DNA of 64,000 nt from Acidobacteriaceae bacterium (GTDB lineage Bacteria; Acidobacteriota; Terriglobia; Terriglobales; Acidobacteriaceae), in contig PLGG01000015.1 in NCBI GenBank assembly GCA_003138515.1, positions 1,344 to 65,343 of the forward strand, read 5' to 3'. A program made the position numbers and the translations under genes. Below the pieces are notes generated by a model. The model ran no database searches. It was given only the letters and a program-made list of their open reading frames with translations, and was not told the origin of the DNA. How positions within the stretch are numbered: position 1 is the stretch's first letter; each line of letters begins with the position of its first letter. Shown piece by piece: positions 1 through 64,000 of the stretch.

Positions 1-49
1 CGATCCCGCTCAGCTCCACCAATCCCTTCCTGCCAACCGCACTACACCC

Positions 50-1192
50 CTAGCTGAACAAATCCTTCATCTTCTCCATCAACCCCGGCGATGTGGGCTT
101 GTTGTCCACGGCCATCGATTCGGCCAGCTTCGAAACCAGCTCGCGCTGCGCGCGGTTCAGCTTGCGCGGAATCTGCACCAGAACCTTCACAATCAGGTCG
201 CCCTTTCCTCTTTCGTTCAGGTAGGGAACGCCTCTTCCGCGGATGCGCAGTTCTTTGCCGCTTTGCGTGCCCTCGGGAATCTTGATGTTTACCGGCCCGT
301 CGATGCCCGGAATCTCGAACTCGTCGCCCATGGCCGCCTGCGGAAAGCTGATCGGAAGCACGCACTGCAAATCGTATCCATGGCGCTCAAAATAATCGTG
401 CGGCCGGATGGAAAGAATCACGTACAAGTCGCCCTTCGGTCCGCCCACGCGGCCCACGTCGCCCTCGCCGCCGTAACGGATGCGCGTTCCCTCTTCCACG
501 CCCGGCGGCACCTTCACGTTCAGCTTGACCTCCGCGGTCTTGCGCCCCTCGCCGCGGCACGCTGGACACGGATCGCTGATCACCGTTCCGGTCCCGCTGC
601 AAGCCACGCACGTCCGCGCCACAGAGAAGAACCCCTGTTGATAGCGGAGCTGGCCTCGCCCCTGGCAGTGGCTGCAGATGCTCGGACCGCGTCCAGACGC
701 GCTACCCTTGCCGTTGCAAACGCCGCACATCTCCAGGCGCCGGATCTTCACTTCTTTCTCGATGCCAAAGACCGCATTCTCGAAATCGATGGTCATGTCG
801 AAGCGCAAATCGTCGCCGCGCTGGGTCCGCGAGCCGCGCGATGCCCCACCCGGCGCTCCGCCCATCGTGAACATCTCGCCGAATAAATCGCCGAAAATGT
901 CGCCCAGGTCCACGCCGCCCGCAAACGGACCCGCGCCGAATCCCTGCGCGCCCAGCCCGGCATGACCAAAGCGGTCGTAGGCAGCGCGCTTGTCGGCGTC
1001 GCTCAGCACCTGATAGGCCTCGCTGGCTTCTTTAAACTTTTCCTCGGCTGCGTGGTCCCCGGGATTGCGGTCAGGATGGTATTTCAGCGCCTGTTTCCGG
1101 TACGCGCTCTTCAACTCCTGATCCGTGCATTCGCGCGAGACCCCCAGAACCTCGTAATAATCTGCCTTGCTCACTTTTGTATTAGAACCCAT
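50..1192 (-). CDS. dnaJ: Chaperone protein DnaJ
   Basis: Hsp40 co-chaperone that delivers unfolded clients to DnaK and stimulates its ATPase in the cytoplasm. The 380-residue protein shows the full type I layout: a J domain at about residues 11-75 with HPD at 39-41, a Gly/Phe-rich linker at about 76-125, four CxxCxGxG zinc repeats at about 156-216 ([32 protein letters not shown]) and a C-terminal substrate-binding part. The length is normal for the family. It is the last gene of the hrcA-grpE-dnaJ order on this strand, about 160 bp after grpE, so it is probably co-transcribed with them. dnaK is not in the window. Confidence 0.97.
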
Positions 1193-1208
1193 TCGTCCCC
1201 TTAATCAG

Positions 1209-1356
1209 CCTCTAGCTTTTAGCCGCTAGCTGCTAGCTTGTCCCAGTGTGGAAGCCGGTCAGCTCCGCCTCACCAAACCTGCACGTCGTTTGCCGTTGAC
1301 CCCGCAGCAAGAGCTGCTCGATGAAGCTAGGAGCTAGAGGATAGAAGCTAGCGGCT
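1209..1356. repeat. Nested inverted repeat of ctagc words between grpE and dnaJ
   Basis: The spacer between grpE and dnaJ is built from ctagc-type words. Two exact inverted pairs are visible: CCTCTAGCT (1209-1217) with AGCTAGAGG (1332-1340), and AGCCGCTAGC (1221-1230) with GCTAGCGGCT (1347-1356). They could fold into a long stem in the intercistronic mRNA. No coding potential is evident. Whether this is an mRNA processing element or only low-complexity intergenic sequence cannot be told from one copy. Confidence 0.6.
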
Positions 1357-1995
1357 CTATTCCTCCACTTGTTTCGGATTGTGCGCCACGCGCACCAGCG
1401 CCGGCCGCAACAACCGCTCGCGAATCTTGTAGCCGCGGCGAATCTCCTCGGCCACATGCTGATCCGGCAAGTCGTCGCGCTCCACCGTCCCCAGCGCCTC
1501 GTGAAAGCGCGGATCGAAAGCCTCGCCCACCGTAGGAACCGCCTTCACCTGCATCTTCTCCAGAATCTCTTCCATCTGTTTCACGATCAGGCTCACTCCC
1601 GACCGCAACTGCTCCACCGAGCCCGTCGATTTCAGCGCCAGCTCCAGATTATCCAGCACCGGCAGAAACTGTTCCGCGGCGCTGCCCGTCGCAAATTCGC
1701 GAAACTCGGCCCGCTCGCGCTCCGCGCGCTTGCGTGCATTCTCAAACTCCGCTTGCAGCCGTGCCAGCCGATCCAGCAGCCGATCGCGCTCCGCCTTCAT
1801 CTGCTCAAATTCCGTCTGTGCAGCCGGCTCAGCCGCTCCGCCGCCCTCCCCGTCAGCCTGATCGTCGAGCTCCTCCTCAGCCGTCGGCGCCGGCAGCTCC
1901 GTCGCGGGATCGAGATTCACTTCCTTCCCTTTGCGCGCGCCATCTTCAAACTCCGGGGAGTCCACTTCAGTCAATCGTGTTTTCTGCTTCCACAT
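1357..1995 (-). CDS. grpE: Nucleotide exchange factor GrpE
   Basis: GrpE homodimers release ADP from DnaK and so drive the DnaK/DnaJ cycle. The 212-residue product has an acidic, low-complexity N-terminus (about 1-65), a long coiled-coil helix (about 65-110, rich in Glu/Arg/Ala) and the beta-domain with the family signature around residues 150-205 (VPTVGEAFDPRFHEALGTV, then GYKIRERLLRPALVRV). It lies between hrcA and dnaJ on the same strand, the usual arrangement for a heat-shock operon. The ATG start has only a weak upstream GGAG at long spacing, so the exact N-terminus is less certain than the identity. Confidence 0.95.
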   Translation of the reverse strand: MWKQKTRLTEVDSPEFEDGARKGKEVNLDPATELPAPTAEEELDDQADGEGGGAAEPAAQTEFEQMKAERDRLLDRLARLQAEFENARKRAERERAEFREFATGSAAEQFLPVLDNLELALKSTGSVEQLRSGVSLIVKQMEEILEKMQVKAVPTVGEAFDPRFHEALGTVERDDLPDQHVAEEIRRGYKIRERLLRPALVRVAHNPKQVEE

Positions 1996-2165
1996 AATTC
2001 AGCACATTCTCCGAGAATCTTTTGGCCTTTTCTATTGGATGATGTCTTTTCCCGCCCGGCTGCAGCTTTCCGCGCCGATCCCGAAGAACCAACGTGTTGC
2101 ACGCCCACCTTGAATCACGCCGGCCTGGCGGAATTGCGGTCTAGCCGCCGCCATGATGCCCGCGC

Positions 2166-3269
2166 CTACGTCGTAGGAACGTCCAGAATCCTCTCAGAGA
2201 GCCGCGCGATGTAGCTCACTGCCTGGATCATTTCCTGATATTGAATCCGCGTGGGCGCAATCACCGCCACCGTGCCCAGATTGCCACCGCCCAGCCGCGC
2301 CGGCGCGCCAATCAGCACCAGGTCCTGCATGGCAGGCGATGCCTCGTCCAGGCCGACCACCACGCGCACCTCCTGCTGGCGTCCGTCCACATACGCATTC
2401 AGCAGCTCCACCAGCCGCTGCTTGGCCTCCACGGCCAGCAGCATCTGCCGCAGCCGCTCGCGGTCTTGCTCGGCGCTGATCAGGTTTGCAATCCCATCCA
2501 CAAAAATCGTCGCGCCGCCATCGTCGCCTGCCAGCGCGCCCTTGCGGCACAGCTCTTCAACCGACGTCAGCAACTCCCGGCACGCCTCGCGCTCCATCTC
2601 CACGCGGCGAGCCACTTCGGCCCGGATCCGCTCGATCTGCCAGCCGCGGAAACTCTCGTTCAAATACGTGCCCGCCGTCTCCAGTTCTACCGCCGTCATC
2701 TGATGATCCACCGCCAGCACGCGATCCTGAACTGCGCCGGCCTGTGTCACCAGCACCGCCAGCACGCGTCCCGTCGAAAGTCGCGAAAAATGAATGTGCT
2801 CCAGCACCTGTCCCGCGGTCGAGCTGGCCAGCGCCACGCCCAGCCCGCTCGAAATCAGCGCCAGCACGTGCGACGTGCGCTCCAGGTAATCATTCGAGCT
2901 GGACACGCCGGCAAAGCTCTCCTCAATCTGTCCGCGGCGAGCTTCGCTCATGGGCGTTTCCACGCGCCCCGGCACGGTTCCGCCGCCAAGGCCCGCCTGT
3001 GCCCGCCCGGGTTGCGTGATCTGCTCCACGTAATAGCGAAATGCCACTGCCGTCGGAACGCGTCCGGACGACGTATGGGGCTGCTCCAGCAGTCCTGCCT
3101 CGCCCAATGTTGCCATCACATTGCGCAGTGTCGCGGAGCTCAGCCCTTCCCGGTCGGCGAAGAAATGCGCAACAGCCTGCGACGCCACCGGTTCGCCGGT
3201 CGCGATGTACAACTCGATGATGGCCGTCAACACTAGCCGCTCGCGCGGACTCAGGCGTGCTTCGGGCAT
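2166..3269 (-). CDS. hrcA: Heat-inducible transcription repressor HrcA
   Basis: HrcA represses class I heat-shock genes, classically through CIRCE operators. The 367-residue protein has an N-terminal winged-helix DNA-binding domain (about 1-75, containing LSPRERLVLTAIIELYIATG and the SSATLRNVM recognition helix), a GAF-like dimerisation region and the conserved C-terminal part ending in the GTVAVIAPTRIQYQEMIQAV signature. It is the first gene of the hrcA-grpE-dnaJ cluster and has a sigma70-type promoter about 120 bp upstream. No CIRCE palindrome is recognisable in front of it, which is unusual for an autoregulated hrcA operon. Confidence 0.95.
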   Translation of the reverse strand: MPEARLSPRERLVLTAIIELYIATGEPVASQAVAHFFADREGLSSATLRNVMATLGEAGLLEQPHTSSGRVPTAVAFRYYVEQITQPGRAQAGLGGGTVPGRVETPMSEARRGQIEESFAGVSSSNDYLERTSHVLALISSGLGVALASSTAGQVLEHIHFSRLSTGRVLAVLVTQAGAVQDRVLAVDHQMTAVELETAGTYLNESFRGWQIERIRAEVARRVEMEREACRELLTSVEELCRKGALAGDDGGATIFVDGIANLISAEQDRERLRQMLLAVEAKQRLVELLNAYVDGRQQEVRVVVGLDEASPAMQDLVLIGAPARLGGGNLGTVAVIAPTRIQYQEMIQAVSYIARLSERILDVPTT

Positions 3270-3392
3270 CTTGGCTGCTCTCCGTTCCGTTCGGCACGCG
3301 CTAAACGGCCACGCGTCAGACGAGGGCGCGAGTCCTTAAATGCTTATATTTCTTATACTTGAAGAGATACTTTTGCACACCCCGTCCTCTTG

Positions 3393-3422
3393 ATCTTACG
3401 GATTGTAGGCGTTTACTGTCAA
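3393..3422 (-). promoter_or_regulatory. Sigma70-like promoter of the hrcA operon
   Basis: On the minus strand a perfect -35 hexamer TTGACA (3417-3422) is separated by 18 bp from a -10-like TAAGAT (3393-3398). Transcription would start near 3386 and leave a 5' leader of roughly 115 nt before hrcA. The rest of the 444-base gap 3270-3713 holds an AT-rich leader (around 3335-3360) and no gene I can support. Confidence 0.6.
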
Positions 3423-3713
3423 GACACCGTCGGGTTACCCAAGAGTGCCCAGGCCATGATTTCTCTTCCGAAGAAGCCCTCCCGAAACGCCGCCTCAACC
3501 TCGATCGCTCACGAAAAATAACAATCTTCCAGCGGTCCACAAGTCTTTGATTCTCATCGCCTTCAGTGCTTTTCACATTACCAAAGGCACCGCCGATGGT
3601 GACTCAAGAACCCAATTTAGTGGTAAGTTGTTACGCACCGGCGATTGCTGTGCACGCCGCACGGCAGGCCGCTCAGCCTTGGTGTTTGTTGTTCTTCTCG
3701 GAGGGGGCCCAAT

Positions 3714-4154
3714 ATGAAAATCTCTTTCAGTGGTTTTCGGTGCACGTCCGCCGTTCACATCCTTGCCGCCTTGGCGCTTGGCTCTTTCGTGTTGATGACC
3801 GCAGCCACGCTCGCCCAGGCGCAGTCCCCCGCGCCGCTTGACAAGCACGCGCGCAGAATCGAAAAGCGCCTCACAAAGTTTCGCCAAGGCACCTTTCTGG
3901 ACTTCGAATTCCGCGACAGCTCTCAGACCTTCGGTTCTCTCGGCCCGCTCTCGGCCACGTCGTTCCAGTTCACCGATTCAGACAGCAACCGGACTCAGAT
4001 GCACCTTTACGCCGACTTGGTGGAAGTGAAAAAGGCCAGAGAATTCATCGGAGAGGGCTCGGAGCCGCGCCATCACGTTCATCTATTGGTGCCGGTGCTG
4101 ATCTGCGCTGGGGCCGCGGCTGCCGGAATCGCAACGTACGAAGTCCTGCGCTGA
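3714..4154 (+). CDS. Small exported hypothetical protein with C-terminal membrane segment
   Basis: I do not recognise the family. The 146-residue product starts at an ATG preceded by a strong GGAGGG site and opens with a long signal-like hydrophobic stretch (about 12-38, ending AQAQS). The middle (about 40-115) is soluble and polar. A second hydrophobic stretch (about 122-142, LLVPVLICAGAAAAGIATYE) sits at the extreme C-terminus, suggesting a periplasmic domain with an inner-membrane tail. It stands alone between the heat-shock operon and the DAHP synthase gene. A longer upstream start exists at 3645 but lacks a ribosome binding site and would bury the signal peptide. Confidence 0.6.
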   Translation: MKISFSGFRCTSAVHILAALALGSFVLMTAATLAQAQSPAPLDKHARRIEKRLTKFRQGTFLDFEFRDSSQTFGSLGPLSATSFQFTDSDSNRTQMHLYADLVEVKKAREFIGEGSEPRHHVHLLVPVLICAGAAAAGIATYEVLR

Positions 4155-4171
4155 TCCGCCGCGCGGCACGA

Positions 4172-4240
4172 GTAACGCCGGCCTCCAGACCGCTGCGCCG
4201 ATCGCCCGTGCTCCTATGTAGCGCCGGCCTCCCGGCCGGG
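4172..4240. repeat. REP-like GTAGCGCCGGCCT palindromes, two adjacent copies
   Basis: Two related GC-rich units lie just after a stop codon: GTAACGCCGGCCTCCAGACCG at about 4172 (one base variant) and TGTAGCGCCGGCCTCCCGGC at 4217-4236. The second can fold through GCCGG/CCGGC. Related units start at 13587 and 55960, also directly behind genes, and a diverged one (ctgtagcgtgggtctctggc) lies near 4283. This is a small dispersed intergenic repeat family. Confidence 0.55.
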
Positions 4241-4444
4241 GCCCCCAACGAGCCCGCTTTTGGCTTGTTGGGGTGGTAGATCGGCTGTAGCGTGGGTCTC
4301 TGGCCTTCTCAATTCAATCGCAAGGCCCGAAGCGCCCGCCAGAGACTCCACCTGCGCGAGTCCCTTCTTGTCTTCGGGCTGTTAGATTCGTTAGAGGGCC
4401 GCGCCTGCGCGCCGCCCGCAACGCGCCACGCCACAAGAGAGCCC

Positions 4445-5506
4445 ATGTTCCATCCCACTGAAGATCTCCGCATTCAATGGACCAAAGTCGTTCTCCCTCC
4501 CGTCTTTCTTGAGGAAGAACTTCCCGTCACCGAAGCTGCGTCGTCCACCATCTTCAACGCACGCAACGAAATTATCTCCATCCTCAAGGGGCAAGACGAC
4601 CGTTTGATCGTCCTCGCCGGTCCATGCTCCATTCACGACCCCAATGCAGCCCGCGAATATGCGAGCCTGCTCAAAGGCGCTATCGGCGAATTCGCCGCTG
4701 ACCTGCGCATCGTCATGCGCGTCTACTTTGAAAAGCCCCGCACCACCATCGGCTGGAAAGGCCTCATCAACGATCCGCATCTTGACGGCACATACAAGAT
4801 CAACGACGGCTTGCGCCTCGCGCGCCATCTCTTAATCGACCTCGCCGAGATGGGCGTGCCCACTGGAACCGAATTCCTCGACATGATCTCGCCGCAGTAC
4901 ATCGCCGGCCTCGTCTGCTGGGGAGCCATCGGCGCGCGCACCTCAGAGAGCCAGGTGCATCGCCAGCTTGTCTCCGGCGTTTCCTGCCCGGTCGGATTCA
5001 AGAACGCCACCTCGGGCGACGTTCAGGTAGCCATTGACGCGGTGCTCTCCGCCGCCTGCTCGCACACCTTCCTCGGCCACACGCATCACGGCCAGTCCGC
5101 CATCTTTGTCACCGCCGGCAACCCCGATTGCCACATCATTCTGCGCGGCGGCCGTAAGACCGTGAACTACACCGCCGGTTGCGTCGTTGAAACCGCCGCG
5201 CTCATGGAGCAAGCCGGCATTGCGCCCCGCATCATGATCGACTTCAGTCATGCCAATAGCGCCAAGGATTGTCGCCGCCAGGCCGTTGTCTGCCACGACG
5301 TGGCCGCGCAAATCGCCGCCGGCAATCGCAACATCATCGGCGTCATGATCGAAAGCAATCTCGTCGCGGGCGCGCAGAAGCTCGTCCCCGGCCAGCCTCT
5401 CGTCTACGGCCAAAGCATCACCGACGCCTGCATCGACTGGAAGGAAACGCACACGCTTCTCGCCGAACTCGCCGCCGCCGTCCGCTCCCGGCGCAGCGCA
5501 AAATAG
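4445..5506 (+). CDS. 3-deoxy-7-phosphoheptulonate synthase (DAHP synthase, class I)
   Basis: Catalyses condensation of phosphoenolpyruvate and erythrose-4-phosphate, the first step of the shikimate pathway. With the ATG at 4445 the product is 353 residues, matching E. coli AroG/F/H length. Family signatures are visible: VLAGPCSIHD (about 58-67), MRVYFEKPRTTIGWKGLIND (about 90-110), GARTSESQ, and the metal-site regions around GHTHHG and DFSHANS. A longer in-frame extension to 4292 has no homology or ribosome binding site. No leader peptide or T-box was seen upstream, so feedback control, if any, is at the enzyme level. Which of the aroF/G/H labels applies cannot be told. Confidence 0.95.
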   Translation: MFHPTEDLRIQWTKVVLPPVFLEEELPVTEAASSTIFNARNEIISILKGQDDRLIVLAGPCSIHDPNAAREYASLLKGAIGEFAADLRIVMRVYFEKPRTTIGWKGLINDPHLDGTYKINDGLRLARHLLIDLAEMGVPTGTEFLDMISPQYIAGLVCWGAIGARTSESQVHRQLVSGVSCPVGFKNATSGDVQVAIDAVLSAACSHTFLGHTHHGQSAIFVTAGNPDCHIILRGGRKTVNYTAGCVVETAALMEQAGIAPRIMIDFSHANSAKDCRRQAVVCHDVAAQIAAGNRNIIGVMIESNLVAGAQKLVPGQPLVYGQSITDACIDWKETHTLLAELAAAVRSRRSAK

Positions 5507-5514
5507 TCTGACGC

Positions 5515-5546
5515 AAAAAAGGCCGGCGCGCTCGTCCGAACCGGCC
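5515..5546 (-). terminator. Rho-independent terminator of higBA
   Basis: Read on the minus strand, GGCCGG and CCGGCC form a stem (5541-5546 with 5521-5526), followed directly by six T residues (5520-5515). It sits between the convergent DAHP synthase and higA genes and should stop transcripts from the higBA side. On the plus strand the stem has only a weak T-rich tail. Confidence 0.75.
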
Positions 5547-5582
5547 CTTGGTCTTTTCACTCCGTCACGTCACTCGCTCGAA

Positions 5583-5864
5583 TTACGCGACCTTCTTGAA
5601 CAGCTCGATCTTGGGCCGACGCTTGCGGCTCGCCTGCCAGAGGTCGTACTGGGTTTGCAGATCAATCCAAAGTGTCGGGCTGGTTCCAAGGGCATCGGAG
5701 AGGCGCAGCGACATCTCGGCCGAAATTCCGGCCTTTCCGTTCAGGATGCGAGATAAGGTCACGCGCGACACGTGCAACTTGGCTGCTGCTTCAGAAACCT
5801 GCATCTCTCCAAGCCACTCGCGCAGCACACGCCCCGGATGCGCCGGATTGTACATTTGCCGCAT
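5583..5864 (-). CDS. higA: HigA-type antitoxin, helix-turn-helix
   Basis: A 93-residue XRE-family protein of the HigA/VapI type. It begins MRQMYNPAHPGRVLREWL, the hallmark of this antitoxin group (P-x-HPG-x-x-L), followed by a helix-turn-helix at about residues 25-60 (SEAAAKLHVSRVTLSRILNG). Such antitoxins neutralise a RelE-fold mRNA interferase and repress their own operon. It lies 11 bp downstream of the higB gene, with a GGGG-containing ribosome site in the gap, and is followed by a strong terminator, so the pair forms a self-contained transcription unit. The toxin-first order is typical for hig loci. Confidence 0.92.
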   Translation of the reverse strand: MRQMYNPAHPGRVLREWLGEMQVSEAAAKLHVSRVTLSRILNGKAGISAEMSLRLSDALGTSPTLWIDLQTQYDLWQASRKRRPKIELFKKVA

Positions 5865-5875
5865 GTTTGCACCCC

Positions 5876-6154
5876 CTAGTGGTAGTCCTGATAATCGACC
5901 AAAATTGCGTCTTCACCTTCGAATCGAAAAGTGAGTCTCCAGTTGCCGTTCACCTGAATCGACCAATGTCCCTTCAAGCTTCCGCGGAGTGAATGCAAGT
6001 TCCAGCCAGGAACAGCTATATCCGCGGGCACTCTTGCTTTGTTGAGGGCCGTGAGTTGAACATTCAACTTGCGCGCGTGGCTGGGCTGGATCCCGGCCTT
6101 GCTGCCGGTGAAAAAGAACTTCTCCAGACCTGCGTGCCGGAAGCTCTTGATCAT
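5876..6154 (-). CDS. higB: HigB-type toxin, RelE/ParE superfamily
   Basis: A 92-residue basic protein of the RelE-fold plasmid-maintenance toxin family. MIKSFRHAGLEKFF at the start, HSLRGSLKGHWSIQVNGNWR in the middle and a terminal LVDYQDYH are the typical HigB landmarks. The family usually cleaves mRNA at the ribosome. The gene precedes higA in one operon. A sigma70-like promoter ends so close to the ATG that the transcript is probably leaderless, which would keep toxin translation weak relative to the antitoxin; that is an inference from spacing. Confidence 0.92.
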   Translation of the reverse strand: MIKSFRHAGLEKFFFTGSKAGIQPSHARKLNVQLTALNKARVPADIAVPGWNLHSLRGSLKGHWSIQVNGNWRLTFRFEGEDAILVDYQDYH

Positions 6155-6160
6155 GCGAGT

Positions 6161-6189
6161 AGTGTAACGCTACACGATACCCAGCGCAA
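6161..6189 (-). promoter_or_regulatory. higBA promoter with overlapping palindromic operator
   Basis: On the minus strand TTGCGC (6184-6189) and TACACT (6161-6166) are 17 bp apart. A perfect dyad GTGTAGCGTTACAC (6162-6175) covers the -10 element, where a HigA dimer would block transcription. The predicted start is about 7 bp further on, at or next to the higB ATG. Confidence 0.55.
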
Positions 6190-6250
6190 GCGGGGGGCCG
6201 CGCACCCGCTTGCATCAGCCCTTCACTCGCTCACTTCTTCACTTTTCCCC

Positions 6251-7273
6251 TTACGCCGTCCCCATCACAATCGTGTGCGGGCTCATCGGAATCGGATGCG
6301 CTTTGACCCCCTTGAACCCCGCCTCGTTGTGCATGGCGTTCAGCTCGCTCAGCGTGTAGGCGTCGCCATCCGCCGTTGAGGCCAGCATCGTCATGGCAAA
6401 CGCCGCGGGCATCGGCGGCGAGACGCGGTCCTCATTAGGCACAAACTCAAGCGTCGCCGCGCGCCCGCCCGGCTTCAGCGCCGAACGAACCTTTTTCAGC
6501 AGCCCGACATTCGTCGGCTTGTCAAAGTGGTGAAGAAAATTCGTCAGCAGCACCACATCGTACGGCCCGCCGAACTCCACTTCAAACGCGCTACCCGGCA
6601 GCATGTTGTAACGGTCTTTTACGCCGGCCTTTTCCGCGTTCTTCAGCGCCACGCGCAGCACGGGAGCCCAATCGAGGCCGGTCACCTGCGCCTGCGGATT
6701 CTGTTTCGCAATCTCAATTCCGAACAGTCCGTGACCGGCCGCGATATCCAGCACGCGCATCGGCCCGTTGCGTCCCTCGAGCACCACCGCACCCAGCGGA
6801 CCCGCCATCGGTCCCATCATCGGCGCCATCTGCTCCGCAAACAGCACCCATACCGGGTTCTCCGGCTCCACGGTGCCATCGCCCGGCAAAGTGGTTCGCC
6901 CGTCGCGCACTACCTCCGCCAGGCGGTCGAAAGGCTCCCGCAGCTCCGGAGTGCTCAGGAATTTCGCTACGGAAGCCATGCACGCTGGCGAGCGCGGGTC
7001 GAGAAACGCTGCGCTCGTCGGTGTGTGCTTATACTTCCCGTTCTCCTTCGCCAGAACGCCATTGATCACGAGAAAATCGCACAGGATTCGGATGCCGCGC
7101 TCCGATGCTTTCGCGTGGCGCGCAATTGAGGCCGCATCGCCCGGCCCTTCACCCACCGCCATGAAAACGTCCAACTCGATGGCCGCTTTCAGAGCCGCCG
7201 TGCGCTGGTGCGCCTGCACCATCTCGAAAACCAGGCCCGGGTTCAACGGTGCTGCTTGAGAACCAGCAGACAT
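6251..7273 (-). CDS. SAM-dependent O-methyltransferase (acetylserotonin O-methyltransferase-like)
   Basis: A 340-residue class I methyltransferase of the plant-COMT/acetylserotonin type. It has an N-terminal helical dimerisation/winged-helix domain (about 10-110, LKAAIELDVFMAVGEGPGDA) and a Rossmann SAM-binding domain beginning at VLDIAAGHGLFGIEIAK (about 183-199), with motif LLTNFLHHFD later. The substrate cannot be read from sequence; such proteins methylate small-molecule hydroxyls. The start at 7273 is fixed by a GAGGAGG site just upstream; the open frame continues to 7540 without homology. The gene stands alone, convergent to nothing and divergent from a small membrane-protein gene. Confidence 0.85.
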   Translation of the reverse strand: MSAGSQAAPLNPGLVFEMVQAHQRTAALKAAIELDVFMAVGEGPGDAASIARHAKASERGIRILCDFLVINGVLAKENGKYKHTPTSAAFLDPRSPACMASVAKFLSTPELREPFDRLAEVVRDGRTTLPGDGTVEPENPVWVLFAEQMAPMMGPMAGPLGAVVLEGRNGPMRVLDIAAGHGLFGIEIAKQNPQAQVTGLDWAPVLRVALKNAEKAGVKDRYNMLPGSAFEVEFGGPYDVVLLTNFLHHFDKPTNVGLLKKVRSALKPGGRAATLEFVPNEDRVSPPMPAAFAMTMLASTADGDAYTLSELNAMHNEAGFKGVKAHPIPMSPHTIVMGTA

Positions 7274-7405
7274 AAACAACCTCCTCTTTCGCCCAGCGGG
7301 AAGATTGAAATTTGGGGAATCCCGGGGCGGGCTCACCGAGTGTATCACTCGCCAAGTCCCATCGCGCAACAACCGCTCCGCGCCGCCGCGATACATTGAA
7401 GGGTT

Positions 7406-7699
7406 GTGCATCTCCTCCTCTCGATCTTTCGCTTGCGGCAAAGGTCGCTGGTGCGCGCCATTCTCCTTTCGGTGGGCGCATTTGCCGCCAGCCTGCGCCT
7501 CGCCGGCTTTCCCCACATCGAGAACATTCACGGCTCGCACTGGCAGGTTCTCGCTCTATTGGTTGCTGCGTGGGGTATGGCAGAGACCGCCCGCTGCCTG
7601 CGGCGCAAGTGGAGCTTCTACCACGCCGGCGTGCTCATCCTCTTGTATACCGACCTGATGATCCTTGCGGCCATCGTGGTCATGCTTGCTGTTCCCTGA
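7406..7699 (+). CDS. Small integral membrane protein, hypothetical
   Basis: No family recognised. The 97-residue product contains three hydrophobic segments (about 17-34, 44-60 and 73-96), separated by a basic loop (CLRRKWSFYHAG), which fits a three-span inner-membrane protein. The predicted start is GTG with only a weak GAAGGG close upstream, so the N-terminus is uncertain. It is divergent from the methyltransferase and lies 161 bp upstream of mscL, with no sign of co-transcription. Composition matches its neighbours. Confidence 0.55.
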   Translation: MHLLLSIFRLRQRSLVRAILLSVGAFAASLRLAGFPHIENIHGSHWQVLALLVAAWGMAETARCLRRKWSFYHAGVLILLYTDLMILAAIVVMLAVP

Positions 7700-7860
7700 A
7701 GGCTCACGCGACTTGCCAACCTCGCTGCGCAAACCTCGCTGCACAAGGGCCGCATCGCCGTGTAGCATTGCATAGTGTTCAATCGGTAACTCTCCAGAGC
7801 GGCCATCTCCTGGCTTGCGCATCACTCGCCGGTTGAACCCTGGATTTTCCGGAGGAACTC

Positions 7861-8265
7861 ATGCTGAAGGGATTTCGAGATTTCATCTTCCGCGGAAACG
7901 TCGTCGACCTGGCGGTAGCCGTGATTCTTGGCGCCGCATTCAATGCCATCGTTGCTTCTCTGGTTGCGGACGTGTTGAACCCGCTGATCGCCGCAACCGT
8001 AGGCAAGCCCGATTTTAGCAGCGTCATTCTGCACGTGGGCAACGGTCAAGTCAAGGTGGGCAACTTCCTCAACGCGACGATTTCGTTCCTGATTGTGGCT
8101 ACAGTCGTGTATTTGGCCATCATTGTGCCCATGAACGCGTTCAATGCACGGCTCAAGAAGCCTGAAGAAGCAGCCGCCCCCACAACCAAAAACTGTCCGG
8201 AATGCCTGAGCGAAATTCCGTTGGCGGCCCGCCGCTGCGCGCATTGCGCACAACCCGTCGCCTAG
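7861..8265 (+). CDS. mscL: Large-conductance mechanosensitive channel MscL with C-terminal zinc ribbon
   Basis: MscL opens under membrane tension and protects against hypo-osmotic shock. The N-terminus MLKGFRDFIFRGNVVDLAVA and TM1 (about 14-40), the periplasmic loop and TM2 (about 70-95) are canonical. The tail differs from E. coli MscL: residues 112-134 form a short zinc-ribbon-like module, CPEC then CAHC about 14 residues later, in place of the plain amphipathic helix. The ATG has a GGAGGA site a few bases upstream. The gene is monocistronic or weakly linked to the peptidase gene 30 bp downstream. Confidence 0.95.
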   Translation: MLKGFRDFIFRGNVVDLAVAVILGAAFNAIVASLVADVLNPLIAATVGKPDFSSVILHVGNGQVKVGNFLNATISFLIVATVVYLAIIVPMNAFNARLKKPEEAAAPTTKNCPECLSEIPLAARRCAHCAQPVA

Positions 8266-8296
8266 TCCCGGGTTGATCAAAAACTCGCTCGCTCGA

Positions 8297-10447
8297 ATGG
8301 CCTATTCAATGAGATTCCGTTCTGCATTTGCGCTTGTTGCCCTTGCCGTGGCCGTTGGGTTCTCTTCGCGCCCATCGCCAGCGCAGATCGTGCCGCAGGG
8401 CGCCTTCGGCTTTACCGACTTCGGCGCCGAAGCGAAGCTCGAAGAAAAGTTCCTTGCTGTTCCCGACCCCAAACTTGCCGGCGAAGATCTGAAGACCCTC
8501 ACCGCCGAGCCGCATCTCGCCGCAACGCCTGAAGACTACAAAACCGCCGAGTTCGTCGCGCGCAAATTCCGCGCCGCCGGTCTCGAAACGCAAATCGTTC
8601 CCTATCGCGTGCTCCTCAACCAGCCCAAGGTCGTTCGCGTCGAGGCCTGGGACGAAGCCGGCCATCCGCTCATGACCGGTCCCGCGCGCGAGCACGTGAA
8701 CGGCGATCCTCAGCAGGATGACCCGCGCATCGTAATGCCGTTCAACGGCTCTTCCGGTTCCGGAGACGTGACCGGCGAGGCCGTCTACGCAAACTACTGT
8801 CGCCTTGAAGACTTCGATTCGCTCGCCGCGCAGCACATCGATCTTCACGGCAAAATTGCCGTCTGCCGCTACGGCACCAACTTCCGTGGCGTCAAGGTTT
8901 ACCTCGCAGAGCAGCGGGGCGCAATCGGCGTGCTCATCTACTCCGATCCCCAGGACGACGGCTACTACAAAGGCGATCCTTATCCCATCGGTCCGTGGCG
9001 CCCCGACACCAGCGTCCAGCGCGGCTCGGTTCAATATCTCTTTCGCTATCCGGGCGATCCTGAGACTCCCGGCGTCGCCTCCACGCTCGATCTGCCCGAC
9101 TCCGCCCGCATCAAGAAAATCGATGGGCCCGACGGCAATCAGCCGCACATCATCTCCATTCCCCTCAGTTCTCACGATGCCGCGCCGATTTTGCAGGCGC
9201 TCAAAGGTCCGGGCGCGCCGCAAGGCTGGCAGGGTGCGCTGCCGTTTCGCTATCACCTCGGTCCCGCCGGAGTAAAAGTTCACCTCGTCTCCCAGCAGGA
9301 CTACCAGCGCCGCATCATTTGGGACGTCATCGGAAAGATCCCAGGCGCGCAAGATCCTGACGCATGGGTCATCGTCGGCAATCACCGCGACGCGTGGGTC
9401 TATGGCGCAGTCGACCCCTCCAGCGGCACCGCCGCCATGCTTGAAGCGGTTCGCGGCATCGGCGCGCTTCTCCATCAGGGATGGCGTCCTCGCCGCACCA
9501 TCGTCTTCTGCAGTTGGGACGCCGAGGAGGAAGGCCTCGTCGGCTCTACCGAATGGGTTGAGCAGCAGGACCACACCCTCGACCGCGCCGTCGCTTACTT
9601 TAACGTCGATGTCGCCGTCTCCGGTCCCGATTTCTCCGCGTCGGCCGTGCCCTCGCTGAAAAATTTCATCCGCGATGTGGCCCGTTCCGTTCCCAGCCCT
9701 GTGACCGGCTCAGTTTTTCTTCAGTGGCATCTCAGGCCATCCGGCGCTGACGAACATCACGAATCGAATGCGCCACCCATCGAGGGCGAAGAAGTCCACG
9801 TCGGCGATCTCGGCTCCGGGTCTGACTTCACTCCCTTCCTGCAACACGCCGGCGTGCCTTCAACTGAAGTCGGTTCAAACGGGCCCTATGGCGTCTATCA
9901 CTCCGCCTTCGACGACTTCGCCTGGTATACGCAAAACGCCGATCCCGATTTCGTCTACCTGCAGGAAATGGCGCGCGTCCTTGGCCTTGAAGCCATGCGC
10001 ATGGCCGACGCCGACGCACTTCCCTACAACTACATCGCCTACGCGCGCGAAATCTCGGCGTACATCCAGACGGCAAAGCGCAGGGCCGCCGACAACGGCC
10101 TCGCCTCTCTCGATTTCGCACCCGTCGAAGCAGCCGCATCGCATTTCGCCGCCGCCGCCGACCACGTTCATGCCCTCCAGTCCACTCCATATGGCGATCT
10201 CACACAGTTGAATCTCGCTCTCCGCCAGGCGGAAACAGCGCTGCTCTCGCCCTCCGGCCTCCCCGGCCGCCCGTGGTATCGCCACACCATCTACGCTCCC
10301 GGCGAACTCACCGGCTACGCCGCCGTTGTCATTCCCGGCGTCAACGAGGCCATTGACGCCCGCAACCCCACCCTTGCCGCGCAGCAGTTGGCCGTCCTCT
10401 CTCAAGTCCTCGATCGCGCTGCAATCGTCCTCTCAGCCGCGCATTGA
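8297..10447 (+). CDS. Exported M28-family metallopeptidase (glutamate carboxypeptidase II-like)
   Basis: A secreted zinc aminopeptidase/carboxypeptidase of the GCPII/transferrin-receptor group, about 716 residues. A signal peptide (about 1-30) is followed by a PA domain (about 150-300), the M28 catalytic domain with the metal ligands in GNHRDAWVYGAVDPSSGT and SWDAEEEGLVGSTEW (about 365-430), and a helical TFR-dimer-like C-terminus (about 590-716). The order and length match the family. ATG at 8297 or 8309 gives a good signal sequence; a TTG at 8273 is also in frame. The likely role is degradation of extracellular peptides. No partner genes. Confidence 0.92.
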   Translation: MAYSMRFRSAFALVALAVAVGFSSRPSPAQIVPQGAFGFTDFGAEAKLEEKFLAVPDPKLAGEDLKTLTAEPHLAATPEDYKTAEFVARKFRAAGLETQIVPYRVLLNQPKVVRVEAWDEAGHPLMTGPAREHVNGDPQQDDPRIVMPFNGSSGSGDVTGEAVYANYCRLEDFDSLAAQHIDLHGKIAVCRYGTNFRGVKVYLAEQRGAIGVLIYSDPQDDGYYKGDPYPIGPWRPDTSVQRGSVQYLFRYPGDPETPGVASTLDLPDSARIKKIDGPDGNQPHIISIPLSSHDAAPILQALKGPGAPQGWQGALPFRYHLGPAGVKVHLVSQQDYQRRIIWDVIGKIPGAQDPDAWVIVGNHRDAWVYGAVDPSSGTAAMLEAVRGIGALLHQGWRPRRTIVFCSWDAEEEGLVGSTEWVEQQDHTLDRAVAYFNVDVAVSGPDFSASAVPSLKNFIRDVARSVPSPVTGSVFLQWHLRPSGADEHHESNAPPIEGEEVHVGDLGSGSDFTPFLQHAGVPSTEVGSNGPYGVYHSAFDDFAWYTQNADPDFVYLQEMARVLGLEAMRMADADALPYNYIAYAREISAYIQTAKRRAADNGLASLDFAPVEAAASHFAAAADHVHALQSTPYGDLTQLNLALRQAETALLSPSGLPGRPWYRHTIYAPGELTGYAAVVIPGVNEAIDARNPTLAAQQLAVLSQVLDRAAIVLSAAH

Positions 10448-10653
10448 CCCGGAAACCTCAGCCCAAATCCCGCCTCAGGCCACACCGGCAATCTCTTGCA
10501 TATCAACGAGTTGCCGGCGCTCTCCCGCAAAAAGGCCATCCCCTCCCACCGACGAGTGATTCCCCATCGTATTAACGAAGCGTTAACGTCCTTGGCAAGC
10601 TGCCGATATTCCCTGAACAAAGGGTTGCTGCGGCCTGTACGAGGAAGTTTCTT

Positions 10654-10752
10654 ATGTTTGACTTTGTGCTTGGGTTCTCTTTCGTTGCGATGATTCTCTC
10701 GCCCTCGATTGTGTCCAACTGGCACTTGGTCAAGGCGCACAGGCCCCGCTAA
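10654..10752 (+). CDS. Very small membrane protein (32 aa), hypothetical
   Basis: A short ORF with a clear GAGGAAG ribosome site 6 bp upstream of the ATG. The product begins MFDFVLGFSFVAMILSPSIV and ends in a basic tail (KAHRPR), the pattern of a single-span small membrane protein. A second small ORF with its own ribosome site follows 28 bp later. A dyad TTAACG-aag-CGTTAA (10572-10586) lies about 70 bp upstream. No family is recognised; support is the ribosome site, the hydrophobic profile and the tandem arrangement. Confidence 0.45.
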   Translation: MFDFVLGFSFVAMILSPSIVSNWHLVKAHRPR

Positions 10753-10780
10753 ACAAACGGCACTTGCAAGGAGCAAACCC

Positions 10781-10921
10781 GTGGTGATGCGCATGGCTGA
10801 CCTCGTCATTGAAATGATCCTGTTGGCAACGATCCTGGTGCCGATGATCGCAACATCATTGCGCCCAGCTCGCGTGCCCAACCGCACAGGCCTGTTCCGC
10901 AAGCTGCCAGACGAGAACTAG
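10781..10921 (+). CDS. Very small membrane protein (46 aa), hypothetical
   Basis: GTG-initiated ORF with AAGGAG seven bases upstream. After a short polar start it has one hydrophobic segment (DLVIEMILLATILVPMIA, about residues 6-24) and a basic C-terminus (RPARVPNRTGLFRKL). Together with the 32-residue ORF before it, it may form a bicistronic unit of single-span proteins between the peptidase gene and the ccm cluster. ATG codons at 10787 and 10793 are alternative starts. The function is unknown. Confidence 0.45.
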   Translation: MVMRMADLVIEMILLATILVPMIATSLRPARVPNRTGLFRKLPDEN

Positions 10922-11075
10922 GCCCGCAACCCGTCCGCTGGCCCGCAGCCACTCCCACACCTGCGCCCACTCCAGCTTGCCCTCGCCTGCCGGTCCTCTC
11001 GCTCCTACTTCTGCCCGCCTGGCCCTCGCCCGGCCTAAGTCCCTCAGTCCCTTCGCTGTCCCCGCCTGTCAGCCT

Positions 11076-11097
11076 TTGACCTGTGATTTAGATCACT
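11076..11097 (+). promoter_or_regulatory. CRP/FNR-type palindrome upstream of ccmE
   Basis: TGTGA-tttaga-TCAC (11082-11096) closely matches the CRP-family consensus TGTGA-N6-TCACA. A TTGACC hexamer (11076-11081) abuts it. The site is about 60 bp upstream of the ccmE ATG, a position suitable for activation. Binding by a CRP/FNR-family regulator is inferred from the match only. Confidence 0.45.
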
Positions 11098-11149
11098 TCG
11101 AATTTGACCCCCTCGCCCTCACACTCGTATCGTTAATAGTTGGAGCATT

Positions 11150-11680
11150 ATGAAGCCGCACTATCAAACCCTTCGCATCGGCGTCGCCGTGGTCGTAATC
11201 CTCGGCACCATTTCCTGGCTGGCCTACACGGGCTACGCCTCGAACAAGAGTTACTACGTCACCATCGCCGAGCTCGGCGGCATGGGCGACAAGGCCTATC
11301 ACAGCAATCTCCGCGTGGAGGGCTTCGTCGAGCCCGGCTCCATTGAGCAGGTTGGAACCCACGTCGACTTCGTCCTGAACGAATACGAGAGCCATTCGCC
11401 CAAAGCCCCAAGCGGCCATCTGCTCAAGGTCACCTACAAGGGAACCGAGCCGCCGCCCGACACCTTCAAAGACGATGCTATGGCGCTCGCTGAGGGCACT
11501 TACGGCCGCGACGGCGTTTTCCACGCCACGGTGCTTCAGGCCAAATGCGCCAGCAAATACGCTCCGCAGCAGCCTGGCGCTGCGCCATCGACTCCGGCGG
11601 CTCCGCCCACCTCCAAGCCGAACACCGCATCGGCTCCGCCGTACGCGCCTCCTGCCTCCACCCAAACCGCCGCTAACTGA
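11150..11680 (+). CDS. ccmE: Cytochrome c maturation heme chaperone CcmE, CxxxY type
   Basis: CcmE is a membrane-anchored periplasmic chaperone that binds heme covalently and passes it to the cytochrome c ligase. The 176-residue protein has one N-terminal membrane anchor (about 9-27), the OB-fold beta domain (about 33-130) and a Pro/Ala-rich tail (about 140-176). Where E. coli has the heme-binding HxxxY, this protein has CASKY with C133 and Y137, so it belongs to the CxxxY class described in some delta-proteobacteria and archaea. It heads a cluster with ccmA, ybaK and ccmB; ccmC, ccmF, ccmG and ccmH are not in the window. Confidence 0.88.
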   Translation: MKPHYQTLRIGVAVVVILGTISWLAYTGYASNKSYYVTIAELGGMGDKAYHSNLRVEGFVEPGSIEQVGTHVDFVLNEYESHSPKAPSGHLLKVTYKGTEPPPDTFKDDAMALAEGTYGRDGVFHATVLQAKCASKYAPQQPGAAPSTPAAPPTSKPNTASAPPYAPPASTQTAAN

Positions 11681-11684
11681 TCGA

Positions 11685-12398
11685 ATGACGACGAACGTCC
11701 CCGAAGCCGGCCGCTCAACCCTCGGCGCCCGACCCGAAAACGCGCGACCCACCAACGCGCAACTTGTCCAGGTGTCCAAACTCTTCGGCACGTTTGCCGC
11801 TCTCCGCCAGGTCTCGCTCTCGCTCGAGCCCGGTTGCTGCTACGTTCTCCTCGGCGAAAACGGCGCGGGCAAGTCCACGCTTCTCCGCGTACTCGCCGGC
11901 CTTCTCCGTCCCACGCACGGAACGGTCCGCGTCTTCGGCGACTCCCAGCCCCATGACGCGCGCGCCCGCATCGGCTACATGAGCCACGCGCCCATGCTCT
12001 ACGACGAGCTCACCGCCCAGGAGAATCTCCGCTACTTCAGCAGTCTTTATTCCGGCCGCCCCTGTCTCACGCCCGCTGAAGCTCTTCGTCAGGTCGGCCT
12101 CGACCCCGATCTCAACCGCCTTTTCGGCCAGTACTCGCAGGGCATGCGCCAGCGCACCTCGCTCGCCCGCGTGCTGCTCTCCGTGCCCGAGCTGCTTCTT
12201 CTCGACGAACCCTTCTCCAACATGGATGTTGAAAGCGTCCGTCAGATGGTCGCACTCCTCGCCGGCTTCCGCCAGTCCGATCGCACCATCGTCCTCACCA
12301 CGCACCAGCGCGAGCATGCCGCACCAATCGCCGACTTCGTCATCACTCTCCATGCCGGCCGCGTCGCGTCCGTTGATCCCGGGAGCCCCACGCAATGA
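11685..12398 (+). CDS. ccmA: Heme exporter ABC ATP-binding protein CcmA
   Basis: ATPase subunit of the CcmAB(CD) complex that releases holo-CcmE from CcmC during cytochrome c maturation. The 237-residue protein shows Walker A GENGAGKST (about 57-65), an ABC signature variant YSQGMRQRTSLARV, Walker B LLLLDEPFSNMD and a switch histidine in LTTHQ. It starts 5 bp after the ccmE stop and shares an ATGA overlap with the ybaK-like gene. An in-frame extension into ccmE (to 11475) is not credible. The assignment as CcmA rather than a generic ABC ATPase rests on the ccmE and ccmB neighbours. Confidence 0.85.
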   Translation: MTTNVPEAGRSTLGARPENARPTNAQLVQVSKLFGTFAALRQVSLSLEPGCCYVLLGENGAGKSTLLRVLAGLLRPTHGTVRVFGDSQPHDARARIGYMSHAPMLYDELTAQENLRYFSSLYSGRPCLTPAEALRQVGLDPDLNRLFGQYSQGMRQRTSLARVLLSVPELLLLDEPFSNMDVESVRQMVALLAGFRQSDRTIVLTTHQREHAAPIADFVITLHAGRVASVDPGSPTQ

Positions 12399-12910
12399 AG
12401 ACCAACGGCGCGCGCTTCCTTGAATCCCTCGGCATTCCGTTCGAGCTCCGCGAGTACGAGGTCGATCCCGACGATCTCTCGGCGAAGACGGTCGCAAAGA
12501 AAATTGGCATGCCCGCCGAGCAGGTCTTCAAAACATTACTGACCACCGACGGCGCACATGGCTACGTCTTCGCCGTCATTCCCGGCGACGCCGCGCTCGA
12601 CTTCAAGAAGTTGTCGCGCCTCGCCGGTTGGCGCAAAGCCGAGATGGCTCCCCTCAAAGACGTCCAGCCGCTCACCGGCTACATCCGCGGCGGCGTCACC
12701 GTCTTCGGCGCAAAAAAGCCCTACCTCATCTACGTCGACGAAACCGCCATCCTCTTCGATCGGATCAGCGTCTCCGCCGGAACCCGCGGCACGCAGTTGA
12801 TCCTCGCGCCCGACGACTATCTCCGCGCCGCTGCCGCAATCGGCCAGCCCGTCCAAACCGCAGACCTGACGAAAGCCGCCCAACCCAGCGCCCCGGAGGG
12901 CCACGAATGA
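12395..12910 (+). CDS. ybaK: YbaK/EbsC-family Cys-tRNA(Pro) deacylase
   Basis: A 171-residue trans-editing enzyme that hydrolyses Cys mischarged on tRNA-Pro. Landmarks are the N-terminal LGIPFELREYEVD, AEQVFKTLLT (about 43-52), the invariant lysine in FKKLSRL, and the GYIRGGVTVFGAKK loop (about 95-108) followed by VDETA. It is translationally coupled on both sides: it overlaps ccmA by 4 bp and ccmB by 4 bp. It therefore splits the ccmA-ccmB pair, which encodes two subunits of one transporter; the enzyme has no known part in heme export. Confidence 0.92.
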   Translation: MKTNGARFLESLGIPFELREYEVDPDDLSAKTVAKKIGMPAEQVFKTLLTTDGAHGYVFAVIPGDAALDFKKLSRLAGWRKAEMAPLKDVQPLTGYIRGGVTVFGAKKPYLIYVDETAILFDRISVSAGTRGTQLILAPDDYLRAAAAIGQPVQTADLTKAAQPSAPEGHE

Positions 12911-13575
12911 CCCGCGCCCTCTTCACTCATCTCGCCAAAGATCTCCGCATCGAGTGGCGCACTCTCGATGCCATGATCTCCATGATTTTCTTTTCCGGCC
13001 TCGTCGTCGTGCTCTTCTCCATTGCCTTCGATCCCCGCGGCGCATTCTCGCAGCAAATCGCCGGAGGCGTCCTCTGCGTGGCCACCATGTTCGCCTCGGT
13101 CACCGCCCTCAATCAGGCCTGGGCCCGCGAAATCCGCCACCAGGTCATGGACGCGCAGCGCATGGTCCCTTCCGCGGGCGCCGAGCTCTACCTCGCCAAA
13201 ACCATCGCCAACTTCCTGTTCGTCTCCATCGTCCAGATCGTCCTCGCGCCCTTCTTCTTCGTCTTCTACAACCTTCACATCGCCGGCGATGCGTGGCAGT
13301 TGGCCCTCGTTCTTCCGCTAGGCACCTGGGCTTTGGTCGTCAACGGAGTCTTCTTCGCCGCGCTCTCCATCGGCAGCCGCAATCGCGAGTTCCTTCTCTC
13401 TCTCATCCTCTTCCCCATCTTCATTCCCGCTCTTCTCGCCATGGTCCAGGCCGTCACCTCCATCCTTACCGGCGACGGCGACCCCGCGCTCTGGATCAAA
13501 ATGCTCCTCGGCTACGACATCATCTTCACCACCGCCAGCCTGCTGCTCTTCGACGTCGTCTTCCACGCCGAATAG
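12907..13575 (+). CDS. ccmB: Heme exporter membrane subunit CcmB
   Basis: Inner-membrane permease partner of CcmA. The 222-residue protein begins MTRALFTHLAKDLRIEWRT, typical of CcmB, and has six hydrophobic segments (about residues 20-40, 46-66, 95-118, 126-150, 155-178 and 195-218). The conserved DGDPALWIKMLLGYD loop before the last segment is also present. It overlaps ybaK by ATGA and ends the cluster; a REP-like repeat and a terminator-like hairpin follow. Its presence supports reading the upstream ABC gene as ccmA. Confidence 0.9.
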   Translation: MTRALFTHLAKDLRIEWRTLDAMISMIFFSGLVVVLFSIAFDPRGAFSQQIAGGVLCVATMFASVTALNQAWAREIRHQVMDAQRMVPSAGAELYLAKTIANFLFVSIVQIVLAPFFFVFYNLHIAGDAWQLALVLPLGTWALVVNGVFFAALSIGSRNREFLLSLILFPIFIPALLAMVQAVTSILTGDGDPALWIKMLLGYDIIFTTASLLLFDVVFHAE

Positions 13576-13586
13576 CCACGCCTGCC

Positions 13587-13605
13587 TGTAGCGCCGGGGT
13601 CCGCC
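13587..13605. repeat. REP-like TGTAGCGCCGG unit
   Basis: TGTAGCGCCGGGGTCCGCC lies 12 bp after the ccmB stop and matches the first half of the units at 4217 and 55960. As in those cases it directly follows a coding region. The second half has decayed, so it does not fold into the full hairpin. Confidence 0.4.
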
Positions 13606-13675
13606 TTGATGAACGCCGTGTGAATTGTCTCCCTGCGTCTTGTTCATCCCCCGGGCTTGTGTTACATTCTGGCGA

Positions 13676-13845
13676 TGAAGTCATTCGCCCCCATGAACGC
13701 CGAAACGTGTTGTCGCGCCGTCATCCGTTGCGCGCACACGCATTCTGGCGTGAGGAAATGGCTGGGCTAGAGCACTTCACAAGCTGCCGTCTCCAACTGA
13801 CCCACCGCCAGAATCTGAACTGGCAGGTGGGTTTTCTGCTTTTTG
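13676..13845 (+). ncRNA. Possible small RNA between ccmB and tRNA-Cys
   Basis: This 324-base gap has a weak promoter (TTGTTC at about 13640, 17 bp, TACATT at about 13663) and, some 170 bp downstream, a strong intrinsic terminator. No ORF with a ribosome site lies between. The arrangement would give a transcript of about 170 nt. It does not resemble 6S RNA, RNase P RNA or tmRNA by eye. The hairpin could equally be only the ccmB terminator. Confidence 0.25.
13800..13843 (+). terminator. Strong rho-independent terminator before tRNA-Cys
   Basis: ACCCACCGCCAG (13800-13811) pairs with CTGGC-a-GGTGGG(T) (13820-13832) around an 8-base loop, followed by TTTTCTGCTTTTT. It ends either ccmB read-through or a separate small transcript, and insulates tRNA-Cys. 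Confidence 0.75.
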
Positions 13846-13899
13846 GCCTGAATTCTTGGGGGGAATCGTAACGTCGGAAACTGCTGAGTGAGCGGTAGG

Positions 13900-13975
13900 G
13901 GGCCGGTGGCGAAGTGGCTAACGCGCGGGTCTGCAAAACCTGTATTCGCGGGTTCAATTCCCGCCCGGCCCTCCA
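13900..13975 (+). tRNA. tRNA-Cys (GCA)
   Basis: A 76-nt cloverleaf with acceptor stem GGGCCGG / CCGGCCC, anticodon stem CGGGT/ACCTG with a CTGCAAA loop giving anticodon GCA, T-arm GCGGG-TTCAATT-CCCGC, discriminator T and an encoded CCA. The TψC and anticodon arms are perfectly paired. No other tRNA is adjacent. Confidence 0.95.
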
Positions 13976-14117
13976 ATTTCAAAGACCCCCGATGGGGTCG
14001 CGACAAGAATGTCAGGGTCGCGGCAACGTCAACGCAACATCAACGCAACTGCTTTTCCGGTCCACCTGAATCACGCATTTCGAACTGGAATCCAAACCCG
14101 ACTCCCGGAGGACGACC

Positions 14118-14252
14118 ATGTCGAATACTCAACCAGCCGAATCCCAACCCGCCGTTTCGTCCGGCCCTTCGCTGGACCTCTATGCCGTCGCACTCGCGCT
14201 TCTCGCCGCGCTGCTGGTGCGTTTCAACCTGATCCCGCCCATCAAGTGGTGA
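14118..14252 (+). CDS. Small membrane protein (44 aa) upstream of the YeiH-family gene
   Basis: ORF too short for routine gene calling but with GGAGGA 7 bp before the ATG. It encodes a polar N-terminus (about 1-18, rich in Ser/Gln/Pro) and one hydrophobic segment (YAVALALLAALLVRFNLIPP, about 22-41), ending IKW. It lies 51 bp upstream of the YeiH-type transporter on the same strand, so it may be a co-transcribed small subunit. I do not recognise a family. Confidence 0.5.
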   Translation: MSNTQPAESQPAVSSGPSLDLYAVALALLAALLVRFNLIPPIKW

Positions 14253-14303
14253 TTCAATCCATCGAACTGGAACAGCCACATTTCGCCAAACAAGGAGATT
14301 TCT

Positions 14304-15386
14304 ATGGCAACCGCCGCCATTCGATCGCCAAAAGCTGCATCCTTCGGCCATCGCACCATTGCCCTTATCCCCGGCCTGCTGCTTCTTGCCGCGGTGGGAT
14401 ACGCGGGCAAGTTCATCGAGCAGTCGATCAATGCCTACGCCAAGGCCCATCACACTCCCTTCCCCGACATTGAATTTGTGCTTTGGGCCATCGTCATCGG
14501 CCTTATTATCGCGAACACCATCGGTATTCCGCGCATCTTCGCGCCCGGCGTGGCCACCTATGAATTCTGGCTCAAAGCCGGCATCGTTCTGCTCGGCTCG
14601 CGATTCCTGCTCGGAGACGTGCTTCATCTTGGCGGAATCTCTCTGCTGCTGGTTGCCATTGCGCTCTCGCTCTCGCTTGCTTTCATGCATCTGCTGGGCC
14701 GTGCCTTCAAACTCAAGCCCAAGCTCACTTCGCTGCTCGCCATCGGCTCAGCCATCTGCGGCGTCTCGGCCATCATTGCCGCCAAGCCATCCATCGACGC
14801 CGACGATGAAGACGCATCGTATGCCATCGCCGCCATCCTTGCCCTCGGCGCAATCTCGTTGTTTACCTTTCCGCTCATCGGCCACGCGCTGCACTTGAGC
14901 GACAAGGCCTACGGCCTCTGGGCGGGGCTCGCCGTTGACAACACCGCCGAGGCTACTGCTGCGGGCGCTCTCTATTCTGACGCTGCCGGCAAGGTCGCCG
15001 TCCTCGCCAAGACCACCCGCAACGCGCTCATCGGATTCATCGTGCTCGCCTATGCCATCTATTGGTCATCGCGCGGCCAGGCTCAGGTCATCGGCAACAA
15101 GGCTGCATTTCTTTGGAATAAGTTCCCCAAGTTCGTTCTGGGATTCCTGCTCATCTCGCTGCTCGCAACTGTCGGCTTCTTCGCCAAGCCGCAGCTCGCA
15201 AGCCTCGCCAACCTCTCGCGCTGGGCCTTCCTGTTGACCTTTGCCGGAGTGGGCCTCCGCACCAATCTGCGTGAACTTGGGGCGCAAGGCTGGAGGCCTT
15301 TTGCAGTCGGCGCAATCGGCGAGGCATTCATCGCTCTGCTCACGCTGGGCTTGGTCTTTGGAGCGGACCATTACCTGAAGTTGTAA
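14304..15386 (+). CDS. YeiH/UPF0324-family putative sulfate/anion exporter
   Basis: A 360-residue polytopic inner-membrane protein of the YeiH (UPF0324) family, with about ten hydrophobic segments. Family signatures include EFWLKAGIVLLGSRFLLGDV (about 92-111), LLAIGSAICGVSAIIAAKP (about 146-164), and LAVDNTAEATAAGALYS (about 210-226). The family is annotated as a putative sulfate exporter, but experimental support is thin. An AAGGAG site precedes the ATG. The 44-residue membrane ORF upstream may belong to the same unit; the arsenic genes beyond are convergent and on the other strand. Confidence 0.88.
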   Translation: MATAAIRSPKAASFGHRTIALIPGLLLLAAVGYAGKFIEQSINAYAKAHHTPFPDIEFVLWAIVIGLIIANTIGIPRIFAPGVATYEFWLKAGIVLLGSRFLLGDVLHLGGISLLLVAIALSLSLAFMHLLGRAFKLKPKLTSLLAIGSAICGVSAIIAAKPSIDADDEDASYAIAAILALGAISLFTFPLIGHALHLSDKAYGLWAGLAVDNTAEATAAGALYSDAAGKVAVLAKTTRNALIGFIVLAYAIYWSSRGQAQVIGNKAAFLWNKFPKFVLGFLLISLLATVGFFAKPQLASLANLSRWAFLLTFAGVGLRTNLRELGAQGWRPFAVGAIGEAFIALLTLGLVFGADHYLKL

Positions 15387-15489
15387 GGACGTGGCGGCGA
15401 GTCAGCGAGTTAGTAAGTCAGCGGCGGGCGTGGTTCTTCGGCTTCGCACAGGCCCGGTTCCGAGGCGACCGGCTACGCCAGATGCCGGT

Positions 15490-16572
15490 CTACCGGGGGC
15501 GGGAGACGCAGACACTTTCGACGTTACCTGGCGCAGGGTTAATGAAGTACCGGCGTTGGAAATACAAAGCCAGATTCACCAGAGCAATCATCACTGGAAC
15601 CTCGACTAGAGGCCCGATCACTGCCGCGAACGCGGCGCCCGAGTTGATGCCGAAAACAGATACCGCAACCGCGATGGCCAGCTCGAAGTTATTCGAGGCG
15701 GCTGTGAATGCGAGCGTCGTCGTCTTCGAATAATCGGCCCCCAGCTTCCGCCCCATGTAGAACGACACAAGGAACATGACGACGAAGTAGATCAGTAACG
15801 GAATCGCGATCCTTAGCACGTCCAGCGGCAGACGCACTATGGTGCCGCCCTTCAGCGAGAACATCACCACGATCGTGAAGAGCAGAGCCACCAGCGTCAG
15901 CGGGCTCGCCCGCGGAACAAAGCTGCCGTCGTACCACTCACGCCCCTTGGCGCGAACCAGCACGGTGCGAGTCAGAAATCCGGCGATGAAAGGAATACCA
16001 AGATAGACGAACACGCTTCGTGCAATTTCGCCGATCGAGATCTTTACCACTGCGCCATACAATCCAAACCAGCCCGGTAGAACCGTGATGAACACCCAGC
16101 AGTAAACGGAATAAAAAAACACTTGAAAAAGCGAGTTGAACGCCACCAGTCCCGCGGCATACTGCGTGTCACCCTTCGCAAGCTCGTTCCACACGATCAC
16201 CATCGCAATACAGCGCGCCAGTCCGATCATGATGAGACCGGCCATGTACTCGGGATAGTTCCGCAGGAACACAATGGCAAGCACGAACATAAGAATCGGC
16301 CCGATCAGCCAGTTCTGCACGAGAGAAAGCCCCAGCACACGCTTATTGCGGAAGACCTCGTGCAGTTCCTCAAAGCGAACTCGCGTGAACGGCGGATACA
16401 TCATGAGGATGAGCCCCGCCGCGATTGGGATCGAAGTCGTGCCAACGCTGAAGCGATTCAGAAACGGCACCACTCCGGGGGCCAGCAAGCCCAGCGCGAC
16501 GCCGGCCGCCATGGCCCCAAAGATCCACGCGGTCAGATAGCGGTCCAGAAACGAAAGACGGCTTTTCTTCAA
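15490..16572 (-). CDS. acr3: Arsenite efflux permease Acr3
   Basis: ACR3-family (BART superfamily) antiporter that expels As(OH)3 and its anion across the inner membrane. With the TTG start at 16572, placed 7 bp after a GGAGG site in the gap behind arsC, the product is 360 residues with ten membrane segments, normal for Acr3. It opens with the family-typical [20 protein letters not shown] and contains the conserved cysteine in [18 protein letters not shown] (TM4 region). It is the last gene of arsM-arsC-acr3. The longer frame to 16668 overlaps arsC and is unlikely to be used. Confidence 0.93.
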
Positions 16573-16594
16573 CTTCGGGCCTCCACAAGGTTCG

Positions 16595-17086
16595 CTACGA
16601 GCGGCCGATGCTATCCACCTCGCGCTTGATGGCGAGTTGGTCAAGGGCACCGAGCGGCAGGGACACAAAGAGTCCGATCCTGCGGTCGAGCACGATGAAG
16701 GCGTCGCGGAACGCCCTCGCGATCTCTTCCGGCGTTCCCTTCACGGCGGCCGGATCGGGAATTCCCCAATGCGCCGTCATCGGCTGCCCCGGCCAGAATG
16801 GACAAACTTCCTTCGCCGCGTTGTCGCAGACCGTGAAGACAAAGTTCATCTTCGGCGCATCCGCGCCCGCGAATTCATCCCATGATTTGCTGCGCAGGCC
16901 CGCGGTCGGAATGTGCGCGAGCTCCAGTTGCCTCAGCGCCTCGGGCCGGACTGCGCCGGATGGATGGCTGCCCGCACTGTACGCGGTAAAGGCGCCGCCG
17001 CCCTTATGGTTCAGGATGCCTTCTGCCAGGATGGAGCGGGCCGAGTTGCCGGTGCAGAGAAACAAAACGTTGTAGTGTGCGGGCAT
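16595..17086 (-). CDS. arsC: Arsenate reductase ArsC, thioredoxin-coupled (LMW-PTPase fold)
   Basis: Reduces arsenate to arsenite for export by Acr3. The 163-residue protein carries the P-loop LCTGNSARS (about 10-18), with the nucleophilic cysteine at 11, and the second redox cysteine region [19 protein letters not shown] (about 83-101). This is the low-molecular-weight-phosphatase type that uses thioredoxin rather than glutaredoxin. It lies 7 bp after arsM and 22 bp before acr3, inside one operon controlled from the divergent arsR promoter region. Confidence 0.95.
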
Positions 17087-17093
17087 TCTGGAG

Positions 17094-18038
17094 TCAGCCT
17101 CTCACCGTCTCTGAAGTAGTCGAACAGCATCCTGATCCGCAGCACGGGCCCTCTGCCGATCCTTGCGGCTTGGTGGCGCGGATGAACGCGCTCATGAATT
17201 TCCCTTGCGTCTCGGCCGCGATTGCGTCCACATCCACGCCGGATCCGGTAAGAAACTGCCGCGCGTCTTCAATGTTGTAGACGCGGGTCGGCTCAATTTC
17301 CACGCTGCTGAAGCCCGCGGCTTCAAGGCGCTTCCGGTAGTCCTGTTCCTCCAAAGCGCCGGCCACGCAGCCCACCCAGAGCAGCACGCTTTGCCTCACC
17401 TGCTCAGGCACATCGCCGCGCACCACCACATCGGAGACGGCGAAGCGGCCGCCCGGCTTGAGCACGCGAAATGCTTCGCGCAGAACGCGGTCCTTGTCGG
17501 CCGAGAGGTTGATCACGCAATTCGAGATCACCACATCGACGGAGCCGCCGGCCAGCGGAATGTTTTCGATTTCGCCTTTGAGGAATTCAACATTTTCAAC
17601 ACCGGCGCGGCGCTGATTCTCGCGGGCAAGAGCCAGCATGTCGTCGGTCATGTCCAGGCCGTACGCCTTGCCGGTTGGCCCCACGCGGCGCGCGGAGAGA
17701 AGCACGTCGATTCCGCCGCCCGAACCGAGATCGAGCACCACTTCGCCCGGTTTCAATTCGATAAGCGCCGTGGGATTGCCGCAGCCCAGCGAGGCCAGAA
17801 CAGCCTTCTCGGGGAGCTGTCCCTTTTCATCGGCGCTGTAGAGATTGGTAGTGATGGGGTCGCAGCAGCGAAGCGCTAGATCGCAACATGCGGCCAGGCT
17901 TCCGTCCTGCGCAATCGCGCGCGCGGCGCTGCCGTACTTCTCTTTCACTTCCTCTTTCACCTGCCTCGGGACCAATTGACTTGCAGCTTCTTGACTTGCA
18001 GCTTCTTGACTTGCAGCTTCTTGACTTGCAGCTTCCAT
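17094..18038 (-). CDS. arsM: Arsenite S-adenosylmethionine methyltransferase ArsM
   Basis: Methylates As(III) with SAM. The SAM site [19 protein letters not shown] (about 87-105) is clear. Cysteines expected for arsenite binding appear in [12 protein letters not shown] and in [10 protein letters not shown]. The C-terminus ends in a cysteine-rich metal-binding-like tail ([10 protein letters not shown]). The start at 18038 is 6 bp after a GAGGAG site, giving 314 residues; an ATG at 18044 touches that site and is less likely. Directly after the start come four exact EAASQ repeats (residues 2-21), which are not part of the conserved fold. It is the first gene of arsM-arsC-acr3. Confidence 0.92.
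17976..18035 (-). repeat. Four perfect 15-bp tandem repeats in the 5' end of arsM
   Basis: TTGACTTGCAGCTTC (plus strand) occurs four times head to tail without a mismatch at 17976, 17991, 18006 and 18021. Because the unit is 15 bp, each copy adds EAASQ to ArsM without changing frame. Perfect identity suggests recent slippage expansion. Confidence 0.95.
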
Positions 18039-18056
18039 TTGCATCTCCTCATATAC

Positions 18057-18108
18057 GTCAATGCAAATATATGCCAGCCTGGACATATCTGTCAATGCGT
18101 ATATTATG
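18057..18108. promoter_or_regulatory. arsR promoter and candidate ArsR operator repeats
   Basis: Plus strand: TGGACA (18080-18085), 16 bp, TATTAT (18102-18107), placing the start at or next to the arsR ATG (leaderless). Two direct repeats, GTCAATGCAAATATATG at 18057 and GTCAATGCGTATATTATG at 18091, lie 34 bp apart in the arsM/arsR divergent region. They are the obvious candidates for ArsR binding and would cover both promoters. Confidence 0.5.
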
Positions 18109-18113
18109 AAACT

Positions 18114-18521
18114 ATGAACTCCCGGACCAAGCCGGCCGATCTGGCGCCCTTGTTTCGAGCGCTTGCTGACCGAACACGGCTGCGTCTGCTCAATCTGATT
18201 GCGGGGCGCGAGGTGTGTGTCTGCTATCTCGTGGAGATCCTGCGCCAGAGCCAGCCCAAGATTTCGCGCCATCTGGCCTACCTGCGCAAGGCCGGCGTGG
18301 TCGCTGCGCGGAGAGAAGGCAAGTGGATGCACTACCGCATGGAACGCCCTCGCGATGCGGCGTCTGCACTGGTGCTGGATGCTGCGCTCGAGTCCTTCAA
18401 GCTGGATCGGGAAATGCAGTCGGACCTGGCCTGCCTGAGCCGAGCCTGCTGCCGGCCTGACCGCTTCGTCTCGCTTCAGGGAGCGCCGGCGCCCATTCGC
18501 TTCGACTCAACCGCGGCCTGA
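18114..18521 (+). CDS. arsR: ArsR-family arsenic-responsive repressor
   Basis: A 135-residue winged-helix repressor of the ArsR/SmtB family. The helix LAPLFRALADRTRLRLLNLI (about 8-27) and the metal-sensing helix EVCVCYLVEIL (about 31-41), with the CxC typical of As(III) sensors, are followed by the recognition helix SQPKISRHLAYLRKAGVV. Extra C-terminal cysteines (LACLSRACC) may add ligands. It is divergent from arsM and should repress arsM-arsC-acr3 and itself until arsenite binds. The open frame extends upstream to 17976 through the arsM repeats but the ATG at 18114 fits the promoter. Confidence 0.92.
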   Translation: MNSRTKPADLAPLFRALADRTRLRLLNLIAGREVCVCYLVEILRQSQPKISRHLAYLRKAGVVAARREGKWMHYRMERPRDAASALVLDAALESFKLDREMQSDLACLSRACCRPDRFVSLQGAPAPIRFDSTAA

Positions 18522-18699
18522 TTCCCTCATCCACCAGCCCGCCCTGTCAAGTGCTTGCTCCGACTCGTTGCCCCGCATCCCCTTGATTCCACGCCAAATC
18601 TTTTTCTTCCGAAGTTTGCCGATCATTTCGGCCCTTCGGCGCATACTGAGAGCAAATCGAAATTCCACGGCTGAAAGGGCATTGGCCACTGTTTACAGT

Positions 18700-18785
18700 C
18701 CACTGCTCACTCTTTCACTCTTTCACTGCTTCACTACTTCACTGCTTCACTGCTTCACTAACCACTAATCACTAACCACTGTTCT
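18700..18785. repeat. Degenerate octamer repeats (cttcactg / ctaaccact words)
   Basis: A low-complexity tract made of ctttcactg, cttcacta and cttcactgcttcac units passes into cactaaccactaatcactaaccactgtt. The same 3' word set, cactaaccactaaccactgtt, reappears at 21111-21131 beyond the insertion sequence. No coding potential. The gap 18522-18985 holds nothing else I can support. Confidence 0.7.
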
Positions 18786-18977
18786 ACTGATCACTTATCC
18801 CGCAATGCAGCACGAAAAGTCGGAAATGCCTCGAAAAAGCGGCCGCAACCCTTTATTTATGAGGATTTTGAGGCTTAACCATTTTGGAATCAATGGTTTG
18901 CGGGCGGAGATCAAGGATACAAGTGGCTGAAAACAAACCGCTTAACCCCAAAAGGGGTGGGGGGCAGGGGGTAGGTA

Positions 18978-18985
18978 CTAAAAGG
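18978..18985. repeat. 8-bp target-site duplication, left copy
   Basis: CTAAAAGG directly abuts the left terminal inverted repeat and is repeated exactly at 21019-21026 next to the right one. Eight base pairs is the duplication size known for the IS1595 family. Confidence 0.9.
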
Positions 18986-19011
18986 CAAGATTATTCACTT
19001 GACAAAGGGTA
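18986..19011 (+). repeat. Left terminal inverted repeat of the IS1595-family element
   Basis: Starts CAAGATTATTCACTTGACAA and continues AGGGTA. Compared with the right end read inward (20993-21018) there are two mismatches in 26 positions. It contains the TTGACA that serves as -35 element of the transposase promoter. Confidence 0.9.
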
Positions 19012-19053
19012 ACGATTTCGATAACATGTTTTCATGATGATCGTTACCCCTTT
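18999..19053 (+). promoter_or_regulatory. Transposase promoter with overlapping dyad in the IS left end
   Basis: TTGACA (18999-19004), 17 bp, TAACAT (19022-19027) form a good sigma70 promoter. An inverted repeat, AAAGGGTAACGAT (19004-19016) and ATCGTTACCCcTTT (19040-19053), covers the spacer and the early transcript. It could be an operator, for example for transposase autoregulation, or form a hairpin at the mRNA 5' end. Confidence 0.55.
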
Positions 19054-19174
19054 CCTTTCTTTGGTTTCACTGACATGGTTGGACGGGGCATTTGCCGCAA
19101 ATCTCGCTTTATGCTCGCAACTAGCTTTCGGGTGGGTACGCGCTGCAAAGGCGATTTCGGTTTACGAGGTGTAG
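19034..19174 (+). CDS. Possible leader ORF (46 aa) ahead of the transposase
   Basis: An ORF beginning MMIVTPFLSLVSLTW starts at the predicted transcript 5' end and stops with TAG two bases before the transposase ATG. It could couple or limit transposase translation. It has no recognisable family, and its first codons lie in the dyad described at 18999-19053. Low confidence as a real peptide; the geometry is the reason for listing it. Confidence 0.25.
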   Translation: MMIVTPFLSLVSLTWLDGAFAANLALCSQLAFGWVRAAKAISVYEV

Positions 19175-19176
19175 GC

Positions 19177-20088
19177 ATGACACTCCCTGAAGTGAATACG
19201 ATGTTTTCGACTGCCGATAAGTGCCGCGAGTTGCTTGAGCGGCTTCGCTGGCCCGAAGGCGTGACGTGTCCGCGCTGCAAGGATCGCCGCGTGTCTCGAA
19301 TGAAGGATTACGCCCGCTTTGAGTGTGTCGGTTGCGAGTACCAATTTACGGTGATGAGCGGGACGATCTTCCATGATTCCCACCTCCCCCTGCCGATGTG
19401 GTTTCTGGCTGTTCTGCTGATCTGTGAGGCAAAGAAGGGGATGAGCGCCATGCAGTTGAAACGGACGCTCTGGGGCCAGCACAAGGGCAGCTACAAGACG
19501 GCGTGGTATCTCTGCCATCGCATCCGGGCGGCAATGGCGACGGCGGAAAAGACGATGCTCGACGGAACAGTGGAGATGGACGAGACCTACCTTGGCGGTC
19601 GCCTTAAAGGCGCTGGACACCACTGGCGGAAATACCCGGACCTCAAACAAGTTGTCGTCGGCATCAAGCAGCGCAACGGCGATCTTCGTTTTTTCCACGC
19701 TGAGGATGCGAAGCAAGGGACACTGGCGAAATACATCAAAGAGAACGTCAGCCAGGATGTCGAGGTCATCATGACCGATGAGCTTCCCGCCTATCCCGGC
19801 GCGATTGTAAAAGCAGGAATGAAGGACGTTCCGCACCGGACGGTCAACCACAGCGCTAAGGTCTATGTGGATGGCGACATTACCACGAACGGAATCGAAT
19901 CCGCCTTCTCCTTGCTCAAGCGGGGCATCCTTGGTTCGTGGCATAAAGTCTCTGCAAAACATCTTCCGGCCTACCTTGAGGAAATGACCTTCCGGTTCAA
20001 TCGCCGGGGCCGTTCCGATCTGTTTGTTGATACGCTGCGGCACATGGTCACTGCTGATCCTCTGACGTTTCAGAATCTGACGGCATAG
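19177..20088 (+). CDS. IS1595-family (ISXO2-like) transposase
   Basis: A 303-residue DDE-type transposase. An N-terminal zinc ribbon (CPRC at 31-34 and CVGC at 50-53) is followed by the ISXO2-like catalytic domain. Candidate catalytic residues are D135 in VEMDETYLGG, D201 in MTDELPAY, N238 in TTNGIES and K248 in LLKRGILG, the D-D-N-K pattern of this family. The conserved tail KHLPAYLEEMTFRFNRR is present. The ATG at 19177 follows a GAGGTG site; the frame is open upstream to 19075. Its 3' end overlaps the convergent passenger gene by 41 bp. No frameshift or stop, so it is probably functional. Confidence 0.95.
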   Translation: MTLPEVNTMFSTADKCRELLERLRWPEGVTCPRCKDRRVSRMKDYARFECVGCEYQFTVMSGTIFHDSHLPLPMWFLAVLLICEAKKGMSAMQLKRTLWGQHKGSYKTAWYLCHRIRAAMATAEKTMLDGTVEMDETYLGGRLKGAGHHWRKYPDLKQVVVGIKQRNGDLRFFHAEDAKQGTLAKYIKENVSQDVEVIMTDELPAYPGAIVKAGMKDVPHRTVNHSAKVYVDGDITTNGIESAFSLLKRGILGSWHKVSAKHLPAYLEEMTFRFNRRGRSDLFVDTLRHMVTADPLTFQNLTA

Positions 20089-20977
20089 TGTACGCCTCGG
20101 CGTGGGATGATCTCATTCTCGTGACCATATCGTGAATGTTTAAGCTGTTTTCCAAGTCATCCACTATGCCATCCGGTATCCGCGGAAGCGCTTTCCATTT
20201 TTCCTTGTATCCCGCAAGTGCTGGTTCTTTAAGAAGGGCTTGCAACTTATTCCACTCAGGATCGAGCACAAAGAGCACGGAATCTGGTCCCACGCCCTCT
20301 GCTGCTTCCGCTGTAAATTTGGCGGCTAAGACCGCGAAAATACATTCGCCAAGCCGCTTCCATTTATCGTATGGCTGACGGTCTAATGAGAATTGCGCCG
20401 CCCACGCCCCCGTACCGATGACGCCGTATCCCTGAGCATCACAAAAGGCAAGGTTCCCGGGTCCAGAGATAACAAAAATATGCGGAATAGAGTCCCGCTC
20501 AAAACCGCACATCAGTACGTTTAGACCCTGATCGAAATCCTTAACTTTTGCCTCTATCGCGTCATAGAAGTCGCGGTCAGACGCTTTCAGTGAAAGGTAT
20601 TCTTCGTATGAATTCACGTCGTAGTCAGAAAGAACTTCCGTCTCGACGAGTTTCCGACGTTCAACCTTGTAAATGCCGACGCAATATCGCGCGAAATCAA
20701 TAAAAATTTCAGGAACCGCGTCCTTTAGTCCTTCCTCAAAAGCGTAGCCCATCGCTGTTAAATCCGAAGTTTTGCCCGACAGCAAAGCCCACCAGTTTTT
20801 TCTAACGGTTTTCATCTTCCACGCTGTACCGTCGGAAGAATGAATGCCGCCCATCGTTGTCAGTCGTCTATCGAAGCAGGCGATAATCACCCTGCTCGGT
20901 TGCTTGTCATGAATCCCGGCGATACATATGGTCAAGTCTCGACCCCCCTTTGGCTGACGGTGCGGCTTAGAGGCCAT
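20048..20977 (-). CDS. Proteasome/HslV-like Ntn-hydrolase, IS passenger gene
   Basis: A 309-residue protein whose N-terminal third fits the 20S proteasome beta/HslV fold: LTICIAGI (T16 aligning with catalytic Thr1), VIIACFDRRLTT (D36, R37 as the Asp17-like site), KMKTVRKNW (K54 or K56 as Lys33-like) and ALLSGKTSDLTAMG, matching HslV AGGTADAF. The rest (about 85-309) is unfamiliar. A TTG at 20935, 7 bp after a GGGGGG site, would give Met-Thr-Ile-Cys, so methionine removal alone would expose the catalytic threonine; the ATG at 20977 also has a GGGGG site. It lies wholly inside the IS ends, convergent with the transposase. No unfoldase (HslU, ClpX, Mpa) is nearby. The role is unknown; fold assignment is by eye. 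Confidence 0.7.
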   Translation of the reverse strand: MASKPHRQPKGGRDLTICIAGIHDKQPSRVIIACFDRRLTTMGGIHSSDGTAWKMKTVRKNWWALLSGKTSDLTAMGYAFEEGLKDAVPEIFIDFARYCVGIYKVERRKLVETEVLSDYDVNSYEEYLSLKASDRDFYDAIEAKVKDFDQGLNVLMCGFERDSIPHIFVISGPGNLAFCDAQGYGVIGTGAWAAQFSLDRQPYDKWKRLGECIFAVLAAKFTAEAAEGVGPDSVLFVLDPEWNKLQALLKEPALAGYKEKWKALPRIPDGIVDDLENSLNIHDMVTRMRSSHAEAYTMPSDSETSEDQQ

Positions 20978-20992
20978 TGGACGCTTCCCCCG

Positions 20993-21018
20993 TACCCTTC
21001 GTCAAGGGAATAATCTTG
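20993..21018 (-). repeat. Right terminal inverted repeat of the IS1595-family element
   Basis: Read inward on the minus strand it begins CAAGATTATTCCCTTGACGA and continues AGGGTA, matching the left end except at two positions. The passenger gene starts 16 bp inside it, so its promoter must overlap the repeat or lie outside the element. Confidence 0.9.
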
Positions 21019-21026
21019 CTAAAAGG
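21019..21026. repeat. 8-bp target-site duplication, right copy
   Basis: Exact CTAAAAGG repeat of 18978-18985 flanking the right end of the insertion sequence. Confidence 0.9.
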
Positions 21027-21163
21027 TAAATAGACGGCACTGAACGGAAACAGGGCTGACATTTTGAACCGGCGATTTGCCTCGCGCCGTATGGTCGGGA
21101 CTGGCGGCGCCACTAACCACTAACCACTGTTTTCGGACTCACCCCGCGCGGGAGCGGCCTCTC

Positions 21164-22972
21164 TCACCCAGCGCGAGCCGCAGCCCAGCCCGGCTCCTCG
21201 CCTCTTTCCGCGTCCGATTCCATCGCCCGTAGCGAACTCCGCATCCTTTCAAACTCCGGCCGGCCCCTGAGCGGTTGCAGCCGGGGGTCGGCAAGCATTT
21301 GAAAAAACCACGGACAGCGATTCTCATTGGCAATGCGCAGTTCCTCGAGCGCGGCTTCATCCTCGTCCATCGCCACATACGTCGCCGCATCGAAGGTGTT
21401 CATCACGAAGCGCTCCCGGCTCAGCCATTGCAGCCGTTCCAGCAGCGTTCGCGCCTCTTCTTTGCGTCCCGCGCAAGCCAGCGCGTATGCATGCGCCGAC
21501 GTCGCCAGGTCGAAGTGCGCCGACCGCGACGCCAGCGCGCGCGCCAGCTCCACCGCCCGCGCGGCTTCGCCGTTGTACGCCAGAATCATCGCGCCATAAA
21601 GATGAGCTCCGTCGTGCTCGGTGAATTGCGAGATTGCTTTGCGGATTTGATCGACGCTCGCCTCGGCCTCGCCGGCCAGGTGCAGCGCCCACGCCAGCCA
21701 CGCCTGCAGCCACGGCGAGTACGGATCGGCCTGAATCGCCTCGCGCAGCAAACCCAGCGCCTCGTCGAATCGGTGCCTGCTCAAGAGGAACATCGTGCGC
21801 ACCCGCGTGATCCCCCGACCGTGCGGCAAATGATCGTGCGGCAAGTGCGACGAGCGCGCGAACGCGTCCAGAGCCGCGCGCAGATTCCGGTCCACATGAA
21901 ACCGGATCCATCCCATCGCAGGCAGCAACGTCTCCGCGTTCCCATTCGGCTCCGGAACTTGCCCCGCCGCCCGCCGCACCACGCTCGCCGCGGCCGCCGG
22001 CGACATGAAGCCGTAAAAGGCCTGACTGACGCAGAGATGCGCAAGGTCGGCGCGCGCGGCGATGAACGAGGGATCGAGATCGATGGCCCGTTGCAACCGC
22101 CCCATCGCATCCTGCATCCGGTGCCGCTCCAGAGTTTGCCACTCATGATGCGCTCGCAGATAGAGCTCGTGCGCCTCGCCATGCTGCGGCGAGGCTTCAT
22201 GCGTAGCTCCAGCCGCCGCAACGGCCGCGATGGAAAGGCTGCCGCAACGGATTCGGCTGCTCACGCGGTTCACCAGCTCCCGCTCGAGCTCGATGATCCT
22301 GCCGCGCTCGACCATCACATCTTCGATCCAAAGCTCGGCGCCGTCCGCAACCCGGATCATCTCCGCCCGCAGCCTGAGCCGCTCCGGCGTTGCATGCAGC
22401 TCCCCGCCAAGAACCAGATCCGCCTCGAGCGCCTTGCCGATCTCGTGCGGTGTCTTTCCGCGCCCCGCCAGTGTGAACACTGATTCCCGTGCCACCACCG
22501 ACGCCACCTTGTATTCCGCGGCGCTCAACTGCTCCATCGCTGCCTCGGCGATCGCCGAACCGAGATACTCGGGAACGCCGTACCCGCCGCCAAACGGCAG
22601 GATGGCAAGCCGCGGTATCGCGCCCGCTTCCCGCACGTCATCGGTCTGGATGGCCGCGCAGATACGGTATCCGCGCTTATAGACGCCCTCGATGCAATCC
22701 GCGGGTTGCAGCCGCTCCCGGAGCGAGGCAACGCACCTAGCGACGACCTCGCCCGACGCATGCTCTTCGCCCCACACGGCGCGCTTAAGCTCGATCGGGC
22801 TGACGATCTCGCCCGCCCGCATGAGCAGCAAGCGCAAAACCGCTTCCTCCTCCGTGGGCAGGTCGAGCGCCGTCTCCCCGCGCAGAAGCGTCCCATCGGC
22901 CTCGAGCCTGAAGCCCGCAAACCAATAACGAAGAGGCGGCGCGTCCGCCGGTGCCGGCAATGGACGGTTCAT
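21164..22972 (-). CDS. Winged-helix (CadC/OmpR-type) transcriptional regulator with TPR domain
   Basis: A 602-residue soluble regulator. Residues about 15-110 form an OmpR/PhoB-type winged helix (YWFAGFRLEADGTLLRG, PTEEEAVLRLLLMRAGEIVS, VYKRGYRI). This is followed by a TolB/adenylate-cyclase-like segment (LAILPFGGGYGVPEYLGSAI, about 125-240) and a TPR superhelix (about 270-580). This layout matches HilA/CadC-like one-component regulators without a transmembrane segment, common in Acidobacteriota. No target gene is adjacent: the IS lies downstream and sucD/sucC beyond the 383-base gap upstream. Start at the ATG 22972 or TTG 23005; neither has a strong ribosome site. Confidence 0.85.
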   Translation of the reverse strand: MNRPLPAPADAPPLRYWFAGFRLEADGTLLRGETALDLPTEEEAVLRLLLMRAGEIVSPIELKRAVWGEEHASGEVVARCVASLRERLQPADCIEGVYKRGYRICAAIQTDDVREAGAIPRLAILPFGGGYGVPEYLGSAIAEAAMEQLSAAEYKVASVVARESVFTLAGRGKTPHEIGKALEADLVLGGELHATPERLRLRAEMIRVADGAELWIEDVMVERGRIIELERELVNRVSSRIRCGSLSIAAVAAAGATHEASPQHGEAHELYLRAHHEWQTLERHRMQDAMGRLQRAIDLDPSFIAARADLAHLCVSQAFYGFMSPAAAASVVRRAAGQVPEPNGNAETLLPAMGWIRFHVDRNLRAALDAFARSSHLPHDHLPHGRGITRVRTMFLLSRHRFDEALGLLREAIQADPYSPWLQAWLAWALHLAGEAEASVDQIRKAISQFTEHDGAHLYGAMILAYNGEAARAVELARALASRSAHFDLATSAHAYALACAGRKEEARTLLERLQWLSRERFVMNTFDAATYVAMDEDEAALEELRIANENRCPWFFQMLADPRLQPLRGRPEFERMRSSLRAMESDAERGEEPGWAAARAG

Positions 22973-23355
22973 AGAAACCAACGCAGTTCCGTGGAATCCT
23001 CTCAAGGCGTCAGTCGGAATCGAGATCGGCCCTCCCGATCATCTCGATTTATCGCCGGCACCAGCAGCGAGGGTTCACACCGCAATCATCGGGGGAAGGC
23101 AAAACCATGACAACAAAAGGAGCTTTCATACAGCATGCAACTGGGCCGCAACCGCGGCAGCGATCAATGGTCCCAGTTAGCATGTCGATGCATCGATTAT
23201 CCACCTCGCTTGAGGCGCGAGAGCGGGTTTTGACCGACTTTTAAGGCTGAAAGTAATCCGCCGCAAGTTACTGCGCGGCGCACTATCGTGCCGCCGATGA
23301 GTCCGCCTGCCGAGCGCCGAGCTAATGGCAAAGAGCTAAAGGCTAATGGCTGTCT
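22973..23355. other. Gap without supported gene
   Basis: This 383-base stretch separates the regulator from sucD. I see no ORF with a ribosome site, no tRNA and no clear hairpin. Near 23316-23350 it contains the word repeat gctaatggcaaagagctaa followed by aggctaatggc, of the same low-complexity intergenic type seen at 1209-1356 and 18700-18785. Confidence 0.5.
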
Positions 23356-24231
23356 TCACTCTTTGCCGATCACCTTCGCCAGCGTGGCGCCAATCTCCGC
23401 CGGCGACACGACGACGTGGATTCCCGCAGCCGTCATGGCCTTCATTTTGTCGGCCGCCGTTCCTTGTCCGCCGCTGATGATGGCACCGGCGTGCCCCATC
23501 CGCCGCCCGGGAGGCGCGGTCTGTCCGGCGATAAATCCCACCACCGGCTTCTTGACATACTGTTTCACAAATTCCGCCGCAGCCTCTTCCGCAGAACCGC
23601 CAATCTCGCCAATCATGATGATGGCTTCGGTCTCCGGATCGTCATTCAACAACCGTAGAGCGTCGATGTGCGTCGTGCCAATGATGGGATCGCCGCCGAT
23701 ACCGATCGCCGTCGACTGCCCAATCCCTCGCTGCGTCAACTGATGCACCGCCTCGTAAGTTAACGTACCTGACCGCGAAACGATCCCGACGGATCCTTCC
23801 TTGTGAATCCGTCCCGGCATAATCCCAATCTTCGCTTTTCCCGGCGAAATCACGCCCGGACAGTTCGGCCCGATTAGCCGCGACTTCGATGTCTTCAGCT
23901 TGGCCCACACCTTCACCATGTCGAGCGTCGGAATGCCCTCGGTGATGCAGACGATCAGCGGAATCCCCGCGTCCTCGGCTTCAAGAATCGCGTCAGCGGC
24001 AAACGGCGGCGGTACAAAGATCATCGTCGCGTTGGCGCCCGTCTTCGCCACTGCGTCCGCCACTGTGTTGAACACGGGCCACCCCTCGTGGACCGTCCCG
24101 CCTTTGCCCGGAGTCACTCCGCCAACCACCTTCGTTCCGTACTCCTCGCAACCCTTGGCGTGGAACGTGCCTTCTTTGCCGGTGATGCCCTGCACAATGA
24201 GCCGTGTATTCGTATCGACCAAAACCGCCAT
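23356..24231 (-). CDS. sucD: Succinyl-CoA ligase alpha subunit
   Basis: Alpha subunit of succinyl-CoA synthetase (TCA cycle, substrate-level phosphorylation of ADP or GDP). The 291-residue protein has a CoA-binding Rossmann domain starting [21 protein letters not shown] and the phospho-histidine loop [16 protein letters not shown] (about 249-264). Length matches E. coli SucD (289). It starts 2 bp after the sucC stop in a sucC-sucD operon on this strand. Confidence 0.97.
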
Positions 24232-24233
24232 CT

Positions 24234-25409
24234 TTATGCTCCCGCCGCAGCGGCGACAACCATTTCCGCCGCTTCTTTCATCGTTGCGCCCACCTGGAAA
24301 TTCAATCCCGACTCCTTCAGAATCTTGCGCCCCTCTTCCACGTTCGTGCCCTCGAGCCGCAGCACAATCGGCACCTTCACGTGCAGATTCCGCGCCGCCG
24401 CCACCACGCCAGTTGCGAGCCGGTCCACGCGCAAAATGCCGCCAAAAATATTGATGAAGATGGCCTTCACGTTCTTGTCGGAGAGCAGAATCTCAAAGGC
24501 GTGCTCAATCTGCTCCTGCGTTGCGCCGCCGCCCACATCCAGAAAATTCGCCGGGCTGCCGCCGGCGTACTGAATAATGTCCATCGTCGCCATGGCCAGG
24601 CCCGCGCCATTCACCATGCATGCAATAGTCCCGTCCAGCTTGATGTAGTTCAACGCGTACTTGCTTGCCTCCACCTCCAGCGGATCCTCTTCAGCCACGT
24701 CACGTAGCGCCTTGATGTCGGGATGGCGAAAGAGCGCGTTGTCGTCGAAGGTCATCTTGGCGTCGAGCGCGAACAACCCGCCATCGGTCGTTGTAATGAA
24801 GGGATTGATCTCCAACAGCGATGCGTCCGCCTCAATGAACGCTTTGTACAGGCTTTGGAAAAAAGTGACTGCATGGTTGATCTGCGTGGGCTTCAGCCCC
24901 AGCGCGAACGCTAGCTTGCGAGCCTGCCACGCGCCGAATCCAATGGCCGGATCGATCGTCTCCTTGAAGATCGCTTCTGGGGTCTTCGCTGCGACCTCCT
25001 CGATTTCCATGCCGCCGGCCTGCGAAGCCATAAACACCAGCTTGCCCTCGTTCCGGTCAAGAACGATGCCGAGATAGAGCTCGCGTTCGATGGCCGCAGT
25101 TTCTTCGATCAGTAGCCGTTGCACCTTTTGTCCCTGGGGCCCGGTTTGGTGGGTCACCAGCGTCATGCCCAGAATGTTCTTGCTGTGCAGTTCGGCGTCC
25201 TCGCGTGTCTTGGCGACTTTCACGCCGCCGCCTTTGCCACGGCCTCCCGCGTGAATCTGTGCCTTTACCACCACTCCCGGAGCGCCGTCGGCAAATAGCT
25301 TGCGCACCACAGCTACCGCCTCTTCGAAGGTGGCTGCCTCCTCGCCTTTAGGCACGGCGACGCCATACTTCGCCAGGATTCCCTTTGCTTGATACTCGTG
25401 GATTTTCAA
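24234..25409 (-). CDS. sucC: Succinyl-CoA ligase beta subunit
   Basis: Beta subunit, carrying the ATP-grasp domain and nucleotide specificity. The start is TTG at 25409 ([19 protein letters not shown]), 10 bp after a GAGG site, giving 391 residues against 388 in E. coli. Family landmarks include [12 protein letters not shown] (about 53-64), [10 protein letters not shown] and [14 protein letters not shown]. The ORF stays open to 26465 but that part is antisense to trpD and has no homology. It is followed directly by sucD. Confidence 0.95.
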
Positions 25410-25562
25410 CGGATAAAGACCTCGACCGAATCTCAGATTACCACGCAGAATTCCGCTGGAATTTCGCGACCTAATGCAGGCGAAAGCGTGACTCAGTGCG
25501 TCAAGAAGCACTTTCTCTCGCGGCCTCAACGACAAGCTCCCGGAGGGAGCGCAGGAAAGTAG

Positions 25563-25602
25563 CCCAGGGCAACACTTCGCGAAGCGAAGGGGCAGCCCTG
25601 GG
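25563..25602. repeat. Large hairpin element in the sucC-trpD divergent region
   Basis: CCCAGGGC (25563-25570) is an exact inverted repeat of GCCCTGGG (25595-25602), with a second palindrome CTTCGCGAAG (25575-25584) inside. It has no T tail on either strand. It looks like a dispersed palindromic intergenic element rather than a terminator; I found one copy only in this window. Confidence 0.5.
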
Positions 25603-25646
25603 AGAGCCTTTTCGCTCAACAGCCTCCGCTCTGCAATACTTCTTTC

Positions 25647-26708
25647 ATGTCTTTGGTGAAGGAACTGCTTCGCCTGCTGGCTGAGGACGGCGCCTCGCTC
25701 ACCCGCGAGCAGGCGGCTCAAATGCTTGGGGAGATCCTCGCAGGCGGCGTGCCGGAGGTCGAGACCGCCGCTCTGCTGGCGGTCCTCGCCACTCGCGGCG
25801 AGCAGGCTCCCGAGCTGGCTGGCTTTGTGGACGTGATGCGCCGGCACTCGACGCCCATGCCCTTCACCGATGCTGAGCGCGATGAGCTTGTCGACTGCGT
25901 AGGTACCGGCGGCGGCGGGCCGCAGACCTTCAATATTTCCTGTGGGGCTGCGCTCGTTGCCGCAGCCGCCGGAGCCCGCGTAGCCAAGCATGGCAATCGC
26001 GCAGTCACTTCGCGCTGCGGCGCGGCCGATGTCCTCGAAGCTCTCGGCGTTCCCATCGAACTCTCTCCGGAGCTGGCCGTCGAATGTCTCCGCGAAACAG
26101 GCTTCGTGTTTCTCTTCGCGCCACTCTATCACCCGGCCATGAAAGCCCTCGGACCGCTTCGCCGCGCGCTCGGCTTCCGGACGATATTCAATTTGGTGGG
26201 CCCGCTCACCAATCCCGCTCACGCGCGCACGCAGGTTGTGGGAGTGCTCGCTCCCAGCAGAGTTCTCCTCGTCGGCCGCACACTCGCTGCTCTCGGAGCC
26301 AGGCGCGCCTTCGTCGTTCACGGAACGGACGGCATCGACGAACTCACCACCACCGGCGAGTCTGTTGTGGCCCGCATCGAGGAGTCGGAGTCGGGCGAGC
26401 CCCAACTCAAGGCCGCGCGCATCACGCCGGAGATGGCCGGCCTGCCGCGCGCCACAATCGATCAATTCACCGGCGGCGACGTGGCCACCAACAAAGCTCT
26501 GCTTTACGACATGATCACCGGCGTTCCCGGCGCGCGCCGCGACGTGGTTCTCCTCAACGCTGCAGCCGTATTGGTTGCCGCAAGCCTCGCCGGCGATCTA
26601 AAACAAGGCGTCGCCATGGGCGCCGCGGCCATCGACTCCGGCCAGGCCGCGGCCACGCTCGCAAAGCTTCAGCAATTCGGCTCGAAGCGTTCCTCAGAAT
26701 CCAACTAA
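25647..26708 (+). CDS. trpD: Anthranilate phosphoribosyltransferase
   Basis: Transfers phosphoribosyl from PRPP to anthranilate in tryptophan biosynthesis. The 353-residue protein has the helical N-terminal domain, the PRPP loop DCVGTGGGGPQTFNIS (about 88-103), the anthranilate-site HGNRAVTSRCGAADVLEALG (about 115-134) and the metal-binding DELTTTGES region. Length and motif order are normal. It is isolated from other trp genes in this window and is divergent from sucCD, so tryptophan genes are scattered or lie outside the window. Confidence 0.96.
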   Translation: MSLVKELLRLLAEDGASLTREQAAQMLGEILAGGVPEVETAALLAVLATRGEQAPELAGFVDVMRRHSTPMPFTDAERDELVDCVGTGGGGPQTFNISCGAALVAAAAGARVAKHGNRAVTSRCGAADVLEALGVPIELSPELAVECLRETGFVFLFAPLYHPAMKALGPLRRALGFRTIFNLVGPLTNPAHARTQVVGVLAPSRVLLVGRTLAALGARRAFVVHGTDGIDELTTTGESVVARIEESESGEPQLKAARITPEMAGLPRATIDQFTGGDVATNKALLYDMITGVPGARRDVVLLNAAAVLVAASLAGDLKQGVAMGAAAIDSGQAAATLAKLQQFGSKRSSESN

Positions 26709-26800
26709 AATAGCTCCGATGCGTAAATTCAGTAAAATCGGAAATTCTTGTCGCAAGTTGCGTTATCCTTTTGCGTTCAGAGAAAGAGGGGGACAAATCG

Positions 26801-27562
26801 ATGTCTGCGAAAGTAAGAATCGCCTCGTTCGTAATCCTGGCCGGCTGCCTCTTGGTTGGTGCGGCGTCGGCACAAACCATCCAGATCAATCGCGAAAACA
26901 AGACAATCGCAATCAGCACTACTGACGAGGCAACGGCCGTGGCGGACATTGCAGCTGTCACAGTCGGCTTCGAGATTTACGGTCCTGACTCACAAAGCAC
27001 GTACGCTGACGCTGGCAAACTTTCACAAGCGATTCTTCAAGCTCTCCACAAGGCCGGGGTCGACGACAAAAACATCGAGAGTCAATCGCAGGGGCTTCTC
27101 AAAAACACCGAATTCGACGAGAAAGAACCACTCGATCAGCGCGCGAAGGAACAATTCATCTTTCGGCAATCATGGGAGGTTTCGGTTTCTACGGAAAGCG
27201 CGGCACAGGTAATTCGCCTTGCCATTGCTGCGGGAGCCAACAAAACCGGAGACATCGACTGGCGTCTCTCCAATAGGAAGACCCTGCAGGCAAAGGCGGC
27301 GGAAGCCGCATTGGTAAAGGCGCGTGAGGTTGCATCAAGAATGGCTGATGGATTGCACGTACAGCTCGGCGCATTAATCTATGCGAGCAATCAAACCCCA
27401 ATTTCGCGGATCTACTTTGCCGGTAATACCGTCGGTTCGAGTTCGGAGACAGTGGAAGTTTCAGCTGAGGCCGGGACGCCTGTTTCGGCACCAACCCTTG
27501 AAATCCGCCCCCAGACCGTTCGCGAAGAAGCCACCGTCTACGCCGTCTTCGCCATCGAGTAG
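26801..27562 (+). CDS. SIMPL-domain (DUF541) exported protein
   Basis: A 253-residue periplasmic protein of the SIMPL/DUF541 (BP26/OMP28-like) family. A signal peptide (about 1-24, ending GAASAQT) is followed by the repeated alpha/beta SIMPL fold: ADIAAVTVGFEIYG, LSQAILQALHKAGVDDKNIES, and the C-terminal AREVASRMADGLHVQLGAL (about 185-203) followed by YAVFAIE. Family members form channel-like oligomers or act in stress, but the function is not settled. ATG at 26801 follows an AGAGGGGG site. It lies 92 bp after trpD with no obvious functional link. Confidence 0.85.
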   Translation: MSAKVRIASFVILAGCLLVGAASAQTIQINRENKTIAISTTDEATAVADIAAVTVGFEIYGPDSQSTYADAGKLSQAILQALHKAGVDDKNIESQSQGLLKNTEFDEKEPLDQRAKEQFIFRQSWEVSVSTESAAQVIRLAIAAGANKTGDIDWRLSNRKTLQAKAAEAALVKAREVASRMADGLHVQLGALIYASNQTPISRIYFAGNTVGSSSETVEVSAEAGTPVSAPTLEIRPQTVREEATVYAVFAIE

Positions 27563-27581
27563 GCAAGAAGGAACGCCCGCC

Positions 27582-27980
27582 CTACAGCAGCCCCGACCTC
27601 CCAGCCAGCCGCCGCGCAAAAAACCAGGAGAGCATTGAAGCGGCAAGCGCGAGCACCACCCATTCGGCCGGTTCCAGCGCGCGCCCAGTTGCGGCGGTCA
27701 GATGCACCTGCGCAAACGAATTCTCTCTCGCGTTGGCCAAAACCACGCGCGCCAGCTCAAACCCGCACCAGCCAAGGACAGCGACCGCCAGCACGATTCC
27801 GGGCAGGGCGCGCAGCCACGGGAAGGGAATTGGCTTGGGAATTGCGGCCTCGTCGCGCACGCGCTCCATCGTGGCCGCCAGAAAACCCGACGAGGGAATC
27901 AACTCCCCTTCGGCCTCCAGAATCCGATCAATCACATCATTCGCGTCGCGATCCGTTTCCAGGTTCACATTGGGTTTCAT
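27582..27980 (-). CDS. Membrane protein paired with ECF sigma factor (putative anti-sigma factor)
   Basis: A 132-residue protein with a cytoplasmic N-terminal half (about 1-58) and two hydrophobic segments (about 62-84 and 103-122), ending in a basic tail (ARRLAGRSG). It overlaps the ECF sigma gene by ATGA, the usual genetic position of an anti-sigma factor. No HxxxCxxC zinc motif is present, so it is not a standard ZAS protein. The assignment as anti-sigma is by position and topology only. Confidence 0.65.
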   Translation of the reverse strand: MKPNVNLETDRDANDVIDRILEAEGELIPSSGFLAATMERVRDEAAIPKPIPFPWLRALPGIVLAVAVLGWCGFELARVVLANARENSFAQVHLTAATGRALEPAEWVVLALAASMLSWFFARRLAGRSGLL

Positions 27981-28585
27981 TGCAGGACCTCCTTTTTGGG
28001 CCGAGGTGTCGAGCTGAGCGGCGGCGTGCTTTGTTCGTTCAGATGCGGAAATCGCTTTCGCAACAGATCGCGCCCACGCGCCAGGCGCGCTTTTACCGTT
28101 CCCTCGGGCAGGCCCATCGTTCGCGCTGCGGCCGCCACATCCATCTCGTGAAAGTAGTAGAGAACCACCGGCTCTCGATAGCGCGTAGGCAATGCCAGCA
28201 CCGCCCTCCTTACTGTTTCGTCGCTCTGCTTCCTGGCCAGCCCTTCGTGCTGCGTGGCAGGGCCGGCAGGCTCGGCCGCTTCTTCCAGAGAAACGTTGAC
28301 CGTGGGAAACCGCTGCAGCTCGGAGCGAAACACGTTTGCCGCGAGCGCGAACAACCACGTCGAGAAGCTCGATTCGCGCCGCCATCCGGCCAGCCCGCGC
28401 CAGGCGCGCAAAAACGCCTCCTGCGCCATCTCTTCTGCGCGGCCCCGGTCGCGGCAGTAGCGCCAGGCCATATTCACCAACGGCCCCTGCCAGCGGCGAA
28501 CGATCCCCTCGAAGGCCTGCACATCGCCGGCCAGCACGCGATTCACATCGGCCGGGTCTTCTTCGGCGCTGATCGCGGCGTGCAT
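27977..28585 (-). CDS. ECF-type RNA polymerase sigma factor
   Basis: Group 4 sigma factor of about 202 residues. Region 2 spans about 18-80 (RVLAGDVQAFEGIVRRWQG, RGRAEEMAQEAFLRAWRGL, SSFSTWLFALAANV) and region 4 about 130-185 (LPTRYREPVVLYYFHEMDVA, then GLPEGTVKARLARGRDLLRK). The frame is open to an ATG at 28621, but a TGCAACC-N16-GGTCTTA promoter lies so that transcription would begin near 28606; the ATG at 28585 is then the first usable start. The downstream overlapping membrane gene is the probable anti-sigma partner. Confidence 0.9.
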   Translation of the reverse strand: MHAAISAEEDPADVNRVLAGDVQAFEGIVRRWQGPLVNMAWRYCRDRGRAEEMAQEAFLRAWRGLAGWRRESSFSTWLFALAANVFRSELQRFPTVNVSLEEAAEPAGPATQHEGLARKQSDETVRRAVLALPTRYREPVVLYYFHEMDVAAAARTMGLPEGTVKARLARGRDLLRKRFPHLNEQSTPPLSSTPRPKKEVLQ

Positions 28586-28612
28586 CTCTTGAAAGCATTC
28601 CTCTCGAAACCG

Positions 28613-28642
28613 TAAGACCATCCGCGCCCGGCCGCGGTTGCA
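28613..28642 (-). promoter_or_regulatory. Candidate ECF autoregulatory promoter
   Basis: Minus strand TGCAACC (28642-28636), 16 bp, GGTCTTA (28619-28613). It has the same spacing and nearly the same sequence as the divergent promoter at 28675-28704, and fits the AAC-containing -35 boxes typical of ECF sigma factors. Confidence 0.5.
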
Positions 28643-28674
28643 TTTTCTCTAGAAGAATCTTTCTCGAAAGATTA

Positions 28675-28704
28675 TGCAACCGGCCGCCCGCTCCTCCTGT
28701 CGTA
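28675..28704 (+). promoter_or_regulatory. Candidate ECF promoter for the DUF6249 gene
   Basis: Plus strand TGCAACC (28675-28681), 16 bp, TGTCGTA (28698-28704). Transcription from about 28711 would give a short leader containing the GAGGAGG ribosome site of the gene at 28743. The motif mirrors the one in front of the sigma gene. Confidence 0.5.
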
Positions 28705-28742
28705 CCGGTTGCAAGGGGTAAATCCCCGGCGAGGAGGATCAG

Positions 28743-29168
28743 ATGGTGAACGGTCCAGAAATGCTTGCGATGTTGGACGATCCGCAGATGATTGTGATTT
28801 TAATTCCGATTGTGGCGATTGTGGCGACGTTCACATTCGTTACGGTGGTCCACTGGGTCGATAGCCAGCGCAAGGAGCGCGAGGCCTTCTACAAGGCGGA
28901 TACCCTTCGCCGGGTAACCGAGGCGTCGGGTGAAGGCGCCAAAGCGGCCATCGAATTGATGCGGGAAGATGAGCGGCTCAAGCAGAGCAAGACTCGCGAA
29001 GGGATGAAGATCGCGGGCCTCGTCAACATTGGCGTTGGCATCGGCGTGTTGATCTTCCTGCATGCTCTGCTGGTTGGAACCCCGATCTACCTCTGCGGGC
29101 TGATTCCCGGATTCATTGGCATGGGATTCCTGCTGTACGTATATGTTCTCGCTGTTCCCATCGAGTAG
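28743..29168 (+). CDS. DUF6249-like membrane protein
   Basis: A 141-residue protein with an N-terminal membrane segment (about 17-38), a charged cytoplasmic helix (about 40-85, RKEREAFYKADTLRRVTEA), and two further hydrophobic segments (about 89-110 and 115-138). The layout fits the DUF6249 family often encoded beside ECF sigma factors in Acidobacteriota. A GAGGAGG site precedes the ATG by 5 bp. It is divergent from the sigma gene and carries a matching ECF-type promoter, so it is a likely member of that sigma factor's regulon. Function unknown. Confidence 0.75.
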   Translation: MVNGPEMLAMLDDPQMIVILIPIVAIVATFTFVTVVHWVDSQRKEREAFYKADTLRRVTEASGEGAKAAIELMREDERLKQSKTREGMKIAGLVNIGVGIGVLIFLHALLVGTPIYLCGLIPGFIGMGFLLYVYVLAVPIE

Positions 29169-29261
29169 GAACCGGACGGCTTGGCGCGCGGGCGCAACTG
29201 TGCTCCAACAGCGCTCGCGTGCTCCTGCCCCGATCCCCCGCTTCCACGGGTCGCCCGGCGT

Positions 29262-29290
29262 TTGACGAACCAGCCGCAAGCTACGACAAT
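29262..29290 (+). promoter_or_regulatory. Promoter of tRNA-Ala
   Basis: TTGACG (29262-29267), 17 bp, GACAAT (29285-29290), about 23 bp upstream of the mature tRNA 5' end. Confidence 0.6.
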
Positions 29291-29313
29291 AGAAGAGTTG
29301 TCCCGCCAAACGT

Positions 29314-29389
29314 GGGCCTGTGGCGCAGCTGGGAGCGCGCTTCCATGGCATGGAAGAGGTCGTCGGTTCGATCCCGACCAGGTCCACCA
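29314..29389 (+). tRNA. tRNA-Ala (GGC)
   Basis: A 76-nt cloverleaf: acceptor GGGCCTG with CAGGTCC (one G-T pair), anticodon stem CTTCC/GGAAG with loop ATGGCAT giving anticodon GGC, T-arm GTCGG-TTCGATC-CCGAC, discriminator A and encoded CCA. Its own promoter lies upstream and a strong hairpin terminator follows at 29484. Confidence 0.95.
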
Positions 29390-29483
29390 AATCCCATCTT
29401 CCGCAAATTTAGCCTCAGGGTCCCTCGCTACCTTCGGGATCTCCCCTGCGGGCTCAGACGCCCGCATACGGCTCAAGAAGAAA

Positions 29484-29514
29484 GGCTCGGGAGCCATAAA
29501 CTCCCGAGCCTTTT
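29484..29514. terminator. Bidirectional intrinsic terminator between two convergent tRNAs
   Basis: GGCTCGGGAG (29484-29493) and CTCCCGAGCC (29501-29510) form a perfect 10-bp stem with a 7-base loop, followed by TTTT on the plus strand and preceded by AAA, so it can work in both directions for tRNA-Ala and the initiator tRNA. Confidence 0.85.
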
Positions 29515-29531
29515 CGATATGCAACTCAGAT

Positions 29532-29608
<77 letters not shown>

Positions 29609-29613
29609 CCTCC

Positions 29614-29642
29614 ATCTTATCAAGCCATGTAACCAGGGTCAA
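29614..29642 (-). promoter_or_regulatory. Promoter of initiator tRNA
   Basis: Minus strand TTGACC (29642-29637), 17 bp, TAAGAT (29619-29614). It ends 6 bp before the tRNA 5' end, so the primary transcript has almost no leader. Confidence 0.6.
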
Positions 29643-29776
29643 TCGCGCACGGACACATTGTCAGCGCGTTCCGAAGCTCAATGGAAAGCGATTTGTCCGG
29701 GACTCTTCTAGGGAACTACCTGCGTGGAGTGCAGCGCCGGGCCGTCTACGCCCTCGCGACCATCAAACCGCGCACT

Positions 29777-30091
29777 CTACTTCACGTCTGTTGCGTCCTC
29801 GTCGGGCTCACCTTCCACCGCGATCCGCAGCGAGCGCAAGAAGTGCAGGTCGTTCGGGGTGAACTTCCCCACCTCGCCTTCGCCCAGTTCCGGAGCCCAG
29901 GCGGCTGCGCTCTTTTCGGTGACTTCGTTCAGACCGATGGTGGCTTCGAGCATCAGCAGCACATCGAACCCGTGCTTGCGGATGTCCTGCACCACGCCAG
30001 CGATCTGCTCGCTCTCGATGACCGACTCATGGATGGCCTCGCCCAGTTGCTGAATCAGTTCACGCAGACGGGATGTCACAGCTACCTCCAT
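29777..30091 (-). CDS. Conserved hypothetical protein, about 100 aa
   Basis: No named family is recognised. The protein is acidic and mostly helical: VTSRLRELIQQLGEAIHESV at the start, then HGFDVLLMLEATIGLNEV around residues 40-57, and an acidic tail. No membrane segment or signal peptide. Two starts are possible: ATG at 30091 and GTG at 30079, the latter 5 bp after a GGAGG site and therefore attractive (100 residues, starting MTSRLRELIQ). It lies alone between the tRNA pair and a divergent membrane-protein gene. Confidence 0.65.
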   Translation of the reverse strand: MEVAVTSRLRELIQQLGEAIHESVIESEQIAGVVQDIRKHGFDVLLMLEATIGLNEVTEKSAAAWAPELGEGEVGKFTPNDLHFLRSLRIAVEGEPDEDATDVK

Positions 30092-30231
30092 GAGCAGCGC
30101 TCCCGCATGTTCGGAATGCGGGTCGCAACGCGGAATCTCTTTACCTTACTTCCATTCAGGGTTGAGAGCAACCCGGGACTTGCGCCCAGCCGCGAAAAGC
30201 ACCGTAAGCCACTGCTACCATCATAAACGGT

Positions 30232-30666
30232 ATGAGACCGCAAAACATCGGCCGCGCTCTGGGCATCGGCGTTCGCATTGCCGGGCGCATTGCCGGCCAA
30301 CGAATTGCTGGTTCCGCGCAATCCGCCTCGAGCGCGCCCCATGTCAACGGCCAATCCGTCGAGGCCGCCAACCGCGTCGCCCAGGTGCAATCTCAGGCAC
30401 GAGCCGCCGCGAATATCGCAGCTCAAACAAGTCGCGGCGTAAGCAAGGGAATCGGCGGCTTCCTGCGGCCCTTCCGCCGCGTAGGTGGCATCGTCTGGCT
30501 CGAGGTCACCGGCACATTCTTCCTTTTGTTCGCAGCCCTCTTCGCGCTGCGCCTTTGGCAGAGCTGGTCAGGGATCGGTCAGATTTCTCGCGATCTCTCG
30601 ATTGGCGCGGCGGTGGTTTTTTTCTACCTGGGAGTCACTTCCTTCTGGCGGGCGCGGCACCGATAA
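30232..30666 (+). CDS. Hypothetical membrane protein
   Basis: A 144-residue protein with a long Ala/Gln/Arg-rich amphipathic N-terminal part (about 1-75, IGRALGIGVRIAGRIAGQRI) and two hydrophobic segments in the C-terminal half (about 87-107 and 120-138), ending RARHR. The topology suggests an anchored protein with a cytoplasmic extension. No family is recognised. It is divergent from the 100-residue gene; no ribosome site of note precedes the ATG. Confidence 0.55.
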   Translation: MRPQNIGRALGIGVRIAGRIAGQRIAGSAQSASSAPHVNGQSVEAANRVAQVQSQARAAANIAAQTSRGVSKGIGGFLRPFRRVGGIVWLEVTGTFFLLFAALFALRLWQSWSGIGQISRDLSIGAAVVFFYLGVTSFWRARHR

Positions 30667-30757
30667 GGCCGACCTGCAGCTAGAGTCTTTCGCGCCGGAA
30701 AAGTGTCGGCTTCAGCGGTCGGGACTGAGTGGCCGTGATTCGGTTGGCTGGCCTTTT

Positions 30758-32041
30758 CTAGAGACCGCCGGGGTCCACATCTTGGCCGGTCGCAAACACC
30801 GCCCCGTCGAACACGATCATTCGTTCCTTGCGAAGGTTGGCTACGTCATTGAGCGGAGAGCGCCGCGTGAGAATGAATCGGCTCAGGAATCCGGGCTTGA
30901 TCTGCCCGAATTTCTCCTTGAAGGCCAGCCGCTTCGACCCGGCTCCCGTAGCCGAGTTGATCACTGCCAGCGGCGATAGCCCAGCTCGCTGCATCAATTC
31001 CAACTCGTACAGCAGGCCCAGGCCGTGCGCCACGCCGTAAGAACCGGCGTCAGCGCCCGCGATCACCTGCACGCCTATCGTGTGAGCCTTCACCAGGCTC
31101 TTCGCGTGCGCATCGAGAATCTTCTTCAAATTCCCGACTACATGAGCATCCCAGCCCATCCAATCCGCGTGGTCCATCTGCATTTGCACGGGCGCGAAAG
31201 TCGGCACCCACGCAATCTCCCGGTCGCGCATCCTCGCGAGCTGATCGTCGCGCACAAAAAACCCGTGCTCGATCGAGTCCACGCCGCCGTCGATCACATG
31301 ATCGATGCCTTTATCGCCGGATGCGTGTGCCAGCGTCTGCTTGCCAAAGAACTTCGCCGCCGCAACGAACTCGGCGATCCGCTCCGTCGACATTTGCGGC
31401 ACGGCCGTCACCGCGCCCTTCTTGAAGTTGATGATCCCGGTCGGAATCAGCTTGATACGGTCGGCCCCCGCCTTCACGCGCGCTTCCACGCACTGGCGTG
31501 GCGTCAAACAGTCCTCAAACGGCTCGGCCATGAAGCCGCCGTACCGGCCGCGGTGATGAATCGCTGCGCCGGGGCTGTCGACATACGGCATCAGCGGCCG
31601 GCCCGCGCCTGAGTAAAGCCTGCTTAGCGCCAGGCCCACGCCATCCTTGTCGCCGGCGTCGCGCGTGGCGATGATCCCCAGCCGAACCAGCCTCTCCAGG
31701 CGGCGACATGCCTGATCTAGCAGCTCTGTCGGGCTCTGCTTCAGAAAAGCGGAGCGCTTGTCCGGATCGAGTTCGCCGCCTTCGAGAAAGAAATGCGTGT
31801 GCGCGTCCGTCAATCCCGGCAGCAGCGTGTATTGGGGCAGGTCGTGGTCCGGCTGCATCTGCCCGGCATTTAGCAAATCTCTCGGCGGCGAATCCGCACC
31901 GGCAAAGAGAATTCCTTTCCTGTCGTAGACCACATTCGCGTCGTGCAGGGGCGCAGCGCTCACGCCGTCCAGCAGCGTCCCTACGCGCAGCCAGACGCGG
32001 CGGTCATCGCTCTCAGGGGAAATAAGGTCAATCTCGGGCAT
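30758..32041 (-). CDS. Amidohydrolase-superfamily protein (imidazolonepropionase-like)
   Basis: A 427-residue metal-dependent hydrolase. It has the N-terminal beta-sandwich, the HxH metal motif DAHTHFF (about 80-86), a lysine-containing strand GADRIKLIPTGII, a metal histidine in TLAHASG, another in VDSIEHGFF and the last aspartate in VIAGADAGSYG. This pattern fits the prolidase/imidazolonepropionase-like cyclic amidohydrolases; the substrate is unknown. A GTG at 32074 would overlap the upstream methyltransferase gene and is an alternative start. It is the last of three genes with a folate theme, so a pterin- or amine-related substrate is possible, but that is a guess. Confidence 0.85.
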   Translation of the reverse strand: MPEIDLISPESDDRRVWLRVGTLLDGVSAAPLHDANVVYDRKGILFAGADSPPRDLLNAGQMQPDHDLPQYTLLPGLTDAHTHFFLEGGELDPDKRSAFLKQSPTELLDQACRRLERLVRLGIIATRDAGDKDGVGLALSRLYSGAGRPLMPYVDSPGAAIHHRGRYGGFMAEPFEDCLTPRQCVEARVKAGADRIKLIPTGIINFKKGAVTAVPQMSTERIAEFVAAAKFFGKQTLAHASGDKGIDHVIDGGVDSIEHGFFVRDDQLARMRDREIAWVPTFAPVQMQMDHADWMGWDAHVVGNLKKILDAHAKSLVKAHTIGVQVIAGADAGSYGVAHGLGLLYELELMQRAGLSPLAVINSATGAGSKRLAFKEKFGQIKPGFLSRFILTRRSPLNDVANLRKERMIVFDGAVFATGQDVDPGGL

Positions 32042-32054
32042 GTTTCGCAGCCGC

Positions 32055-32984
32055 TCAGTAGTCGACGGGCTCACCCTCTCTGCAAATCATCATGATGGCT
32101 TCGGCCTGGCGGAAACCGGAAGTCTCGCTGGACTCACCCTCGCCTCGGCGGCCCTGCACGAGCGCCTCGCGCAGCCTGGCCACCATGGGATGGCCTGCTG
32201 GCAACGGCGCGGGAGTCTTCTCCGGATTCGCCAGCGCAAAATCCAGCCCCACTTTCATCCCCAGCGTCAGGTAGGCCTTTTCCAGTTCCTCGCGTACCTC
32301 TTTCGGCGTGCCCCATGCGAAATTCGAAAGGCCCACAATCATATGCACGCCCTTCAAATCCGGATCGGCGCTGATCAGCCGCATCGCGTCGAGGCCAATG
32401 TTCACCAGTCCATACGTATCCGCGCCCACCGGCGCCAGGCCGGTGTCAATGATGATCTGATCGTTGCGCCGGCCTGCCTTGGTCACCAGCAGTTCAACAA
32501 AATGCTTCGCCGCGTGATAGGAGTCCTCCGGGTTCAGGCATTGCGAAGTTCCCCCTGGCACAAACGTCTCCGAAGCCATCACCACAGCGAGCGTGTCGTA
32601 GTGCTTCACAAGTTCCACCATCTCGTCCAGGCGCTCGCGCGAGGCGGCCAGCGAATTCAGGATCGGCGGGCCGCTCTTCTTCCTGTCGTAGTGCGCCAAC
32701 GCAATCTTGTGGTAGTCCACAGACGGATTGTCGAAGGCAATCGGCGTCGACGTAGCTTCCTGGATGGCCGGAATCACCTCCGGCAGAAAGTCGAACATTT
32801 CCTGCCGGCGCACCTGAATCCGCTGCGTGCCATCGATATTCAGCGTCAAATACTCCGCGCCCAGGTCGGACTGCAGCTTGGCCAGTTCCCCATAGCCTTT
32901 CGGATCGCGTGCGTTGAACGCTTTGCGCGCGCGCGCATAGGAGTTGTTCATCAATTCGCCGACAATGTGCAATTTCTTATTCAT
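32055..32984 (-). CDS. Pterin-binding methyltetrahydrofolate methyltransferase-like protein
   Basis: A 309-residue TIM barrel of the pterin-binding (DHPS/MeTr) family, similar to AcsE and the folate domain of MetH. Landmarks: HIVGELMNNS, GAEYLTLNIDG (about 43-53), TPIAFDNPSVD (about 80-90), PILNSLAA, and IVGLSNFAWG (about 226-235). Such proteins transfer methyl from CH3-THF to a corrinoid or other acceptor. It overlaps the MetF-MetV fusion gene by 4 bp, which strongly links the two reactions. No corrinoid protein is encoded in the window. Confidence 0.85.
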   Translation of the reverse strand: MNKKLHIVGELMNNSYARARKAFNARDPKGYGELAKLQSDLGAEYLTLNIDGTQRIQVRRQEMFDFLPEVIPAIQEATSTPIAFDNPSVDYHKIALAHYDRKKSGPPILNSLAASRERLDEMVELVKHYDTLAVVMASETFVPGGTSQCLNPEDSYHAAKHFVELLVTKAGRRNDQIIIDTGLAPVGADTYGLVNIGLDAMRLISADPDLKGVHMIVGLSNFAWGTPKEVREELEKAYLTLGMKVGLDFALANPEKTPAPLPAGHPMVARLREALVQGRRGEGESSETSGFRQAEAIMMICREGEPVDY

Positions 32985-34564
32985 TGTTTTTGAAGCTCTG
33001 GAATCGAAGTGGTCGTCTCCGCCTTTGCAGCCTCCCGTTTGGAATTGTGATCACGGCCCAACCAAAGGTTTGCCCACGCCGAAGTTCCGCGTAGGCCCTG
33101 ATTCTGGACCACGGGCACGTGATCGAGCAGCTTTTCTTCGTGGCCATCGTGTTTCAGGCGCTCATAGGCGCGCAGCCAAATGCAGTCGCCGTATCCGTCC
33201 ACCTCGCAGCGGCCTTCTCGCGTACCGCCGCACGGGCCGTTGCGCTGGTTTTTTGCGCATTGCGATTCGGGGCAAAGGTACGCGATATCGGGCAGCGAGC
33301 AGTCGCCGCAATCCTTGCAGCGGTAGAGGACGGCCTTGCTCACCTCTTCAAGAGCCCGCAGCGGTGCGGGTCCCTGCATCGGGTTCTTCGAGTGCGCGCA
33401 TGCCTTCGTGCCCCAGCGGGCAAAAGCCGTGCCAGGAGCGAACATCGTCGTATGGGCGAGTTTGGAAATCTGATAGACCGCAGTCACGTGCTTCGATGAA
33501 GTCTTCGGCCGTGGACTTTCCTCGATCGGATTGGCAAGTCCCGTCGCCGCATCTTCTGAGTAGTAGAAAAACTCTCCCGGCTGCGAGAATCGGATCTCGC
33601 GCGCGAACTGCTTCCAATCGTCCGGCGCAAAGCTTCGCTCAATTCCAAGAATGCGTTCAATCGCGGGCAGGCTATGCACTCCGCCCAGATAAACTCCGCG
33701 GAACCCGAGACCTCGATAAATCGCAACCTGCTTCGCTGCGAGCTCCAGGAAGAATGCTTTTCCGCGGTCCGCGGATTCGCCCTGCGTCCGGCAAAGCTCC
33801 CACAGCGCCTTACTCACCACCACGCCGGGAATCCTACCCTCGTGGAAAAGATCGGTCACACGCCGGCTGAGCAGGTAAACGTTGCCGATCAGCGGCGTTT
33901 CTTTCATCCCGTGCGCGTCCATGTAGCAGCGCAGCTCGCTGATCTTCCGCGAATCGAATCCGATCTGGTTGATGATGAACTGCGCGCCGCTCTCAACTTT
34001 CTTCCTGAGCTTTTGGTACTGCGGGATGACCTCGCCCTCTCGCAGCTTGAAGTTAGTCGTCACCGCTCCGATCGAGAATTGCGTCTTTTCCAGTTGCACG
34101 CGCTTGCCGTTCGTCTCCGCGCCGCCGAGCCCCAGGTTCATCTTCTGCAAAAGAGAAATCAATCCAATGGAGTCGATGTCGAACACCGGCCGCGCCAGCC
34201 CGTCGTTGCCAGCTACCGGGTAGTCGCCGGTCATGGCCAGAATGTTGTTGAATCCCTCGCTGTTCAGCATCCAGGCCTCGCTCTCGAGGCCATTCCGGTT
34301 CAGGTCCTTGCAGGTCAAATGAATCACGACTTCTTTGCCCGCATACAGAATGGGCCGGCCCAGAACCAGCGGCGCAAGCTGGGGATTACCTCCGGCGTTG
34401 TCCGTGATCGAGATCCAGTCAATCTCAGGACAGGCGACCAGGTCGTTGGCAAAGTCGCGCGCCTTGATGGCGTTCACCCCGGCCATCGATCCGCGGACAG
34501 ACACCAACTCCGTAGCGACAAGAAAGCGCGTTGGATCGGCGAGTTTTTCGCGCAGCGTCAGCAT
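32981..34564 (-). CDS. Methylenetetrahydrofolate reductase fused to MetV-like zinc domain
   Basis: A 527-residue two-domain protein. Residues about 1-310 form the MTHFR (MetF) TIM barrel with flavin/folate site segments (LVATELVSVRGSMAGVNAIK, AMTGDYPV, FIINQIGFD). Residues about 365-500 carry a cysteine-rich MTHFR_C/MetV domain (CKDCGDCS, CPESQC, GPCGGTREGRCEV, DCIW), normally a separate small subunit in acetogens. It should reduce methylene-THF to methyl-THF with an electron donor other than, or beside, NADH. It is first in the operon, coupled by ATGA to the methyltransferase gene. Confidence 0.88.
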   Translation of the reverse strand: MLTLREKLADPTRFLVATELVSVRGSMAGVNAIKARDFANDLVACPEIDWISITDNAGGNPQLAPLVLGRPILYAGKEVVIHLTCKDLNRNGLESEAWMLNSEGFNNILAMTGDYPVAGNDGLARPVFDIDSIGLISLLQKMNLGLGGAETNGKRVQLEKTQFSIGAVTTNFKLREGEVIPQYQKLRKKVESGAQFIINQIGFDSRKISELRCYMDAHGMKETPLIGNVYLLSRRVTDLFHEGRIPGVVVSKALWELCRTQGESADRGKAFFLELAAKQVAIYRGLGFRGVYLGGVHSLPAIERILGIERSFAPDDWKQFAREIRFSQPGEFFYYSEDAATGLANPIEESPRPKTSSKHVTAVYQISKLAHTTMFAPGTAFARWGTKACAHSKNPMQGPAPLRALEEVSKAVLYRCKDCGDCSLPDIAYLCPESQCAKNQRNGPCGGTREGRCEVDGYGDCIWLRAYERLKHDGHEEKLLDHVPVVQNQGLRGTSAWANLWLGRDHNSKREAAKAETTTSIPELQKQ

Positions 34565-34680
34565 CCGCCCAAAAAGGCTCCAAAAATGAGCCTATCACGA
34601 TTTTGTTCGAGACGCGAATTATACAGGCCGCCGCACAGCCAGCCTGCTCTAAGGAAAGAAGATAGGCGCGCGTGCAAGAC

Positions 34681-35946
34681 CTACGATCGTTTGGCCCGCG
34701 CCGCCTTGAATGAGCGGAACGCCACGGCCCCGAGCAGCGCAATCACCAAAACCAGCGCAACCCACAACAGTGTCGGATGCTTCTCGGTGAAGGGGCGCTC
34801 GTCCGGCCGGGGCTGATAGGCCGGATTCGCAGTTTCAGCTCCCAACTGCGCGGCGACCGCGTTCTCCTGAAGAACGAAAAGAGCGGCGTAGTCGTAAACT
34901 GGCGCCGCCAACGCCGGATCGCCGTAGAAGAGAGTGTAAACATCGCCGGCAGTTGCATCAAAGCAAACATTCCGCTCCAGCATCTCAAGCCGGACGGATG
35001 TCAGTTGTATCGGCGCGTCATCGTGGTTATCGATGGTGATCGTCCACTTTGCCGGAGCGTCGAAGTTTGCTTCGGGCGCGCTCACGGTGAGGCGCTCTTC
35101 GTCGATCCGGTGACCGTCCTGCACGCTGTGCACGCGCAGAATGTTTCCCCAGCCTGTAACCGGCGGAGGCGGCTCGCTTCCGTCATTGGCCGGCCGTTTT
35201 TGAACCGCCGCAATGCTGATCTGGATATCGCGGCTGAAGTTGGGCGGGTGTTGCCCGGGCTCAAAAACAATGCGATCGATCGGAGTGTGCGCGGGCACGT
35301 CGAATTCGATCACCGAGTTGGGATCCTTCAACGTGCTCTGTGCCGTCTCGGCCACCGTCGCATATTTCGGTTGGCTCTTCGGCGGGCGCGTCACGGAAAG
35401 TCCGGTCACGTTCTCCGGCGCGATGGGGCCCGCAATCTGAAAATGCAAATAGTGGAAATCCGATTCCGGAAGGTGAAGCACGGTGCTGCGGCCCAATCGT
35501 TGCCTGGTGAGATCGAAGATAGTAAACGAGCCAAGCTTCGTGCGCGAGCCGGCGGCTTGTGTCTGGCTGCCTGTGACCGCAACCGTCGCCAGAAAATCGT
35601 GGCCGTTCACTTCAAGCTGGATGTCGCTGTACGTTCCCGCCGGCATCTCGGCGTCAAAGACCGTTTGCCCTCCGCTTTTGCCCAGGTTGAGTGGGGAGAT
35701 GTTCTGGTCCGCGGGGAGAACGGGAACCTCGGAGTGCACGACATACGGTGTCTCGGTCGCGCCTTGATAAAGCCGCAGGTCCGCAAGCCCGGCCGAAGCA
35801 TGGGCAAAAACGCCAGGATCAACGACCATGCAGGTTTGCCCGCTCGCTTGCGCGGACATTGCGATGGGCCGTTCGAATTGAAAGTAGCGGATCTCCGGCG
35901 CTGGAGCCGCCAGAAGAAACACGGCCAGGGCAGCGAGCAGCTTCAT
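34681..35946 (-). CDS. DUF3999-family exported membrane-anchored protein
   Basis: A 421-residue protein with a signal peptide (about 1-18), a long beta-rich periplasmic region, and one C-terminal membrane segment (about 389-411, LLWVALVLVIALLGAVAFRS) followed by a basic tail. These features and the adjacency to a DUF2339 gene match DUF3999. Its start codon overlaps the DUF2339 stop by one base, so the two are translationally coupled. The pair is probably a cell-envelope complex of unknown function. The longer open frame (to 36267) is antisense to nothing useful and lies inside the DUF2339 gene. Confidence 0.8.
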   Translation of the reverse strand: MKLLAALAVFLLAAPAPEIRYFQFERPIAMSAQASGQTCMVVDPGVFAHASAGLADLRLYQGATETPYVVHSEVPVLPADQNISPLNLGKSGGQTVFDAEMPAGTYSDIQLEVNGHDFLATVAVTGSQTQAAGSRTKLGSFTIFDLTRQRLGRSTVLHLPESDFHYLHFQIAGPIAPENVTGLSVTRPPKSQPKYATVAETAQSTLKDPNSVIEFDVPAHTPIDRIVFEPGQHPPNFSRDIQISIAAVQKRPANDGSEPPPPVTGWGNILRVHSVQDGHRIDEERLTVSAPEANFDAPAKWTITIDNHDDAPIQLTSVRLEMLERNVCFDATAGDVYTLFYGDPALAAPVYDYAALFVLQENAVAAQLGAETANPAYQPRPDERPFTEKHPTLLWVALVLVIALLGAVAFRSFKAARAKRS

Positions 35947-37961
35947 CAGTTCCGTTCCTTCTGTCCGCGCAGGTTGAGCCAGTCGCGCTGGTAAACATAG
36001 CTCACCGAGAGCAGCAGAATGCCCAGGCCAATGAAGCTCACAATGCGCAGCCCGCTGCCGAGCTCGCTCATATCCACAAGAAACACCTTGGCAATGGTGG
36101 CCGCAATCAGGATAAGCGCCTGCCAGCGCAGGAACGCCGACCGCTTGATGAAGCCGATGGTCAAGAGAGCGCTGCCATAGAGCATGAAGAGGGCCGAGTA
36201 AGAAAACTGAGTGTACATCCAATAGTTGTGCATCAAATTGTCGTCGCCGTTCCAGCGCAGCAACCACCAGTAGCTGTGAATCTCCCAGCTAAAAGCAATC
36301 AGTATGAGCGAGTTCACGGCAAGCACGGCAACGGCGGCCAGGTTGGGCCAGTGCATCAACGGCGAGGGCTCTTGCTCATCGTGCGAGTTCCGCGCCAGCC
36401 ATGCGATAAAGGCGCACGCTGCAATGGCCACGCAGTAGGTTCCAAACCGCTCGTTGAAAATGGGCCGGCTTGCCGCTGGCGGATTCATGATGAGCAGCGC
36501 GCCCAATCCAAGGACTGTGCAAATAAGCCCAAAGGCCCGCAGCAGCATCGATTGCACCCGGCGCGAGAGCCATAGCAGCACCGCGCCCTCCACCAGCCAG
36601 CCGATCGTCATCCAGCGGCCTTGTGTCTTGAGCGGAATCGCAATAGTCAGGAAGACGATGGCCATGGTCAAGTGCAGCGGCGGGAGCACTCGCACTCCCG
36701 CATGCAAAGGGCCCGCTTCCGGAAGCCGCATCAACAGCAGGTAGTACGCGGCAAATGCGACCGCAAGCCACGCACCGCCCCAATCTCCCGCCGCAGGATC
36801 GATCAGCGAGTAAAAACCGATAAAGCCCACCGTTGCATTGGCCACAGGCAGCACGAATGAGACCAGCGAATCCCAGCCGTGGAAAGATTCGCCCGGACCG
36901 AGCGCGATCTTGAACAGTCGCGCCGCAAGCGAGAAGGGAATGAAGAAAAAGCAGAGGAAGAAGGCTGTTCGCCCAGCCTGGTCCTGCGAATAAAACGAGG
37001 ACCACCAGGCAAAGATGAAGATCGCCGTGCCCACGAACGACACAAAGAGCAGGCGCGACCAGGGACGCAGAGCCACCAGAACGAGCACTGCCAGATCCAG
37101 AATCAGCAGATAGGTGAAGAGCGTCACCTCGTGATTGCCGCCGGTTGAGACGAGCAGCGGCGTGCTCAGGGCGCCCGCGATGGCGTAAAGCGCCAGCAGC
37201 TCTGAATCCTGGATCCACGACATGTAGCCATTGAAGGCGGTCACGGCGATCATGGCCGCAAAGGCAGCGCCCGCCGGCATCAGTCCATAAAGCTGGAAGG
37301 CAGCCCACAACGATAGATAGAGCGTGCCGCTTCCAATGGCCTTCAGGGAGTAGGAGAAAACAGCGTATCCGCGCCTGTGAAAGCGCTCGGACCAGCCGAT
37401 GAGCGCAGCGCCCGCAAGCAATCCGATGAGAACGCGGCCAAGCGGACCAATCCAATGATTGTCGAAGGCCAGCTTGAGGAACCACGCCACGCCGATGAGC
37501 ACAGCCAGAATGCCGATGCGATTGAACCACTGCGAGCCGATGCGGCTTTCGAGCGAACGAGAGTCGCTGTCTGTCGCAGTTTCAAGGGACGAGAATTGCG
37601 GCGGCGCGATCGGAGCCGAAGGTGCGAAAGTGGCCGTCGCCGGCGCAGAGACCGCGACCGAGAATGGCCCGGGAGGCAAAACGCGCTCAACCGTTCCCGC
37701 TGCCTCGACCTCGGGGGGCGGCGCGACTGCCGCCGGCGGCGCGGGCGCGGCCTGAGCTGCCTCACGTTGCGGCTGAGCGCCCGCTGCCACACGCTGAACG
37801 AGATTCTCCAGCCTCTCCTCCAGGGAGTGAATGCGCCTGATCAACTCGGCCATCTCGGCGCGCAACTGGCTTGCGCGGGAGTTCGCCGTCACAATCGCGA
37901 CGATCGGCAGGACGATGATCGCGACCACTACGAGAATGAGTAGAGAGACGATGGGTTCCAT
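35946..37961 (-). CDS. DUF2339-family polytopic membrane protein
   Basis: A 671-residue membrane protein. It has an N-terminal anchor (about 5-26), a short coiled coil (AEMAELIRRIHSLEERLENL, about 38-57), a Pro/Ala-rich linker (about 65-125) and then about eighteen hydrophobic segments starting at WFNRIGILAVLIGVAWFLKL. This layout is characteristic of DUF2339. The family is found across bacteria but has no established function. It is the first gene of a two-gene unit with DUF3999. Confidence 0.85.
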   Translation of the reverse strand: MEPIVSLLILVVVAIIVLPIVAIVTANSRASQLRAEMAELIRRIHSLEERLENLVQRVAAGAQPQREAAQAAPAPPAAVAPPPEVEAAGTVERVLPPGPFSVAVSAPATATFAPSAPIAPPQFSSLETATDSDSRSLESRIGSQWFNRIGILAVLIGVAWFLKLAFDNHWIGPLGRVLIGLLAGAALIGWSERFHRRGYAVFSYSLKAIGSGTLYLSLWAAFQLYGLMPAGAAFAAMIAVTAFNGYMSWIQDSELLALYAIAGALSTPLLVSTGGNHEVTLFTYLLILDLAVLVLVALRPWSRLLFVSFVGTAIFIFAWWSSFYSQDQAGRTAFFLCFFFIPFSLAARLFKIALGPGESFHGWDSLVSFVLPVANATVGFIGFYSLIDPAAGDWGGAWLAVAFAAYYLLLMRLPEAGPLHAGVRVLPPLHLTMAIVFLTIAIPLKTQGRWMTIGWLVEGAVLLWLSRRVQSMLLRAFGLICTVLGLGALLIMNPPAASRPIFNERFGTYCVAIAACAFIAWLARNSHDEQEPSPLMHWPNLAAVAVLAVNSLILIAFSWEIHSYWWLLRWNGDDNLMHNYWMYTQFSYSALFMLYGSALLTIGFIKRSAFLRWQALILIAATIAKVFLVDMSELGSGLRIVSFIGLGILLLSVSYVYQRDWLNLRGQKERN

Positions 37962-38045
37962 AGGGTTAGGTTGGCGGAATTATAGTCCCGTTCGGTTTGT
38001 TCGCCGATCAAAAAACAAGAGAGCCGCTAAAAGCCTCAGAATCAA

Positions 38046-38216
38046 TCAGACTCTCGGCTGGGGCGTCTTTCGCAGCAGGTGCCACACACCCAGCGCCAGG
38101 GCCATCGCGCCAAGGCCGTAAGCCAGCACCGCCGTCTCGCCGCGATGAATCTGCCAGCCCTTCCAGATGGCCAGGGCGGCGGCGGCGAGCATTACGATGC
38201 CTCGAATGGGATTCAC
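38046..38216 (-). CDS. Small two-span membrane protein, hypothetical
   Basis: A 56-residue protein beginning MNPIRGIVMLAAAALAIWKG from a GTG 5 bp after an AAGGAAG site, with a second hydrophobic segment (VLAYGLGAMALALGVWHLL, about 29-47) and a basic end. A TTG at 38249 would extend it by 11 residues. It is divergent from gcvT. No family is recognised. Confidence 0.5.
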   Translation of the reverse strand: MNPIRGIVMLAAAALAIWKGWQIHRGETAVLAYGLGAMALALGVWHLLRKTPQPRV

Positions 38217-38350
38217 GCGCGCTTCCTTTCGGCGGCTCAGGTTCGTCAAGCGACGGCCGCAACCATGTTAAACGCCGCCGCCCTGGATCGACCCTGCCGT
38301 CGGCAGTCCCTATGATGAGAGTTGAATTCAGGTCATCGAAAGGAGCCCGC

Positions 38351-39517
38351 ATGTCCGATCCTGCTGCGCCCGCCGCCGCCCCGCTCAAAAAGACCGCGCT
38401 GAACGCCACGCATCGCGCGCTCAAGGCAAAGATGGTCGACTTCGGCGGATGGGATATGCCCGTCGAATACCCCGCTTCCGCCGGCGGCCTCGGCGTTGGA
38501 TTGATTGGGGAGCACATGGCGGTGCGCACCGCCGTCGGTCTCTTCGACGTGAGCCACATGGGCGAGATCCAGTTTCGCGGTCCCGGCGCGCTTGCTGCTG
38601 TCCAGCACATCACCATGAACGACGCGTCGCGCCTCATGGATGGGCAGGCGCACTACTCCGCGCTGCTCACGCCTCAGGGCACCTTCGTCGACGACATCCT
38701 CGTGCACCGCCTGAGCGAAAACGACTATCTGCTGGTCGTCAACGCGGGCACCACGGAGAAGGACTTCGCCTGGATTCGCCAACAGGTGGGCACGTGGCCC
38801 GGCATTCACCTCAGCAACTACTCGGCCTACTATTCGCAACTGGCGCTGCAAGGACCGCGCGCGCTTGAGACGCTGGCCAAGCTGACGAAAGTCGATCTCG
38901 CCGCGATCAAGAACTACTGGTTCACTTGGGGATCAGTGGCCGGCATCGCCAACACTCTCATCGCGCGCACCGGCTACTCCGGCGAGGACGGCTTCGAGGT
39001 CTACATTCCGTCCGACGAAGCCACTACCGTGAAAATGTGGAACGCGTTGCTCGATGCCGGCGCCGAATTCGGCATACGCCCGTGCGGGCTGGGCGCTCGA
39101 AACACGCTACGCCTCGAGGCGGGAATGAGCCTCTATGGGCACGAAATCTCCGAGGAAATCGACGTGTTTGAGGCCGGCCTCGATCGTTGGCTCAAGCTCG
39201 ACAAGGGCGATTTCATCGGCCGCGAGGCGCTGCTGGCGGTTCAAACCGCGGGCGGCCCGAAGCTCAGAATCGTCGGCCTCGAAATGGTCGAGCGCGGCAT
39301 CGCGCGCGACGGCTACGAAGTCCACGATCTCGCCGGCAGCCTCATCGGCAGGGTGACTTCCGGTTCACCCGCTCCGTTCTTGAAGACCAACATCGCCATG
39401 GCGCTGGTTCCCGCAGCCGTCGCCGCCAGCGGCGTCGATCTGATCGTCGAATGCCGCGCCAACAAGGTGCGCGCGAAACAGGTCCCGTTGCCGTTCTACA
39501 AGCGCCCGAAAAAGTAG
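38351..39517 (+). CDS. gcvT: Glycine cleavage system T protein (aminomethyltransferase)
   Basis: Transfers the aminomethyl carbon from lipoylated H protein to tetrahydrofolate. The 388-residue protein shows FGGWDMPVEYP near the N-terminus, FDVSHMGEIQFRG (about 58-70), ARTGYSGEDGFEVY (about 204-217), RLEAGMSLYGHE and the C-terminal VTSGSPAP. AGGAG precedes the ATG. An upstream in-frame extension to 37997 is not used. gcvH and gcvP are not in the window and no glycine riboswitch is visible. Folate chemistry here may feed the MetF-type operon 4 kb away. Confidence 0.95.
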   Translation: MSDPAAPAAAPLKKTALNATHRALKAKMVDFGGWDMPVEYPASAGGLGVGLIGEHMAVRTAVGLFDVSHMGEIQFRGPGALAAVQHITMNDASRLMDGQAHYSALLTPQGTFVDDILVHRLSENDYLLVVNAGTTEKDFAWIRQQVGTWPGIHLSNYSAYYSQLALQGPRALETLAKLTKVDLAAIKNYWFTWGSVAGIANTLIARTGYSGEDGFEVYIPSDEATTVKMWNALLDAGAEFGIRPCGLGARNTLRLEAGMSLYGHEISEEIDVFEAGLDRWLKLDKGDFIGREALLAVQTAGGPKLRIVGLEMVERGIARDGYEVHDLAGSLIGRVTSGSPAPFLKTNIAMALVPAAVAASGVDLIVECRANKVRAKQVPLPFYKRPKK

Positions 39518-39528
39518 CGCCGCTTTTC

Positions 39529-41157
39529 TCAGCCTGCCGCCGCCAGCCGCTCTCCAAGCTGGTTGATCACGCGATAAGCCGAGAGCGCTGCCCCCTCCTG
39601 CCAGCCCACAAGGCGGCTGGTATGGTCGCCTGCGAAGTAGACGCGGCGATCAGGCGATTGCAGCGTGGCCAGCGCCTTCTCGTCGTTCCACGCAAGGCTG
39701 ATCCAGGAGCCTAGGTTGTGCGGGATGTGTCCCCAGCTCACATAGACCGGGTTCGAGAGATCCTTGCCGTGGCCAGGATGCAGTAGCTCAATCGATCGCC
39801 GCGAGGCATCAAGCTTGGCCTGTATCGAGGGAAGCGAGGCGAAGGCGTATCCATTTGCGAACTGGGTCCGATAGGCGAGTTCCGACTTAGCCAAGAGATT
39901 GGGCAGCGCGCCGAGGGCGGGCGGTTGCTCGATGAAGTAGCCGCCGATGACCACTCCAGTCGGTGAAAAGAACCGCGCACTGGGATACCACACCAGGTCG
40001 ACGGTCTGCTGCAAATAGGAGATGCCGCCAAAGATGTTCGCTTCACCCTCCCAGAAGCGCGGCGCCTCCCACGCAATCTTGTAGGCCGAATCGTACTGAA
40101 CCGAATCGAGGATCGCGCGAATGGGCGCGCTGAAGTCCGCATCGAGCGTGCGCGCAATGGTGAGCGGCATCGCGCAAATGCAGTAGTCGGCGTTCAAGGT
40201 CTGGTCCGCGCCGGCCCCATCGCTGTACGTCACGGCGACGCCGGAATCCGACTGGCGAATACGGCTAACCACCGCGCCGTAGCGAATGACCGAGTCGAGC
40301 CGCGATGCGAAAGCGTAAGGGATGCGGTCCATGCCGCCGACGGGCTGGAACATCGTGGGCTGCCACTCGATCACGTCTTCCACCAGCATTCCCTGCCACA
40401 AATTTGCATCGAGCAGCTCGTGCATCGCGAGCGGATCGTTGACCACTGGCCTTTGCTGCGAAGCGCCGGGCGGAACTTTGTAGCCGGAGCGATCCGTGCC
40501 GCGGAAAAGCAGATCGGGATTCAGATCGCCGTACTGGCGCAGGAATTCGATCATGCGCTCGCGGTCGCCGGCGTCAAACTCCGCATCGAGAGCGCCCTTG
40601 CGAACGCACTTGGCTAGCAGTTCGCTCACGTGTCCGCGTGTGTCGTTCACCACGCGGCGCTCGGGGACAGCCGCGCCGGCGTTCAGCTTGTCGCTCTGCA
40701 TCAGCGCGCTACGCGAGGAGTTCACTTCGACTTCAAGCGCCACGCCCAGTTCGTGGCAGTAGCCGAGCATGGTGTGGTGCGTGGAGGGTAGGCGCGCAGG
40801 TCCGGCATTAAAGTAGTGGCCTTCCTCGAATGCGCAGGTCTGGCGAGTGCCGTCGGTGAAATCCACTTGGGTACCGTTGCGTACGCTCCAATTGCGGCCG
40901 CCGGGGCGCTGGCGCGCCTCGAGAATCGTGCACGACCACCCCGCTTTGCCCAGCTCATAGGCCGCGACGAGGCCGGAGATGCCCCCGCCGAGAATCACCA
41001 CGCGTGTGCCTTTGCCGTCGACCAGCCGGAGCGGGCCGGTTTCGCCAGCCGCTTCAGGAATAGCCAGAAGCCCAAGAGACTGCATCAGGACGAAGGCAGC
41101 GCCGTATCCGCCTACATGGCCAGCCCGCATCAGGAACTCGCGTCGCGTGAGGCTCAT
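39529..41157 (-). CDS. Tat-exported flavin amine oxidase
   Basis: A 542-residue FAD-dependent amine oxidase. It begins with a twin-arginine signal (TRREFLMRAG, hydrophobic core following), then the FAD-binding GXGXXG-type motif VVILGGGISGLVAAYELG (about 52-69), the family sequence ILEARQRPGGRNWSVRNG (about 76-93), and the C-terminal FAD signature VYFAGDHTSRLVGWQEGA (about 508-525). It is likely periplasmic and oxidises a primary amine or amino acid, producing H2O2. The substrate is not predictable. It is convergent with gcvT (12 bp between the ends). Confidence 0.9.
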   Translation of the reverse strand: MSLTRREFLMRAGHVGGYGAAFVLMQSLGLLAIPEAAGETGPLRLVDGKGTRVVILGGGISGLVAAYELGKAGWSCTILEARQRPGGRNWSVRNGTQVDFTDGTRQTCAFEEGHYFNAGPARLPSTHHTMLGYCHELGVALEVEVNSSRSALMQSDKLNAGAAVPERRVVNDTRGHVSELLAKCVRKGALDAEFDAGDRERMIEFLRQYGDLNPDLLFRGTDRSGYKVPPGASQQRPVVNDPLAMHELLDANLWQGMLVEDVIEWQPTMFQPVGGMDRIPYAFASRLDSVIRYGAVVSRIRQSDSGVAVTYSDGAGADQTLNADYCICAMPLTIARTLDADFSAPIRAILDSVQYDSAYKIAWEAPRFWEGEANIFGGISYLQQTVDLVWYPSARFFSPTGVVIGGYFIEQPPALGALPNLLAKSELAYRTQFANGYAFASLPSIQAKLDASRRSIELLHPGHGKDLSNPVYVSWGHIPHNLGSWISLAWNDEKALATLQSPDRRVYFAGDHTSRLVGWQEGAALSAYRVINQLGERLAAAG

Positions 41158-41485
41158 CTTGTTTGCCTTTCTGGAGATAGGAATGTGAAACGGGGAGCCG
41201 GATGGTTATTTATACCGCAAATTGGTGGGCTGACTGGAGCGGTTCCAGAATTCACGTGCCCTTTCTGAGAGTTGAAAGATGGCAGTTTCTTGATGAAAAT
41301 GCCACTTGGCGCCAGCGGATTCGGGGTACATCTATTCTGGAACCGCTGTAGCGGCCAGAAGAGGCGCTCCAAAGTTGGCCTCGACCGCATCTCTGTGTCG
41401 AATGACTTGGGAGAGGCACTGCCGCCAGCGCCGCGGGCGGAGTCTCGGATGAGCGAGATCGCTGCGTGAACAAGGGACGCGCCCG
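41158..41485. other. Non-coding gap with a TIR-bounded structured element
   Basis: The 328 bases between frr and the amine oxidase hold no credible ORF. A 14-bp perfect inverted pair, AGCGGTTCCAGAAT (41238-41251) and ATTCTGGAACCGCT (41334-41347), encloses an internal hairpin GGCAGTTTC-ttgat-GAAAATGCC (41281-41303, one mismatch) and a small CTTTC/GAAAG hairpin (41261-41278). The 110-bp unit resembles a miniature inverted-repeat element or a structured RNA. No target duplication is evident. Confidence 0.5.
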
Positions 41486-42070
41486 TCACACCTGCATCAC
41501 TTCGGCTTCTTTCCTTTGCGACAGTTCTTCCATGCGGCGGATCTCGCCATCGGTCATCTTCTGCACTTCTTCAAGCGCGCGCTTCTCGTCGTCCTCGCTG
41601 ATCTTCTTGTCCTTGGCGAGCTTCTTCAACGCATCGTTGCCGTCGCGGCGAACATTGCGGACCGCGGTGCGGTGCTCCTCGAGTACTTTGTTCAGGTGCT
41701 TGCAAACATCGCGGCGCCGCTCCTCGGTCATGGCCGGGACAGGAACGCGGATGATCTTCCCGTCGGAGAGAGGATTGAAGCCGAGGTCGGCGGTCTGGAT
41801 TGCCTTCTCCATGTCTTTCAAGATCGTCGGGTCCCACGGCGAGATCACGATGAGTTGCGGCTCCGGGGCTGAAAGCTGCGCCAGTTGATTGATCGGCGTC
41901 GACGTGCCGTAGTAATCGACCTTCACCTGATCGAGCATGTGCACGCTGGCGCGGCCGGTGCGCGTTGCCGCCAGACTGGCCTGGAAGTCGGCCACCGACT
42001 GATCCATGCGGCGTTTCAAGTCGCTGTAGAGGCCTTTGAGTGCCGGATTGCCTTCCATGAACGATGCCAT
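41486..42070 (-). CDS. frr: Ribosome recycling factor
   Basis: Releases ribosomes from mRNA after termination, together with EF-G. The 194-residue protein contains the family blocks FQASLAATRTGRASVHMLDQ (about 29-48), VDYYGTSTPINQLAQLS (about 51-67), LGFNPLSDGKIIRVPVPAMT and VRNVRRDGNDALKKLAKD. The N-terminus is a few residues longer than E. coli RRF (185 aa). pyrH and tsf, common neighbours of frr, are absent; instead a low-GC DUF3800 gene lies upstream on the same strand. Confidence 0.96.
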   Translation of the reverse strand: MASFMEGNPALKGLYSDLKRRMDQSVADFQASLAATRTGRASVHMLDQVKVDYYGTSTPINQLAQLSAPEPQLIVISPWDPTILKDMEKAIQTADLGFNPLSDGKIIRVPVPAMTEERRRDVCKHLNKVLEEHRTAVRNVRRDGNDALKKLAKDKKISEDDEKRALEEVQKMTDGEIRRMEELSQRKEAEVMQV

Positions 42071-42185
42071 TGGAACTTGCCCTCACTTCGCGAATTCTTC
42101 AGCGGCTATTCTACAACCGCGTGGAGCGTGCGTGCGGAATCGCAGGCAGAAGCGCAATGCGGTTTGTGCCACGGCCCGCTTGCGT

Positions 42186-43166
42186 TCAGCGGCTTCGTAT
42201 TCCTCTGGTGCGGGTGATTTCCTCGTTAAGAAGCCTCATGGTCTCATCTTTGAACCATTTCGGAAAGTAGTTTGGCTCCGAGCTATATCCTCTTCTCTCA
42301 AATAGGAGGTCTTGTGCTATGCGTCTGTGCATCATTTGGGGAATGCTGGATTCATCGATGCCTTCGGTACCGGTCTGGTCTGGGAATCCGCTTTGCTTCA
42401 CAACTCTCAACAAATGGTATCTGTCAAAGAGCCTGATAAGCGGTGCGTTTCCTCCTGCTCGCAGCAGCTCCCGCAAGCTTTTACGCATGGGGCGCGGGGG
42501 CGGGTCTTGAAGGATGGTTTCGAATTCCTTAGTCAGTTCCCATGCCAACATATCCGCAGCTTGAAGCGGGATCGATCGCTGCGGTGTAGAGGCGCCATAC
42601 GAGCCGATCGCCTGCCCGTGCGGGAGGAGCCTCTTCACTGCATAAAACAGATTTTCTAAATCTCCAGCCTGATCGAGATTGTTCGGGCCGCGAGGTTCCA
42701 GTGCTCCATAAGTTTCTTGACGAGCAAACACCATAGAGACTCGTTCGGAAGACGCCAGAATAGTCGCCTTTATGGATGCTAGGCCTATGCATTCCTGCGC
42801 CGACAGGGTGTATGCGCTTTTGAAGGTAGTGCGCTGCGATTCAGTTAGATCGTTAAATGATTTCAAATGGACAATCGCTGCGACGGGGACTAGCTCGGCC
42901 TTCACGGGAATCGCAATGAGAGCCTGGTGGAGCTTATCTTTCCGAGTCTTTTCCCATCCTACAAATTGCCCTTGGCTAGCAGCAAAATCTTTCATATGGA
43001 AGTACTCGGTCAGTGCAAATTCTGCGTCATTGACGACTTCATCCCACCCTCGCTCGACCTGCTTCCAGACGTCCGCCGGTGCTATGAAACCGGCCAGGCC
43101 CATGAAGTTCTTAACGGGGTCCTCGCTGTCGCCCGATTCGTCGAAATACGCGGTTAGGGAAAGCAT
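42186..43166 (-). CDS. DUF3800-domain protein
   Basis: A 326-residue protein of the DUF3800 family. The N-terminus has the defining FDESGD (residues 8-13 from the ATG at 43166), followed by GLAGFIAP; later conserved acidic residues include IPLQAADMLAWEL (about 206-218). The DES/D pattern suggests an RNase-H-like metal site. Family members are frequent in prophages, genomic islands and defence neighbourhoods, but the biochemical role is unknown. Base composition is visibly more AT-rich than that of frr and lipA on either side, suggesting horizontal acquisition. No mobile-element gene or repeat was found beside it. Confidence 0.8.
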   Translation of the reverse strand: MLSLTAYFDESGDSEDPVKNFMGLAGFIAPADVWKQVERGWDEVVNDAEFALTEYFHMKDFAASQGQFVGWEKTRKDKLHQALIAIPVKAELVPVAAIVHLKSFNDLTESQRTTFKSAYTLSAQECIGLASIKATILASSERVSMVFARQETYGALEPRGPNNLDQAGDLENLFYAVKRLLPHGQAIGSYGASTPQRSIPLQAADMLAWELTKEFETILQDPPPRPMRKSLRELLRAGGNAPLIRLFDRYHLLRVVKQSGFPDQTGTEGIDESSIPQMMHRRIAQDLLFERRGYSSEPNYFPKWFKDETMRLLNEEITRTRGIRSR

Positions 43167-43235
43167 AAAACTGTACCTGCTTCGGAGAGGGCTAGAGCGC
43201 GGACACGATGCCGTGTGACAGGAGTGCAAGGCACT

Positions 43236-44141
43236 CTATGCAACGACCGCCAGCCCCATCGCCGCCGCCTGCTCATGCGCGTGATAGCTCGACCGCACCA
43301 GCGGCCCGGACTCGACGTGCCGGAAACCCATCTTGAGCGCTTCGCTCTTCAGCTCGGCAAACTCGCGCGGAGTGTAGAGACGCGCCATGGGCAGGTGGTC
43401 GCGTGAGGGGCGCAGATACTGGCCAATCGTAAGAATGTCGCAGCCCGCGCTGGCCAGATTGCGGAAGACTTCAAGCAGTTCGTGCGTTTCTTCGCCGAGG
43501 CCCACCATCACTCCCGATTTCGTCACCCCTCCGGGCCGCAGCTCCTTCGCATAGCGCAACAGCTCGAGGGTCCGTTCGTACCGAGCGCCTGATCGCACCA
43601 CGCGATAGAGGCGAGGCACGGATTCGGTGTTGTGATTGAGCACCTCCGGCCTGGCTTCGACGACCGTCCGAATGGATTCCCGATCGCCCTGAAAGTCGGG
43701 AATCAAAACCTCGACGCGGCAGCCGGGCGCCTGGCGGCGAATCTCCGCGATTACCAGAGCGAAAGCGCGCGCGCCACCGAGGTTGTCGTCGTCGCGATTC
43801 ACGCTGGTGATGACGGCATGCTGGAGTCCGAGCGTGGCGACGGCCTCAGCCACGCGGCGCGGCTCGTCGAAGTCGATCGGCTCGGGCCGTCCCTTGGGCA
43901 CTGCGCAGAATCCGCAGCGCCGCGTGCACAAATTGCCGAGCATCATGAAGGTCGCCGTCTTGTGATGCCAGCACTCGCCGATGTTGGGGCACTGCGCGCT
44001 TTCGCATACTGTGTGAAGGCCCAGTGAGCGCGCCAGCTGCTTGAGGCTGTGGTAGTTCTCGCCCACGGGCGCACGGGCCTTCAGCCACTCCGGCTTGGGC
44101 GCGGGCGCGCGGCGCGCGGGTTCAATCTGGACCAGCTCCAT
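43236..44141 (-). CDS. lipA: Lipoyl synthase
   Basis: Radical SAM enzyme that inserts two sulfurs into octanoyl groups on lipoyl-dependent proteins such as GcvH and 2-oxoacid dehydrogenases. The 301-residue protein has both cluster motifs: CESAQCPNIGEC (about 47-58, auxiliary cluster) and CTRRCGFC (about 73-80, the CxxxCxxC radical SAM site), plus the C-terminal RSSYHA serine motif. The ATG at 44141 follows an AGCAGG site; the frame remains open to 44345 in an antisense region of the neighbouring glycosyltransferase. lipB is not in the window. Confidence 0.96.
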   Translation of the reverse strand: MELVQIEPARRAPAPKPEWLKARAPVGENYHSLKQLARSLGLHTVCESAQCPNIGECWHHKTATFMMLGNLCTRRCGFCAVPKGRPEPIDFDEPRRVAEAVATLGLQHAVITSVNRDDDNLGGARAFALVIAEIRRQAPGCRVEVLIPDFQGDRESIRTVVEARPEVLNHNTESVPRLYRVVRSGARYERTLELLRYAKELRPGGVTKSGVMVGLGEETHELLEVFRNLASAGCDILTIGQYLRPSRDHLPMARLYTPREFAELKSEALKMGFRHVESGPLVRSSYHAHEQAAAMGLAVVA

Positions 44142-44220
44142 CCTGCTTATTGTAGCCAGTTGCTCGGCTTCGCGGCGTGCTACTCTGGGCACAATTGTCA
44201 GAGCAACCACGCAGCGAACC

Positions 44221-45105
44221 ATGCATAGCATCTCAGTAGCGATCGTCGCACGCAATGAAGCGGAAAATATCCGCCGCACACTGGCCAGCGTCGCCTGGGC
44301 CAACGAAATCAATCTCGTCGATTCGGGTTCGACCGACAAGACCATCGAAATCGCAAAGACCTTTGGCGCGCGGATCTTCTACGAAAGCTGGAAGGGCTAC
44401 GGCCCCCAGGTCAACTCCGCTATCGATAAGTGCACCTGCGACTGGATCCTGAATCTCGATGCGGACGAGTGGGTAACGCCGGAGCTCGCGCTGGAGATCA
44501 AAACGCTGCTCGGCGGCCAGCCCCGCTATGCCGCCTACATGGTTCCCCGGCTCAACCTGATCTTTGGCCGATGGATGCGCCACGGCGGCCTCTACCCCGA
44601 CCACAAGTTACGGCTCTTTCGCCGCGGCAGCGCGCGCCTCCGCGAGGATACCGAGCCGCACGCCACGCCCAAGACGCAGGAGCCTACCGGCAAGCTCAAA
44701 AACCACATGCTTCACCGCCAGTATCCGACGATTGAGTATTACCTCGAACACATGCAGCGCTACAGTACCGCGACCATTCCGCTTTCCCTGCGCAAGGGCA
44801 GGACGAGCGACTCGATCTTCGCTTTCGTCGCGAACACGGTCATCAACCCAGCGCTCACTTTCATCAAGAACTACATCTTTCGCCTTGGCTTTCTTGACGG
44901 CAGGGAGGGCCTGATCTTCCACCTGAATCATTCCGCATACGTGAACTGGAAGTTCGCCAAGGCATGGGAGGCGCATCGGTCCGCCACCAACGAGGCCGCC
45001 GCCAAAGAGGCCGATCCACCCGTCGCACCTGCATTTACGGCTGCCGAGTCCAGCGCGCCATCGCTCCCCGAGAAACGATCTTCCGAGCCCCCTCCCGAGA
45101 AATGA
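44221..45105 (+). CDS. Family 2 glycosyltransferase, WaaE/KdtX-like
   Basis: A 294-residue GT2 enzyme. It has the N-terminal nucleotide-sugar site SISVAIVARNEAENIRRTL and VDSGSTDKTIEIAKTFGA (about 36-53), a DADE metal motif in ILNLDADEWVTPEL (about 79-92), and an acceptor region KLRLFRRGSARL. This resembles lipopolysaccharide core beta-1,4-glucosyltransferases of the WaaE/KdtX group. The C-terminal 40 residues are a Pro/Glu-rich tail. It is divergent from lipA and overlaps the next gene by ATGA, so the two probably act together. Confidence 0.87.
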   Translation: MHSISVAIVARNEAENIRRTLASVAWANEINLVDSGSTDKTIEIAKTFGARIFYESWKGYGPQVNSAIDKCTCDWILNLDADEWVTPELALEIKTLLGGQPRYAAYMVPRLNLIFGRWMRHGGLYPDHKLRLFRRGSARLREDTEPHATPKTQEPTGKLKNHMLHRQYPTIEYYLEHMQRYSTATIPLSLRKGRTSDSIFAFVANTVINPALTFIKNYIFRLGFLDGREGLIFHLNHSAYVNWKFAKAWEAHRSATNEAAAKEADPPVAPAFTAAESSAPSLPEKRSSEPPPEK

Positions 45106-45905
45106 CCTCTCCAATGGATTCGCCGCCCACACCTGCAGCGCCCCGTTATCTGCTCGTCATGACAGCCACCATCGCGCCGTCGGCGAATGCGCAGGTCAAA
45201 CGCTCTTCGCCGCAAGTCCGCCTTGAGGATTACAAACGCGCGCTGCGATTCTGGTTGAGCTATCCGCATCCAGCCGCAGAGCGAATTCTTTTCCTTGAGA
45301 ACTCCGGCGCGGACCTGAGCGATTTGCGCGCGATTGCGGAAACCGAAAATCCGCAGCGCCGCCAGGTTGAGTTTTTGTCCCTGCCGGTTCACGAAATTCC
45401 CCCCGGCACAAACTATGGCTATACAGAAATGCAATCCCTCGACCATGGCCTGGCCCTGAGCAAACTCCGCCCAGCCACAACGCACATGATCAAAGTCACA
45501 GGCCGGCTGACTTTCCCCGCGCTGGGCAAGGCACTCGATCGTATCGCCGGCTCGACCTCCGCTCCCTTCGAGCTCATGATCGATTGCCGCAAGCTCGGCC
45601 TTTTCCGCAGCGGCCACGACGCGCGGGTTCAGCTCTTCGTCTGCTCCAACGCCTTCTACGATCGCGTGCTGCGCAACTCGAATCGCGAGATGAACTCCAC
45701 CGGCGTTCGATTGCTGGAGCACCTGATCTACCGAAAAGTGATTCCGTTCAAAGGCCGGCCGGGCTGCTACCTGCGCTTCCCCTGCAACATTGACCCCGTG
45801 GGCCACTTCGGCTTCAAGGACCGGCGCTACGATTCGCCGCGCACAGCCATCTCGCGAGGAATGCGCGCGATGTTACGCGTGATCGCGCCGAATTACTGGT
45901 TCTAG
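45102..45905 (+). CDS. Hypothetical protein coupled to glycosyltransferase
   Basis: A 267-residue soluble protein I cannot place with certainty. It starts PRYLLVMTATIAPSANAQVK, with conserved-looking segments RALRFWLSYPHPAAERILFL (about 45-65), IKVTGRLTFPAL (about 130-142) and the cysteine-containing LMIDCRKLG. The pattern (a strand with TATI, then later TGR) recalls small glycan-modifying or capsule proteins of glycosyltransferase-A type, without a clear DxD. The ATGA overlap with the preceding glycosyltransferase gene suggests a shared role in surface polysaccharide. Confidence 0.6.
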   Translation: MTSPMDSPPTPAAPRYLLVMTATIAPSANAQVKRSSPQVRLEDYKRALRFWLSYPHPAAERILFLENSGADLSDLRAIAETENPQRRQVEFLSLPVHEIPPGTNYGYTEMQSLDHGLALSKLRPATTHMIKVTGRLTFPALGKALDRIAGSTSAPFELMIDCRKLGLFRSGHDARVQLFVCSNAFYDRVLRNSNREMNSTGVRLLEHLIYRKVIPFKGRPGCYLRFPCNIDPVGHFGFKDRRYDSPRTAISRGMRAMLRVIAPNYWF

Positions 45906-45976
45906 ATTTTGGGGGGAAGATTTACGCGGTTCAGAATTGGCCCCCGGCCGCTGGCTCCGTGCGGCTTTTCTCGCGC

Positions 45977-46378
45977 TTACCTCAGTTTCTCCCGCACATC
46001 GGAACGGACCAGATAGAGGAAGAAGAGAAGATTCAGCAAACCCTGCACCAGGGATGGATACGAGTGCTGGATCGAGAATCCCCAGAGAAACGATCCCGAC
46101 AGAAGCGCCACTGCCGCCAGCGTGAGCGCCCACGCCCAGCGCAACAACAGCAGCAAGCCCAGCGCGCCGGCGATGAAACAGACTGAGAAGACAAGATAGA
46201 GCGCCCCGGCGCGGTGGTTCATGACAGACACAACGGTGACGCCGGAGAGCAGCAGCATGTAAAGGCTGATTGCGATCAGGCCCGGGAGCTTGAGCAGCGA
46301 CGGCGTCTGCGACTTTCGGCCTGTGGGTGCCTGTGCAATGCCAGTGGTTGGAGTGCTCGTGTTGGCGTTCGTGCTCAT
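45977..46378 (-). CDS. Four-span membrane protein, hypothetical
   Basis: A 133-residue protein with a polar Thr/Ser-rich N-terminus (about 1-30) and four hydrophobic segments (about 32-52, 56-78, 80-100 and 108-122), ending SDVREKLR. It overlaps the cytochrome c gene by 4 bp and so belongs to the same transcript. No family is recognised. Confidence 0.65.
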   Translation of the reverse strand: MSTNANTSTPTTGIAQAPTGRKSQTPSLLKLPGLIAISLYMLLLSGVTVVSVMNHRAGALYLVFSVCFIAGALGLLLLLRWAWALTLAAVALLSGSFLWGFSIQHSYPSLVQGLLNLLFFLYLVRSDVREKLR

Positions 46379-46728
46379 AGCGTGTGCAAGTAGGCGAGCA
46401 GGTCAGCGAGATCTGCGTCGTTCAACTGCGTTGCGGGCATCATCCCACGCCCGTCGAGAATCACTGCCGTCAGCCGTTCGTCAGTGGGCGGAGCACCGGA
46501 GGGCATGGCCTTTACCTTGGTGATCGCCTGCAAGCCGGGCCCGTGCAGTGGCGCTGTCGTAGTCGGATAGTGGCAGCGCGCGCACTTTTGGTTGAACACC
46601 GCCGCGCCGCGTGCTTCCTGCGGCGTCCACTCTGACGACGGCTTCGACGGCGGCAGCGTGCGGCAGCCAGCCAAACCGAAGGCGAATGTGGTCAAAGCAG
46701 AAGCCATAAGAAGATTCCACGCGCGCAT
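46375..46728 (-). CDS. Class I cytochrome c lipoprotein
   Basis: A 117-residue mono-heme cytochrome. The signal peptide ends in a lipobox-like FGLAGC (Cys about 22), the heme site is CARCH (about 49-53), and the distal methionine is in GRGMMPATQLND near the C-terminus. It is probably a small periplasmic or membrane-attached electron carrier, matured by the Ccm system encoded elsewhere in the window. It is the first gene of a two-gene unit with a four-span membrane protein. Confidence 0.88.
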   Translation of the reverse strand: MRAWNLLMASALTTFAFGLAGCRTLPPSKPSSEWTPQEARGAAVFNQKCARCHYPTTTAPLHGPGLQAITKVKAMPSGAPPTDERLTAVILDGRGMMPATQLNDADLADLLAYLHTL

Positions 46729-46857
46729 TGCCTTCCATGATACAGCCGCTTAAGCCGCGTTCAGCAGGCGCAATGAACGAGTGTCACCCGTTTTGCAACT
46801 CCATCCCCGAAGGGGAATGGCGGCCGCGAAATAGGAAGGCTCCGTTTTGGCCGCCCT

Positions 46858-48495
46858 TCACTCCGCCGCGGCGATGGCTTCAGCGATGCGGTCGATGGCC
46901 TCATCTTCAGCGTTACTGCCGGGAAAGCGGCCGTTGACGAGAATCGAGAACGCCAGCATGCGGCCGCTCGCGGCATTCACGTAGCCAGAAAGGGTGTTAA
47001 CCTCGTCGAGCGTCCCCGTCTTGGCCCACATTCGCCCTTTCAGCGGCGAATTCGTGAAGCGGCGATCCAGCGTGCCGTCGACGCCGGCCACGGGCAATGT
47101 TGCGCGCCAGTCTTCGCCCCACGGCTGCTTCGACGCGTACGCCAGCAGCCGCGTAAAAGCGCGCGGCGTAATTTTGTCGTTGGCGCTCAAGCCGCAACCG
47201 TCGTAGAGAAAGAAGTCGCCATTCTCTACGCCGGCATCCACCATGAATTGGCGCACCACGCGCGCGCCCTGCTCAAAGCTGCCGTCGGTCCCATAGAGCT
47301 TGCCCAGCAGGCGCAGAAGCAACTCGGCGTGCAGGTTCTGGCTGGTCTTGTTGGTCACGGTAATGTCTTCGGCGATGGGCACGGACATATGCGCGCCCAG
47401 AATGCGGCGGCCCTCCGCCGCAGCGGCGATCGAGGTGAAGTTGCCGGGCGCTAGCTTCAGCGGCTGCTCGCGCTCAGCGGCGAAGTCGCCCGTGCCGGTC
47501 TGGTATTTGTGGCGCGATTCGGCCGCGCCGGTCACCTTGATGCCGCGCAGCATGAGCGCCTGCCTGAATGCTGCCGCGGTGAATTGCGCCGGGTCTTCGA
47601 CAGCCATAGCCACGTGCAGCCCGCCTGCCGGCGCCGTGCCCCACGACCGCACCAGCAACGATCCGGGACGCCTTTCAAGACCGGGGTAGGCTTCATGTCC
47701 TTGCCCGGCGAGAGTCATGCTGTTGTCGGTGGTGTAGTAATCCACGTCCGGCGACCACTCGGCGAGAGTTGCGCCGGGCGCGGCAGGGTCGGCGGTAATG
47801 TCGAGCTCGTCTGTGTTGTCGTTAAACGTGAGCGCGGAAACGGGCGCTCCGTAGTTCCACTGCAGCGCATCCCAGTTCCATCCCAGCGCATAGGGCTCGC
47901 TCACAAAGAACGTATCGTCGCCGATCACGTCTCCATCCACCGTTCGCAAGCCTGTCTGCTCCACCTGCTCGGCAATCAGGCCCAGAACATCCATGGCTGT
48001 CTTCGGCGCCGAGCTTGGCAAATTCTCCTGAGCCGCAGGCGCGGTCGTCCCCGGCTCGACGTACGGGTAGTGGCGCCCGCTGATCGTGGGATCGCCCACG
48101 CCAAGGAGCACCAGGTTGCCGTGCAAAGTGCCGCTTGCATCGATTTCGCCGTCGGCGGCCACAAACGTGGTCCAGGTCAGCGTGTCCACGGGCAGCAGGG
48201 CAAAAGCCGCCGCTGTGGTCGTCAGCTTGGCGTCGGACGCGGGCGTAAAGAGTCGCGCGTCATTGAGCCCGTAGAGCGGTTGCCCATCGAGTGTGGTCAC
48301 ACTGATGCCGAAGTCTGCGTGGCTCAGCGCGGGATCGGCGAGGATGGCCTGGATTCGGTCGGCAAGCGGGCCCGTCGTGGGGACACGGCGCTCCGGACGC
48401 GGATTGCTGCGGGCCTGAGCGGGAGCTTGAGCTTGCATGCCCAAAAGGCAAACCAAAAGGCTGCTCCATGCCAGGTTTCGCCGAAAGGAGACCAT
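46858..48495 (-). CDS. dacB: D-alanyl-D-alanine carboxypeptidase/endopeptidase (PBP4, S13 family)
   Basis: Class C penicillin-binding protein acting on peptidoglycan in the periplasm. The 545-residue protein has a signal peptide (about 1-25), the SxxK active site ASDAKLTTTA (about 95-104), the second motif YDGCGLSAND with SxN, and KTG in MWAKTGTLDEVNTLSGY near the C-terminus. The long domain between the first two motifs is typical of the DacB/PBP4 subfamily. The ATG at 48495 follows an AAGGAG site. Divergent from folP with 58 bp between. Confidence 0.93.
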   Translation of the reverse strand: MVSFRRNLAWSSLLVCLLGMQAQAPAQARSNPRPERRVPTTGPLADRIQAILADPALSHADFGISVTTLDGQPLYGLNDARLFTPASDAKLTTTAAAFALLPVDTLTWTTFVAADGEIDASGTLHGNLVLLGVGDPTISGRHYPYVEPGTTAPAAQENLPSSAPKTAMDVLGLIAEQVEQTGLRTVDGDVIGDDTFFVSEPYALGWNWDALQWNYGAPVSALTFNDNTDELDITADPAAPGATLAEWSPDVDYYTTDNSMTLAGQGHEAYPGLERRPGSLLVRSWGTAPAGGLHVAMAVEDPAQFTAAAFRQALMLRGIKVTGAAESRHKYQTGTGDFAAEREQPLKLAPGNFTSIAAAAEGRRILGAHMSVPIAEDITVTNKTSQNLHAELLLRLLGKLYGTDGSFEQGARVVRQFMVDAGVENGDFFLYDGCGLSANDKITPRAFTRLLAYASKQPWGEDWRATLPVAGVDGTLDRRFTNSPLKGRMWAKTGTLDEVNTLSGYVNAASGRMLAFSILVNGRFPGSNAEDEAIDRIAEAIAAAE

Positions 48496-48553
48496 GCCCG
48501 GAAGTGTAGCAAAACTCCGCAACGTCGCGGCGTACCATCGGGAATGAGCACGC

Positions 48554-49468
48554 ATGAGAAGCCCGGCACAATGGCGGCTGCGGACGCGGACCCTCGAACT
48601 CGGCCCGCGCACGCTTGTGATGGGCGTCGTGAATATCACTCCGGACTCCTTCAGCGACGGCGGTTTTTTTCTGGAACCTCAAGCCGCGGTGGCCCGGTGC
48701 ATGCAATGCATCGAGGAAGGCGCGGACATTCTTGACCTGGGCGCGGAAAGCACGCGGCCCGGCTCGCGCGCGGGCGGCCCCGGCTCGACGGCCAGCGCAA
48801 GTGCGGCGGTCAGTGCAGACGAAGAGCAGGCGCGGCTGCTCCCAGTGCTTGAAGGAATCCTCAAGAGCCTGCCCCAGGCAGTCGTCTCAGTCGACACGTA
48901 CAAAGCCGAAACAGCGCGCGCGGCGCTCGCTGCCGGCGCGGAGATCGTGAATGACGTGAGCGGATTCTCGTGGGATCCGCGCATGGCCGAAGTCTGTGCC
49001 GAGTTTCACGCAGCAGTGGTGCTCTCGCACACGCGCGGGCGGCCCGAGAAGTGGCGCACGCAACCGCAGCTTGAGCCCGACGCGCTCCTTGCCACAGTGC
49101 GCGAGGGCCTGGCCGCAAGTCTCGCTGCCGCCGAACGCGCCGGAATCCCGTCCGAATCGATTGTCCTCGACCCCGGCTACGGATTCGGCAAGCGCTTCGG
49201 CGAGAACTACACACTTCTCGCTCGTCAATCGGAACTGCTCGAAATCGGCCGGCCGCTACTCGCCGGGCTCAGCCGCAAATCATTCCTCGGCCACACACTG
49301 GCGCCGCTTTTCGGTGGCGAGCCCGCGCCCGTTGGCGGCCGCGAATTCGCGAGCCTGGCCGCGATGACGGCGGCGATTCTTCACGGTGCGTCAATCGTGC
49401 GCGTGCACGCAGTGCGGCCCGCAGTCGAAGCCGCTCGCATTGCCGACGCTGTTCTTGCGGCCGGGTGA
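48554..49468 (+). CDS. folP: Dihydropteroate synthase
   Basis: Condenses 6-hydroxymethyl-dihydropterin pyrophosphate with p-aminobenzoate in folate synthesis; the target of sulfonamides. The 304-residue TIM barrel shows VMGVVNITPDSFSDGG (about 22-37), DILDLGAESTRPG (about 58-70), VSVDTYKAE, NDVSGF and DPGYGFGKRFGEN (about 196-208), with the SRKSF loop. An insertion of small residues (GGPGSTASASAAVSADE, about 73-90) follows the second motif. Its 3' end overlaps the convergent fucosidase gene by 78 bp. Confidence 0.94.
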   Translation: MRSPAQWRLRTRTLELGPRTLVMGVVNITPDSFSDGGFFLEPQAAVARCMQCIEEGADILDLGAESTRPGSRAGGPGSTASASAAVSADEEQARLLPVLEGILKSLPQAVVSVDTYKAETARAALAAGAEIVNDVSGFSWDPRMAEVCAEFHAAVVLSHTRGRPEKWRTQPQLEPDALLATVREGLAASLAAAERAGIPSESIVLDPGYGFGKRFGENYTLLARQSELLEIGRPLLAGLSRKSFLGHTLAPLFGGEPAPVGGREFASLAAMTAAILHGASIVRVHAVRPAVEAARIADAVLAAG

Positions 49469-50899
49469 TTTCGCCGCGAACTTCACGCCCACGCCCACGT
49501 TCTGCCGCGGCCACAGCGGGCGCAGGGCGCTGTGGTCTGTTGCTGGCTCGCCGTCGCACTCCACCTCGATCACCGTGGCGGGCTGGTCGGGCGCAACCAG
49601 CGGCAGCCCCGTCAACCGCAAGGAAAACTCATCCTGCGTAAACTCGACCTTCTGCCCAGTCTTGACGAGCCGCGCCGAGAGCGCCTTCGGCTTCAGCCCG
49701 GCGAATGCCACCACAACCTCGGGCTTGTAAAAGTCCAGCCACTCCGCCGCCGGAGTGTGGCTCGGCCAGAAGTACACATGTACATAAAGCGTGTTGCCGC
49801 GCCGCGTGAAGTTCAGATTCGTGGTCCACTCGGCCTCGATGCGTTCGGTGCCGTAAATCGCCTTGCCATTCGTGTCGAGCCACTTGCTCGCGGTCTCCAG
49901 AATCTCCACCGACTCCGGCGGCACCGATCCGTCAGGCTCCGGGCCGATGTTCAGCAGATAGTTGCCGCCGCCCCGCGCGCAGGTAATCAGGTTGTCGACG
50001 ATGGCTTTGGGCGTCTTCCACGCATCGTCACCGCGGTTAAAGCCCCAACTATCGTTCAGTGTCATGCAGGTCTCCCAGGCGCGTCCCGCGTCGGCGGCCT
50101 GGATGTGCTGTTCCGGCGTGGTGAAGTCTCCCGCCAGCAAATTGCGATTGTTCACAATAATGTCGGGCTGCAGCGCGAAAACCATCTCGTTCATTCGCTC
50201 CGATTCCCACTGCTCGGCGGTCAGGGGCCACGCCACGTCGTACCACAGAATGTCGATTTTGCCGTAGTTGCTCATCAGTTCGCGGATCAGCCCGTGCGTG
50301 TAGTCGACGAACCGCCGCCGCGCAGCTTCATCGGTTTTGCAAATAGCGCCGTCGGGGTGATGCCAGTCCATCAGCGAGTAGTAGAAGCCCACCCGCAGCC
50401 CCTCGGCGCGCGCAGCTTCAACAAACTCGCGCACCAGGTCGCGTCCCGGCCCCTGGTCCATCGCGTTGTAGTCGGTCAGTTGCGTGTCCCAGTTGCAAAA
50501 CCCCTCGTGATGCTTGGTTGTCATTACCATGTATTTCTGGCCAGCGCGTTTGGCCAGCCGTGCCCACCCCCGCGCGGCATCGGGCTTGGGGTGAAAGTGC
50601 TTGGCCAGCAACTCGTACTGCGACAAAGGAACTCCCTCGTTCTCCTTTGCCCACTCATGCTGCCCGATCAGGCTGTAAAGACCCCAATGGATGAACATGC
50701 CGAATCGGGCCTCGTGCCACCAGGCCATGCGAGCGTCGCGCGTGGCGGCCTGCTTCAGGTCGGCAGCCGTCGGCGCTGACTGTGAGCTGGCGGCCTGCGT
50801 CAATCCAAACCCGTCCGCATTTGCGGCCGCCAATGCCGCTGCGCCCGTCGCACCAAACTGCTTCAGGAACGACCGCCTCGTCCTCTCGCTCCAATCCAT
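49391..50899 (-). CDS. Exported alpha-L-fucosidase, GH29 family
   Basis: A 502-residue glycoside hydrolase that removes alpha-L-fucose from glycans. A twin-arginine-like signal (RTRRSFLKQFGATGAAALAA) precedes the catalytic barrel: RFGMFIHWGLYSL (about 65-77), the His pair in TTKHHEGFCNWDT, and the nucleophile aspartate in KIDILWYDVAWP (about 218-229). A C-terminal beta domain follows. The last 26 residues are read from sequence that is also the 3' end of folP on the other strand, so the terminus may be an extension relative to relatives. Role: polysaccharide or mucin-type glycan degradation outside the cell. Confidence 0.9.
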   Translation of the reverse strand: MDWSERTRRSFLKQFGATGAAALAAANADGFGLTQAASSQSAPTAADLKQAATRDARMAWWHEARFGMFIHWGLYSLIGQHEWAKENEGVPLSQYELLAKHFHPKPDAARGWARLAKRAGQKYMVMTTKHHEGFCNWDTQLTDYNAMDQGPGRDLVREFVEAARAEGLRVGFYYSLMDWHHPDGAICKTDEAARRRFVDYTHGLIRELMSNYGKIDILWYDVAWPLTAEQWESERMNEMVFALQPDIIVNNRNLLAGDFTTPEQHIQAADAGRAWETCMTLNDSWGFNRGDDAWKTPKAIVDNLITCARGGGNYLLNIGPEPDGSVPPESVEILETASKWLDTNGKAIYGTERIEAEWTTNLNFTRRGNTLYVHVYFWPSHTPAAEWLDFYKPEVVVAFAGLKPKALSARLVKTGQKVEFTQDEFSLRLTGLPLVAPDQPATVIEVECDGEPATDHSALRPLWPRQNVGVGVKFAAKSPGRKNSVGNASGFDCGPHCVHAHD

Positions 50900-51160
50900 C
50901 GATTCATCCCTCCCGCAGTCGCTGTGTCGCAGCGCGCATCCATCTTCGCATAGGGAAATAGAACAGGGCGGCGCGGCAAGATTCGGTCCAGCTTAGCGCA
51001 CGGATAATCCTAGACCAGGCAGCGGAACCGCCGCGAGACCGCTTGGGGTTTAGAATCGAAGAGGTTGCGGAAAAACAATCCGCATCCAAATCTTTGTCCG
51101 CGCGCAAGCGGCTGTCAGAATGCCTGCTGCGGGTGGTATTGGTGTGGAATCGGGACGGCA

Positions 51161-52477
51161 ATGCGAGCGAAAACAGCTGTCGTGCTGGGCGCCCAATGGG
51201 GCGACGAGGGCAAAGGAAAGATCGTAGATGTGCTCAGCGAGCGGTTTTCCGCCGTGGCACGCTACGCCGGCGGCCATAACGCCGGGCACACCGTCATCAT
51301 CGGCGAGCACAAGTTTGTGTTGCAGCTTATTCCCTGCGGCGTGCTCCGGCCTGGTTGCAAGGGCGTTATCGGCAACGGAGTCGTCCTCGATCCCATCGCG
51401 TTCCTCAGTGAAGTCGGCCGCATTCGCGAGCTGGGCGTCGCTGTCGATGGCAATCTCTTCGTCTCCAACCGTGCGCAGGTCATTCTGCCCTACCACCGCA
51501 TGATCGAACTGGCGGCGGAAAGCGCGCCGGGGCGCAAGAAGATCGGCACCACCAGCCGCGGTATCGGCCCCGCCTACGAAGACAAGATGGCCCGCAGCGG
51601 CCTGCGTGTGGTCGATCTGCTGCATACCGAGCTGCTCAAAACGCACATTGAGGCGGCTTGCGCGGAGAAAAATGCTATCGCCCACGCTCTCTTCGGCACT
51701 GACCCGCTCGACCCCGAAAAAATGTATGAAGAGTACGCGGCGGCGGCCGAGAAGGTGCGTCCCTTCGTCGCAGATACCAGCCGGCTGCTTAATGGCATCC
51801 TGGCCTCGGGTGGCAGCCTCATGTTCGAGGGCGCGCAGGGCACCATGCTCGACATCGACCACGGCACCTACCCGTTTGTCACCTCGTCTTCGGCCACGGC
51901 GGGCGGCGCGGCCACGGGAACCGGCGTTGGCCCCACAGCCATCGGAACCGTCATCTCTGTCACGAAGGCCTACGTCACGCGCGTCGGTGGCGGGCCGTTC
52001 CCCACCGAGATTCACGACAATGCCGGCGACCTGCTGCGCCAGCGTGGCAATGAGTACGGCGCGGTCACCGGGCGTCCCCGGCGCTGCGGCTGGCTCGACA
52101 TTCCGCTGCTGCGCTACTCCAACCAGGTCAACGGCGCGGAGTGGCTCGTGGTCACCAAGCTCGATGTTCTCGACGAGCTCGAAGAGATTCCTATCTGCAT
52201 CGGCTACGAGATCGACGGCAAGGTCACCGACGAAATTCCCGCGGATGTTCACGGGCTGGAGGCGATCAAGCCGCGTTACACCACGCTGAAGGGCTGGCGC
52301 CAGTCGACCGAGGGCGTCACAGAGTTCGACAAGCTACCGAAAGCCGCCCAGGAGTACCTCGCCTTCCAGGAGCGCGAAAGCGGGGCGAAGATAGGCATGG
52401 TCTCCACGGGCCCCGACCGCGGCCAGACCATCGTGCTGCCGAAGTTCGCCGCGGAGCTGGACGACATCACATCCTAA
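51161..52477 (+). CDS. purA: Adenylosuccinate synthetase
   Basis: Catalyses the GTP-dependent ligation of IMP and aspartate in AMP synthesis. The 438-residue protein starts MRAKTAVVLGAQWGDEGKGK (P-loop and active-site His/Asp region), then ARYAGGHNAGHTV, IGTTSRGIGPAYEDK (about 130-144), FEGAQGTMLDIDHGTYP (about 223-239) and the GTP-site VVTKLDVLD. The length is normal. The ATG at 51161 is chosen because the upstream open region lacks homology. No purine riboswitch is visible upstream. Confidence 0.97.
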   Translation: MRAKTAVVLGAQWGDEGKGKIVDVLSERFSAVARYAGGHNAGHTVIIGEHKFVLQLIPCGVLRPGCKGVIGNGVVLDPIAFLSEVGRIRELGVAVDGNLFVSNRAQVILPYHRMIELAAESAPGRKKIGTTSRGIGPAYEDKMARSGLRVVDLLHTELLKTHIEAACAEKNAIAHALFGTDPLDPEKMYEEYAAAAEKVRPFVADTSRLLNGILASGGSLMFEGAQGTMLDIDHGTYPFVTSSSATAGGAATGTGVGPTAIGTVISVTKAYVTRVGGGPFPTEIHDNAGDLLRQRGNEYGAVTGRPRRCGWLDIPLLRYSNQVNGAEWLVVTKLDVLDELEEIPICIGYEIDGKVTDEIPADVHGLEAIKPRYTTLKGWRQSTEGVTEFDKLPKAAQEYLAFQERESGAKIGMVSTGPDRGQTIVLPKFAAELDDITS

Positions 52478-52572
52478 TCCCGCGTCGCCCGTCCAATTCA
52501 AGCTTGAGTCGTGCACCAAAGCGGAACAGCGGCGAACTAAACCGGATCTTGGTCTGCGGCCCAGCCGCCTTT

Positions 52573-53160
52573 ATGAGAATTCCATTTGACCAGCGCACCG
52601 TTTCCGGACTACCGTGGACGCGTATGCCGGGTTCTGCAACCGCACGATTGAGCCCCACCCGCCGCCGCCATCCGCAAGCCGGATGGGCTATCTGCGCTGC
52701 ATTGGCATTAGCCATTTGCACGATCCCCTCCGTCGCGATGCCCCTCGCGCAAAAGCACGAGAGCCGCCACGATATCGATCAGCTTGAGGATGAATGGCGC
52801 GACGCCATGCTCGCGGCAAACACCAAGGTAATGGATTCGTTGCTGGCCCCGGATTACATGGGCATCACGGCATCGGGCACTCTTCAATCCCGCGATGAAA
52901 CCCTGCAAAGCCTTAGCTCCGGCCGCATTCATTTCACTCTCCTCGACGTTTCCGACCGCAAGGTGCGCTTCTACGGGACCACCGCCGTGGTCACGTCGCT
53001 GGCCAACATTCAGGCCACAACCCCTGACGGGAAGGTGAGCGGCAGCTACCGCTACACGCGGGTCTATGTGCGCGATGCCAATGGAGATTGGAAGATTGTC
53101 AGCTTTGAGGCCAGCCGGGTCCGTGAGCCCGGACCCCATAAGAGAACCGAATTGCACTAA
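52573..53160 (+). CDS. Exported SnoaL/DUF4440-like (NTF2-fold) protein
   Basis: A protein of 195 residues (178 if ATG 52624 is used) with a basic N-terminus, a signal-like segment (GWAICAALALAICTIPSVAM) and a cone-shaped NTF2-like domain. Typical DUF4440 features: DQLEDEWRDAMLAANTKVMD, LLAPDYMGITASG (about 92-105) and GSYRYTRVYVRDANGDWKIV at the end. Such domains bind small molecules or act as simple enzymes; no catalytic role can be named. It is independent of purA (95 bp after its stop). Confidence 0.75.
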   Translation: MRIPFDQRTVSGLPWTRMPGSATARLSPTRRRHPQAGWAICAALALAICTIPSVAMPLAQKHESRHDIDQLEDEWRDAMLAANTKVMDSLLAPDYMGITASGTLQSRDETLQSLSSGRIHFTLLDVSDRKVRFYGTTAVVTSLANIQATTPDGKVSGSYRYTRVYVRDANGDWKIVSFEASRVREPGPHKRTELH

Positions 53161-53324
53161 GGCCACTCCGGCAACATATCCTCAATAGAATCAGATGCTA
53201 ATGGCATTCCAAGCCCTTGCGTTCCCGTCATCGGAGGGACCCTTTCTTAGACTGGAAAGCGAGGTATGAGGCAACGCCCAACAGAACGCAGAGAGCTCGG
53301 GCCCAGTATATTGTTAGTACTTCC

Positions 53325-54200
53325 ATGAGTGGCTCTTCGTTCGTCTTGCAATGTCGTCAGATTTTGCGGCCAGCACAAATCACAGTATGTCTCGCGGCGG
53401 CTTTTGCGCTGGGGCATTCATTCGCCTTTGCCAAGACAACCGAGTCGGTCGCGAAAGATTGTGCGTCTTCTACGGAGCCAGCACAGCGCGCAGGCGCATG
53501 CCAGCAACTCGTAAGGATCGCTACCAAGGCGAAGAGAATCAAAGATCGAATTGATGCTATTGCCCTGATCTCAGACATTTCCATCCTGTCCTTTATCGCA
53601 AACGACGCGCAACAAGGCTTGGAAGTGAAAGACGCTGCTCTTCTCCGCCTGCGGTATTTGGCACGCACATCAGAGCCGCAGCAGCCAACTGAAGGACTGT
53701 TCCCCATCCTAATCAGGGGCCCTGGTCGCAAAGGCGACGAAGAGTCGGGGACGGCTACGCTCAGGATTGTTTCATCGGGCTCGCCACCAGATTCAAGTTT
53801 CCTACTAACGATCAGTGATATCAACATTCTGGATCAGAATTCTTTTATGCAGCCACCGATTAGGTGCCTGGTCGCGTCAGGTGAGCGGCAAATCATTCGA
53901 GTCGAGGCGGAAAGCGTCTACAGAATCGACGCCGGAGCGGGCGGACATTTCGATGTTTCAGCTAAGGGCGTCGCAGGTCAGACCCTTGCGGGGATACCCG
54001 GGCCTTTGGCGTGGGTTCCGATTCGCGGGAAAGAATACCTCATGACGATAAGCGTTTCATTGACATCTCCAGACGCCACTCGGGCAGGCGGCTACGAGGA
54101 GTCCGTTAAGCCGGGACAGGGCGGCACCGTTGAAGTTACGGTCATCCAAACTGATGATGGTCACGTCGTGGCTCACGACCTGGCAACAATGTATTACTGA
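53325..54200 (+). CDS. Exported hypothetical protein
   Basis: No family is recognised. The 291-residue product has a signal peptide (about 10-36, ending SFAFAKT), a helical first third (about 40-115) with two cysteines (CASSTEPAQRAGACQQ) and a beta-rich second half (about 130-285; TATLRIVSSGSPPDSSFLLT, GKEYLMTISVSLTS). A HEAT-like or TPR-like start followed by a beta-sandwich is possible. Base composition is a little more AT-rich than its neighbours. The ATG at 53325 has no strong ribosome site. Confidence 0.6.
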   Translation: MSGSSFVLQCRQILRPAQITVCLAAAFALGHSFAFAKTTESVAKDCASSTEPAQRAGACQQLVRIATKAKRIKDRIDAIALISDISILSFIANDAQQGLEVKDAALLRLRYLARTSEPQQPTEGLFPILIRGPGRKGDEESGTATLRIVSSGSPPDSSFLLTISDINILDQNSFMQPPIRCLVASGERQIIRVEAESVYRIDAGAGGHFDVSAKGVAGQTLAGIPGPLAWVPIRGKEYLMTISVSLTSPDATRAGGYEESVKPGQGGTVEVTVIQTDDGHVVAHDLATMYY

Positions 54201-54353
54201 AACCAAGGTAGCCGGCACTCGCCGGAATTGTCGCTCGGGCGTAAACTCCAGATTCTTCGGTCAGCATTGCCGCCCCACAGTCTCCGAAGGGGCAACGGGT
54301 AGCTTCCTCATAGCGTTGCAGAACTTACCGGTCGCGACTGCGCCCAACCGGCC

Positions 54354-54382
54354 TTGAAAAGGAAGCCGTCTCGGGGTACACT
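54354..54382 (+). promoter_or_regulatory. suf operon promoter
   Basis: TTGAAA (54354-54359), 17 bp, TACACT (54377-54382). Transcription would start near 54389, exactly at the left edge of the operator-like dyad, about 110 bp upstream of sufB. Confidence 0.5.
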
Positions 54383-54388
54383 TAACTT

Positions 54389-54415
54389 AATATAGGACTA
54401 AACCAGTCCTATATT
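54389..54415. promoter_or_regulatory. Perfect dyad resembling an IscR/Rrf2-family operator
   Basis: AATATAGGACT (54389-54399) and AGTCCTATATT (54405-54415) are exact inverted repeats around a 5-bp centre AAACC. The core GACT-N5-AGTC matches the centre of the E. coli IscR type 1 site. Its place directly ahead of the suf operon suggests iron-sulfur-responsive repression. No Rrf2 gene lies in the window. Confidence 0.6.
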
Positions 54416-54499
54416 GCGGGATAGCAAAACGAGCACGCCCGCGCGGTCCTGGGGACCGCATTCCGTGCCCAACCCCGCGCCGGGTCCTTTGGAGGACGA

Positions 54500-55957
<1,458 letters not shown>

Positions 55958-55959
55958 CT

Positions 55960-55983
55960 TGTAGCGCCGGACTCTAGTCCGGC
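55960..55983. repeat. REP-like TGTAGCGCCGG palindrome between sufB and sufC
   Basis: TGTAGCGCCGGACTCTAGTC followed by CGGC folds through GCCGGACT/AGTCCGGC. It sits 2 bp after the sufB stop and lies inside the suf operon, so it is transcribed. It is the best-preserved copy of the family that also occurs at 4172-4240 and 13587. Confidence 0.6.
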
Positions 55984-56037
55984 TGTCGTGCGGGCCTCCA
56001 CGCCCGCGCGGAACATCGAATGGAGAGAGACGAACCA

Positions 56038-56808
56038 ATGGCTTTACTAGAAATTCAAGATTTGCACGCCTCAGTCGAAGGCCACGAGATTCTGAAGGGC
56101 CTGAATCTGACTCTGAATGCGGGCGAAGTGCATTCCATCATGGGCCCCAACGGTTCCGGCAAAAGCACGCTCGCGGCAGTGCTGGCGCGGCGCGAGACCT
56201 ACGAGGTCACGCGCGGCCGCGTTCTATTCAACGGCAAGGATCTGCTCGAGATGAAGCCGGAGGACGCGGCCTGCGAGGGCGTGTTTCTCGCCTTCCAATA
56301 CCCGGTTGAAATTCCCGGCATCGGCAACGCGTATTTTGTGCGCTCGGCCATGAATGCGATCCGCAAGTTCCACGGCCAGGACGAGCTCGACGCGATGGAT
56401 TTTCTGCCCCTCTACAAGGAGCGAATGAAGATTCTGGAGATGGACGACAAGCTCGTCAACCGCTCGGTCAACGAAGGTTTTTCCGGCGGCGAAAAGAAGC
56501 GCAACGAGATTCTGCAGATGGCCATGCTTGAGCCAAAGCTCGCCATCCTTGACGAAACTGACTCTGGCCTCGACATCGACGCTCTTCGCATCGTGGCCAA
56601 GGGCGTGAACGCCATGCGCGGCCCCGATCGCGCCTTCCTCGTCATCACGCACTATCAACGGCTGCTGGATTACATTACTCCCGACTTCGTGCACGTGCTG
56701 GTCGATGGAAAGATTGTCCGCTCGGGCGGCCCGGAGCTGGCGCTGGAGTTGGAAGACACGGGATATGGCCCATCGGAAGCAGATGTGCCTCAGGCATTGC
56801 CCGCATGA
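56038..56808 (+). CDS. sufC: Fe-S cluster assembly ATPase SufC
   Basis: ABC-type ATPase of the SufBC2D complex. The 256-residue protein has Walker A GPNGSGKSTL (about 36-45), the Suf-specific Q-loop FLAFQYPVEIPGIGNAYFVR (about 85-104), signature GFSGGEKKRNEILQM (about 149-163) and Walker B AILDETDSGLD. The start at 56038 is 9 bp after GGAGAG; ATG 56020 would add six residues. It overlaps sufD by ATGA. Confidence 0.96.
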   Translation: MALLEIQDLHASVEGHEILKGLNLTLNAGEVHSIMGPNGSGKSTLAAVLARRETYEVTRGRVLFNGKDLLEMKPEDAACEGVFLAFQYPVEIPGIGNAYFVRSAMNAIRKFHGQDELDAMDFLPLYKERMKILEMDDKLVNRSVNEGFSGGEKKRNEILQMAMLEPKLAILDETDSGLDIDALRIVAKGVNAMRGPDRAFLVITHYQRLLDYITPDFVHVLVDGKIVRSGGPELALELEDTGYGPSEADVPQALPA

Positions 56809-58295
56809 GCACAACGGCCAACAACACGGGAAACGAGAACGCGATGGCGACGGCGACTGAAAAGCTCGGCACATATCTTGAAGCGTATGGCGAACTGATC
56901 GCCGAGCGGCAGGAGCGCGACCCCGTCTGGCTGCGCCAACTGCGCGAGGACGCGTGGCAGCGCTTCCACGCCAAAGGATTCCCCACTACCCACGACGAGG
57001 ACTGGCGCTTTACCAATCTCGCTGCGTTGGCGAAGACTTCGTTTCAGCGCGCGGTCGAGGGAAGCGTCACCGTTTCCGCCGGGCAGATCGAAAAGTTTCG
57101 CGTGCCGGGCGCGGGCTGCCGGCTCGTCTTTGTCAACGGGCATTTTGCGCCGGAGCTCACCGAGATCGGCGACCTGCCCGACACTCTCGAGATTTGCTCG
57201 CTGGAGCGGGCCATCGCCAAGACCATGGAAGGCAGCGAGCCCAACGGCAGCGGGTCTGTTGGCTGCGCTCCCGAAGGCATCGAGCAGCACCTTGGCCGCT
57301 ATGCTGACGTGCGCCGCGACGTCTTCGCCGCACTCAACACGGCGCTCTGGGAAGATGGCGCGTACCTGCGCATCCACCGCGGGGCCGTGATCGAGCAGCC
57401 CATCCATCTCTTGTACGTTTCCGCCGGTGCCGGCGCAGCAATCATGACGCATCCTCGCACTCTCATCGTCGCCGAGCCAACCAGCCACGCGGCCGTCATC
57501 GAGGATTACGTCTCCATCGGCGAAGAAACCGCATTTTCGAACGCGGTCACGGAACTCGTTGCCGGGCAGGACGCCGTTGTTTCGCACTTTCTCGTCGAGC
57601 GCGAAAATCTTGCGGCCTTCAACGTCTCCACGCTGCGCCTTGAGCTGGCGCGCGGCACAAACGTTTCATCGCACTCCATTCTTTTGGGCGGTGGCCTGGT
57701 GCGCAACAACGTCCATCCCGTCCTCGCCGGCGAAGGCGCGGAGTGCCTGATCAACGGCCTTTTTGTCGGCGCAGGCCGTCAGCACCTCGACAACTACATG
57801 CTAGTGGAGCACGCGCAGCCGCAGTGCTCGAGCCGCCAGTTTTACAACGGCATTCTCGACGACCACGCGCGCGGCGTCTTCCACGGCCGCATCGTAGTGC
57901 ACAAAGACGCGCAGAAGACTGACGCCAAGCAGACCAACCGCAACCTGCTGCTCTCTGACGACGCGCGCATCGACACCAAGCCGCAGCTCGAAATCTACGC
58001 CGACGACGTGAAGTGTACGCACGGTGCCACCATCGGCCAGATTGAAGAGGAGCAGCTCTTCTACTTGCGCTCGCGCGGAATCGAAGAGACCTCGGCGCGC
58101 AACCTGCTGCTCTACGCCTTCGCGGCCGAGTGCCTCGACCGCATGAACGATTCGCCGGCCCGCGAGTTCGTCGCATCGCTCATCGGTGAACGGCTCACCG
58201 ATCTGGCGAAGAACCATCAGCCTGCCGCCCCCGTCGCACAGGTAGAGTCCGCGCCGGTAAAAGAAGAAACGCAAAGCTGGGAGGAAGTGGGATGA
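56805..58295 (+). CDS. sufD: Fe-S cluster assembly protein SufD
   Basis: SufB paralogue that completes the SufBC2D scaffold and is linked to iron entry. The 496-residue protein begins with a variable helical part, then FPTTHDEDWRFTNLAALAK (about 60-78), the beta-helix core (NVSTLRLELARGTNVSSHSI), and the conserved end NRNLLLSDDARIDTKPQLEI (about 378-397), with DDVKCTHGATIGQIEEEQLF (about 400-419) carrying the key Cys/His. Overlaps sufC and sufS by 4 bp each. Confidence 0.95.
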   Translation: MSTTANNTGNENAMATATEKLGTYLEAYGELIAERQERDPVWLRQLREDAWQRFHAKGFPTTHDEDWRFTNLAALAKTSFQRAVEGSVTVSAGQIEKFRVPGAGCRLVFVNGHFAPELTEIGDLPDTLEICSLERAIAKTMEGSEPNGSGSVGCAPEGIEQHLGRYADVRRDVFAALNTALWEDGAYLRIHRGAVIEQPIHLLYVSAGAGAAIMTHPRTLIVAEPTSHAAVIEDYVSIGEETAFSNAVTELVAGQDAVVSHFLVERENLAAFNVSTLRLELARGTNVSSHSILLGGGLVRNNVHPVLAGEGAECLINGLFVGAGRQHLDNYMLVEHAQPQCSSRQFYNGILDDHARGVFHGRIVVHKDAQKTDAKQTNRNLLLSDDARIDTKPQLEIYADDVKCTHGATIGQIEEEQLFYLRSRGIEETSARNLLLYAFAAECLDRMNDSPAREFVASLIGERLTDLAKNHQPAAPVAQVESAPVKEETQSWEEVG

Positions 58296-59593
58296 CCGCA
58301 TTCACCCAAACCGCAGTCGCCCCGCCCGAAACCCACGAGCCGCTCCAGCGCGGAGTTGCGCCCACAAGCGATTCCGGCCTCGATCTCGCGAAGATTCGCG
58401 CCGACTTCCCCATCCTCAACGAGCGCATCAACGGCAAGCCCCTGATTTATCTCGACAACGGAGCCACTTCGCAAAAGCCGCAGGTTGTGCTCGATGCCAT
58501 CGCCAACTACTACACCCACATGAACGCCAACATTCATCGTGGTGTTCACACGCTCAGCGTGCGCGCCACTGAGGCGCACGATGCGGCGCGCCAAACGGTA
58601 CGGAAATTCCTGAACGCCGCCGACACGCGCGAGATTGTCTTTGTCCGCGGCGCCACCGAGGCTATCAACCTCGTTGCGCAGACCTACGGCCGCGTCCACG
58701 TGGGCGCTGGCGACGAAGTCCTCATCACCGCCATGGAGCACCACTCCAACATCGTCCCCTGGCAGATTCTCTGCGAAGAAAAAGGCGCGCACCTGAAGGT
58801 TGCGCCCATCGACGATCGCGGCGAGCTGATGCTCGATGAATTTGCAAAGCTCGTCAACCCGCGCACGAAGATCGTCGCCGTCACGCACGTTTCAAACGCG
58901 CTCGGCACGGTTGTTCCGCTTCGCCAGATCATCGACATCGCGCACCGCAACGGCGTCCCCGTCCTCGTCGATGGCGCGCAGGCCGTTCCGCACTTCGCCG
59001 TCGACGTTCAGGCGCTCGACTGCGACTTCTACGCCTTCAGCGGCCACAAAGTTTACGGGCCAACAGGCATTGGCGTGCTCTATGGCAAGCGCGCGCTGCT
59101 CAGCGCCATGCCTCCCTATCAGGGCGGCGGCGACATGATCAGTTCAGTCACCTTCGCCAAGACCACCTACAACGATCTACCGTTCAAGTTTGAAGCGGGT
59201 ACGCCCGACATCGCAGGAGCCATCGCGCTCGGCGCTGCGCTTGAATACATCACCGGCCTGGGCATGGACAAGATTGCCGCGCACGAAAGCGAGCTGCTGG
59301 CCTCCGCTACGGAAGCAGTCGGCGCAATTCCCGGCATTCGCCTCATCGGAACCGCCCACGATCGCGCCGGCGTCCTCTCCTTCGTGCTCGATCACGTCCA
59401 TCCGCACGATCTGGGAACGATTCTCGATCGCGAAGGCATCGCCATTCGCACCGGCCACCATTGCGCGCAGCCGGTTATGGAGCGTTTTGGCATTCCCGCC
59501 ACCGCGCGGGCCTCCTTTGCCGTCTACAACACAAAAGAAGAAGTCGACGCGCTGGTCACGGGAATTCGCGCGGCGCATGAGGTGTTTGCGTGA
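58292..59593 (+). CDS. sufS: Cysteine desulfurase SufS
   Basis: PLP enzyme (class V aminotransferase fold) that removes sulfur from cysteine for cluster assembly. The 433-residue protein has an extra N-terminal Pro/Thr-rich tail of about 30 residues before LDLAKIRADFPIL. Key features: YLDNGATSQKP (about 53-63), the histidine in TAMEHHSNIVPW, the PLP lysine in FSGHKVYGPTGIG (about 249-261) and the active cysteine in RTGHHCAQP (about 389-397), typical of type II SufS. Coupled by ATGA overlaps to sufD and sufU. Confidence 0.96.
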   Translation: MTAFTQTAVAPPETHEPLQRGVAPTSDSGLDLAKIRADFPILNERINGKPLIYLDNGATSQKPQVVLDAIANYYTHMNANIHRGVHTLSVRATEAHDAARQTVRKFLNAADTREIVFVRGATEAINLVAQTYGRVHVGAGDEVLITAMEHHSNIVPWQILCEEKGAHLKVAPIDDRGELMLDEFAKLVNPRTKIVAVTHVSNALGTVVPLRQIIDIAHRNGVPVLVDGAQAVPHFAVDVQALDCDFYAFSGHKVYGPTGIGVLYGKRALLSAMPPYQGGGDMISSVTFAKTTYNDLPFKFEAGTPDIAGAIALGAALEYITGLGMDKIAAHESELLASATEAVGAIPGIRLIGTAHDRAGVLSFVLDHVHPHDLGTILDREGIAIRTGHHCAQPVMERFGIPATARASFAVYNTKEEVDALVTGIRAAHEVFA

Positions 59594-60051
59594 GCACGGA
59601 AAACGGCGAACTCAGCGATCTCTACCAGGAAGTCATCCTGGAACACAGCAAGGCTCCGCGCAATTTTCGTAAGCCGGCTGAGGCTAATCAGCACGCCGAG
59701 GGCTACAACCCTCTCTGCGGCGACCGCTGCACAGTCTACATCAACATGGACGGCGACGCCATTCGCGACATCGCCTTCCAGGGCTCCGGTTGCGCCATCT
59801 CGCGCGCCTCCGCGTCCATGATGACGCAGATTCTCAAAGGCAAAACCAAGGCCGAAGCCGCCAAGCTCTTCGAGGAGTTTCGCGATTTGGTCACCGGCCA
59901 GGAGGCCGCGCCGGAAACAGCGGATCTCGGCAAGCTGAAGGTCTTCTCCGGCGTCTCCAAATTTCCCGCGCGCGTGAAATGCGCCACGCTCGCCTGGCAC
60001 ACGCTGCAATCGGCTCTCGAAAACAAGGACACGCCCGTTTCCACCGAGTAG
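59590..60051 (+). CDS. sufU: Zinc-dependent sulfurtransferase SufU
   Basis: IscU-fold protein that accepts persulfide sulfur from SufS and passes it to SufBCD. The 153-residue protein has the ligand motifs NPLCGDRCTVYI (about 40-51), GSGCAISRASASMMT (about 66-80), the SufU-specific insertion (about 95-120) and VKCATLAWHTLQ near the end. The 18-20 residue insertion and presence of the SufS partner favour SufU over IscU. It overlaps sufS by 4 bp. Confidence 0.94.
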   Translation: MSTENGELSDLYQEVILEHSKAPRNFRKPAEANQHAEGYNPLCGDRCTVYINMDGDAIRDIAFQGSGCAISRASASMMTQILKGKTKAEAAKLFEEFRDLVTGQEAAPETADLGKLKVFSGVSKFPARVKCATLAWHTLQSALENKDTPVSTE

Positions 60052-60068
60052 CGCGCTCAGCCATTCAT

Positions 60069-60512
60069 ATGACAGCTTCGATCCACACCAATCCGGCCGC
60101 AGCGCCCATCGCCGGACCCTTCCGCGAGGAAATGATCCTGCGGCAGTTGAAGACCGTGCGTGACCCCGAGATTCCTGTCGACATCGTCAACCTCGGCCTC
60201 GTCTACACGGCCGCATCTTCTCAACTCGAAGCCGGCGGCCGGCGCATCGACGTGCGCATGTCGCTCACCGCGCCCGGCTGCAGCATGTCCGACGTCATCA
60301 AGGCTGAAGTGGAACAAAAACTCGCGGCGCTACCCGATGTTCGCGAAGTTCATGTCGAAATCGTCTTCGATCCGCCCTGGAATCCGGGCATGATGTCCGA
60401 GGGCGCCAGGCTTCACCTCGGCTTCGACTCCGACTACGGAGCCGCGAACGCGAAGCCCGGACCGCCAAGCTCTGGATCGTCGAGCTCCGGCCCCTTCAAA
60501 GTTATTCGCTGA
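60069..60512 (+). CDS. sufT: SufT/DUF59-family iron-sulfur maturation protein
   Basis: MIP18/DUF59 protein of 147 residues thought to help load Fe-S clusters. Family features are LKTVRDPEIPVDIVNLGLVY (about 27-46), the cysteine in MSLTAPGCSMSDVIKAEVE (about 64-82) and VFDPPWNPGMMSEGARLHLG (about 100-119). The C-terminal 25 residues are a Gly/Ser/Pro-rich tail. It lies 17 bp after sufU and closes the suf operon; era is convergent. Confidence 0.9.
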   Translation: MTASIHTNPAAAPIAGPFREEMILRQLKTVRDPEIPVDIVNLGLVYTAASSQLEAGGRRIDVRMSLTAPGCSMSDVIKAEVEQKLAALPDVREVHVEIVFDPPWNPGMMSEGARLHLGFDSDYGAANAKPGPPSSGSSSSGPFKVIR

Positions 60513-60536
60513 CACTCAGCCGCCGGCGAACACTCC

Positions 60537-61550
60537 TCACTGCTCGCCCTCGCCGCCCAACTTCTCCAACTGCCTGCGCCAATCGAGAGAATCCACGAAG
60601 CCGCTCGAGTCCCGCCAGCCCGGCTCGACGATCACGCGCAGCTCGAGATAGACCTGTGTGCCCAGCAGCGACTCGATCTTCCTCCGCGCTCCGGTGCCGA
60701 TCGCCTTCAGCTTCGTCCCGCCTTTGCCGATCAAGATCGCCTTCTGCCCGTCGCGCTCGCAGTAGATGACCGCCGAAATTCCTGTCAGCGGTCTCTTACC
60801 GGGCCTCGCTGGCGCCTCCGGCTCTTCAAATTGTTCGATCACCACCGCCGCCGCATATGGAACCTCTTCGCCGGTCTCGATCAAAATGCTCTCGCGGATA
60901 AGCTCGGCCACCATGAACCGAATCGGCTGGTCCGTGTACTGGTCCTTCGGATAAAAGCGCTCGCCCTTGGGCAGCACGTCCACAATCTTCCGTACCAGCA
61001 CGTCCAGTCCATCGCGTTTGCGCGCGCTCACCGGAATCACCTGTGCAAAGTTGTACTGGCGCGTCAGCGACTCGATCAGCGGCAGAAGCTGGTCCTTGCG
61101 AACCAGGTCGATCTTGGTCAGCACAAGAAACACCGGGCAATCGAGCTTGCGCACCAGCGAGAAAAGGAACTCGTCCTCGGACGCCCAATTTGGTTTGCGA
61201 TTTTTCGATTTTGGATCGTGAGTAGGATCTGAATCAAACTGGATCCGGCGCGTTGCGTCAGCCAGCACCAGCACAAGGTCGCGCGATTCAAGCGCTTCGT
61301 GAACCTCCTGCAGCATACGCCGGTCGAGCTGCGAGCCGGGCTTGTGCACACCGGGCGTGTCCACAAAAACGATTTGTGCGGCCGGACTCGTACCCTTGTG
61401 CGCAGGCACCTCAACCACGCCAATGATCCGGTTGCGCGTGGTCTGCGGCTTGGCCGTGACAATGGCCACCTTCTCGCCGGTGAGCGCATTGAGCAACGTG
61501 CTCTTTCCCACGTTCGGACGGCCGAGAATGGCAACAAATCCTGATTTCAC
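60537..61550 (-). CDS. era: GTPase Era
   Basis: Essential GTPase that binds 16S rRNA during 30S maturation. The 337-residue protein has G1 GRPNVGKST (about 10-18), the G2 region KPQTTRNRIIG, G3 DTPGVHKPG (about 64-72), G4 TKID (about 145-148), G5 SARK and a C-terminal KH domain with KAILIGKGGTKLKAIGTGAR. It is longer than E. coli Era (301) partly because of a charged insertion at about 102-125 between G3 and G4 (SDPTHDPKSKNRKPN). Convergent with the suf operon. Confidence 0.95.
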   Translation of the reverse strand: MKSGFVAILGRPNVGKSTLLNALTGEKVAIVTAKPQTTRNRIIGVVEVPAHKGTSPAAQIVFVDTPGVHKPGSQLDRRMLQEVHEALESRDLVLVLADATRRIQFDSDPTHDPKSKNRKPNWASEDEFLFSLVRKLDCPVFLVLTKIDLVRKDQLLPLIESLTRQYNFAQVIPVSARKRDGLDVLVRKIVDVLPKGERFYPKDQYTDQPIRFMVAELIRESILIETGEEVPYAAAVVIEQFEEPEAPARPGKRPLTGISAVIYCERDGQKAILIGKGGTKLKAIGTGARRKIESLLGTQVYLELRVIVEPGWRDSSGFVDSLDWRRQLEKLGGEGEQ

Positions 61551-61600
61551 GCGCGATGCGCTCCTGACTCAGTGTAGGTCATCTCGTCTTGAGTGGGTGC

Positions 61601-61640
61601 CCCACCCTTGCCGCGCGTTTGCTTTTGCGGCTAGGGTGGG
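61601..61640. repeat. Hairpin element CCCACCCT...AGGGTGGG upstream of era
   Basis: CCCACCCT (61601-61608) and AGGGTGGG (61633-61640) are exact inverted repeats, with inner CCGC/GCGG pairing. It lies in the spacer between era and the transglutaminase-like gene. There is no T tail. Similar GGGTGCCCCACCCTTGC units are common in acidobacterial intergenic DNA by my recollection; only one copy is present here. Confidence 0.5.
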
Positions 61641-61671
61641 ATGGGATGTTTGAGGAGCCTCTACAGTTACG

Positions 61672-62292
61672 TCAGTGCTTCACCCGGCCGTGCATTCCCG
61701 CTTCAAAGCTGCGGCGGTCGAGCCGCGGCAGCCCTCGCGCCACCTTGTCGGGAAACAACGCATAGTGTCGCGCCGCGATCAGCAGCTCCGGCACCGACCA
61801 CACGTCGTCTTCATCGGTCATCCAGTGCTGGCTGTCTAATCGTGCCAGATTGACCGGCATCGAGTATGCGCGCAGCGTGCGTTCGCCGCGCAAATTGTAG
61901 TAGTGCTCAAAGTAGCTCATCGCCAACTCGCGCAGAGTCCGGTAAATGGGCGCGCGAAAGCGCAGCCCTGCGAAATTCGACTTGGCAATGCCTCCCCACA
62001 AGCCGCGGTCGCGGTAGAGGGCCACCACGTGGTCGTCATCGCGCACCGCCTCCAGATCCATCAACAGTGGTGGATGCCCATTGACGCGTAAGGCGGCAGC
62101 CGCCACCAGCGCACCCTCCAGGCAGTGCCCCTTTCGCTCCCGCAGCACGCGAGCAGGCGACCAGGCCGTGTCGGCATACTGGTACTCGAGCGCGTCAACG
62201 AACTTCTGGATGCGCGCCGGCGTCTTCAGTGCGCGCAGCGCGCGCAAATCGGCCGCCGACAGACCAGAGCTATCGCGCCCACCTCGCCGCAT
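61672..62292 (-). CDS. Transglutaminase-like cysteine protease-fold protein, hypothetical
   Basis: About 206 residues. The order of a cysteine in RKGHCLEGALVAAAALRVNG (about 83-102), a histidine in DDDHVVALYRDRG (about 114-126) and a nearby Asp matches the Cys-His-Asp triad of transglutaminase-like folds. The C-terminal part (LRELAMSYFEHYYNLRGERT onward) is specific to this group. No signal peptide. Starts at 62292 or further upstream to 62400 are possible. Its function and substrate are unknown. Confidence 0.65.
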   Translation of the reverse strand: MRRGGRDSSGLSAADLRALRALKTPARIQKFVDALEYQYADTAWSPARVLRERKGHCLEGALVAAAALRVNGHPPLLMDLEAVRDDDHVVALYRDRGLWGGIAKSNFAGLRFRAPIYRTLRELAMSYFEHYYNLRGERTLRAYSMPVNLARLDSQHWMTDEDDVWSVPELLIAARHYALFPDKVARGLPRLDRRSFEAGMHGRVKH

Positions 62293-62562
62293 TCCGCCAA
62301 TCCGCACTCCTGCACTCTTCAAAGCCAACGGTTCAACTCCAATGCCCAAGTCCCCGCGATTATACAAAAGCGTGTTCCAAATCCCGTTTCGACTGGCCAA
62401 CGCCTTGGCAGACCAGGGCCGACCGGAAGCTTCTCTCGATGCCGGCGCTGTTCTTTGTGATTCGCGACAAATCGGGGCTCCTTGGTGTATTTTCTCTTAG
62501 CAGCACCGAGAATCGGGAACGCCTGAGCAGGAAGCGACTGCGTCCCGCACTTCACGAGCAGC

Positions 62563-63255
62563 GTGGACAAAAGCGAGGGTCGATTGAGTCTCTGGTCAGA
62601 GTTCGTCAATAACAAGCAGCGAACAATTCACAAGTGGAAGCACTACTTTCCCGTCTATGAGGCTCACTTCAGCAGGTTCGTCAACCGCCCCGTGATTTTT
62701 CTTGAGATCGGATGCGGCCGCGGCGGGTCGGCGCAAATGTGGAAGCGCTACCTTGGTCCCCACGCACTGATCGTTGGAATTGACGTCAACCAGGAGTGCA
62801 AAACCTTCGAGGAAGACCAGATCAAAATACGGATCGGCAGCCAGTCCGACACGAGTTTCCTCGAAAGCATCATCGCGGAATTCGGGACGCCCGATGTAGT
62901 CCTCGACGACGGCAGCCACCGAATGAGCGACGTCGTCGAAACATTCCGTTTTCTTTACCCTCGCACCTCTCCTAACGGCGTCTACATGGTGGAGGATCTT
63001 CACGCAGCCTACTGGGATGAGTTCGGCGGCGGCCTGAAACGCGAGGGCACGTTCATCGAGGTCTGCAAAGGGCTCATCGATGAATTAAACGCTGAGTGGA
63101 CCAGGGATGCGCTTCCGGCGACTGAGTTCACCCATTCCACCTTGTCGATGCACTTCTATGACAGCATGGCCGTTTTCGAACGAGGCCGGCGCCTGCCCCA
63201 CAGCGACGTGCGAATCAGCGGCAGGGCAGCGATTCTCAAAGGCCTCATTCGCTAG
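62563..63255 (+). CDS. Class I SAM-dependent methyltransferase (macrocin/rhamnosyl type)
   Basis: A 230-residue methyltransferase. After FPVYEAHFSRF it has the SAM motif IFLEIGCGRGGSAQMWKRYL (about 45-64), the acidic motif VGIDVN, and PDVVLDDGSHRMSDV (about 110-124) followed by GVYMVEDLHAAYW, which resembles the metal-binding Asp pattern of sugar O-methyltransferases and cephalosporin-hydroxylase-like enzymes. The predicted start is GTG at 62563, with a TTG at 62584 as alternative; no strong ribosome site. Its 3' end overlaps the convergent CorC gene by 4 bp. The 270-base gap before it shows nothing I can name. Confidence 0.8.
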   Translation: MDKSEGRLSLWSEFVNNKQRTIHKWKHYFPVYEAHFSRFVNRPVIFLEIGCGRGGSAQMWKRYLGPHALIVGIDVNQECKTFEEDQIKIRIGSQSDTSFLESIIAEFGTPDVVLDDGSHRMSDVVETFRFLYPRTSPNGVYMVEDLHAAYWDEFGGGLKREGTFIEVCKGLIDELNAEWTRDALPATEFTHSTLSMHFYDSMAVFERGRRLPHSDVRISGRAAILKGLIR

Positions 63256-64000
63256 CTTCCCTGCGCATCCTTCGGAAACGGCAGCCGCGCCGTCGGCGGA
63301 AACAGCCGCACACGCTCCACCCTTCTCCCCGTCGAGGCAACAATTTCCACGCGCAAACCGAGCGGCTCGAGCGTGACCACTTCGCCCACCTTGGGAATCC
63401 GCCCGGCAGTCTCACTTACCAGGCCGCCGACTGTGGCGGCTTCATAGTCCCCACCCTGCTCCGCTTGCTCGCCAACGATGTCCCCGAGCTGATCGGCGGG
63501 AAAGCTGCCCGGAATCAGCCACGACCCCGAAGGCTCTCGCTGCGGCTCCTCGATCTGCGAGTCGGTCTCGTGTTCGTCGCGGATATTGCCGACGATCTGC
63601 TCCAGAAGATCCTCAATGGTCACGAGGCCTGCAACCGCGCCGTACTCATCGATCACCATGCGCATGTGCTGCTTCTCGCGCTGCATCTCGCGCAGCAGTT
63701 CGTAGCCGCGCTTGGTCTCGGGTACGAATGCGGCGGGGTGCAGAATCGTTGCAACTGTCCGCGTCCGCGCTTCGTCGTCGGTAATTTGCAGCAGGTCGTG
63801 GGCAAATGCAAGGCCCTTGATGTTGTCGAGCGAGCCGGAATAAACGGGCACCCGCGAGTAGTTCTGTATGCGCAGCATCTCAAGGAAGTGTTCGATCGTG
63901 GTGGACTCCGGAACGGCAAAGATCTCCGGCCGCGGCGTCATCACTTCGCGAACCAGCATGTCGCCGAACTCGACCGCCGAGCGAACCAGTTCGAAGTCGC
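63252..64000 (-). CDS. CorC/HlyC-family CBS-domain transporter accessory protein (5' end outside window)
   Basis: The C-terminal 249 residues of a hemolysin-C/CorC-type protein. Reading into the window edge gives LVRSAVEFGDMLVREVMTPR, the hallmark linker before the CBS pair (about residues 10-130 of this fragment: SRVPVYSGSLDNIKGLAFAH, MRMVIDEYGAVAGLVTIEDL) and then a CorC_HlyC transporter-associated domain ending in VRLFPP. An upstream DUF21 membrane domain is expected beyond 64000. Role: magnesium/cobalt efflux or membrane stress, by family only. The apparent Met at 63959 is internal. Confidence 0.9.
   Translation of the reverse strand, partial: DFELVRSAVEFGDMLVREVMTPRPEIFAVPESTTIEHFLEMLRIQNYSRVPVYSGSLDNIKGLAFAHDLLQITDDEARTRTVATILHPAAFVPETKRGYELLREMQREKQHMRMVIDEYGAVAGLVTIEDLLEQIVGNIRDEHETDSQIEEPQREPSGSWLIPGSFPADQLGDIVGEQAEQGGDYEAATVGGLVSETAGRIPKVGEVVTLEPLGLRVEIVASTGRRVERVRLFPPTARLPFPKDAQGS

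Follow-up and report, generated by a model that had tools for sequence, protein, structure and literature searches.

What is a protein with the build of a proteasome subunit doing as the passenger of a small bacterial transposon? The question is raised by a 64,000-nucleotide stretch of a draft Acidobacteriaceae genome (contig PLGG01000015.1, positions 1,344 to 65,343; here called the window), in which an original prediction placed an IS1595-family element with an HslV-like Ntn hydrolase as cargo. The element occupies 18986-21018 (2033 bp) and holds a transposase gene and a single cargo gene convergent with it. It is flanked by exact copies of the 8-bp sequence CTAAAAGG at 18978-18985 and 21019-21026, and it is delimited by 26-bp terminal inverted repeats (18986-19011 on the forward strand, 20993-21018 on the reverse) that are identical at 24 of 26 positions; the duplications and the two mismatches are as predicted. 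Scanning the whole window for inverted ends that agree at 17 or more of 26 positions returns the element's pair and one other pair, at 17/26, and a scan at 14/26 or more with the first six bases exact returns the element's pair alone; in the 14/26 scan, 30 block-shuffled windows yielded 13 pairs in all, the best at 16/26. The transposase, with its zinc ribbon and DDE domain (337 amino acids, 19075-20088, forward strand), is encoded by an intact ORF, as had been proposed, and matches PF12762 (6.3e-32), PF12760 (2.6e-11) and the NCBIfam IS1595 model NF033547 (6.8e-51), all above cut-offs. The cargo gene lies on the reverse strand at 20048-20935 (295 codons and a stop) and its 3' end overlaps that of the transposase gene by 41 bp (20048-20088), which bears out the convergent arrangement. 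The whole reads as a compact IS1595-family cargo transposon that has inserted with duplication of 8 bp. Since there is no second cargo gene, the element is without an unfoldase gene, as was also foreseen. A single copy is seen in the draft genome, because the next best transposase there is only 56% identical to the element's.

The cargo gene had been taken to run from 20048 to 20977. That ORF exists, but the ATG at 20977 is probably not its start; a TTG at 20935 is the likelier one. A G-rich, Shine-Dalgarno-like stretch, picked out by eye, lies ahead of it at 20943-20951 on the reverse strand, and translation from this TTG yields Met-Thr-Ile-Cys-Ile-Ala-Gly, with threonine right after the initiator (codon at 20930-20932) as the proposed nucleophile. 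In a comparison of 14 loci (L051 and L055 being read by eye), an ATG, GTG or TTG stands immediately before the threonine (serine in L051) in 13, the window included, while the fourteenth (L053) has no intact in-frame N-terminus. Exposure of the threonine by removal of methionine, with no propeptide, fits this direct succession of start codon and Thr/Ser in 13 of the 14. Cargo residues Thr2, Asp22, Lys40 and Gly54 correspond to Thr1, Asp17, Lys33 and Gly47 of the proteasome, so that the candidate catalytic residues named earlier fit, and the glycine as well. Among 12 aligned relatives the Asp, Lys and Gly are invariant and position 1 is Thr in 11 and Ser in one. A larger set of 49 rows, comprising groups A and C (see below), has Thr or Ser at position 1 in 44 of 45 non-gapped rows, Asp17 in 46 of 47 and Lys33 in 45 of 46; Gly47 varies more, being present in 38 of 46. 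As aligned, the element's sole cargo is a predicted proteasome-like Ntn hydrolase with intact catalytic residues.

The family assignment needs some care. Against PF00227 the window protein scores 15.1 bits (E 0.018), which is below the gathering threshold of 22.4, and it is a divergent relative of that family, not filed as a member; its relatives L002 (the same as L048), L050 and L045 do pass the cut-off. A profile built from 12 relatives matches a 20S beta subunit at 1.4e-13. Five AlphaFold models, built from a sparse 5-row alignment, range from a mean pLDDT of 69 in the best (pTM 0.72) to 44-54 in the other four, and even in the best model residues 24-39, between Asp22 and Lys40, and 268-295 fall under pLDDT 50. 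That best model shows the Ntn/proteasome fold: the best 50 Foldseek matches listed are every one a proteasome subunit, as are the best 50 listed by VIA-align (Z 15.2-16.0, rmsd 2.7-4.2, 173-197 aligned residues), in which the alignment often opens by pairing residue 2 of the model with the Thr1 of a beta subunit. The similarity to proteasome subunits that had been seen in the N-terminal half is there, but it is not confined to that half, for the VIA matches extend over residues 1-250 of 295. Taken together, the profiles, the conserved Thr/Asp/Lys triad and the AlphaFold model identify the cargo as a divergent proteasome-like Ntn hydrolase. Searches with the single cargo sequence gave nothing useful in NCBIfam, PDB sequences, plasmids, phages, PHROGs, PADLOC or viral contigs. 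Other members of the enzyme family likewise found no match in plasmids, and spread on the plasmids searched is therefore unsupported.

How does this protein relate to its known kin? HslV, Anbu and BPH are bacterial members of the same superfamily, and the Met-Thr start of Anbu is also that of the cargo. In contrast to all three, the cargo protein has 295 residues with inserted helices and comes with no HslU in its element. The predicted kinship with HslV and 20S beta subunits holds at the level of the fold; identity with HslV was rejected on account of the 295 codons and the lack of a second cargo gene or HslU, and the genome's HslV (182 amino acids, identified by eye) lies elsewhere, at G000:C43. 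Nearer relatives in build may be found among the 22 new proteasome-like families described by Fuchs, Alva and Lupas in 2021 (PMC8665760). The homologues of that paper share with the cargo the core fold, the Thr/Asp/Lys triad, the absence of a propeptide and of any AAA+ partner found, and PHI or PMI-3/PMI-4, with a helical insertion after H1/H2, come nearest, the comparison being by place of insertion. Mobile proteasome-like genes are already known from phages, PPH and AAH in the same source, and a few other families also seem to carry a phage mark in its Table 1; the paper reports no genomic context or co-occurrence suggesting a specific function for the new families, and neither 'transpos' nor 'insertion sequence' occurs in its main text.

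The cargo's own insertion follows helix 2 (about residues 101-135) and is modelled with confidence (pLDDT 83-92); on the model it may hinder the formation of rings. Such a build raises the thought that the protein is not a protease at all but uses the proteasome fold for other chemistry, either as a specific amidase or as a connectase-like ligase. Connectase, a monomeric ligase, has the same fold, and according to PMC8665760 the region after helix 2 is one where long insertions in other homologues could clash with rings. The signature insertion of connectase, however, is between strands 3 and 4 and so is placed elsewhere than that of the cargo, and we regard non-protease chemistry as very improbable.

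According to the original prediction, a protease-fold cargo with no unfoldase partner in an IS1595 element would be a new kind of mobile function. The cargo is there, but it is unique neither to this element nor to IS1595. Searches with the enzyme as sole query led to 34 distinct loci that were examined, the window included, nearly all of them in Acidobacteriota (the phylum being inferred). A transposase lies within 1.5 kb at 16 of the 34 (13 IS1595, 3 IS1), or 15 of 33 with the window set aside, against a background for random genes of ~0.2%, which is an estimate based on a survey of 61 genomes with 83 hits to IS1595 and 55 to IS1. An IS1-type end is found beside three more (L056, L103, L107). 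The remaining 15 lack both an IS1-type end and a nearby IS1 or IS1595 transposase; some sit near the end of their contig, and L113, with a transposase 1620 bp away, and L097, with an IS1 at 2182 bp, are scored in this class. On the other side of the ledger L048, in the window's own genome, is counted as near to an IS1595 transposase (596 bp) and not as cargo, because the ends of the neighbouring element (6245-8665) exclude the Ntn gene. Three loci repeat others (L205 is L096, L047 is L057 and L202 is L209), and the A-type hit G719:C222 and C-type hits G560:C53, G657 and G641 stand outside the examined set. Among loci with no IS nearby, L057 adjoins a type IIG-like restriction gene, L099 is fused to a HATPase domain, L100 adjoins a Fic gene and L050 adjoins a ribonucleotide reductase, an ordinary chromosomal setting; L045, a relative from outside the phylum (Syntrophomonadaceae), has no IS1 or IS1595 transposase on its 3.4-kb contig.

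In related genomes, genes of the cargo's type turn up repeatedly within elements of both IS1595 and IS1. Fourteen elements hold the enzyme gene inside ends that are flanked by exact 8-bp duplications: eight of IS1595 (the window's, L049, L052, L054, L104 and L111, with L064 and L164 of groups B and B') and six of IS1 (L044, L108, L207, L209, L216, L219). L164 is included by protein motif alone; L049 has ends that differ in the first bases, and because the flank of L054 is partly palindromic, several readings of its ends and duplication fit. Four further IS1595 cases (L046, L055, L096, L110) lie between recognisable ends, duplication not being part of the criterion. Relatives of the passenger, then, do occur inside IS1595 ends. 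The Ntn gene of L143/L192 breaks off exactly at an IS1595 end, making it a neighbour or a target of the element, and its candidacy as cargo was rejected. The cargo-bearing IS1 elements, whose ends begin with GGTAGTG or GGTACTG, share the enzyme family and the 8-bp duplications with the window's element and differ from it in transposase and end sequence. Both L044 and L108 have a transposase that passes PF03400 (IS1), with NF033558 (also IS1) scoring below its model cut-off, and that of L108 weakly matches the IS1595 model too.

The enzymes fall into several groups. Group C, whose profile finds proteasome subunits at 2e-9 and group A at 98% probability, has a transposase within 1.5 kb at 12 of 16 examined loci (19 hits in the search), or at 10 of 14 once L192 (a truncated neighbour that also served as seed) and L205 (a duplicate of L096) are removed. 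Group B was founded by L064, another cargo of the window's genome. Its profile is related to that of group C (92%) and matches proteasome beta subunits no better than 0.001; no relationship was detectable when it was compared with the group A profile. Beyond the seed, an enzyme-only search of B type gave three matches, all three beside IS1 or IS1595 transposases (the B-type L175 comes from the IS survey described below). B' (L164, L191) has no Pfam match and is proteasome-like by motif alone. The window's genome by itself carries proteasome-like genes on IS1595 in the window, at L064 and (by motif) at L164, on IS1 at L216, and beside an IS1595 element at L048, in addition to HslV.

Has the enzyme changed carriers? 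A quick tree with long branches was made from 49 proteins of groups A and C (48 different), retained from 54 loci after L056, L094, L112, L114 and L206 had been set aside as too short or unmatched. Labelled IS1595, IS1 or other, it requires 19 changes, against a mean of 23.2 for shuffled labels, which go as low in 5 of 200 trials. IS1 carriers are clustered, with 9 changes, which shuffled labels equal or undercut in 1 of 500 trials. The IS1595 label alone takes 12 changes, 10 of them forced by starred branches, and shuffled labels match this in 254 of 500, so that IS1595 carriers are not clustered on the tree. L108 (IS1) and L110 (IS1595) are starred sisters, which means that the enzyme has passed from one carrier to another. 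Repeated uptake is more likely than a single ancient capture and many later losses, with the proviso that the counts are blind to gain versus loss.

Siguier, Gagnevin and Chandler reportedly described, in 2009, insertion sequences of the IS1595 family that carry passenger genes ('tIS'). The window's element resembles these in transposase family, inverted ends, 8-bp duplications and a passenger beside the transposase, and is unlike them in that its cargo is proteasome-like. In literature searches that ran mostly outside subscription journals we found no publication joining IS1595 and the proteasome, and among the matches listed no title or abstract opening linked IS1595 or IS1 with it.

The transposase side offers a complementary view. 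In 61 genomes of the class there are 83 IS1595 loci, of which 53 have exact 8-bp duplications and ends agreeing at 18 or more of 26 positions. A proteasome-like gene lies inside the ends at five of the 83 (the window, L055, L064, L164 and L175; duplications were checked for the window, L064 and L164). For IS1, 5 of 40 newly fetched regions, out of 55 hits, have an enzyme gene, four inside ends flanked by duplications and one, L245, adjacent; L108, L188 and L199 also carry the enzyme and stand outside the 40, and the remaining hits outside this count are mostly short. On these frequencies the enzyme is one recurring cargo among many. Among the 53 delimited IS1595 elements, an additional ORF of 75 amino acids or longer is present in 52, and one of 140 or longer in 48; the ORFs were called mechanically, so that some may be spurious. 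With Pfam at 0.001, 72 cargo ORFs match 36 families, most of them from a single ORF. In the best 25 of the 36, DUF3800 accounts for four ORFs, PIN and Trypsin_2 for two each, and Trypsin, AIPR, SieB, Panacea, IrrE-like, RelA/SpoT, Zeta toxin, AAA_15, DUF3226, DNA methylase, Mrr and aspartyl protease for one each. The best 25 of 137 PADLOC families on the cargo include PDC-S45 in four, LmuA in two, and AbiU, PDC-S33, PDC-M38 and methyltransferase models once each, defence-type counts that cover cargo ORFs only. AIPR, SieB, Zeta toxin, RelA/SpoT, PIN, Panacea, AAA_15 with DUF3226, the methylase and Mrr are conflict-type sibling cargo. The frequency of further ORFs suggests that IS1595 elements in Terriglobia act as small gene carriers.

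Carriers that tolerate any small gene might simply have picked up an enzyme of host fitness or stress, with no role in conflict. The diversity of the surveyed cargo speaks for such plain hitch-hiking, and so does the occurrence of the enzyme family in ordinary chromosomal settings such as that of L050. Yet chance capture does not favour one fold, and several proteasome-like groups occur in two transposase families, far over the estimated background; we consider hitch-hiking rather unlikely. It could be argued instead that the hydrolase serves the element, tuning transposition by cutting or turning over either the transposase or some host factor. The two genes are convergent in all 12 group-A IS1595 cases (the window, L046, L049, L052, L054, L055, L096, L098, L104, L105, L110, L111), with overlapping 3' ends in some, and the same type of gene accompanies both IS1 and IS1595 transposases, including the L108 transposase with its weak match to the other family's model. 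Elsewhere, however, orientation varies (L108 and L112 are divergent, L175 and L193 tandem), and the small share of IS1595 and IS1 loci that carry the gene means that the enzyme is not needed for transposition. Control of transposition is accordingly a distinctly unlikely role.

The reading that we favour over these three, with a probability of about 0.5, is that the cargo is a mobile, unfoldase-free enzyme of genetic conflict or defence. Methionine aminopeptidase would take off the start methionine to expose Thr1, and the enzyme would act without an AAA+ unfoldase of its own, as a small oligomer or monomer, on substrates that might be unfolded or specific peptides. It would persist because it helps host or element in genetic conflict, through phage defence or an addiction-type function, a role likened to that of some other genes carried by these elements. 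The excess of loci near IS1595 or IS1 transposases over background argues for this, as do the many carrier changes on the tree, the conflict-type families among sibling cargo, and the restriction and Fic neighbours and HATPase fusion of IS-free relatives. Counting against the conflict reading are the lack of any PADLOC, PHROGs or NCBIfam match to the cargo itself, the 15 of 34 loci that are IS-free, some of them by ordinary genes (L050), and an uneven model, with the imperfect conservation of Gly47 and a PF00227 score below cut-off. A wider proposal is more tentative, a possibility that falls short of probable: proteasome-like threonine hydrolases may be mobile unfoldase-free conflict modules, of which several lineages have repeatedly been acquired by IS1595 and IS1 and dispersed through Acidobacteriota as cassettes of one to three genes, in the company of others that carry toxin-antitoxin, abortive-infection or trypsin-like protease genes. 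If that is true, some unexplained prokaryotic proteasome homologues are defence or addiction enzymes and not housekeeping proteases. A poorly understood enzyme family in any case gains a strong, repeated setting, as IS1595 and IS1 cargo among many conflict genes, and the role of unfoldase-free proteasome homologues becomes testable at the bench on small, self-contained genes.

One minor feature of the element concerns its left end, which contains a TTGACA hexamer facing inwards. With a TAACAT 17 nt further on it makes up a promoter-like site at 18999-19027 on the forward strand (10 of 12 positions, a consensus match only), the -35 element of which lies within the inverted repeat; the region has three promoter-like sites, against 1.4 expected in shuffles, and this one would drive the transposase.

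In the genome from which the window comes, IS1595-like ends with the duplication TGAATCTT (L062:1334-5738) enclose a trypsin-like protease gene together with an AAA_15 ATPase and DUF3226 pair that matches the PADLOC models PDC-M38A/B and is a candidate defence pair carried as cargo. Cargo resembling a trypsin-like protease is also found in three further IS1595 elements, at L061:2684-4723 (Trypsin_2 at 0.0018), L149:4464-6407 and L163:3604-5804; the latter two were assigned by eye, their cargo having no Pfam match at 0.001. In two other IS1595 elements of the window's genome, a DUF3800-type gene, recognized by Pfam at L064:3215-7552 and by eye at L164:2362-5555, accompanies the gene for a divergent proteasome-like protein.

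Comparison of the ends of many of the surveyed loci brings out a CTTGAC core that is common to many IS1595 ends. This core reads as an inward-facing -35 box, and the ends may therefore provide promoters for transposase and cargo.

Relatives of the proteasome-like cargo also occur away from IS1 and IS1595 transposases (none within 1.5 kb). One is part of an 861-aa ORF (L099:5207-7789) with a HATPase_c_3 domain close to its N-terminus and the proteasome-like domain on the C-terminal side. Another, in the region L057:4701-9402, lies between a trypsin-like gene (by eye), which precedes it, and a gene for a 1192-aa type IIG-like restriction-methyltransferase.

The IS1595 insertion of the window adjoins an ars-type cluster (16595-18521), its members, identified by eye, being an ArsC-like phosphatase, an ArsM-like methyltransferase and an ArsR-like regulator. 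Close to the start of the methyltransferase ORF, four perfect tandem copies of a 15-bp repeat (17976-18035) encode repeated EAASQ.
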